DNA from: Rubrivivax sp.
GTDB taxonomy: Bacteria; Pseudomonadota; Gammaproteobacteria; Burkholderiales; Burkholderiaceae_C
Assembly: GCA_027483705.1 (NCBI GenBank)
Contig: JAIXTY010000049.1
Span: 1 to 32,383, forward strand
Reading direction: 5' to 3'
DNA: 32,383 nucleotides
The notes below the pieces were generated by a model. The model saw only the letters and a list, made by a program, of their open reading frames with translations, ran no database searches and had not been told where the DNA came from. The translations under genes were made by a program, and so were the position numbers. This document shows positions 1-32,383 of this stretch, one piece after another. How positions within the stretch are numbered: the first letter of the stretch is position 1; the number at the start of each line of letters is the position of its first letter.

Positions 1-864
1 AACTGCATGGCGTCGCTGAAGACCGACACCATCTTCACCAACGTCGCGCTCACCGACGATGGCGACGTGTGGTGGGAAGGCATGACCGACACGCCCCCGG
101 CGCACCTGATCGACTGGCAGGGCCGCGACTGGACCCCGGCCATCGCCAAGGAAACCGGCGCCAAGGCGGCGCACCCCAACGCGCGCTTCACTGTGGCCGC
201 CACCGCCAACCCGGTGCTCGACCCCGAGTGGGACAACCCGGCCGGCGTGGCGATCGACGCGTTCATCTTCGGCGGCCGCCGCAGCACCACGGTGCCGTTG
301 GTCACCGAAGCGCGCACCTGGGTCGAGGGCGTGTACATGGCCGCCACCATGGGCAGCGAGACGACGGCCGCCATGGCCGGCGGCAACGGCGCCGTGCGCC
401 GCGACCCGTTTGCGATGCTGCCCTTCGTGGGCTACCACATGGCCGACTACGTGCAGCACTGGCTGGCCATGGGCGAGAAGCTGGCCGCTGAGTCGGGAAA
501 GACGGGTGCCAAGCTGCCGAAGATCTACTGCGTCAACTGGTTCCGAAAGGGCGCCGACGGCAAGTTCGTCTGGCCCGGCTACGGCGAGAACATGCGCGTG
601 CTGGAGTGGATGGTGGGCCGCGCCGAAGGCACGGCCCAGGGCGCCGACAACGTGTTCGGCGTCAGCCCGCGTTATGAAGACCTGCGCTGGGACGGCCTGG
701 CCTTCAGCCGCGAGCAGTACGCCAGCGTCATCGGCATCGACAAGGCCGCGTGGCAGCAGGAGCTGACGCTGCACACCGAGCTGTTCAAGCAGCTCGAGAG
801 CAAGCTGCCGGCCGCGCTGCCGGCCACCAAGGCGCAGATCGAGGCGCGGCTCGAGAAGCTCTGA
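1..864 (+). CDS. pckG: Phosphoenolpyruvate carboxykinase (GTP), C-terminal part; 5' end outside window
   Basis: This is the GTP-dependent PEP carboxykinase, which converts oxaloacetate to phosphoenolpyruvate in the cytoplasm at the start of gluconeogenesis. About 287 residues are visible of a family length near 600, so the N-terminal half, with most substrate-binding and catalytic residues, lies before the window. Typical late GTP-PEPCK segments are seen: [18 protein letters not shown] near the start, [20 protein letters not shown] in the middle, and the helical tail ending in a run of Lys/Glu/Leu. The frame is open from base 1 and an internal ATG at 7 is not the real start. The gene ends with TGA at 862-864, 10 bases before the next reading frame, so the downstream genes may be cotranscribed. 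The identification is firm; the truncation is only due to the window edge. Confidence 0.95.
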
Positions 865-874
865 CGCCCCGCGG

Positions 875-1987
875 TTGACCGGCTTGAGCGACGCCGCCGC
901 GACACGCCTGCTCGCCGCCTTCGACCAGCAGGTCGGGTGGTGCACGCAAGGCGCGTCGCCGTTTTCGGCGCGTGTGCTGGCCTTGTCGCGCGGGTGGCTG
1001 GCCGGCGAGCCAGACGCGCTGGCCACGCTGGCCGGCATCGACACCGATCCGCTGGCCGCGGCCGTGTCGCTGCGCTGGCTGGGCGGCCTGCACCATCTGG
1101 CGCTGCTCGGCCGCGAACCCTGGGCATCGCTGTGGCCGCCAGCCGCCGCGCTCGCCGACGCCCCGCTGCGCGAGGCCATCGCCCACGCCTGGCACACCGA
1201 GCGCGCGCACCTGCTGGCCGCGCTGTCGCGCCCGCCGCAGACCAACGAGGTGCTGCGCAGCGCCGCGCTGCTGCCCGGCCTGCTGCACGTGGCCGCGGTG
1301 CTGCGCCGGCCGCTGCACCTGGCCGAGATCGGCGCCTCGGCGGGCCTGAACCTCTGGTGCGACCACTACCGCCACGCGCCGTCGAACGGCGGCTGGGCCT
1401 GGGGCGACAAGGCCGCGGCGCTGGCGCTGCGCGCCGAGTGGCGCGGTGAAGCGCCCCCGGTCGACGCGCCGCTGCACATCGTGCGCCGTGCCGGTTGCGA
1501 CGCCACGCCGGTGGACCTGGCGCAGCCCGGCGAAGACGGGCGCCTGGCCTCCTTCATCTGGGCCGACCAGGCCGAGCGCCTGGCGCGCCTGCGTGCTGCG
1601 GTGGCCGTCGTGCGGCCGCAGCTGGCCACGGGCGGCGCGGTGCAGGCGCGGCGTGCCGGCGACTTCGTGCGCGAGCAACTGGCCACGCGCCGGCCGGGCG
1701 AGGCCTTCGTGCTGATGCACTCGGTGGTCTGGCAGTACATCGCCGCCGACGAGCAGGCCGCGATCACGGCGCAGATGCAGGCAGCGGGCGCCGCAGCCAC
1801 GGCCCACACGCCGCTGGCCTGGCTGCGCTTCGAGCCGCCCCGGCCCGACCTGCGCGTGACGCTGCGCTGCACCACCTGGCCGGGCGGCGACGACCGGCTG
1901 CTCGCCGAAGCCCACCCGCACGGCGCGTGGGTGCAGTGGCTTCCGTCGCCGGCGGGCCCGGCCGGCGTGGCAGCATCGGCCGGGTGA
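875..1987 (+). CDS. DUF2332 family protein
   Basis: A 370-residue protein that I recognise as DUF2332, a family of unknown function with a methyltransferase-like look. The segment EIGASAGLNLWCDHY (about residues 152-166) resembles the glycine-rich SAM-binding motif I of Rossmann methyltransferases, but no activity can be assigned. Length fits the family (about 330-370). The start is uncertain: the TTG at 875 gives a full-length protein and there is no ATG near it, nor a clear ribosome binding site. The gene lies 10 bases after pckG, and its stop codon overlaps the GTG of the following metallophosphoesterase by 4 bases, so translational coupling is likely. It is probably cytoplasmic, since no signal peptide or membrane segment is seen. 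Confidence 0.8.
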   Translation: MTGLSDAAATRLLAAFDQQVGWCTQGASPFSARVLALSRGWLAGEPDALATLAGIDTDPLAAAVSLRWLGGLHHLALLGREPWASLWPPAAALADAPLREAIAHAWHTERAHLLAALSRPPQTNEVLRSAALLPGLLHVAAVLRRPLHLAEIGASAGLNLWCDHYRHAPSNGGWAWGDKAAALALRAEWRGEAPPVDAPLHIVRRAGCDATPVDLAQPGEDGRLASFIWADQAERLARLRAAVAVVRPQLATGGAVQARRAGDFVREQLATRRPGEAFVLMHSVVWQYIAADEQAAITAQMQAAGAAATAHTPLAWLRFEPPRPDLRVTLRCTTWPGGDDRLLAEAHPHGAWVQWLPSPAGPAGVAASAG

Positions 1988-2754
1988 AGCTGCAGCTGTT
2001 GTCCGACCTCCACCTCGAGACCGAGTCCTTCGACCCCGAACCCGCGCCCGGCGCCGAGCTGCTGGTGCTGGCCGGCGACATCGACAGCGGCTGGACAGGC
2101 TACGAGCGCTTCCGCGGCTGGCCGGTGCCGGTGGTGGTGGTGGCCGGCAACCACGAGTACGACGGCCGCGACGTCGACGAGGCCGCCACCGATCTGCGCC
2201 GCTTCATCGAGGGCCTGGGCTTCATCTACCTCGAGCGACAGAGCCACCTGCACACGGCCGCCGACGGCCGCCGCGTGCGCCTGCTCGGCACCACGCGCTG
2301 GAGCGACTTCGGCCTCTTCGGCGCCGCCGGCCGCGACCGCGCCGAGCGCGCCGCCGCCTACTTCCAGCGCGTGATGCGCGCCACGCGCCACGGCCAGCCC
2401 TTCGACGCCGCCGCGGTGCGCACCGAGGGCCTGGCCTGCCGCGACTGGCTGGAGCGGCTGCTCGGCGGCAGCGGCGGCGCCGACCGCACCGTGGTCGTCA
2501 CGCACTTCGCGCCCAGCCTGAAGAGCGCCGATCCGCGCTACGGCCCGCAGCCCGGCACCGCCAGCTTCTGCAACGCCGACGACGACCTGATCCCGCGCGC
2601 CGACCTGTGGCTGCACGGCCACCTGCACTGCCGCCACGACTACACCGTGCCACGCGCTGGCCGCGCGCCCACGCGCGTGGTGAGCCAGGCGCGCGGCCTG
2701 GCGAAGAAGGGCGAGGACGCCGGCTTCGAGCCGCTGAAGACGATCGAGGTCTGA
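1984..2754 (+). CDS. Calcineurin-like metallophosphoesterase
   Basis: A 256-residue soluble phosphoesterase. The metal-binding motifs of the calcineurin-like fold are in order: SDLHLE (Asp8, His10), AGDIDSG near residue 34, GNHEYD near residue 55, VVTHFAPS near residue 170, and GHLHCRHD near residue 210. These ligate a dinuclear metal centre that hydrolyses phosphomono- or diesters; the substrate cannot be told from sequence. The start is the GTG at 1984, which overlaps the DUF2332 stop (GTGA) and places the first motif at the expected residue 8. The frame stays open far upstream, but that part is antisense-like shadow inside DUF2332. The gene probably belongs to one transcription unit with its upstream neighbour. 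Confidence 0.88.
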   Translation: MKLQLLSDLHLETESFDPEPAPGAELLVLAGDIDSGWTGYERFRGWPVPVVVVAGNHEYDGRDVDEAATDLRRFIEGLGFIYLERQSHLHTAADGRRVRLLGTTRWSDFGLFGAAGRDRAERAAAYFQRVMRATRHGQPFDAAAVRTEGLACRDWLERLLGGSGGADRTVVVTHFAPSLKSADPRYGPQPGTASFCNADDDLIPRADLWLHGHLHCRHDYTVPRAGRAPTRVVSQARGLAKKGEDAGFEPLKTIEV

Positions 2755-2839
2755 GCCGCATCAAGCCGCCGCGTGCCATCGGGGTGCGACACTTGGGTTC
2801 CGGGGCGCACCCAGGGCCCTGCAGCAGGAGCACAAGACC

Positions 2840-3262
2840 ATGAAGATCCTCGTCGCCGTCGACGGCAGTTCGTTCACCAAACGCATGCTGGCCTACCTGG
2901 CCGCCCACGACGAATGGCTCGGCCCGCAGCACCAGTACACGCTGCTCACCGCGGTGGCCGCCGTGCCGCCGCGGGCCGCCGCGGTGATCGACAAGGCCAC
3001 GCTGAAGAGCTATTACGAAGAAGGGTCCGAGAAGGTCTTCAAGCCCATCCGCAGCTTCTTCGGCAAGCAGGGCATCAAGGCCGACTACACCAGCAAGGTG
3101 GGCCCGGCCGCCGACGTCATCGCTGAGATGGCCACCAAGGGCGGCTACGACCTCGTCATGATGGGCTCGCACGGCCATGGCACGCTGACCAACCTGGTGC
3201 TGGGTTCGGTGGCCACCAAGGTGCTGGCGCACTGCGGCACGCCCGTGCTGCTGATCCGCTGA
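2840..3262 (+). CDS. Universal stress protein, UspA family
   Basis: A 140-residue single-domain universal stress protein, the normal length for the family. The N-terminal strand KILVAVDGS carries the conserved Asp of the nucleotide-binding fold. Near residues 108-130 the sequence GSHGHGTLTNLVLGSVA fits the G-x2-G-x9-G-S/T ATP-binding loop, so this is probably an ATP-binding UspA subtype. It acts in the cytoplasm as a dimer and generally supports stress survival; the specific stress is unknown. The ATG at 2840 is preceded by AGGAG at about 2826-2830, a good ribosome binding site. The 85-base spacer after the metallophosphoesterase gene could hold a promoter, but none is convincing. The EamA transporter gene follows after 29 bases. 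Confidence 0.9.
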   Translation: MKILVAVDGSSFTKRMLAYLAAHDEWLGPQHQYTLLTAVAAVPPRAAAVIDKATLKSYYEEGSEKVFKPIRSFFGKQGIKADYTSKVGPAADVIAEMATKGGYDLVMMGSHGHGTLTNLVLGSVATKVLAHCGTPVLLIR

Positions 3263-3291
3263 AGCCAGCGCACGCCGCCGGCAGCGCCGGC

Positions 3292-4179
3292 GTGCACCTC
3301 AAGCTGGTCGGCATGGCGGCGCTGTGGGGCGCCTCGTGGCCGGCCGGGCGCGTGCTCGCGCAGTCGCTGCCGCCGCTGGCCGGCGGCGCGTGGCGCTTTG
3401 CGCTGGCGATGGTGCTGTTCGCGCTGTGGTGGCGGCTGGCGCGCCGGGGCTGGGCGCCGCTGGCGGCGCTGAGCCTGCGGCAGCGCCTGGGCCTGGCCGC
3501 CGCCGGCGCCGTGGGCGTGTTCGGCTACACGGCCTTCTTCATGGCCGGCCTGCAGCACGTGCCGGCCAGCCGCGCCGCGCTGATCGTCACCGTCAACCCG
3601 GTGTTCACGACGCTGATCGCCGCGTGGCTGTTCCGCGAGCGCCTGACGCCGGCCATCGGCGCCGGCATGGCGCTGGCCGCGCTGGGCGCCAGCATCGTGC
3701 TCACGCGCGGCGAGCCGTGGCGGCTGTTCGCCGGCGCCCTGGGCGTGGGCGAGTGGCTGCTGCTGGGCTGCGTGGCCTGCTGGGTGGGCTACACGCTGAT
3801 GGGCCGGCGGCTGCTGGCCGGCATCGACACGCTTACCACCACCACCACCACCGCGGCCTCGGGCACGCTGCTGCTGTTCGTGGCGGCGCTGGTGGTGGAG
3901 GGCCCGGCGCGCCTGGCCGAGCCGCTGTCGGCGCCGCCGGCGGTGTGGGCGGCGATGCTGTTCCTGGCGGCCGGCGCCACGGTGCTGGCCTACGCCTGGT
4001 ACTTCGACGGCGTCGCGGCGCTGGGCGCCGGGGGCGCGGCGGCCTACATCAGCCTGGTGCCGGTGTTCGGCGTGGCCTCGTCGACGCTGATGCTGGGCGA
4101 GTCGCTGAACGCCTCGCTGCTGCTGGGCGGCGCGCTGGCCGTGCTGGGCATGGTGGTGATGAACCGCGCGCGGCGGTAG
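3292..4179 (+). CDS. EamA/DMT-family inner-membrane transporter
   Basis: A 295-residue hydrophobic protein with the layout of drug/metabolite transporters of the EamA type: ten membrane segments in two repeated halves. The first half includes GMAALWGASWPAGR and the PVFTTLIAAWLFRERL signature; the second contains LVPVFGVASSTLMLGESL near residue 255. Such proteins export amino acids, bases or drugs; the substrate here is unknown. The GTG at 3292 gives the full first helix; an ATG at 3313 is a possible shorter start. A run of six ACC codons lies between the halves. The gene ends 4 bases before the stop codon of the convergent GGDEF-EAL gene. Confidence 0.88.
   Translation: MHLKLVGMAALWGASWPAGRVLAQSLPPLAGGAWRFALAMVLFALWWRLARRGWAPLAALSLRQRLGLAAAGAVGVFGYTAFFMAGLQHVPASRAALIVTVNPVFTTLIAAWLFRERLTPAIGAGMALAALGASIVLTRGEPWRLFAGALGVGEWLLLGCVACWVGYTLMGRRLLAGIDTLTTTTTTAASGTLLLFVAALVVEGPARLAEPLSAPPAVWAAMLFLAAGATVLAYAWYFDGVAALGAGGAAAYISLVPVFGVASSTLMLGESLNASLLLGGALAVLGMVVMNRARR
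3835..3852 (+). repeat. ACC triplet repeat, six copies
   Basis: Six ACC codons in a row encode six threonines in the loop joining the two halves of the EamA transporter. A change in copy number would keep the frame, so it could alter loop length but not switch the gene off. Confidence 0.8.
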
Positions 4180-4197
4180 CCGCTCAGTGCAGCGGCT
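4178..4197. terminator. Stem-loop between convergent genes
   Basis: AGCCGCT, a six-base loop, then AGCGGCT forms a perfect 7-bp stem spanning the stop codons of the EamA gene (+) and the second GGDEF-EAL gene (-). There is no T-run on either side, so it is not a classic intrinsic terminator. A role in ending both transcripts is inferred from position. Confidence 0.4.
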
Positions 4198-6784
4198 GCC
4201 CGCGCGCGGCCAGCCAGTCGCTGGCGTCGGCCGCGGCCAGCGGCGACGCGAGGTGGAAGCCCTGGCCGAGCTCGCAGCCCAGGCCGCGCAGCTGCTCCAC
4301 CTGCTCGGCGGTCTCGATGCCCTCGGCCATCACGGCCTTGCGCAGCGTGCTGCCCAGCTGCACGATGGCCGCCACCACGGCGGCAGCCTGCTCGGGCTCG
4401 GCGCCGTCCTGCAGCTGGCGCACGAAGCTGCGGTCGATCTTCAGGCTGTCGATGGGCAGCCGCGACAGCCGCGACAGGCTCGAGTAACCGGTGCCGAAGT
4501 CGTCCACCGCCAGCTGCACGCCCAGCGTGCGCAGGGCCTGCATCGTCTCGTGCGCCAGGCCGGCCGGCAGGGCCGGCGTGTCCATCAGGATGCCTTCGGT
4601 CAATTCGAGCGTCAGGTGGCTTGGCGACAGCCCCGACTCCACCAGCGCGCGCGAGACGCGGGCCACCAGGTCGGCGTGGCGCAAGTCCTGCGCGCCGAGG
4701 TTGACCGACAGCCCGATGTCGGCGAGGTCGGGCGCCGAGAGCTGCCACTGCCGCAGCTGGCGGCAGGCGCAGTGCAGCACGAAGTCGGTGACGGCGCGCA
4801 TCAGCCCGGCCTCCTCGGCCACGGGCAGGAAGTGCTCGGGGTCGCGCAGGCTGCCGTCGGCCAGGCGCCAGCGCAGCAGCGCCTCGAAGCCCACGAGCCG
4901 GTGTGCGCGCCGGTCGGGGCCGAGGTGGAACAGCGGCTGGTACACCACCGACAGCTGCCCGCCGGCCACGGCCTCGCGCAGCTCGCCCTCCAGCCGCAGG
5001 CGCTGCGACACCGCGGTGTGCAGCGCGCTGTCGAACACCGCGTAGCGCGCCTTGCCCTCGGCCTTGGCGCGGTACATCGCGGTGTCGGCGTCGCGCAGCA
5101 CGGCGTCGGCGTCGGCGTAGCCGAAGGCGCTGAAGGTGATGCCGATGCTGGCGCTGCTGGTCACCGTCTCGCCGGCCACGCGGAACGGCGTGCGCAGCGC
5201 CTCCATCAGCCGCTCGGCCAGCTGCACGGCGTCGCGCTCGTGCTCGAGGTTCTCCACCAGGATCGCGAACTCGTCGCCGCCCAGGCGCGCCACGGTGTCC
5301 GAGGGCCGCAGCCGCTCCTGCACGCGGCGCGACAGCTGCTGCAGCAGCTCGTCGCCGGCGACATGGCCCAGGCTGTCGTTGACGAGCTTGAAGCGGTCGA
5401 AGTCGATGAACATCACCGCCCAGGCATGGCGCGCATCGCTCTTGTGGCGCGCCACCGCGCTGGCCAGGCATTCCATGAAGCGGCGCCGGTTGGGCAGGCC
5501 GGTCAGCGCGTCGTGGAAGGCCATGTGCTGCAGCCCGGCCTCGGCGGCGCGGCGCGCGCTCACGTCCTGGGCCTGCAGGATCAGGCAAGGCTCGGCCGCG
5601 CCGGGCTCGGTGAAGAAGCTGGCGTGCAGCGCCAGCCACACACTGCCGCCGCCGGCGTGCTGGCAGCGCAGCTCGCGCGCGAAGGCCTGGAACTCGCTGC
5701 CGGGCACCAGGCCCAGCGCGCGCTCGACGCCGCCGCGCTCGTCGGGGTGCACGAGCTCGGCGAAGCGCGTGCCCGCCAGGCCCTCGGACGGCCGACCCAC
5801 CAGCTGCCCCAGCGCCGGGTTGGCCTGCAGGATGCGCCCGTCGAAGCCGAGCAGCGCCATGCCGATGCTGGCGTGCGTGAAGGCGCTGTGGAAGCGGCGC
5901 TCGCTGCACTCCAGCGCCACCAGGTGCGCCTGCGCGGCCTCGGCCTCGCGGGCGCGGCTGGCGGCCTCGCGCGCGGTGGCCTCGGCGTGGGCCGTCTTCA
6001 GCTGCTCGGCGGCCTCCTGCTGGCGGAAGTAGAAGTGCAGCGTCAGCACCAGCAGCGACAGCAGCGGCAGCATCACCAGCAGGGCGCCGATGCCGTGGCT
6101 GCGCCAGGTGACGAACATCAGCGCCGACACCGAGGCGCTGCCGGCGTAGGCCAGGCCCACCCAGCGCAGGTCGACCAGCAGCACACGCGGCTGCAGGAAC
6201 GGCTCGCCGCGCTTGAGCTGCAGCACGCCGGTCACCAGCGACACGTTGATCGCGAAGTACACCAGCGAGAAGGCCATCGTCGCGGCCATCAGCGTCGTCA
6301 CGCCTTCCTGGCCGCTCCCGGTGGTGCCGGTGAGCACGGCCTGCAGGCCCAGCCCCGAGACGGCCATCGCCAGCGCCGCCGAGGCCGGGCTGAACAGGCG
6401 GCTCGTCCAGCGCTTGCTGCTGCGCAGCGAGCCGACGAAGGCATCGCCCGCGGCCACCAGCACTGCCGGTGCCGGCCCCAGCGCCAGCAGGGCCAGGAAG
6501 ATGACGATGTCGCCGGCCGCATAGCTGTGGCGCGTGCCGGGCACGCGAACCGGGAACAACGCCGCGGCCACCGCGAGCGCCAGCGCGAGCGCGGCCTGCA
6601 GCGCGACCGCGGCGCCGAGCTGCGCGGTCTCGACCGCGGCCCAGGCCAGCACGGCGGCGCCGGCCGCAAAGCCCAGCCACCACGCCCGGCTCGCGGGCCG
6701 GTTGTAGTCGGGCATCAGCGACGCGTGCACCCGCCGCCAGGATGGCAGCGCAGCGGCGTTCAATGGATCGTGGGGCTGGCCCAT
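4184..6784 (-). CDS. Membrane PAS-GGDEF-EAL cyclic-di-GMP enzyme (downstream paralog)
   Basis: An 866-residue inner-membrane protein for c-di-GMP turnover. Residues about 30-250 form several hydrophobic helices of an unnamed sensory domain, followed by a short coiled region, a PAS domain (about 285-410), a GGDEF domain and an EAL domain. GGDEF is intact at residues 502-506, and RPSD five residues before it matches the allosteric I-site, so synthase activity with feedback inhibition is likely. The EAL domain starts with EALLRW at 634 and keeps ELTEG, DDFGTGYSS, KIDRSF, AEGIET and GQGF, the residues needed for phosphodiesterase activity. Which activity dominates in the cell cannot be read from sequence. 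Its ATG overlaps the end of the upstream paralog by 25 bases, so the two are cotranscribed and probably coupled. It arose by tandem duplication: domain order and many blocks are shared. Confidence 0.93.
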   Translation of the reverse strand: MGQPHDPLNAAALPSWRRVHASLMPDYNRPASRAWWLGFAAGAAVLAWAAVETAQLGAAVALQAALALALAVAAALFPVRVPGTRHSYAAGDIVIFLALLALGPAPAVLVAAGDAFVGSLRSSKRWTSRLFSPASAALAMAVSGLGLQAVLTGTTGSGQEGVTTLMAATMAFSLVYFAINVSLVTGVLQLKRGEPFLQPRVLLVDLRWVGLAYAGSASVSALMFVTWRSHGIGALLVMLPLLSLLVLTLHFYFRQQEAAEQLKTAHAEATAREAASRAREAEAAQAHLVALECSERRFHSAFTHASIGMALLGFDGRILQANPALGQLVGRPSEGLAGTRFAELVHPDERGGVERALGLVPGSEFQAFARELRCQHAGGGSVWLALHASFFTEPGAAEPCLILQAQDVSARRAAEAGLQHMAFHDALTGLPNRRRFMECLASAVARHKSDARHAWAVMFIDFDRFKLVNDSLGHVAGDELLQQLSRRVQERLRPSDTVARLGGDEFAILVENLEHERDAVQLAERLMEALRTPFRVAGETVTSSASIGITFSAFGYADADAVLRDADTAMYRAKAEGKARYAVFDSALHTAVSQRLRLEGELREAVAGGQLSVVYQPLFHLGPDRRAHRLVGFEALLRWRLADGSLRDPEHFLPVAEEAGLMRAVTDFVLHCACRQLRQWQLSAPDLADIGLSVNLGAQDLRHADLVARVSRALVESGLSPSHLTLELTEGILMDTPALPAGLAHETMQALRTLGVQLAVDDFGTGYSSLSRLSRLPIDSLKIDRSFVRQLQDGAEPEQAAAVVAAIVQLGSTLRKAVMAEGIETAEQVEQLRGLGCELGQGFHLASPLAAADASDWLAARGQPLH

Positions 6785-9393
6785 GGCATCGGCGACGTGG
6801 CGGCCCTCAGCGCCGAAGTCACCGGGTCGGCCGCCAGCACCGAGGATACTTGGTGCGGCTTCATCGGACGACCGAGCAGGTAGCCCTGGCCGTAGCGGCA
6901 GCCCAGCCGCCGCAGGCGTTGCAGCTGCTCCGGCGTCTCGATGCCCTCGGCCACCACGGCCTTGCCCAGGCTGCTGCCCAGCAGCACGATGGAGCGCACG
7001 ACGGCCTCCTCGGCGTCACCCGCCGTTCCGGCATCCAGCCGGGCGACGAAGCTGCGGTCGATCTTCAGGCAGTCCAGCGGCAGCGTCGACAGGTGGGACA
7101 GCGACGAGTAGCCGGTGCCGAAGTCGTCGATCGCCAGCAGCACGCCGAGCTTCTTCAGCTCGGTCAGCGTCGACAGCGCACCCTCGACGCGCGACATCAG
7201 GATGTTCTCGGTCAGCTCGATGCACAGGTGGCGCGGCGACAGGCCCGACTCGACCAGCGCACGCGAAACCCGCGCCACCAGCGCCGGGTGCGCGATGTCG
7301 TGGCCGGAGACGTTGACGTTCATCGTCAGGTTCGCGTGCTCGGGCGAGCTGGCCTGCCAGGCCTTGAGCTGCCGGCAGGCGCAGTGCAGCACGAAGTCGG
7401 TGACGCGCACCATCAGCCCCGCCTCTTCGGCGATGGGCAGGAAGCGGCCGGGCGCGATGGTGCCGTCCTGCGGGTGGTTCCAGCGCACCAGCGCCTCGAA
7501 GCCCGCCAGCCGCGGCGGCAGGCTGTCACCGACATCGCCGCCGGAGCGGCCGCCGCGGGGCAGCTCGTACACCGGCTGGTAGGCCACCGACAGGCGGCCG
7601 TCGTCGATGGCGTGGCGCAGCTCGCCCTCCAGCCGCAACCGGTCGGCGACCTCGGTGTGCAGGCTGGCATCGAAGAGCGCGTAGCGCGCCTTGCCCGCGC
7701 CCTTGGCCTTGTACATGGCCGTGTCGGCATCGCGCAGCACGGCCTCGGCGGTGGTGTAGCCCAGGGCGCTGAAGGTGATGCCGATGCTGGCGCTGGTCAT
7801 CAGCTCGGTGCCGGCGACGACGAAGGGGCGCTTGCGCGCCTCCATCAGCCGCTCGGCCAGCATGACCACGTCGCGCTCCTGGTCGACGTGGCGCACCAGC
7901 ACCGCGAACTCGTCGCCGCCCAGCCGCGCGACCACGTCGTGCGGCCGCAGGTGGTCGACGATGCGCCGGGCCACCTGCACCAGAAAGGCGTCGCCGGCGT
8001 CGTGGCCGAGGCTGTCGTTGATGAGCTTGAAGCGGTCGAAGTCCAGGAACATCACCGCGTAGCCGGTGTGCGCGTCGGCGGCGTCGCCCGCCGCGGCGTG
8101 CACCGCGACGGCGTGGCCCAGCAGCTCGTGGAAGCGGCGGCGGTTGGGCAGGCCGGTCAGGCTGTCGTGGAAGGCGAGGTGGTGCAGGTCCTCCTCGGCG
8201 CGGCGCCGGGCGGTGATGTCCTGCACCTGCAGGATCAGGCACGGCGCGCTCGAGCCGGGCTCGCTGAAGAAGCTGCAGTGGGCCGACACCCACACGGCAT
8301 GCCCGTCGCGGTGGCGGCAGCGCAGCTCCAGCGCAAAGCCCTCGAACTCGCGCTCGTTGACGAGGCCCAGCCGCTCTTCCAGCACGCCGCGGTCGGCCTC
8401 GTGCGCCAGGCCCTGGAACGGCGCGCCGACGAGGGCATCGCGGTCGCGGCCCACCAGCGCCTGCAGCGCCTCGTTGGCCTGCAGGATGCGGCCGTCGAAG
8501 GCCAGCAGCGCCATGCCGATGCTGGCGTGCGTGAAGGCGCTGTGGAAGCGGCGCTCGCTGGCCTCGAGCTCGCGCACGTGGCGCGCGGCCAGCTCGCGCT
8601 CGCGCTCGGCGGCTTCGGCGCTGGCGGCGCGGGCGGCCTCGGCGGCCTCCTGCTGGCGGAAGAAGTAGTGCAGCGTCGCCAGCAGCATGCCCAGGATCGG
8701 CACCATCGCCGCCAGCACGCCCAGCCCCGACTGCAGGTACACCAGGTACAGCAGCGAGGCCATCGCGGCGCTGCCCGCGAAGGCCACGCTCACCCAGCCG
8801 AAGCTGTCGAACACGTTGAGCTGCAGCAGGCTCTCGCGGCGCTTGAGCCGCCCCACGGCCGTGACGAGCTGCGCGTTCAGAACGAAGTAGCCCAGCGCGC
8901 AGAGCATGGTGCCGATGATCAGCACCGGCGCCGAGTCCGGCGCCGCCGCCAGCAGCACCTGCAGCAGCGTGCCCACCACGGCCATCGCCAGCGCCGCCAT
9001 CGCCGGCGAGGCCAGCCGGCTCGTCCAGCGCTTGCTGGTGCGGTACGAACCCACGAAGCCCTCGCCGGCGGCGGCGATCACGGCGGCGGCCGGCCCGTGC
9101 ATCAGCAGCAGCAGGAAGATGAACAGCTCGCCGGCCGCGAAGCTGGTCTTCACGCCGGGGATGCGCACCGGAAAGACGCCGGCCAGCATCGCGATGGCCG
9201 TACCGGCCGCCACCTGGGCCCACACCGAGGCCGGCTGCAGGGCCAGGCTGGCCAGCGCGCCGAACAGCAGCAAGCCACCGGCCAGCACCACCGACCACCA
9301 GTACACAGCGGCGGAGTGGTTGTAGTCGGGCATCAGCGCGGCATGCAGCCGCGCCCAGGGCGTGCCGGGAGCGCGCGCGTCGGGCCGGCTCAT
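6760..9393 (-). CDS. Membrane PAS-GGDEF-EAL cyclic-di-GMP enzyme (upstream paralog)
   Basis: An 877-residue protein with the same architecture as its downstream neighbour: N-terminal multi-helix membrane domain (about 25-245), a coiled linker rich in Ala/Glu/Arg, PAS (about 280-405), GGDEF and EAL. The GGDEF motif is at 492-496, with RPHD placed as the inhibitory I-site. The EAL domain begins with EALVRW at 633 and retains ELTEN, DDFGTGYSS, KIDRSF, AEGIET and GQGY. Both catalytic domains therefore look intact. The two paralogs share the N-terminal phrase LMPDYN and a conserved SKRWTSRL segment in the membrane domain, so they probably sense related signals. Start ATG at 9393 is the first in frame. 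A large inverted repeat lies just upstream (9408-9453), between this gene and the S8 protease. Confidence 0.93.
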   Translation of the reverse strand: MSRPDARAPGTPWARLHAALMPDYNHSAAVYWWSVVLAGGLLLFGALASLALQPASVWAQVAAGTAIAMLAGVFPVRIPGVKTSFAAGELFIFLLLLMHGPAAAVIAAAGEGFVGSYRTSKRWTSRLASPAMAALAMAVVGTLLQVLLAAAPDSAPVLIIGTMLCALGYFVLNAQLVTAVGRLKRRESLLQLNVFDSFGWVSVAFAGSAAMASLLYLVYLQSGLGVLAAMVPILGMLLATLHYFFRQQEAAEAARAASAEAAERERELAARHVRELEASERRFHSAFTHASIGMALLAFDGRILQANEALQALVGRDRDALVGAPFQGLAHEADRGVLEERLGLVNEREFEGFALELRCRHRDGHAVWVSAHCSFFSEPGSSAPCLILQVQDITARRRAEEDLHHLAFHDSLTGLPNRRRFHELLGHAVAVHAAAGDAADAHTGYAVMFLDFDRFKLINDSLGHDAGDAFLVQVARRIVDHLRPHDVVARLGGDEFAVLVRHVDQERDVVMLAERLMEARKRPFVVAGTELMTSASIGITFSALGYTTAEAVLRDADTAMYKAKGAGKARYALFDASLHTEVADRLRLEGELRHAIDDGRLSVAYQPVYELPRGGRSGGDVGDSLPPRLAGFEALVRWNHPQDGTIAPGRFLPIAEEAGLMVRVTDFVLHCACRQLKAWQASSPEHANLTMNVNVSGHDIAHPALVARVSRALVESGLSPRHLCIELTENILMSRVEGALSTLTELKKLGVLLAIDDFGTGYSSLSHLSTLPLDCLKIDRSFVARLDAGTAGDAEEAVVRSIVLLGSSLGKAVVAEGIETPEQLQRLRRLGCRYGQGYLLGRPMKPHQVSSVLAADPVTSALRAATSPMPWASPTIH

Positions 9394-9407
9394 GTCGGCG
9401 GGCAGAG

Positions 9408-9453
9408 GTTCGGGGCCATATCTGATGCGGTTTCGACCGCCCCGGCCCCGAAC
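9408..9453 (-). terminator. Long nested stem-loop between protease and GGDEF-EAL genes
   Basis: A perfect 10-bp inverted repeat, GTTCGGGGCC at 9408-9417 and GGCCCCGAAC at 9444-9453, encloses a smaller hairpin GCGGT-TTCG-ACCGC at 9427-9440. On the minus-strand RNA it begins 16 bases after the protease stop and ends 14 bases before the next ATG. No T-run follows, so it may be a weak terminator, an mRNA-end stabiliser, or a structured 5' element of the c-di-GMP operon. It does not match the GEMM c-di-GMP riboswitch core that I can recall. Confidence 0.5.
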
Positions 9454-9469
9454 TTGAGCGCGCCGGCGC

Positions 9470-11758
9470 TCAGGGCTCGCCCAGCAGCGACCTCTCGCGC
9501 GGATTCGACGGGTTCGTCGTGCCAGCCTCGCTCATCACGAGGCCTTCGCTCATCACGAGCCCCTCGCTCATGACCAGGCCCTCGCTCATCACGAGCCCTT
9601 CGCTCATCACGAGGCCTTCGCTCATCACGAGCCCCTCGCTCATCACGAGGCCTTCGCTCATCACCAGGCCCAGGCTCAGCGTGCGGCCGCTGGCCAGCCA
9701 CGACGACAGCGTGGCCGCCGGGATGAAGAGGCCCGTGCGGCCGGTGGCGCTGGAACTGCCGGCCAGCTCCACCAGCGACACCACGCCCGGCGTGGCCAGT
9801 GCCAGCTGCGTGACCGGCTGCGTGAGCACGGCCATCGGGTAGGTGTCGTTGGTGCCCGGCCACCAGCGGGTGACCAGCCGGCGCACGTCGTTGCGCACCC
9901 AGTGCACGCGCGGGTCGTACCAGCCCTGCCACTGGCGGAACAGCGCCTCGCCGGTGACGACGCGGTTGCCGGCCACCGTGACCAGCCGGCCCCAGGGGAT
10001 GGTGACGCCGTTGATCACCGATTGCGGCGCCGGCAGCGTGGCGCCGCTCCACCACAGCAGGCTGTCGCCGGTGGGGATGCTGCCGCTGGCCAGGCGCTGC
10101 GTCATGTCGTTGCGCAGCGCCGCGGCCAGGCGCACCGCGCCGTCCACGTTCAGCAGCCCGGCACCCTGCTGCAGCAGGTTGGCGTTGGGCAGCGTCTGCG
10201 CGGTGTACTGCAGGATGGCCTTCACCATCGGCGGCGTCAGGCCGTGGTTGGCCTCGAGCATCAGCGCCACGGCGCCGGCCACCACGGGCGCGGCCACCGA
10301 CGTGCCGCTCATCGTCATCAGGGCCTCGTCCTGCGCCGTGCTGGCACCGCCGCCCACCGCCGTGAGCGCGCTGTAGCGCGTGGCCAGCAGGTTGGCGGTG
10401 CCGCCGGCGGCCACCGTGTCCTCGGCCATCGCGGCAACGACGCGGTTGCCCGGCGCCACGAGGTCGGGCTTGATGAGGTTGTCGTAGACGCGCGTGCCGT
10501 TGGCCGCGACGACCGAGCCGCGCGTCGGACCGCGCGAGCTGAAGTTGGCGACGACGTCGTCGCCGCGCGCCAGCGTGCCCCTGATGTTGACGGCACCCAC
10601 CGTCAGCGCCGCCGGCTCGTGGCCCGGCGAGCTGATGGTGCCATAGGACAGCTGGCCCTTGGCGTTGGTGCCGTAGTTGCCGGCCGCCACCACGACGACC
10701 AGGCCCTGCGCCACCGCGGCGCGCACGGCGCGGGCCAGCGGGTCGGTCTGGTACGACTCGGTGGAGTCGGTGCCCAGGCTCAGGTTGACGACGCGGATGT
10801 TCTTCTGCTTCGCGTAGTAGATCACCCAGTCCAGGCCGGCCAGCACATCGGACAGCTGGCCGTAGCCGTTGTCGTCGAGCACGCGCACGTCGAAGAGGTT
10901 GGCGTTGGGCGCGATGCCGGTGGTGTCCAGCGTCTGCCAGGCGCCGCGCCCGGCGGCCACCGCGGCCACGTGCGAGCCGTGGCCGTAGCGGTCATTGCGG
11001 CCGCCGAAGCCGGTCTCGATGCGCGCGCGGTAGGCGTCCATCGAGGGGCTGCCCGGGTACAGCGTGCCCGAGACATCGATGCCCGGCTTCCAGTCGGTGA
11101 CGCCGGCGCGCACGGCGTCGCCGGCCTTGGTGAAGCTGATGGCCTCGCGCACGCGCGACTCGCTGGCGCTTTCGCCGCGGAAGTTGCGGTGCTGCCAGGC
11201 GATGCCCGAGTCGAGCACGGCGATGCCGATGCCCTTGCCGGTGTAGCCCGTGGCCTGGGCGTAGTTCGTGGTGCCGGTGCCCTGCACGGCGCCCGTGCCG
11301 GTGGTGGCGGCCAGCTGGCTGGCCGAGCGCGTCATCAGGCGGTTCGGCGAGATGCTGTGCACGTCGCTGCGCGCGGCGATCGTCGCCACGCGCGAGGCCG
11401 GCAGCAGGGCCGCCAGCGCCTGCACCGAGCTGTAGCGGTAGTAGATGGAGCCGCCGTTGGCCATCACGGCGCTGCGCAGCGCCGAGAGGTCGGCGTCGTT
11501 GCTCTGGCCGACGATCAGCACCTTGACGTGGCGCACGCCGTTCACGTCGCGCGCAAAGTTCACGGCCGGCGTGGTGGCGGCCGCGATCACGGCCTGCAGG
11601 TCGCGGGCGATCTTGCCGCCGCTGGTCTGCGCGCTGGCACCCAGGGCCAGCAGCGTCAGCGCGCCGGCCGCGGCCAGGCCGGCCAGCAACCGCCAGGGGC
11701 GGGCGAGGCGGCGTTCGATGAGGACGGTGAAGCGCGATGGGGCGGGGGCGTGTGGCAT
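9470..11758 (-). CDS. Secreted S8 family subtilisin-like serine protease with repeat tail
   Basis: A 762-residue exported serine protease. Residues 1-43 form a long signal peptide with a basic region (ERRLARPWR), a hydrophobic core and a likely cleavage after ASA at 43. The S8 triad is complete: Asp183 in AVLDSG, His260 in YGHGSHVA and Ser487 in MSGTSVAAP. A prodomain lies before the Asp. About 200 residues after the catalytic domain precede eight perfect GLVMSE repeats (697-744) and an 18-residue tail. No membrane anchor or autotransporter barrel is visible. The ATG at 11758 was chosen because it gives a proper signal peptide; the frame is open further upstream to 11902 without one. Substrate and secretion route past the outer membrane are unknown. 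A candidate promoter lies at 11927-11954. Confidence 0.93.
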   Translation of the reverse strand: MPHAPAPSRFTVLIERRLARPWRLLAGLAAAGALTLLALGASAQTSGGKIARDLQAVIAAATTPAVNFARDVNGVRHVKVLIVGQSNDADLSALRSAVMANGGSIYYRYSSVQALAALLPASRVATIAARSDVHSISPNRLMTRSASQLAATTGTGAVQGTGTTNYAQATGYTGKGIGIAVLDSGIAWQHRNFRGESASESRVREAISFTKAGDAVRAGVTDWKPGIDVSGTLYPGSPSMDAYRARIETGFGGRNDRYGHGSHVAAVAAGRGAWQTLDTTGIAPNANLFDVRVLDDNGYGQLSDVLAGLDWVIYYAKQKNIRVVNLSLGTDSTESYQTDPLARAVRAAVAQGLVVVVAAGNYGTNAKGQLSYGTISSPGHEPAALTVGAVNIRGTLARGDDVVANFSSRGPTRGSVVAANGTRVYDNLIKPDLVAPGNRVVAAMAEDTVAAGGTANLLATRYSALTAVGGGASTAQDEALMTMSGTSVAAPVVAGAVALMLEANHGLTPPMVKAILQYTAQTLPNANLLQQGAGLLNVDGAVRLAAALRNDMTQRLASGSIPTGDSLLWWSGATLPAPQSVINGVTIPWGRLVTVAGNRVVTGEALFRQWQGWYDPRVHWVRNDVRRLVTRWWPGTNDTYPMAVLTQPVTQLALATPGVVSLVELAGSSSATGRTGLFIPAATLSSWLASGRTLSLGLVMSEGLVMSEGLVMSEGLVMSEGLVMSEGLVMSEGLVMSEGLVMSEAGTTNPSNPRERSLLGEP
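9527..9670 (-). repeat. 18-bp tandem repeat, eight copies, encoding GLVMSE
   Basis: Eight head-to-tail 18-bp units, each translating to Gly-Leu-Val-Met-Ser-Glu with no amino-acid change across all copies. The DNA units differ at silent positions (Leu CTC or CTG, Gly GGC or GGG, Val GTG or GTC), so the peptide is conserved beyond the DNA. The array lies 18 codons before the protease stop. Copy-number change would be in frame. Confidence 0.95.
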
Positions 11759-11763
11759 CGGAG

Positions 11764-11831
11764 CTCGGTGATCTCGGTGAAGAACGGCTCGAGGTCGCGG
11801 CCCGTTGCCGGCCGGTCCCCGTGCTCGGTGA
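11764..11831 (-). repeat. Three copies of TCACCGAG upstream of the protease
   Basis: On the minus strand TCACCGAG occurs at 11831-11824, 11780-11773 and 11771-11764, the last two separated by one base. They lie 6 to 73 bases before the protease ATG, in its 5' untranslated region. A regulator or RNA-binding site is possible, but chance cannot be excluded. Confidence 0.35.
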
Positions 11832-11926
11832 TCGTCGTGTCCCGCGACTGGCCGCTGGCCACCCCCGCGTGCGCCGCTCAGCGCAGCCGGCCGGAAGGCC
11901 ACCCCTGCGCGATCGAACGCGGCGGG

Positions 11927-11954
11927 AGTATCCCGGCTGCCGGCCTGCTGTAAC
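11927..11954 (-). promoter_or_regulatory. Candidate sigma-70 promoter for the S8 protease
   Basis: On the minus strand GTTACA (11954-11949) and GATACT (11932-11927) are separated by 16 bases, each matching 4 of 6 consensus positions. It would give a leader of about 160 bases. The GC-rich background makes AT-rich hexamers like this stand out, but the match is modest. Confidence 0.35.
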
Positions 11955-11982
11955 CGCGCGTGTCCGCGGCGCCGTGAATTCC

Positions 11983-12004
11983 TGCCGTCGACCGTGTCAC
12001 GGCA
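11983..12004. other. Inverted repeat in the yggS-protease gap
   Basis: TGCCGT and ACGGCA are 6-bp arms around a 10-base centre that itself contains the near-palindrome CCGTGTCACGG (11992-12002). It lies 18 bases downstream of the yggS stop. It has no T-run, so an operator or a weak terminator are both possible. The rest of the 263-base gap holds only the features listed separately. Confidence 0.3.
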
Positions 12005-12021
12005 CCCCGGCCGCCGCCGCT

Positions 12022-12714
12022 TCAGCGCGCGCCGAAGACGGCCGTGCCCACGCGCACCAGCGTGCTGCCCTCGGCGATGGCGGCCTCCAGGTCGGCACTC
12101 ATGCCCATGCTCAGCGTGTCCAGCACGAGGCCCTGGTCATACAGGGCCTGCTGCAGCTCGCGCAGGCGGCGGTGGGCGGCGCGCTGCGCCGCGGCGTCGT
12201 CGGTGGGTGCCGGGATGCTCATCAGCCCGGCCAGGCGCACCCGGCCGGCCGGCAGTGCCGCGACGGCGGCCGCCAGCGCGGGCAGCTCGGCCGGCGCCAC
12301 GCCGCTCTTGCTGGCCTCGCCGCTGACGTTGACCTGCAGACACAGCTTCAGCGGCGGCAGCCAGGCCGGGCGCTGCTCGGCCAGCCGCTCGGCGATCTTC
12401 AGCCGGTCCACCGAGTGCACCCAGTCGAAGGCCTCGGCCACCGGGCGCGTCTTGTTGCTCTGCAGCGGGCCGATGAAGTGCCATTCGAGCTGCGGGCGCA
12501 GGTCGGCCAGCGCGTCGATCTTGGCCAGCGCCTCCTGCACGTAGTTCTCGCCGAAGGCCGCCTGGCCGGCGGCGTGGGCCTCGCGCACGGCGTCAGGACC
12601 GAAGGTCTTGCTCACCGCCAGCAGCGTGACGCTGTTGGCACCCCGGCCCGCCGCCTGGCTGGCGGCCTCGATGCGACGCTTCACGGCTTGCAGCCGGCTT
12701 CCGATGCTCTCCAT
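12022..12714 (-). CDS. yggS: YggS/PLPBP family pyridoxal phosphate homeostasis protein
   Basis: A 230-residue single-domain PLP-binding protein of the YggS/PROSC family. It binds pyridoxal 5'-phosphate on a lysine, here Lys36 in LLAVSKT, and helps keep B6 vitamers and amino-acid pools balanced; it has no known catalytic turnover. Other family blocks are FGENYVQEAL (about 54-63), WHFIGPLQSNK (about 78-88), NVSGEASKSG (about 129-138), and SMGMSADLEAAIAEGSTLVRVGTAVFG at the C-terminus. The length is normal. It is divergent from pilT, an arrangement seen in many proteobacteria. The ATG at 12714 lies within the candidate pilT promoter, so expression of the two may be linked. Confidence 0.95.
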   Translation of the reverse strand: MESIGSRLQAVKRRIEAASQAAGRGANSVTLLAVSKTFGPDAVREAHAAGQAAFGENYVQEALAKIDALADLRPQLEWHFIGPLQSNKTRPVAEAFDWVHSVDRLKIAERLAEQRPAWLPPLKLCLQVNVSGEASKSGVAPAELPALAAAVAALPAGRVRLAGLMSIPAPTDDAAAQRAAHRRLRELQQALYDQGLVLDTLSMGMSADLEAAIAEGSTLVRVGTAVFGAR

Positions 12715-12717
12715 AAT
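12688..12717 (+). promoter_or_regulatory. Candidate sigma-70 promoter for pilT
   Basis: TTGCAG (12688-12693) and CATAAT (12712-12717) are 18 bases apart, with 4 of 6 and 5 of 6 consensus matches. Transcription would begin about 50 bases before the pilT ATG. The element overlaps the first codons of yggS on the other strand. The leader contains the GC-rich inverted repeat GGCGCC-GGC-GGCGCC. Confidence 0.5.
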
Positions 12718-12772
12718 GCCCCGAGCCTAATCCCCCGGGCCGGCGCCGGCGGCGCCAAGGGCCCAACCCCTC

Positions 12773-13816
12773 ATGGACATCACCCAGCTGCTGGCCTTTT
12801 CCGTCAAGAACAAGGCCTCGGACCTGCACTTGTCGGCCGGCCTGCCGCCGATGATCCGCGTGCATGGCGACGTGCGTCGCATCAATGTCGAGCCCCTGGA
12901 CCACAAGGCGGTGCACGCCATGGTCTACGACATCATGAACGACTCGCAGCGCAAGCACTACGAGGACACGCTGGAGTGCGACTTCTCGTTCGAGATCCAG
13001 GGCCTGGCGCGCTTCCGCGTCAACGCCTTCAACCAGAACCGCGGTGCCGGCGCGGTGTTCCGCACCATCCCGAGCAAGATCCTCACGCTCGAGCAGCTGG
13101 GCACGCCCAAGGTCTTTGCCGAGCTGGCGCTCAAGCCGCGCGGTCTGGTGCTGGTCACGGGCCCCACCGGCAGCGGCAAGAGCACGACGCTGGCCGCGAT
13201 GGTGAACCACCTCAATGAAAACGAGTACGGCCACGTGCTGACGGTCGAAGATCCGATCGAGTTCGTGCACGAGAGCAAGAAGTGCCTGGTCAACCAGCGC
13301 GAGGTGGGCCCGCACACGCTCTCGTTCAACAACGCACTGCGCAGTGCGCTGCGCGAGGACCCCGACGCCATCCTGGTGGGCGAGCTGCGCGACCTGGAAA
13401 CCATCCGCCTGGCGCTCACGGCCTCGGAAACCGGCCACCTGGTGTTCGGCACGCTGCACACCAGCTCGGCGGCCAAGACCATCGACCGCGTCGTCGACGT
13501 GTTCCCCGCGGCCGAGAAGGAGATGGTGCGCGCGATGCTGTCCGAGTCGCTGGTGGCCGTGATCTCGCAGACGCTGTGCAAGCTGAAGGACGGCTCCGGC
13601 CGCGTGGCCGCGCACGAGATCATGCTGGGCACCAGCGCCATCAAGAACCTGATCCGCGAGAACAAGATCGCCCAGATGTACAGCGCCATCCAGACCGGCC
13701 AGAACCTGGGGATGCAGACGCTGGACCAGAATCTGGCCGACCTGGTGCGCCGCAACCTCATCAGCCCGGCCGAAGCGCGTGCGAAGGCCAAGATCCCGGA
13801 AAACTTCCCCGGCTAG
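12773..13816 (+). CDS. pilT: Type IV pilus retraction ATPase PilT
   Basis: A 347-residue hexameric cytoplasmic ATPase that powers pilus retraction for twitching motility and DNA uptake. The N-terminal PAS-like domain begins MDITQLLAFSVKNKASDLHLS. Walker A is GPTGSGKS at residues 130-137 (Lys136), followed by the Asp box TVEDPIEF, the Walker B region DAILVGELRDLET and the His box TGHLVFGTLHTSSA. The C-terminal GTSAIKNLIRENK segment is typical of PilT and matches the conserved retraction motif region. Length and ends agree with the family. pilU follows after 10 bases, so the two are an operon. No good Shine-Dalgarno precedes the ATG. The separate pilus-assembly genes are not in this window. Confidence 0.97.
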   Translation: MDITQLLAFSVKNKASDLHLSAGLPPMIRVHGDVRRINVEPLDHKAVHAMVYDIMNDSQRKHYEDTLECDFSFEIQGLARFRVNAFNQNRGAGAVFRTIPSKILTLEQLGTPKVFAELALKPRGLVLVTGPTGSGKSTTLAAMVNHLNENEYGHVLTVEDPIEFVHESKKCLVNQREVGPHTLSFNNALRSALREDPDAILVGELRDLETIRLALTASETGHLVFGTLHTSSAAKTIDRVVDVFPAAEKEMVRAMLSESLVAVISQTLCKLKDGSGRVAAHEIMLGTSAIKNLIRENKIAQMYSAIQTGQNLGMQTLDQNLADLVRRNLISPAEARAKAKIPENFPG

Positions 13817-13826
13817 GACTCGCACC

Positions 13827-14963
13827 ATGGAACGCGACCAGGCATCCAAGTTTGTCAATGACCTCCTGCGGCTGATGGTCAGCCGCAACGGCTCGGACCT
13901 CTTCCTCACGGCCGACTTTCCGCCGGCCATCAAGGTGGACGGCAAGGTCACGAAGGTGAGCCCGCAGCCGCTGACGGGCCAGCACACGCTGGCGCTGGCG
14001 CGCGCCGTGATGAACGACAAGCAGGCGGCCGAGTTCGAGCGCACGAAGGAGTGCAACTTCGCCGTCAGCCCGCAGGGCGTGGGGCGCTTCCGCGTCAACG
14101 CCTTCGTGCAGCAGGGCCAGGTCGGCATGGTGTTCCGCACGATCCCGGCCACGCTGCCCACCATCGACAGCCTGGGCCTGCCGCCGGTGCTGAAGGAAGT
14201 GGCCATGACCAAGCGCGGCCTGGTCATCTTCGTCGGCGCCACGGGCTCGGGCAAGAGCACCTCGCTGGCGGCCATCGTCGACCACCGCAACGAGAACAGC
14301 TTCGGCCACATCATCACCGTCGAGGACCCGGTGGAGTTCGTTCACCCGCACAAGAACTGCATCGTCACGCAGCGCGAGCTCGGCCTCGACACCGACAGCT
14401 GGGAGGCGGCGCTGAAGAACACGCTGCGCCAGGCGCCCGACGTCATCCTGATGGGCGAGATCCGCGACCGCGAGACCATGGAACACGCGGTGGCCTTCGC
14501 CGAGACCGGCCACCTGTGTCTGGCCACGCTGCACGCCAACAGCGCCAACCAGGCGCTCGACCGCATCATCAACTTCTTCCCTGAAGAGCGGCGCCAGCAG
14601 CTGCTGATGGACCTGTCGCTCAACCTGAAGGCCATGGTCAGCCAGCGCCTGCTACCCCGAGAGCAGGGCCGCGGGCGCATCGCGGCGGTTGAGATCATGC
14701 TCAACACGCCGCTGGTCGGCGACCTCATCTTCAAGGGCGAGATCGCCGAGATCAAGGAGCTGATGAAGCGCAGCCGCGAGCTCGGCATGCAGACCTTCGA
14801 CCAGAGCCTGTTCGATCTCTACGAGAACAAGCACGTCACCTATGAAGACGCGCTGCGCAACGCCGACTCGGTGAACGACCTGCGGCTGCAGATCAAGCTG
14901 CAGAGCACGCGGGCCCGCAATGTCGACCTCGCCGCCGGCACCGAACACCTGAAGGTCGTCTGA
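13827..14963 (+). CDS. pilU: PilT-dependent retraction ATPase PilU
   Basis: A 378-residue paralog of PilT that assists retraction under load and works in the same inner-membrane machine. Walker A is GATGSGKS at residues 137-144, followed by TVEDPVEFVHPHKNC, the Walker B region DVILMGEIRDRET and the His box TGHLCLATLHANSA. The PilU-specific C-terminal region (about residues 295-378) contains the segment MQTFDQSLFDLYENKHVTYE. The start is taken as ATG 13827 (MERDQASKFVNDLL), which fits the family; the frame extends 16 codons upstream into pilT with an unlikely Arg-rich sequence. It is 10 bases after pilT and 26 bases before the DUF502 gene, so cotranscription of all three is possible. Confidence 0.96.
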   Translation: MERDQASKFVNDLLRLMVSRNGSDLFLTADFPPAIKVDGKVTKVSPQPLTGQHTLALARAVMNDKQAAEFERTKECNFAVSPQGVGRFRVNAFVQQGQVGMVFRTIPATLPTIDSLGLPPVLKEVAMTKRGLVIFVGATGSGKSTSLAAIVDHRNENSFGHIITVEDPVEFVHPHKNCIVTQRELGLDTDSWEAALKNTLRQAPDVILMGEIRDRETMEHAVAFAETGHLCLATLHANSANQALDRIINFFPEERRQQLLMDLSLNLKAMVSQRLLPREQGRGRIAAVEIMLNTPLVGDLIFKGEIAEIKELMKRSRELGMQTFDQSLFDLYENKHVTYEDALRNADSVNDLRLQIKLQSTRARNVDLAAGTEHLKVV

Positions 14964-14989
14964 AGCCCGCGCCAGCGCAGCCGGATCGC

Positions 14990-15706
14990 ATGCGGCGGGC
15001 CACGCGCCACCTGCTCGGCCTGTTCGTCACCGGTCTGCTGGCGGCGCTGCCGCTGGCCGCGACCGTGGCCGTGTTCGCCTGGGCCATCAGCCTGCTGCTG
15101 CAGTGGGTGGGCCCGCGCAGCGCCTTCGGCGAGCTGCTCGGCGGCATCGGGCTGGGCGTCACCGGCTCCGAGATCGTCGGCTACCTCGTCGGCGTGGCCA
15201 TCATCGTGGGCGCCATCCTGCTGCTCGGCCTGCTGGTCGAGCTGGGCCTGGAGCGCGGCCTGGCCGGCGTGGTGGACGCCATCGTGCGGCGCATCCCGCT
15301 GGTGCGCAGCGTGTACGACCTCCTGCAGCGCTTCGTGGCGCTCCTGTCGCAGCGCGACGAGGACGGCACGCGGGCCATGCAGCCGGTGTGGGTGAGCTTC
15401 GGCGGCCGCGCCGAGCCCGGCTGCGTGGCGCTGGCGCTGCAGACGACCGCCGAGCCGGTGCTGGTGGACGGCCGCCGCTGCGTGCCGGTGATGGTGCCCA
15501 CCGCGCCGGTGCCGGTGGGCGGCGGGCTGATGTTCGTGCCCGAGGACTGGGTCTCGAAGGCCGAGCTCAGCGTCGAGGCCGTGACGGCGCTGTACGTGAG
15601 CATGGGCGTCACCGCGCCGCAGCACCTGCCTGCTGCAACGTCGTCAGCGACGTCGTCAGCGCCAGCGCCAGCGCCGGCGCCCGGCCGTGGCAGCATCACG
15701 CCATGA
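14990..15706 (+). CDS. DUF502 family inner-membrane protein
   Basis: A 238-residue protein I place in DUF502, a family of membrane proteins of unknown function. Two long hydrophobic segments are seen at about residues 7-38 and 56-85, followed by the family-typical stretch IPLVRSVYDLLQRF near residue 103 and a soluble domain with VPTAPVPVGGGLMFVPEDWV. The last 25 residues are low complexity (Ala, Ser, Pro). They come partly from a doubled 12-bp unit ACGTCGTCAGCG at 15638-15661 followed by CCAGCG units, so the tail may be recently expanded. The TGA overlaps the ATG of the next gene by 4 bases. No link to type IV pili is known to me despite its place behind pilTU. Confidence 0.85.
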   Translation: MRRATRHLLGLFVTGLLAALPLAATVAVFAWAISLLLQWVGPRSAFGELLGGIGLGVTGSEIVGYLVGVAIIVGAILLLGLLVELGLERGLAGVVDAIVRRIPLVRSVYDLLQRFVALLSQRDEDGTRAMQPVWVSFGGRAEPGCVALALQTTAEPVLVDGRRCVPVMVPTAPVPVGGGLMFVPEDWVSKAELSVEAVTALYVSMGVTAPQHLPAATSSATSSAPAPAPAPGRGSITP

Positions 15707-16587
15707 ACACCCCCGCACCCACCCCGTCCCGCACCGTGGCCTTCCTGGGCCTCGGCGTCATGGGCCACCCGATGGCCGGCCACCTGGCGAAGGCCGGGCA
15801 CCGCGTCACCGTCTACAACCGCACCGCCGCCAAGGCCGCCGCCTGGGCCGCCGAGCACGGCGGCGCCCACGCCGCCACCCCGCGCGAGGCCGCCGCCGGC
15901 GCCGACGTGGTGTGCGCCTGTGTCGGCAACGACGACGACCTGCGCAGCGTCACGCTGGGCGCCGACGGCGCCTTTGCCGGCATGAAGCCGGGCGCCGTGT
16001 TCGTCGACCACACCACGGCCTCGGCCGAGGTGGCGCGCGAGCTGCACGCCGCGGCGCGCGAGCGCGGGCTGCACTTCATCGACGCCCCGGTGTCGGGCGG
16101 CCAGGCCGGTGCGGTGAACGGCGTGCTCACCGTCATGTGCGGCGGCGACGACGAGCCCTTCGCCGCGGCGCAGCCGGTGGTGATGGCCTATGCGCGCGCC
16201 TGCACGCTGCTGGGCGCCAGCGGTTCGGGGCAGCTGGCCAAGATGGTCAACCAGGTTTGCATCGCCGGGCTCGTGCAGGGCCTGGCCGAGGCGCTGGCCT
16301 TCGGGCAGCGGGCCGGCCTGGACATGCCCAAGGTGCTGGACGTCATCGGCAAGGGCGCGGCGCAGAGCTGGCAGATGGACAACCGCGGCAAGACCATGCT
16401 CGAGCGCAAGTTCGACTTCGGCTTCGCGGTCGACTGGATGCGCAAGGATCTCGGCCTCGTGCTCGAGGAGGCTCGCCGCAACGGCGCGCAGCTGCCCGTG
16501 ACGGCGCTGGTGGACCAGTTCTACGCCGAGCTGCAGGCCCAGGGCGGGCGGCGCTGGGACACCTCGAGCCTGATCGCGCGGCTCTAG
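15703..16587 (+). CDS. NAD(P)-dependent oxidoreductase, 3-hydroxyisobutyrate dehydrogenase family
   Basis: A 294-residue beta-hydroxyacid dehydrogenase. The N-terminal Rossmann motif FLGLGVMGHPMAGHLAKAGH (about residues 14-33) binds NAD(P), followed by VYNRT, which favours NADP through the Arg after the second strand. The substrate signature DAPVSGGQAGAVNG lies near residue 127, and the catalytic lysine is Lys180 in GSGQLAKMVNQ. The family acts on 3-hydroxyisobutyrate, tartronate semialdehyde, glyoxylate or similar small acids; which one cannot be told. Length is normal. The start codon overlaps the DUF502 stop (ATGA), so it is likely translated by coupling. It ends 17 bases before the convergent BON lipoprotein gene. 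Confidence 0.9.
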   Translation: MNTPAPTPSRTVAFLGLGVMGHPMAGHLAKAGHRVTVYNRTAAKAAAWAAEHGGAHAATPREAAAGADVVCACVGNDDDLRSVTLGADGAFAGMKPGAVFVDHTTASAEVARELHAAARERGLHFIDAPVSGGQAGAVNGVLTVMCGGDDEPFAAAQPVVMAYARACTLLGASGSGQLAKMVNQVCIAGLVQGLAEALAFGQRAGLDMPKVLDVIGKGAAQSWQMDNRGKTMLERKFDFGFAVDWMRKDLGLVLEEARRNGAQLPVTALVDQFYAELQAQGGRRWDTSSLIARL

Positions 16588-16604
16588 CCTCCCGGCTGCT
16601 GCGC

Positions 16605-17300
16605 TCAGCGGGGCGCGGGGCTGGCGGGTGCGGCCGGCGTCATCGGCGCGGCCGTGCCCACCGGCGCGGGCGCCTGCGAACCCGGCTTCACGGCGGCGTT
16701 CTCGGCCGCCAGGTCGGCCTCGCTGATCGTCTCGAACACCTTCACCACGCGCTCGACGCCGCTCACGCGGCTGGCGAGTTCGGAGCCGCGCTCGGCCTCG
16801 CGCGGGGTGACGCGGCCCATCAGGTAGACCACGCGCCGCTCGGCCACCACCTTGAAGGCGTTGGCCGACACGTCCTTGGCGTCCACCAGCGTGGCCTTCA
16901 CCTTGGCGGCGAGCACGGCGTCGGCCGAACGCGAGGACAGCGAGCTGTTGCCGGCCACGACGAGCTCGTTGACGACGCCGCGCACGTTCTCGACCTTGGC
17001 CACCGCCTCCTCCGCGCGGCTGCGTTCGGTGGCGCTGGGCACCTCGCCGGTGAGCAGCACGACGCGGTTGAAGCTGTTGACACTGACCTGGCCCAGCGTC
17101 GCGAGCTCGCGCACGCGGGCCGCGGCGCGGAACTCGATGCCCTGGTCCTCGAGCTGGATGCCGGCGGTGCGGCGGTCGGTGGCCACGAGGCCGCCGCCAA
17201 CGACGGCACCACCCACCAGCAGCGGGGGCACCACGGCACAGGCCGACAGCGACGCGGCCACGACAACGAGCACGGTGCGCTTCCAGGGGAACGAGGGCAT
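16605..17300 (-). CDS. BON-domain outer-membrane lipoprotein (DolP/YraP-like)
   Basis: A 231-residue lipoprotein with two BON domains. The signal peptide runs through VLVVVAASLSAC, a good lipobox with Cys as the future first residue (about residue 20). BON domain one covers about residues 45-125 (NRVVLLTGEVPSATERSRAE), and two about 130-200 (RRVVYLMGRVTPREAERGSE). A Pro/Ala-rich tail of about 30 residues follows. In E. coli DolP (YraP) supports outer-membrane integrity and division-site function; here the same order of neighbours (yraN, SIS protein, BON protein) supports orthology. The start ATG at 17300 shares one base with the upstream SIS stop (TGATG). An upstream frame extension lacks a signal peptide and is rejected. 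Confidence 0.9.
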   Translation of the reverse strand: MPSFPWKRTVLVVVAASLSACAVVPPLLVGGAVVGGGLVATDRRTAGIQLEDQGIEFRAAARVRELATLGQVSVNSFNRVVLLTGEVPSATERSRAEEAVAKVENVRGVVNELVVAGNSSLSSRSADAVLAAKVKATLVDAKDVSANAFKVVAERRVVYLMGRVTPREAERGSELASRVSGVERVVKVFETISEADLAAENAAVKPGSQAPAPVGTAAPMTPAAPASPAPR

Positions 17301-17848
17301 CACGATTCGGGGTCTCCCATCAGCTGGAAATCGACGGCGTCGCACAGGCAGTGCAGCACCAGCAGCTGCAGCTCGGTGACACGCGCGCCACGTTCGTGCG
17401 GCAATGCCACGAGGACATCGGTTTCCGCGAGAAGTTCAGAGAAGGCCTGCGCGCTGCGGCCGGCGAGCACGACGATGGTCATGTCCTTGGCCTGCGCCGC
17501 GGTGATGACGGCGATGCCGTCGCGCTCGGCGTCGTCGATGAAGAGCAGCACGTCGCCGGGCAGGCCGAGCGCCCGCACCTCCAGCGCCGCCTGCGGCGGG
17601 TGGGCCGACAGCGCCAGCGCCGCCAGCGGCGGCCGCACGCGCTCGAAGCGACCGGTGAACAGGCGTGCCAGGTGGGGCGCCAGCACCGCACCGGCGCCGC
17701 TGCCGCACACCAGCACCTTGCCACCGGCCGTCAGCGCCGCCAGCAGCGCCGCCGCGGCCTCGGCCACCGGGCGCGCCAGCGTGTCGGCCGAGCGGTACTG
17801 CAGGTCAGCGCTGTCGAAGATGTGCTGCTGGATGCGCTGTTCGAGCAT
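17300..17848 (-). CDS. SIS-domain protein, DiaA/GmhA-like
   Basis: A 182-residue single SIS domain protein. The N-terminus MLEQRIQQHIFDSADLQYRS and the block GKVLVCGSGAGAVLAPHLARLFTGRFERVRPPL (described here by its key Gly and Arg residues near 54-86) match the DiaA/GmhA group. DiaA binds DnaA and tunes replication initiation; GmhA isomerises sedoheptulose 7-phosphate. The gene order with yraN and a BON lipoprotein matches the E. coli diaA locus, which favours the DiaA side, but the phosphosugar-binding Ser/Asn residues look altered, so activity is open. Start ATG 17848 was chosen for its match to the family; ATG 17860 is an alternative. A minus-strand TATGAT lies just upstream at 17860-17855. 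Confidence 0.82.
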   Translation of the reverse strand: MLEQRIQQHIFDSADLQYRSADTLARPVAEAAAALLAALTAGGKVLVCGSGAGAVLAPHLARLFTGRFERVRPPLAALALSAHPPQAALEVRALGLPGDVLLFIDDAERDGIAVITAAQAKDMTIVVLAGRSAQAFSELLAETDVLVALPHERGARVTELQLLVLHCLCDAVDFQLMGDPES

Positions 17849-17902
17849 GCGGGGGATCATAGGCCAGGGGCCGGCGCGGGCCACCCGGGCCTTCCAGCGC
17901 CT

Positions 17903-18304
17903 TCAGGAGGCGTCGAAGGCCCCGCGCAGCCATTCGAGGCGCTCGCCGTCGATGGCCACGACGTCGAAGCGGCACGGCGGGGGCGTCGCCAGCCGCGACA
18001 GGTAGTGCCGGGCCGCGAACACCAGGCTGCGCTGCTTGGCCGGGCCCACGCTGGCGGCGGCGCCGCCGTGGCCGGTGGCGGCGCGCGAACGCACCTCCAC
18101 GAAGACCAGCGTGCCGTCGCGCTCGCGCATGACGAGGTCGATCTCGCCGGCCCTCGCACCCGGGCCGCGGGCCACTCGATAATGCTGCTGCACGAGCGCC
18201 AGGCCCTGGCGCTGCAGATGCCGCAGCGCGGCGGCCTCGCCCTCCTCGCCGCGTTCCTTGCCGCGTTCCCTGCCGCTTGAAGCGGCCTCCGCCTTGCCCG
18301 CCAC
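17903..18304 (-). CDS. yraN: YraN / UPF0102 family nuclease-like protein
   Basis: A 133-residue member of UPF0102, small proteins with a restriction-endonuclease-like fold and no settled function. The core residues are present: Glu54-Ile55-Asp56 in GEIDLVM, and Glu70-Val71-Arg72 in FVEVRSR, where the usual Lys is Arg. The early segment [15 protein letters not shown] also fits the family. The only reasonable start is GTG at 18304; it makes the coding region overlap the divergent rsmI frame by 47 bases if rsmI begins at its TTG 18258. A duplicated CCGCGTTCC stretch gives the repeated RERGKERG in the N-terminus. Downstream are the SIS and BON genes, as in E. coli. Confidence 0.87.
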
Positions 18305-19247
18305 CGACCCCTCCCTGCTGCACGCCGCGGCCGCCGCGCTCGCCGGCGCGCAGCGCTACGAGCGCGGCGCACTCTACGTCGTCGCCACGCCCATCGGCAA
18401 CCTGGCCGACATCTCGCTGCGCGCGCTGCACCTGCTGTCGCTGGTGGACGCCGTGGCCTGCGAGGACACGCGCGTCGGCGGTGCGCTGCTGCAGGCCTAC
18501 GGGCTGGGCCGGCCGGGGCTGGCGCTGGTGGCGCTGCACGCGCACAACGAGGCCGGCGCCAGCGCCGCCGTGCTGGCGCGGCTGGCCGCCGGCGAGCGCG
18601 TGGCGCTCATCAGCGACGCCGGCACGCCGGCCGTCAGCGACCCCGGTGCGCGCGTCGTGGCCGCCGCCGCCGCGGCCGGGCACCCTGTCGTGCCGCTGCC
18701 CGGCGCCAGCAGCACGCTGGCCGCGCTGTGCGCGGCCGGTGACAGCCTCGGCCACGGCTTCGTGTTCGCCGGCTTCCTGCCGGCCAAGGGCGCCGAGCGC
18801 GACGCCGCACTGGCCGCCGTGCAGGCCGAGCCGCGCACGCAGGTGCTGTTCGAGGCGCCGCACCGCATCAAGGCGCTGCTGGGGGCGCTGGCGGCTGCGG
18901 TGCCGGCACGACCTCTGACGGTGGCGCGCGAACTGACCAAGCAGTTCGAGAGCATCGCCACGCACCCCGCCGCCACGTGGCCGGACCGGCTGGCCGGCCA
19001 GCCGCATGGCGAGCGCGGCGAGTTCGTGCTGGTGCTGCACGCGCTGCCGCCAGCGGCCGCGGCGGCCGACGCGCTGCCGGCCTCGGCCCTGCACGTGCTG
19101 GACACGCTGCTGGCCGAGCTGCCACTGAAGCAGGCGGCCGCGCTGGCCGCCACCATCACCGGGCTGCCGCGCAAGCATCTGTACGCCGAAGCCCTGCGCC
19201 GGCGGGCCGACACCGGCGACGGCGACGCCGGCACCGACGAGGCCTGA
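18258..19247 (+). CDS. rsmI: 16S rRNA (cytidine1402-2'-O)-methyltransferase RsmI
   Basis: RsmI uses S-adenosylmethionine to methylate the ribose of C1402 in 16S rRNA, at the decoding centre. The tetrapyrrole-methylase-fold motifs are clear: [19 protein letters not shown] (about residues 39-57), [31 protein letters not shown] (about 119-131), and [12 protein letters not shown]. The protein is about 40 residues longer than E. coli RsmI, mostly in an Ala-rich and acidic C-terminus. The start is uncertain: TTG 18258 is used here, TTG 18294 is an alternative, and both lie inside the divergent yraN start region. A GATAAT at 18177-18182 may be the -10 element, without a clear -35. The EamA gene follows after 6 bases. 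Confidence 0.92.
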
Positions 19248-19253
19248 GCCGCG

Positions 19254-20195
19254 GTGGTCGCCACGCTCGCCCGCCGCGTGCGCGCCCAGCCGGCGGCGGT
19301 GCGGGCCCTGCTGTGGGCCGCCACCGCGGGCCTGGTGTTCACGGTGCTCAACGCGCTGATGCGCCTGCTGGCGCTGCAGCTCGACCCGATGCAGACGCAG
19401 TTCCTGCGCTACCTGTTCGGTTTTGCGGTGTTGCTGCCCTGGCTCGTGCGCCACGGCCCGGCGGCCTACCGGCCGCAGAGCCCGGCCGGGCAGTTCTGGC
19501 GCGGCGCCGTGCACACGCTGGGGCTGGTGCTGTGGTTCGCGGCGCTGCCGCACATCCCGCTGGCCGACACCACGGCCATCGGCTTCACGACGCCGATCTT
19601 CATCATGCTCGGCGCCTGGTGGTTCTTGAAGGAGCCGATGCGCTGGGAGCGCTGGGCGGCCACGGCCGTGGGCTTTGCCGGGGTGCTGGTGGTGCTGGGG
19701 CCGGCGCTCTGGGCTGCGGCCGGGGGCCGCGGCAGCGGCGGTGCGCACCTGCTGATGCTGGCCTCGGCGCCGGTGTTCGCGGCCTCGTTCCTGATCACCA
19801 AGGTGCTCACGCGCACCGAGTCCACCGGCGTCATCGTGTTCTGGCAGGCGCTCACCGTCACGCTGTTCAGCCTGCCGCTGGCGCTGCCCGGCTGGCAGTG
19901 GCCCACGGCCTGGCAGTGGGCGGGCTTTGCGCTGTGCGGCGCGCTGGGCAGCACGGGGCACTACTGCCTGACGCGCAGCTTCAGCGGAGCCGACATCTCG
20001 GCCACGCAGTCGCTGAAGTTCCTGGAGCTGCTGTGGTCGGCGCTGCTGGGCTTGGCGCTGTTCGCCGACGTGCCCACGGCGACCACGCTGGCCGGCGGCG
20101 CGCTGATCACCGCCGCCACGATCTGGGCCGCGCGGCGCGAGGCCACGCGCCCGGGCGCCGCCCGGCTGCCCGCAGGGCCGAGGGCCGACTCCTAG
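19254..20195 (+). CDS. EamA/DMT-family inner-membrane transporter
   Basis: A 313-residue transporter of the drug/metabolite superfamily with ten predicted membrane helices in two EamA halves. The first half has NALMRLLALQLDPMQTQFLRYLFG and the loop FTTPIFIMLGAWWFLKEPM; the second contains SFSGADISATQSLKFLELLW, a pattern common in proteobacterial EamA proteins of unknown substrate. The GTG at 19254 follows the rsmI stop by 6 bases, so it is likely read from the rsmI transcript. The protein is not a close duplicate of the EamA protein at 3292-4179. The tail after the last helix is short and basic. The substrate and direction are unknown. Confidence 0.87.
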   Translation: MVATLARRVRAQPAAVRALLWAATAGLVFTVLNALMRLLALQLDPMQTQFLRYLFGFAVLLPWLVRHGPAAYRPQSPAGQFWRGAVHTLGLVLWFAALPHIPLADTTAIGFTTPIFIMLGAWWFLKEPMRWERWAATAVGFAGVLVVLGPALWAAAGGRGSGGAHLLMLASAPVFAASFLITKVLTRTESTGVIVFWQALTVTLFSLPLALPGWQWPTAWQWAGFALCGALGSTGHYCLTRSFSGADISATQSLKFLELLWSALLGLALFADVPTATTLAGGALITAATIWAARREATRPGAARLPAGPRADS

Positions 20196-20198
20196 AAT
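20193..20198 (+). promoter_or_regulatory. Candidate -10 element before tldD
   Basis: TAGAAT overlaps the stop codon of the EamA gene and lies 70 bases before the tldD ATG. It matches 5 of 6 consensus positions, but no good -35 hexamer is seen at the right spacing, so it is a weak call. Confidence 0.25.
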
Positions 20199-20210
20199 GG
20201 CCCGCAGCCC

Positions 20211-20246
20211 TTTGGCTGCCGGTTTGGCTGCCGTTCTGGCTGCCCT
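20211..20246 (+). repeat. 12-bp direct repeat, three copies, in tldD leader
   Basis: Three head-to-tail 12-base units, TTTGGCTGCCGG, TTTGGCTGCCGT and TCTGGCTGCCCT, fill the gap 21 bases before tldD. The first two differ by one base. They sit in the untranslated leader. Confidence 0.7.
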
Positions 20247-20267
20247 TGTCGTTGAAAGGCCCCGCCG

Positions 20268-21746
20268 ATGATCTCCCGCGAACCCACCCTCGAACGCCTG
20301 GCCATCGCGCAGCAGCTGATGCTGGAGCCCTTCGGCCTGAGCGACGCGACGCTGTCGCAGGCGCTGGCGCTGATCGGCGAGCACCGCGTCGACGACGCCG
20401 ACCTGTACTTCCAGACCACGCGCCACGAGGGCTGGAGCCTCGAGGAAGGCATCGTCAAGAGCGGCAGCTTCAGCATCGACCAGGGCGTGGGCGTGCGCGC
20501 CGTGGCCGGCGAGAAGACGGCCTTCGCGTACAGCGACGACCTCTCGGCCGAGGCGCTGATGGACGCCGCGCGCACCGTGCGCACCATCGCCGCCGCCGGG
20601 CAGCAGCGCCGCGTCAAGGTGGCCGGCCGGGCCGCGAAGGTGGCGAAGAGCCGGCTGCTGTACGCGCCGATGGATCCCATCGGCACGCTCGACAGCACGC
20701 AGAAGGTGGCGCTGCTCGAGAAGGTCGAGAAGCTCGCCCGCGCCAAGGACCCGCGTGTCGTGCAGGTGATGGCCAGCGTCGGCGCCGAGTACGACGTGGT
20801 GCTGGTGGCGCGGGCCGACGGCACGCGCGCCGCCGACGTGCGCCCGCTGGTGCGCCTGAACGTGACCGTGATCGCCGCGCAGACCGTGAACGGCGAGCTG
20901 CGGCGCGAGGTCGGCAGCGGCGGCGGCGGCGGCCGCTTTGGCCTGGGCTACTTCACCGACGCCGTGATCGCGCAGTACGTCGACCACGCCGTCGGCGCCG
21001 CGCTCACCAACCTCGACAGCCGCCCGGCCCCGGCCGGCGAGATGACCGTCGTGCTCGGCCCCGGCTGGCCCGGCGTGCTGCTGCACGAGGCCGTGGGCCA
21101 CGGCCTCGAAGGCGACTTCAACCGCAAGGGCAGCAGCACCTTCAGCGGCCGCCTGGGCCAGCGCGTGGCCGCCAAGGGCGTGACCGTGCTCGACGACGGC
21201 ACCTTGCCGGACCGCCGCGGCAGCCTGAACGTCGACGACGAGGGCCACGCCAGCCAGCGCAACGTGCTCATCGAGGACGGCATCCTCAAGGGCTACATCC
21301 AGGACAGCCTCAACGCGCGCCTGATGGGCGTCAAGCCCACCGGCAACGGCCGCCGCGAGAGCTACGCGCACCTGCCGATGCCGCGCATGACGAACACCTA
21401 CATGCTGGCCGGCGACAAGACCAAGGACGAGATCGTCGCCAGCATCAAGCGGGGTCTCTACGCCACCAACTTCGGCGGCGGCCAGGTCGACATCACCAGC
21501 GGCAAGTTCGTGTTCTCGGCCAGCGAGGCCTTCTGGGTCGAGAACGGCAAGATCCTCTACCCGGTGAAGGGAGCCACGCTCATCGGCAACGGCCCCGAGG
21601 CCATGACGCGCGTCAGCATGATCGGCAACGACCTCGAGCTCGACACCGGCGTCGGCGTCTGCGGCAAGGAAGGCCAGAGCGTGCCGGTGGGCGTGGGCCA
21701 GCCGACGCTGCGCATCGAGCGCCTCACGGTGGGCGGTACGGCATGA
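20268..21746 (+). CDS. tldD: Metalloprotease TldD
   Basis: A 492-residue subunit of the TldD/TldE (PmbA) heterodimeric zinc protease, which degrades unfolded peptides and matures some ribosomal peptides such as microcins. The zinc site motif HEAVGH lies at residues 273-278 (His273, His278, Glu274), followed by GLEGDFNRKGSSTFSGRLG. The C-terminal domain has the family GGGQVDITSGKFVFSASEA and ends with the conserved GVGQPTLRIERLTVGG. Length is slightly above E. coli TldD (481). The partner tldE/pmbA is not in the window and is usually unlinked. ATG 20268 is preceded by a short leader with 12-bp repeats. The stop overlaps the threonine ammonia-lyase start by 4 bases. Confidence 0.97.
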   Translation: MISREPTLERLAIAQQLMLEPFGLSDATLSQALALIGEHRVDDADLYFQTTRHEGWSLEEGIVKSGSFSIDQGVGVRAVAGEKTAFAYSDDLSAEALMDAARTVRTIAAAGQQRRVKVAGRAAKVAKSRLLYAPMDPIGTLDSTQKVALLEKVEKLARAKDPRVVQVMASVGAEYDVVLVARADGTRAADVRPLVRLNVTVIAAQTVNGELRREVGSGGGGGRFGLGYFTDAVIAQYVDHAVGAALTNLDSRPAPAGEMTVVLGPGWPGVLLHEAVGHGLEGDFNRKGSSTFSGRLGQRVAAKGVTVLDDGTLPDRRGSLNVDDEGHASQRNVLIEDGILKGYIQDSLNARLMGVKPTGNGRRESYAHLPMPRMTNTYMLAGDKTKDEIVASIKRGLYATNFGGGQVDITSGKFVFSASEAFWVENGKILYPVKGATLIGNGPEAMTRVSMIGNDLELDTGVGVCGKEGQSVPVGVGQPTLRIERLTVGGTA

Positions 21747-22948
21747 CGGTGGCGGTCGAGGACATCCGAGCCGCCGCCCAGCGGCTGCACGGCCATGTGC
21801 TCGACACGCCCTGCGTCGAGAGCCTGACGCTCGGGCAGATCACCGGCTGCCGCGTCTTCCTGAAGTTCGAGAACCTGCAGTTCACGGCCTCGTTCAAGGA
21901 GCGCGGCGCGCTGAACAAGCTGGCCACGCTGGTGGCGGGCGACACGCCGCCGAAGGGCGTGATCGCCGCCAGCGCCGGCAACCACGCCCAGGGCGTGGCG
22001 CATCACGCCGCGCGGCTGGGCCTGCGGGCGGTGATCGTGATGCCGCAGCACACGCCGATGGTGAAGGTGGAGCGCACGCGCGGCTTCGGCGCCGAGGTGG
22101 TGCTGCACGGCGAGACCTTTGACGCCGCGCGCGAGCGCGCGTTGCAGCTGGCCGCCGAGCAGGGCCTGACCTTCGTGCACCCCTTTGACGACGCCGCCGT
22201 CATCGCCGGCCAGGGCACCATCGGCCTGGAGATGCTGGCGGCGCAGCCCGATCTCGACACGCTGGTCATCGCGGTGGGCGGCGGCGGGCTCATCAGCGGC
22301 ATCGCCACGGCGGTGCGCTCGATCAAGCCCGGCATCCGCATCGTCGGCGTGCAGACCTCGCGCTTTCCGGCGATGGTCAACGCCGTCAAGGGCACGGCCC
22401 ACCCGCAGGGCGCCAGCACCATCGCCGAGGGCATCGCCGTGGGCCAGCCGGGGCAGCTGACGCAGGCGCTGATCCGCGAGCGCGTGGACGACCTGCTGCT
22501 GGTGGACGAAGGCGATATCGAGCAGGCCGTGCTGATGCTGCTGGAGATCGAGAAGACCGTCGTCGAAGGCGCCGGCGCCGCCGGCCTGGCCGCGCTGCTG
22601 CGCCACCGCGAGGCCTTTGCCGGCCGCCGCGTGGGCCTGGTGCTGTGCGGCGGCAACATCGACCCGCTGCTGCTGGCCAGCATCATCGAGCGCGGCATGG
22701 TGCGCGCCGGCCGCCTGGCGCGCATCCGCGTTGCGGCGCGCGACACGCCCGGCGTGCTGGCCCGCATCACCGCCGTCGTGGCCGAGGCCGGCGCCAACAT
22801 CGACGAGGTGCACCACCAGCGCGCCTTCAGCACGCTGAGTGCGCAGAACGTCGAGGTCGAGCTCGTGCTGCAGACGCGCAACCGCGAGCATGTCGACGAG
22901 GTGCTGGCGCGGCTGGCCGCGGCCGGCTTCACGACCCCCGACCACTGA
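21743..22948 (+). CDS. Threonine ammonia-lyase with ACT domain
   Basis: A 401-residue PLP enzyme that deaminates L-threonine to 2-oxobutanoate, the first step toward isoleucine or a threonine breakdown route. The PLP lysine is Lys52 in ASFKERGALNKL; the phosphate loop SAGNHAQGVA and the glycine loop VGGGGLISGIA are intact. The last 75 residues (from about 325) form one ACT domain, RIRVAARDTPGVLARITAVV, of the kind in the shorter, 400-residue ilvA/tdcB-like enzymes; the long biosynthetic IlvA has two such domains. Serine can also be a substrate in this family. The ATG overlaps the tldD stop (ATGA), an unusual pairing. A stem-loop follows at 22954-22977. Confidence 0.93.
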   Translation: MTVAVEDIRAAAQRLHGHVLDTPCVESLTLGQITGCRVFLKFENLQFTASFKERGALNKLATLVAGDTPPKGVIAASAGNHAQGVAHHAARLGLRAVIVMPQHTPMVKVERTRGFGAEVVLHGETFDAARERALQLAAEQGLTFVHPFDDAAVIAGQGTIGLEMLAAQPDLDTLVIAVGGGGLISGIATAVRSIKPGIRIVGVQTSRFPAMVNAVKGTAHPQGASTIAEGIAVGQPGQLTQALIRERVDDLLLVDEGDIEQAVLMLLEIEKTVVEGAGAAGLAALLRHREAFAGRRVGLVLCGGNIDPLLLASIIERGMVRAGRLARIRVAARDTPGVLARITAVVAEAGANIDEVHHQRAFSTLSAQNVEVELVLQTRNREHVDEVLARLAAAGFTTPDH

Positions 22949-22953
22949 CGCGC

Positions 22954-22977
22954 CGCGTCCGCAGGCCGAAGGACGCG
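22954..22977 (+). terminator. Stem-loop after threonine ammonia-lyase
   Basis: CGCGTCC and GGACGCG form a perfect 7-bp stem with a 10-base loop, 6 bases after the stop codon. There is no T-run, so it may stabilise the mRNA end or act as a weak terminator. Confidence 0.4.
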
Positions 22978-22978
22978 C

Positions 22979-22996
22979 CGCCGGTTGCAACCGGCG
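22979..22996. promoter_or_regulatory. 18-bp perfect palindrome, operator-like
   Basis: CGCCGGTTGCAACCGGCG reads the same on both strands over all 18 bases. It lies immediately after the preceding stem-loop and 112 bases upstream of the outer-membrane protein ATG. The form suits a dimeric repressor or activator. No promoter hexamers are convincing near it, and nothing else is recognised in the remaining bases to 23107. Confidence 0.5.
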
Positions 22997-23107
22997 ACGA
23001 TTCAACGCAAAGAAGCACGGGTTTGGCGTGGCTCTTTCACGCAAGCCCGGCGTCGGCGCTGCCGACAATGAATCGAACCAGCGTTGTCTTTCCGGGGGGT
23101 TTTCGCC

Positions 23108-23785
23108 ATGCGTGAACAGCAAGTCATCCGCACCGTGTCCGGCAGCGTGGCCGTGGCGGCGATCGCCGCCGCCCTGGCGCTGTCCGTGGGCTCGGCCCGC
23201 GCCGGCGAGTTCTACGTCAAGGGCGGCGTGCCCGGGGTCGTCGTCGGCTGGGCGCAGCCGATGAACACCTACTTCGGCCTGCGCCTGGACGTCGCCTCGG
23301 TGGGCACGCTCAACGAGCGCCGCACCGAGGACGGCATCGCCTACGACGCCACGTTCAAGGGCGATCGCACGGCGCTGCTGGCCGACTGGTTCCCGTTCGG
23401 CGGCCGCTTCCGCTTCACGGGCGGGATCACCAGCAGCAAGTACTCGCTGGACCTGCTGGCCACGGGCGCCGGCGGCACCATCACCGTCGGCCGGACCACC
23501 TACACCACCACGGCGGCCGATCGCTTCAGCGTGCAGGTCAAGATGCCCAGCTCGATGCCCTACGTGGGCCTGGGCTGGGGGCACCAGGCCGACAGCGGCC
23601 TGCGCTTCTCGTTCGACATCGGCGCCAAGCTGGGCAAGGCGAACCTGAACTACTCGCTCAGCGGCCCTTGGACGACCCGCGTGTCGCAGGCCGACATCGA
23701 CGCCGAACTCGCGGAGCTGCGCGACGGCGTGGGCAAGATCAAGTTCGTGCCGCAGCTCACGCTGGGCCTGGGCTACAGCTTCTGA
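23108..23785 (+). CDS. Predicted outer-membrane beta-barrel protein
   Basis: A 225-residue exported protein that I cannot assign to a named family. The signal peptide covers about residues 1-32 with cleavage after ARA. The mature part has alternating polar and hydrophobic stretches, many Gly and aromatic residues, and ends in LGLGYSF; a C-terminal Phe is the usual recognition signal for the BAM complex. This suggests a small barrel of about eight strands, loosely similar to OmpW/OprF-type or acyl-carrier channel proteins, with no function inferred. The ATG at 23108 gives a good signal peptide; a TTG at 23084 is less likely. The 18-bp palindrome upstream might control it. Its stop is 35 bases before the aroG leader peptide. 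Confidence 0.75.
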   Translation: MREQQVIRTVSGSVAVAAIAAALALSVGSARAGEFYVKGGVPGVVVGWAQPMNTYFGLRLDVASVGTLNERRTEDGIAYDATFKGDRTALLADWFPFGGRFRFTGGITSSKYSLDLLATGAGGTITVGRTTYTTTAADRFSVQVKMPSSMPYVGLGWGHQADSGLRFSFDIGAKLGKANLNYSLSGPWTTRVSQADIDAELAELRDGVGKIKFVPQLTLGLGYSF

Positions 23786-23807
23786 TGGCGCCGCAAGAGG
23801 CCCGTGC

Positions 23808-23813
23808 TACAGT
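23808..23813 (+). promoter_or_regulatory. Candidate -10 element for the aroG leader
   Basis: TACAGT ends 7 bases before the leader ATG, which would place the transcript start at the A of that ATG, a leaderless message. No clear -35 is seen about 17 bases upstream. The nearest purine-rich AAGAGG (23795-23800) is too far from the ATG to act as a Shine-Dalgarno, which also fits leaderless translation. Confidence 0.35.
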
Positions 23814-23820
23814 CGGCGCC

Positions 23821-23895
23821 ATGCGTTCCACGCCGTTCTACTTTACGTACTTTTGGTTCTCGCACCGCACGGCGGCTGGAGAGGCAAAGGCGTAA
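23821..23895 (+). CDS. Aromatic-rich leader peptide of aroG
   Basis: A 24-codon ORF, ATG to TAA, whose residues 6-13 read FYFTYFWF: four Phe, two Tyr and one Trp in eight codons (23836-23859). This is the signature of an attenuation leader, whose translation reports the charging of tRNAs for the amino acids that the downstream operon makes. The next gene is DAHP synthase, the entry step to all three aromatic amino acids, and a rho-independent terminator lies in between. Two of the Phe codons are TTT, rare in DNA this rich in GC, which may favour slow decoding. The remaining residues 14-24 contain no aromatics. The peptide itself is probably not functional. Confidence 0.88.
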   Translation: MRSTPFYFTYFWFSHRTAAGEAKA

Positions 23896-23952
23896 GCGCA
23901 GAGCAGCAAACGCAAACCCCCCAAGAACCGCCGGCAGCCCCGGCGGTTTTTT
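23831..23952 (+). promoter_or_regulatory. Ribosome-mediated transcription attenuator of aroG
   Basis: Four segments can be drawn. Segment 1, CGCCGT (23831-23836), pairs with segment 2, ACGGCG (23869-23874), enclosing the aromatic codons. Segment 2 shifted by one, CGGCGG (23870-23875), pairs with segment 3, CCGCCG (23928-23933). Segment 3 is also the 5' arm of the terminator (3:4). A ribosome stalled on Phe, Tyr or Trp codons would block 1:2, let 2:3 form and so prevent termination; with charged tRNAs the terminator forms. The alternative stems are only 6 bp by eye, so the exact pairings are inference; the terminator and leader are seen directly. Confidence 0.75.
23926..23952 (+). terminator. 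Rho-independent terminator within the aroG leader
   Basis: AACCGCCGG (23926-23934), a 5-base loop CAGCC, then CCGGCGGTT (23940-23948), continuing into a run of six T (23947-23952). A perfect 9-bp stem with a T-run is the clearest intrinsic terminator in the window. It sits 30 bases after the leader stop and 41 bases before the aroG GTG, so it must be read through for aroG expression. Confidence 0.9.
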
Positions 23953-23993
23953 GTTGCCCGCCGAGTGCCCAAGGCCCGAACGAGGAAGCCCCC

Positions 23994-25118
23994 GTGAGCC
24001 CGAAGACCGCGAACCCGACGACCGACGAGCGCCTGGCCCTGTCGGAGCGCACCAGCCAGACCGACGACCAGCGCATCCGCGACGTCACGCCGCTGCCGCC
24101 GCCCGAGCACCTGATCCGCTTCTTCCCGATCGCCGGCACGCCGGTGGAGGCGCTGGTGGGCGACACGCGCAAGCGCATCCGCCAGATCATGCAGGGCGAG
24201 GATGACCGGCTGCTCGTCATCGTCGGCCCCTGCAGCATCCACGACCCTGCCGCGGCGCTGGAGTACGCCCGCCGGCTCAAGGCCGAGCGCGAGCGCCACG
24301 CCGGCGAGCTGGAGGTGGTGATGCGCGTCTACTTCGAGAAGCCGCGCACCACCGTGGGCTGGAAGGGCCTGATCAACGACCCCTACCTCGACGAGAGCTA
24401 CCGCATCCACGAGGGCCTGCGCATCGCGCGGCAGCTGCTCGTGGACATCAACCGCGCGGGTGTGCCGGCGGGCAGCGAGTTCCTCGACGTCATCAGCCCG
24501 CAGTACATCGGCGACCTCATCGCCTGGGGCGCCATCGGCGCGCGCACCACCGAAAGCCAGGTGCACCGCGAGCTGGCCAGCGGCCTGAGTGCGCCGGTGG
24601 GCTTCAAGAACGGCACCGACGGCAACATCAAGATCGCCATCGACGCCATCCAGGCGGCGGCGCGCGGCCACCACTTCCTGTCGGTCCACAAGAACGGCCA
24701 GGTGGCCATCGTCGAGACCAAGGGCAACAAGGACTGCCACGTCATCCTGCGCGGCGGCAAGGCGCCCAACTACGACGCCGCCCACGTGGCCGCGGCCTGC
24801 GCCGAGATCGAGGCCGCCAAGCTGCCGTGCCGGCTGATGATCGACGCCAGCCATGCCAACAGCAGCAAGCAGCACCAGCGCCAGATCGACGTGATGCAGG
24901 ACGTCGGCGCGCAGCTCGCGGCGGGCAACCGCTGCATCTTCGGCGTCATGGTCGAGAGCCATCTCAACGGCGGGGCGCAGAAGTTCACCCCGGGCAAGGA
25001 CGATCCCTCGAAGCTGAGCTACGGCCAGAGCATCACCGACGCCTGCATCGACTGGGCCGACACGACCCGGCTGCTGGACGGCCTGGCCCAGGCCGTGAAG
25101 GCGCGCCGGGCCGCCTGA
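23994..25118 (+). CDS. aroG: 3-deoxy-7-phosphoheptulonate (DAHP) synthase, class I
   Basis: A 374-residue type I DAHP synthase. It condenses phosphoenolpyruvate with erythrose 4-phosphate to DAHP, the first step of the shikimate pathway. Typical blocks are LLVIVGPCSIHDP (about residues 69-81), MRVYFEKPRTTVGWKGLINDP (key Arg and Lys near 110-120), SEFLDVISPQYIGDLIAWGAIGARTTESQ, VGFKNGTDGN, and IDASHANSSKQHQ near residue 283, containing the metal ligand His. Length fits AroF/G/H of E. coli; which aromatic amino acid inhibits it cannot be decided. The GTG at 23994 with GAGGAAG at 23982-23988 is a good start; upstream frame reads through the attenuator and is not coding. Expression is probably controlled by the attenuator above. 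Confidence 0.96.
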   Translation: MSPKTANPTTDERLALSERTSQTDDQRIRDVTPLPPPEHLIRFFPIAGTPVEALVGDTRKRIRQIMQGEDDRLLVIVGPCSIHDPAAALEYARRLKAERERHAGELEVVMRVYFEKPRTTVGWKGLINDPYLDESYRIHEGLRIARQLLVDINRAGVPAGSEFLDVISPQYIGDLIAWGAIGARTTESQVHRELASGLSAPVGFKNGTDGNIKIAIDAIQAAARGHHFLSVHKNGQVAIVETKGNKDCHVILRGGKAPNYDAAHVAAACAEIEAAKLPCRLMIDASHANSSKQHQRQIDVMQDVGAQLAAGNRCIFGVMVESHLNGGAQKFTPGKDDPSKLSYGQSITDACIDWADTTRLLDGLAQAVKARRAA

Positions 25119-25132
25119 GCCCGGCTCAGGCG
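25112..25132. terminator. Bidirectional stem-loop at aroG / kinase 1 convergence
   Basis: CGCCTGAG, loop CCCGG, then CTCAGGCG forms a perfect 8-bp stem that contains the aroG stop (TGA) on one arm and the convergent kinase stop on the other. There is no T-run. The symmetric position suggests it ends or stabilises both transcripts. Confidence 0.5.
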
Positions 25133-27915
25133 AGCAGCGCCTCGGCCCGCTGCTGCCAGGCCTGCAGCATCGCCGGGGCGCCGCCCTCGGGCACGCTGCG
25201 CCACTGCACCAGCGCCTGCTGCGCGCGCTCGCGTGCGGCGGCGGCGTCGCCCAGGCGGGCCAGGGCCTGGCCCTCCTCGCCCAAGGCCATGGCCAGCGCC
25301 CAGCGGCGCACGGCGTTGTCGTCGTCACCGGCCATCAGCGCCCGGGCCTCGCGGGCGAGCTCCAGCGCGCGCGCGGCCTCGGCCGGCGGCAACAGGCGCG
25401 CCAGCCACAGCCGCGTCTCGGCGCGCCAGCGCGACAGGTAGAAGTCGGCCCCCACGGTGTCGGGCGCGTCGGGCCAGCGTGCCAGCACGCCCTCCAGCAG
25501 CTGCAGCGGCTCGTCCAGCGTGCCGTCGCCCTGCATCGCTGCCAGGGCCAGCACGCGGGCGTTGGCCAGGTCGAACATCACCAGGTCGCGCTGCGCGGAG
25601 CGGTTGGCCGGATCCTCGGCCGCGGTCTGGTGGGCGATGGTCCGCGCCTCGGCCATGCGCTCGCGGGCGGCGGCGGCCTGCCCGGCCATCACCAGGGCCA
25701 GCGCCAGCGTCGAGCGCACGCTGGCGCGCTGATGCCGGAAGTGCGCGTTGGCCGGGGCCAGCCGGCTGGCCTCGTCGCGCAGCGTCACGGCCTGCTGCGC
25801 GTGCTCGCGGGCCGGGCCGGTCTCGTGGCGCATCAGGTGCCACATGGCCAGGTTCTGCTCGGCCCAGGCGGCCTGGTGCAGCCACTCGGCGTTGCCCGGC
25901 TCGTCGGCACACAGGGCACGCATCGCGTCAAGGGATCGCCGCAGCGGCGCTTCGGCCTCGGCCAGCCGGCCCAGCCCGGCGATCATCATGTGGTTGCCCA
26001 GCAGGATGCCCACGCGCCCGTCGGCGGTGGCCAGCGCCGAGCGCGCCCGCAGATCGGCCGGTGCCGCCTCGAGCGCGCGCGAGGCGAACGCACGGCCACG
26101 CTCCAGTGCCGCCAGCGCAGGCGCCAGCCGGCCGCGGCGCGACAGCTGCGCGGTACGCGCAAACCACATCTCGGCGGCCACGGTCAGCGCGTCCTGCGGC
26201 ACGACGGCAGCGTCCAGGTAGCGCGGCTGCAGCGCCAGCGCGCGATCCAGGTGGGCCTCGGCGTCGGCCAGGCGCTCCTGGCTCGGCGAGAAGCTCTCGC
26301 CCTGCAGCACGGCGATGCGCAGGTAGGCCTCGGCCACCTCGCGCGCCAGGGCGGGCTCGGGCGCGCCGGGGCCGGGCGCGGCCAGGCGGTCGAGAAAACG
26401 GCCGGCATCGGCCAGCAGCCGCTCACGCGCCTCGGTGGAGCCGGGCAGCATCGAGATGCGGTCGTGGTGGCCGAAGACCAGCGAGCGCACCAGCTGGCGC
26501 AGCTCGGCCTCGCGCGTGGCGGCCAGCGCGCGCGCGGCGGTCGCCCGGCGCAGCATCACCAGCGCCACCACCAGACCGCCGGCGCTGGCCACCAGGCCCA
26601 GCGCGAGCGCCGCCTGCGCGCGCAGCAGCGCCGAGGCCAGGCCGGCGCCCAGCCCCAGCGCACCCAGCGCCCCGGCGGCGACGGCCCAGCGGTTGCGCCG
26701 CACGAAGCGGGCGCCGCGTTCCCACCAGTGCGGCGGCCGCGCCGAGACGGGGTAGCCCGCGAGGTGCCGGCGCAGGTCGGTGGCCAGGGCCTCGACGCTC
26801 GGGTAGCGCCGCTCGACGGGCTTTTCCAGCGCGCGCAGCGCGATGGCGTCGATGTCGCCCAGCAGCTCGGCCCGCGACAGGCCGCGCGCGGCCGGGCGCT
26901 CGGCGTCGAACAGCGCGCTCGGTGGCCGCGGCGGTTCGTCGAGCACCGCGCGCGCCGCGGCCAGCGCGCTGCCGGCGGCGTCGCCGTGCGGCCGGCGGCC
27001 GGTGAGCACCTCGCACAGCAGCACGCCCAGGCTGAACACGTCGCTGGCCACGCCCACGGGCTCGCCGCGCAGGTGCTCGGGGCTGGCGTAGTGCGGGCTG
27101 AAGGCGCGCGGGCCGATCTGCGTGGCGTCGAGCCCGGCGCCGGCGCTGTCGGTGCCCGAGCCCGGGCCGGCCAGCGCCTTGGCGATGCCGAAGTCCAGCA
27201 GCTTCACCTCGCCCGATTCGTCGACGAGCACGTTGCTGGGCTTCAGGTCTCGGTGCAGCAGCAGCTTGCGGTGGGCGTGAGCCACGGCGTCGGCCAGCTG
27301 CAGGACCAGCCGCAGCCGCTCGCCCAGCGGCCGGCCCTCGCAGGCGCGGTCGATGGGCTGGCCGCGCACGCGCTCCATCACGAAGTAGGGCATGCCGTTG
27401 TCGGTGACGCCGGCGTCGAGCAGCCGTGCGATGTGCGGGTGGGCCAGCCGCGCCAGCGCCTGCCGCTCGAGGGCGAATCGCGCCAGCACGCCGTGGCTGT
27501 CCATGCCGCGCTGCAGCACCTTGACGGCGGCCTCGCCGCGCCAGGCGCCGTCGTCGCGCTCGGCCAGCCAGACCTCGCCCATGCCGCCGCGCCCGAGCAG
27601 GCTCACCAGCCGCCAGGCGCCCAGGCGCTGGCCGCCCTGCACCGCCGGCGGCACCGGCGCACCCGACGGCGGCCGCGACAGCAGCGTGCCGACCACCGGC
27701 GCAAGGAACGCCGCCGGCGTCTCGGCCTCGGCGGCCAGCAGGGCCATCACCTCGTCACGCAGATCGGGGGCGACTTCGGCAGCGGCCAGCCGGCGCGCCC
27801 GGGCCTCGGGCGCCAGCGGCTGCAGTTCATCGAACAGCGCCCGCAGCGCCGCCCACGGCACCGTCGAGACGGGGCCGGGCGGCAGCGGGGACGCGGCGTC
27901 GGGCACGCGCGGCAT
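25126..27915 (-). CDS. Transmembrane Ser/Thr protein kinase with helical-repeat C-terminus (kinase 1)
   Basis: A 929-residue Hanks-type kinase. After an N-terminal region of about 100 residues comes the kinase domain: Gly loop GRGGMGEV from 109, ATP lysine Lys132, HRDLKPSN with catalytic Asp223, DFG 241-243 and SPE 278-280, all intact. Two hydrophobic helices follow at about 411-431 and 434-455. The C-terminal 460 residues are alpha-helical and Ala-rich with TPR-like periodicity (for example AEAHLDRALALQPRYLDAA). Depending on whether the two helices form a hairpin, the C-terminal part is cytoplasmic or periplasmic. Start ATG 27915 is preferred over ATG 28017, whose extra 34 residues look non-coding. 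It is divergent from the sigma factor gene, which is a likely partner or substrate. Confidence 0.92.
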   Translation of the reverse strand: MPRVPDAASPLPPGPVSTVPWAALRALFDELQPLAPEARARRLAAAEVAPDLRDEVMALLAAEAETPAAFLAPVVGTLLSRPPSGAPVPPAVQGGQRLGAWRLVSLLGRGGMGEVWLAERDDGAWRGEAAVKVLQRGMDSHGVLARFALERQALARLAHPHIARLLDAGVTDNGMPYFVMERVRGQPIDRACEGRPLGERLRLVLQLADAVAHAHRKLLLHRDLKPSNVLVDESGEVKLLDFGIAKALAGPGSGTDSAGAGLDATQIGPRAFSPHYASPEHLRGEPVGVASDVFSLGVLLCEVLTGRRPHGDAAGSALAAARAVLDEPPRPPSALFDAERPAARGLSRAELLGDIDAIALRALEKPVERRYPSVEALATDLRRHLAGYPVSARPPHWWERGARFVRRNRWAVAAGALGALGLGAGLASALLRAQAALALGLVASAGGLVVALVMLRRATAARALAATREAELRQLVRSLVFGHHDRISMLPGSTEARERLLADAGRFLDRLAAPGPGAPEPALAREVAEAYLRIAVLQGESFSPSQERLADAEAHLDRALALQPRYLDAAVVPQDALTVAAEMWFARTAQLSRRGRLAPALAALERGRAFASRALEAAPADLRARSALATADGRVGILLGNHMMIAGLGRLAEAEAPLRRSLDAMRALCADEPGNAEWLHQAAWAEQNLAMWHLMRHETGPAREHAQQAVTLRDEASRLAPANAHFRHQRASVRSTLALALVMAGQAAAARERMAEARTIAHQTAAEDPANRSAQRDLVMFDLANARVLALAAMQGDGTLDEPLQLLEGVLARWPDAPDTVGADFYLSRWRAETRLWLARLLPPAEAARALELAREARALMAGDDDNAVRRWALAMALGEEGQALARLGDAAAARERAQQALVQWRSVPEGGAPAMLQAWQQRAEALLA

Positions 27916-27974
27916 GCTACGGCCGCGCGGCCGGGCAGCACCCCCGGCCTGGGTGGCCGCTGGCGCGTGCGGGT

Positions 27975-27994
27975 GTGCAATACGCAGCTTGCAC
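27975..27994. promoter_or_regulatory. Inverted repeat GTGCAA-N8-TTGCAC between kinase 1 and sigma factor
   Basis: A 6-bp perfect inverted repeat with an 8-base centre in the 110-base divergent gap. TTGCAC could be a -35 hexamer for the sigma gene, but the base run at the matching -10 position is poor. An operator for an autoregulated divergent pair is equally possible. Confidence 0.4.
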
Positions 27995-28007
27995 GGGCCG
28001 CGAGGCT

Positions 28008-28028
28008 CATCGACCATGACTGTCGATG
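28008..28028. promoter_or_regulatory. Inverted repeat covering the sigma-factor start codon
   Basis: CATCGAC (28008-28014) and GTCGATG (28022-28028) are perfect 7-bp arms around CATGACT. The final ATG of the second arm is the start codon of the sigma factor gene. In RNA this would fold the start codon into a stem; in DNA it could be a binding site. Confidence 0.45.
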
Positions 28029-28640
28029 AACCTGAACGCCCCGCTGACCGCCCTCGAACCCGGCGCCGACCCCGGCGCGGTGACGCACTGGCTGGCGGCG
28101 CTGGGCCACGACCCCGCGGCGGCCGAACAGGTCTACGCCGCGCTGTACCAGCCGCTCAAGCGCCTGGCGCGCTCGCACATGCGGCGCGAAAGCCCCGAGC
28201 ACACGCTCAGCGCCACGGCCCTGGTGCACGAGGCCTGGCTGCGGCTGTCGGACCAGACACGCACGCACTGGCGCGACCGCGGCCACTTCATGGCCATGGC
28301 CAGCACGATGATGCGGCGCATCCTCGTCGACCACGCGCTGGCGCGGCGCGCCGCCAAGCGCGACGCCGCGTTCGACGCGGCCGCCTCGTCGCAGCTGGAG
28401 CTGCAGCCGGCGCCGCTGGACCGCGACGTGGTGGCCGTGCACGACGCGCTGCTGGCGCTGGAGGTCCACGACCCGCGCGCCGCCAAGGTGGTGGAGCTGC
28501 GTTTCTTCGGCGGCTTCGAGCTCGACGAGGTGGCCGAGGCGCTGGGCGTCTCGCTGGCCACCGTCAAGCGCGACTGGACCCTGGCACGCGCCTGGCTGCG
28601 GCGTGAGATGAGCGCCGGCACTTCAGCGCTGCCTGGCTGA
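28026..28640 (+). CDS. ECF-type RNA polymerase sigma factor, kinase-associated subgroup
   Basis: A 204-residue sigma factor with region 2 (about 35-105) and region 4 (about 140-195), and no region 3. Region 2.2 reads TLSATALVHEAWLRL; where ordinary ECF factors have the acidic Asp-Ala-Glu-Asp before LVQE, this one has Ser62-Ala63-Thr64-Ala65. Region 4 has the helix-turn-helix ELDEVAEALGVSLATVKRDW. ECF factors of this look are known to lie beside Ser/Thr kinases; in Vibrio EcfP, phosphorylation of a threonine in the same region by kinase PknT supplies the missing charge. Here two kinases flank the gene. No anti-sigma factor gene is seen. Its targets are unknown. The ATG at 28026 lies in an inverted repeat. 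Confidence 0.88.
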   Translation: MNLNAPLTALEPGADPGAVTHWLAALGHDPAAAEQVYAALYQPLKRLARSHMRRESPEHTLSATALVHEAWLRLSDQTRTHWRDRGHFMAMASTMMRRILVDHALARRAAKRDAAFDAAASSQLELQPAPLDRDVVAVHDALLALEVHDPRAAKVVELRFFGGFELDEVAEALGVSLATVKRDWTLARAWLRREMSAGTSALPG

Positions 28641-28669
28641 GCCCGGTCGGCCCGGGGCGGTGGCGCCGC

Positions 28670-31207
<2,538 letters not shown>

Positions 31208-31258
31208 GGTCGCGGATTGTCCGGTGGCGATGATCCGTCGGCCATGGGGTGGCCCGGC

Positions 31259-32383
31259 TCAGTCCGACGTGAACACGCTGCCCAGGCTGCCCACGGCCAC
31301 CAGCCGCGTGCCGTTGAAGGCTACGCTGCGCAGCGTGACGTTCTGCCCGGCCACGCCGTGCGAGGCCCAGCTGCGGCCGTCGCTGCTGGACAGCAGGATC
31401 GCCGGCGTGCCGCTGCCCACGGCCACGAAGCGCGTGCCGGTCCAGATCACCTCCTCCAGCGAGCCTCGCAGGCCCACGGCCGTGGTGTGCTCGGTCCACG
31501 TCCGGCCGCCGTCGGTGCTGGACGCCACCAGCACGTCGGCGCCCGTGCCGGTGCCGCCATCGGCGCTCTTGCGGCCGACGCCCACGCAGACCGTGGGCGA
31601 GCAGGCCACGCCGCGGAAGGCGTTGCTGCTGAGCGCGCCGCTCAGGCCGCTGGCCGGCCTCAGCGTCCACGTCGTGCCGTCGGGCGACGCGATGAGGCCG
31701 CCATTGGCGGTGACGAGGAACTCGCTGCCGGTCCACACCAGGCTGTTCGGGAAGCTCACGCCCGACACCGCCGCCGGCAGATTGGCCGCCACCGTCCACG
31801 TCGTGCCATCGGTGCTGCGCAGCACCGGCGCCAGGCCGCCGGTGTTGCCGATGGCCCACCAGGTGCCGGCCACGTGCACCACGCTCTGCGGAAAGCCGCT
31901 CATCGCCGGCAGCGGGTGGCGGCTCCACGACAGGCCGGCGTTGGTGCTGCGCCAGGCCATCGGCGCCGGCGTCGTCGAGGCGCCCTCGATGTCGTGGCCC
32001 ACGGCCACGCACTCGCCGCTGCCCAGGCAGGCCACCGACCACAGGTTGCCGCGGAACAGGCTGGTGGCGTTGGACGGCGCCATCACGCGCGTCCAGGCCA
32101 CGCCGTCCGTCGATCGCCAGGTGTTCTCGAGCCCGCCGACCGCGACCCAGCCGCTGCCGGCCCAGGCCACCGACAGCGCCTCGACGGGTGTGGCGGCGCC
32201 GATGAAGGCCGAGAAGCCGGGGAGTACCTCGCCGCGGGCCGTCCAGGCCGTGCCGGCGGGTGAGGGCGAAGGCGCCGGTGCCGGTGCGGGTGCGGGTGCG
32301 GGTGCGGGTGCCGGTGCGGGGGGCGGCGGCGCGGGGGCCGGCGGCGGCGCGGGCGTCGGCACGGGCGCTGGGGCAGGGGCCGG
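31259..32383 (-). CDS. Asp-box beta-propeller protein with Pro-Ala linker; N-terminus outside window
   Basis: At least 374 residues; the frame is open to the window edge and the real start lies beyond it. The first 38 visible residues are almost only Pro and Ala, a flexible linker typical of surface or secreted proteins. The rest shows six repeats ending in an Asp-box-like motif: RSTDGVAWT, RSTNAGLSWS, RSTDGTTWT, ASPDGTTWT, SSTDGGRTWT, SSSDGRSWA. Between them are strands of the form VAVGxxG. This is the pattern of sialidase/BNR or YCF48-like propellers, which are often binding rather than catalytic; no sialidase active-site Arg triad is seen. Two Cys pairs (ACLGSGEC, ACSPTVC) suggest an oxidising compartment. 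It could be an extracytoplasmic partner of kinase 2. Confidence 0.8.
   Translation of the reverse strand, partial: PAPAPAPVPTPAPPPAPAPPPPAPAPAPAPAPAPAPAPSPSPAGTAWTARGEVLPGFSAFIGAATPVEALSVAWAGSGWVAVGGLENTWRSTDGVAWTRVMAPSNATSLFRGNLWSVACLGSGECVAVGHDIEGASTTPAPMAWRSTNAGLSWSRHPLPAMSGFPQSVVHVAGTWWAIGNTGGLAPVLRSTDGTTWTVAANLPAAVSGVSFPNSLVWTGSEFLVTANGGLIASPDGTTWTLRPASGLSGALSSNAFRGVACSPTVCVGVGRKSADGGTGTGADVLVASSTDGGRTWTEHTTAVGLRGSLEEVIWTGTRFVAVGSGTPAILLSSSDGRSWASHGVAGQNVTLRSVAFNGTRLVAVGSLGSVFTSD
32274..32321 (-). repeat. 6-bp tandem repeat coding Pro-Ala
   Basis: Seven units of GCCGGT or GCGGGT on the plus strand (Pro-Ala dipeptides on the minus strand), followed by an eighth imperfect unit. They build the linker of the propeller protein. 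Unit gain or loss would keep the frame. Confidence 0.85.

Follow-up and report, generated by a model that had tools for sequence, protein, structure and literature searches.

A probable transcription attenuator with an aromatic-rich leader peptide precedes aroG in Rubrivivax and many of its relatives

Introduction

Attenuation of transcription is already a known mechanism, and the element described here, which lies directly upstream of aroG, is apparently an undescribed case of it. The Vibrio gene named aroA-I-alpha is presumably a class I DAHP synthase gene. A table of PMC1173090 lists, from a prediction website, putative attenuators upstream of aroA-I-alpha(Y) > tyrA in two Vibrio species. 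As with the aroG element, a class I DAHP synthase gene would follow the predicted attenuator. The Vibrio genes belong to an operon with tyrA, the passages on them give no leader peptide, and the comparison is one of description (PMC1173090).

In Corynebacterium glutamicum, the aroR leader upstream of aroF is reported to respond to Phe and not to Tyr (Neshat et al., 2014, as summarized in passages of a review, PMC11802643). It too is an attenuator in which a Phe-Tyr-Phe leader precedes a gene for DAHP synthase, but the host is an actinobacterium, the reported response to Phe and not Tyr sets it apart, and here again only descriptions are compared (passages of PMC11802643). The trpL leader of Sinorhizobium meliloti (rnTrpL) resembles the aroG element in being a leaderless mRNA that begins with AUG and is subject to ribosome-dependent attenuation, but its codons are for Trp and its target is trpE(G) (sections of PMC7298713 and PMC10117765). 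The Rfam family RF01859 (Phe_leader) covers the attenuators of pheA and pheS, which also combine a Phe-rich leader peptide, a terminator and an antiterminator. The aroG element differs from it in the gene controlled, in the mixture of Phe, Tyr and Trp codons and in sequence, and the window and five relatives do not match that family. In E. coli, the repressors TyrR and TrpR control the genes for DAHP synthase (sections of PMC5343134).

In the passages found by full-text search of open-licence papers, an attenuator of aroG is nowhere described for Burkholderiales or their relatives. It should be noted that 82 short 5′UTRs of Burkholderia cenocepacia are given in the supplement of PMC5688073 and that an attenuator website stands behind PMC1173090; an earlier prediction may thus exist.

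The aroG locus of the window

The window, the whole stretch of DNA analysed here, is 32,383 nt long and belongs to a Rubrivivax sp. assembly of 359 contigs that is 88% complete. Its features are collected in Table 1. The product of aroG matches TIGR00034 over the cut-off (531 bits, E 7.4e-160) and PF00793 (E 1.5e-96), and its start lies 42 nt past the T run of the terminator. By AroG, the nearest of the named loci, taken from the best 80 of at least 592, is in a Rubrivivax metagenome-assembled genome (locus L091, 90%). The 963-aa ORF with a protein kinase domain is convergent with aroG. The domain make-up of the long upstream ORF resembles, we assume, that of a threonine dehydratase.

Table 1. 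Coordinates of the proposed attenuator and of neighbouring features, in window positions
Feature	Position	Strand	Basis or remark
Long ORF	18977-22948	+	C-terminal part matches PALP and ACT domains
ORF upstream of the leader, 233 aa	23084-23785	+	No Pfam match
Extended -10 promoter element, TGC-TACAGT	23805..23813	+	TG in 30/31 and TA...T in 31/31 family loci
Leader ORF, MRSTPFYFTYFWFSHRTAAGEAKA, 24 codons and stop	23821..23895	+	Read from the sequence; leaders in relatives
Regulatory codons, Phe-Tyr-Phe-Thr-Tyr-Phe-Trp-Phe (FYFTYFWF)	23836..23859	+	7 aromatic residues in 8
Leader hairpin P1 (segment 1:2), UCUC/GAGA and an inner CCGC/GCGG stem with part of segment 2	23857..23883	+
Segment 2, CGGCGG, 5′ antiterminator strand, pairs with 23928-23933	23870..23875	+	Compensating changes in relatives
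Segment 3, AACCGCCGG, common to antiterminator and terminator	23926..23934	+
Segment 4 and T run, CCGGCGGTTTTTT, 3′ arm of the terminator	23940..23952	+
Shine-Dalgarno-like GAGGAAG of aroG	23982..23988	+	Read from the sequence
aroG, class I (AroFGH) DAHP synthase, 374 aa, GTG start	23994..25118	+	TIGR00034, PF00793
ORF with a protein kinase domain, 963 aa	25126-28017	-	Pkinase E 4.4e-35

The eight regulatory codons are the densest such stretch of the whole window in any of the six frames. They hold seven aromatic residues, against five in the runner-up at a separate place; in 100 windows simulated by a first-order Markov model the maximum was three (36 windows), four (61) or five (3). The count was made over whole frames, since the leader frame is open upstream and an ORF scan that takes the first start codon only misses the leader.

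The terminator consists of AACCGCCGG (23926-23934), a CAGCC loop and CCGGCGGTT (23940-23948), with 9/9 base pairs formed, and is followed by a run of six T (23947-23952), two of which lie within the stem. CGGCGG at 23870-23875 can pair over 6 bp with CCGCCG at 23928-23933, and this pairing excludes the terminator, which shares the strand 23928-23933. Predicted energies are -11.1 kcal/mol for P1, -15.7 for the terminator and -9.2 for the antiterminator stem alone. A simple terminator scan of the window did not list the hairpin at 23926-23952. The region 23812-23955 folds more stably than its shuffles (z -2.58, 1/200 as low), but the part 23860-23955 does not (z -0.81, 35/200 as low). The preliminary description had proposed an attenuator from these elements, namely a 24-residue ORF with seven aromatic residues in eight codons, a perfect 9-bp terminator with six T, mutually exclusive 6-bp pairings and a DAHP synthase gene directly downstream, and all four are confirmed by the analysis.

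The predicted folds depend on what part of the RNA is available. When the RNA is freed from 23869 and segment 4 is missing, the predicted fold is the antiterminator. RNA from 23857 that lacks both a ribosome and segment 4 likewise favours the antiterminator over P1 as its fold of lowest energy, which in these predictions counts against a simple equilibrium picture. Both folds computed with segment 4 present contain the terminator. Together these results imply that the switch, as modelled, must rest on timing.

Neither the window as a whole nor four further loci matched any family of Rfam 15. A permissive scan of 23700-24050 returned only sub-threshold hits to sroD, RNAI and H19_2, which we take as chance. 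RF01859 had no match in the window at its gathering score, none up to E 10 in 23700-24050, and none in L001, L039, L054, L066, L187 and L191. NCBIfam and Pfam held no family for the leader of the window, those of five relatives or one leuA leader.

The element is kept upstream of aroG in relatives

The family of the window was sampled with 120 genomes from 119 genera; 119 have a DAHP synthase match, over the cut-off in 118. The 30 best-scoring DAHP synthase loci of this sample and the window's own (the 31 family loci, alignment A1) all have a leader with five to eight aromatic residues in nine codons and a consensus of roughly FYFxYFWFS..GGRE. A1 shows the extended -10 element (TGTGCTACATT), the leader, TTTTGGTTCTC, CCGGCGGACGAGAGG and the strands of the terminator. 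Outside the aromatic cluster the peptide differs from family to family. Three of the family loci (L003, L004 and L030) have an ORF that stops immediately behind GGCGGA and still retain GAGAGG past the stop codon, a sign of constraint on the RNA.

Two covariance models were used, R1 built from the A1 loci and R2 from 60 loci. R1 gave 47 matches in 200 genomes of the order. In each of 30 loci retrieved from this search, the window included, the AroG alignment begins 116-298 nt downstream of where the match begins, and every leader has five to eight aromatic residues in nine codons. Up to E 10, the only other R1 match in the window's own genome is the opposite strand of the same terminator (E 3.3).

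R2 matches 118/120 family genomes, the two missed being G051, which has no DAHP synthase match, and G070, which has a weaker one only (E 2.4e-48). There are 121 family matches, and for 114 of them a DAHP synthase match is listed 58-193 nt downstream in the same orientation. Among the other seven, L075 and L076 have AroG in the DNA examined, L074 reaches the contig end with its leader intact, and two precede leuA (L071 and L072). The match in G107 was left out of the inspection of loci, and that in L070, beside a porin-like gene (named by eye), is false. The preliminary description could not tell whether the element is described for this genus; its occurrence in 118/120 family genomes sampled shows that it is not peculiar to one genus.

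DAHP synthase matches listed without an element upstream number 36/150; 27 of them are 1029-1035 nt long, eight 1041 and one 1047. The shorter matches, of 1029-1035 nt, look like a second paralogue.

At the level of the order, R2 at E<=0.01 matches 52/200 genomes and leaves 148/200 without a match. All 52 matches were inspected, and AroG follows in 50. The two weakest (L077 and L078, E 0.0065 and 0.0099) have no AroG downstream and are false. At least four aromatic residues in nine codons are found in 48 of the 50 loci; the exceptions are L081, with three, and L086, whose leader start precedes the matched stretch. A search of 276 genomes of the class found four matches outside the order, three in family f60 and one in f65, all before AroG, and three others that belong to the window's family. 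Within f60, 16/59 genomes match, three of which were inspected.

At the level of the phylum, 39/249 genomes match; 20 were inspected, and 18 have AroG downstream, the remaining two being Phe leaders of pheA and pheS. One of the 18 is from f60, and the other 17 are all the matches from a different class (families f229, f232 and f236), which is probably, by inference, Alphaproteobacteria. Each of these 17 leaders contains Phe, Tyr and Trp. The loci of the different class (L187-L195, L198 and L200-L206) have the make-up of aroG attenuators, mostly with leaders of the FWYF or YWYF type.

Named genomes, for which the best 80 of at least 592 AroG loci were kept, have an R2 match at E<=0.01 upstream on the AroG strand in 61/80. 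The genera and species matched include Rubrivivax, Variovorax, Acidovorax, Hydrogenophaga, Polaromonas, Comamonas, Burkholderia, Paraburkholderia, Caballeronia, Cupriavidus lacunae, Massilia, Janthinobacterium, Xanthomonas bonasiae and Dyella. The 19/80 loci without an R2 match, again among the best 80 of at least 592, include three of Polynucleobacter, two of Cupriavidus, and Thauera, Azoarcus, Rhodocyclus, Chromobacterium and Enterovibrio; some of the 19 may be paralogues, and one of the 19 (L121) offers only 22 nt before the AroG match. In sum, the range of the element takes in its own family and others of the same order, two further families of the class that lie outside that order, and a different class of the phylum.

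Covariation and geometry of the helices

RNAalifold, given A1 (31 loci) and no structure, recovers P1 and the terminator. Pairing in the same loci is 88.5% for the antiterminator (five cells changed on both sides), 94.2% for P1 (two) and 96.8% for the terminator (zero). The 60-locus alignment (A3) was fitted to a model that contained P1 and the terminator but not the antiterminator. In it, cells changed on both sides number 14 for the antiterminator (3.9 in shuffles) and 15 for the terminator (3.1 in shuffles), both comparisons ignoring kinship. The compensating changes of the antiterminator are C-G to U-A in nine and G-C to A-U in five. Some measures gave no signal: for the antiterminator, the count of pairs changed on both sides and the count of pair types are not above controls in the 31- and 60-locus tests, for the terminator the pair types are not above shuffle controls in the 60 loci, and four of six slid versions of P1 reached or surpassed its covariation score in the family (0.061).

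Swapping strands between loci provided another measure. For segments 2 and 3, own pairs score 17.94 vs. 16.94 for swapped pairs in 117 loci, with 0/500 shuffles as high (kinship ignored); these are the loci, out of 120, that gave a segment 3. The common combinations are CCGGCGG/CCGCCGG (33), CTGGCGG/CCGCCAG (21) and CCGACGG/CCGTCGG (4). For P1, a loose test with unrestricted stems and G-U pairs showed no signal in the 117 loci (65/200 as high) and gave 4/200 as high in 48 loci, nearly all from other families (one, L155, is of the window's family). A tight test, run after the loose one and limited to Watson-Crick pairs near segment 2, gave 9.63 for own vs. 9.00 for swapped strands in the 117 loci and 9.58 vs. 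8.40 in the 48, with 0/1000 as high in each (kinship ignored). Variants of the P1 strands in relatives are TCTC/GAGA, TTCC/GGAA, TCCC/GGGA, TCCA/TGGA and CTAC/GTAG. The TCTC strand is retained despite a difference in reading: it encodes Phe-Ser in the window's family but His-Leu in Burkholderia-type leaders.

A stalled ribosome that covers segment 1 yet not segment 2 needs, by its footprint, a certain gap between the codons and segment 2. In the 117 loci, the distance from the end of the last aromatic codon to the core of segment 2 has a median of 11 nt (10-90% range, 8-14), as such a ribosome would require. The commonest gaps are 9, 11, 12, 14 and 8 nt, which means that the reading frame relative to segment 2 differs between loci. 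The stop codon of the leader lies 1-29 nt past segment 2 in these loci. By its footprint, the rear edge of a ribosome on the stop codon would fall close to segment 2, and masking of segment 2 by it is therefore doubtful.

A probably leaderless start

The TACAGT of the window (23808-23813) ends 7 nt before the ATG of the leader. A TANNNT is found 6-9 nt before the start in 31/31 family loci (7 nt in 18, 8 nt in 11), the choice of start having been aided by the -10 element in L018 and L022. As a control, ATG triplets sampled randomly in the same loci, leaders not excluded, have a TANNNT at the same spacing in 10/816 cases. None of the 31 family loci has a Shine-Dalgarno-like 4-mer in the 16 nt before the leader start, and 28/31 have a Shine-Dalgarno-like 5-mer 25-110 nt before the AroG match. 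The TGnTA motif is also reported ahead of mapped leaderless mRNAs of Bradyrhizobium (parts of PMC4842269). Within the window's own genome, a scan with one strict -10-to-ATG pattern had the aroG leader as its sole match. Judged from these sequences, the leader in the window's family is probably on a leaderless transcript that starts at or near 23821.

The 31 family loci show no conspicuous -35 box at the usual distance. A G 27 nt (20/31) and an A 24 nt (17/31) before the first base of the -10 element are moderately conserved.

The preliminary description had guessed that the leader may be leaderless. The guess fits the window's own family, with the -10 element in 31/31 and a Shine-Dalgarno in 0/31 loci, but it does not extend to Burkholderia-type leaders, which have no -10 element at the leaderless spacing; the leaderless trait is thus not universal.

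Discussion

We are highly confident that the element is a ribosome-mediated transcription attenuator of aroG. This reading is based on the ORF, the helices with their compensating changes, the spacing and the linkage to aroG in many genomes. The locus has a leader ORF with codons for end products, an intrinsic terminator between leader and gene, and an antiterminator exclusive with it; hairpin 1:2 overlaps the regulatory codons, and these codons are at stalling distance from segment 2. The preliminary description, which had read the locus as an attenuator, had named a covariance search and alignment of relatives as the check, and its reading is supported: the aromatic codons and segments 1-4, and with them P1, the antiterminator and the terminator, are conserved before aroG in many genomes.

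Where transcription starts, that ribosomes stall, in which direction aroG responds and which amino acids are sensed, we infer as follows. RNA polymerase would start at the leader AUG or within a base or two of it, and the nascent RNA would consequently be translated from its 5′ end without a Shine-Dalgarno. When charged tRNA-Phe (and Tyr and Trp) is scarce, the ribosome would stall on the aromatic codons, most effectively at the last ones, Tyr-Phe-Trp-Phe (23848-23859). The stalled ribosome would cover segment 1 and block P1. The freed segment 2 could then capture segment 3 before segment 4 is made; no terminator would form, and aroG would be transcribed. With the aromatic tRNAs charged, the ribosome would reach the stop codon and leave. 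P1 or the moving ribosome would keep segment 2 away, the terminator of segments 3 and 4 would form, and transcription would end about 130 nt after its start. In this way, the aromatic-rich leader very probably lets the cell gauge the supply of Phe, Tyr and Trp through ribosome stalling.

Which of the three matters most is less clear. In 60 leaders, Phe is present in 60, Tyr in 59 and Trp in 47, the last being also the number with all three; the codon totals are 262 Phe, 106 Tyr and 51 Trp. Phe is the constant element of the leaders. That the attenuator senses mainly Phe (with Tyr), Trp being a passenger or minor, is on these counts a serious though tentative alternative, and the Phe-Tyr-Phe leader AroR of C. 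glutamicum is reported to answer to Phe limitation and not to Tyr availability (passages of PMC11802643). Against it, all three residues occur in each of the 17 leaders of the other class, which favours three-way sensing, and the Trp of the window adjoins segment 1, where stalling should matter most. The preliminary description would have the leader report on all three aromatic tRNAs at once. The three kinds of codon in the window's leader agree with this, but Trp is absent from 13/60 leaders; three-way sensing is possible on the codon content, and equal sensing of all three is unproven. The position of the codons should count as well.

It is improbable, in our estimate, that attenuation is only part of the function and that the peptide or the terminated RNA also acts in trans, as products of the trp attenuator do in Sinorhizobium. 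A leaderless, independently terminated RNA of about 130 nt would have the anatomy of rnTrpL/peTrpL (sections of PMC7298713). Against it stand the peptide's variation between families outside the aromatic cluster and the nucleotides kept past the stop codon in three family loci, which fit RNA pairing. A broader proposal is that the leaderless attenuator is an OR gate for the charging of tRNA-Phe, -Tyr and -Trp, an old RNA family across three large proteobacterial groups, with the ~130-nt RNA active also in trans; we consider it speculative and unlikely.

Leader peptides that regulate the translation of a downstream gene exist, and the helices might govern access to the aroG start. Such translational control is very improbable here, as the 60 aligned loci retain a G+C-rich hairpin with a T run behind it and the window's aroG start lies 42 nt past that run. 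The notion that the stem-loop is an ordinary terminator of the upstream ORF, with the aromatic ORF incidental, draws on that ORF ending on the same strand about 140 nt before the hairpin, but it can be discounted almost entirely: besides the window's own two loci the ORF has a match in only one of 141 loci (L091, 81%), the element stays with aroG in other neighborhoods, and strands within the leader ORF change together with the terminator strand.

If the attenuator reading is true, it would give a mechanism by which many bacteria besides E. coli control the committed step in making aromatic amino acids, and it would account for the aromatic-rich small ORFs before aroG. RNA annotation would gain a widespread attenuator family that is leaderless in part of its range. 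The mixture of codons also poses a question: does one leader integrate three amino acid signals, with the position of the codons weighting each?

Related leaders before other genes

R2 also cross-matches leaders of other genes. L196 (before pheA) and L197 (before pheS) carry Phe leaders, and both match the Rfam Phe_leader family. In two relatives (G028 and G105), leaders with Leu runs, MNFNFSSTLLLLLPANGQQFFCI (L071:1058-1204) and MNRISLALILLLPPGRSW (L072), precede leuA. They have the same extended -10 element at the leaderless spacing. Like the aroG element, they place a hairpin and a T run before a biosynthetic gene, but with Leu codons and leuA in place of aromatic codons and aroG. From their sequences, they are perhaps a sister leaderless attenuator.
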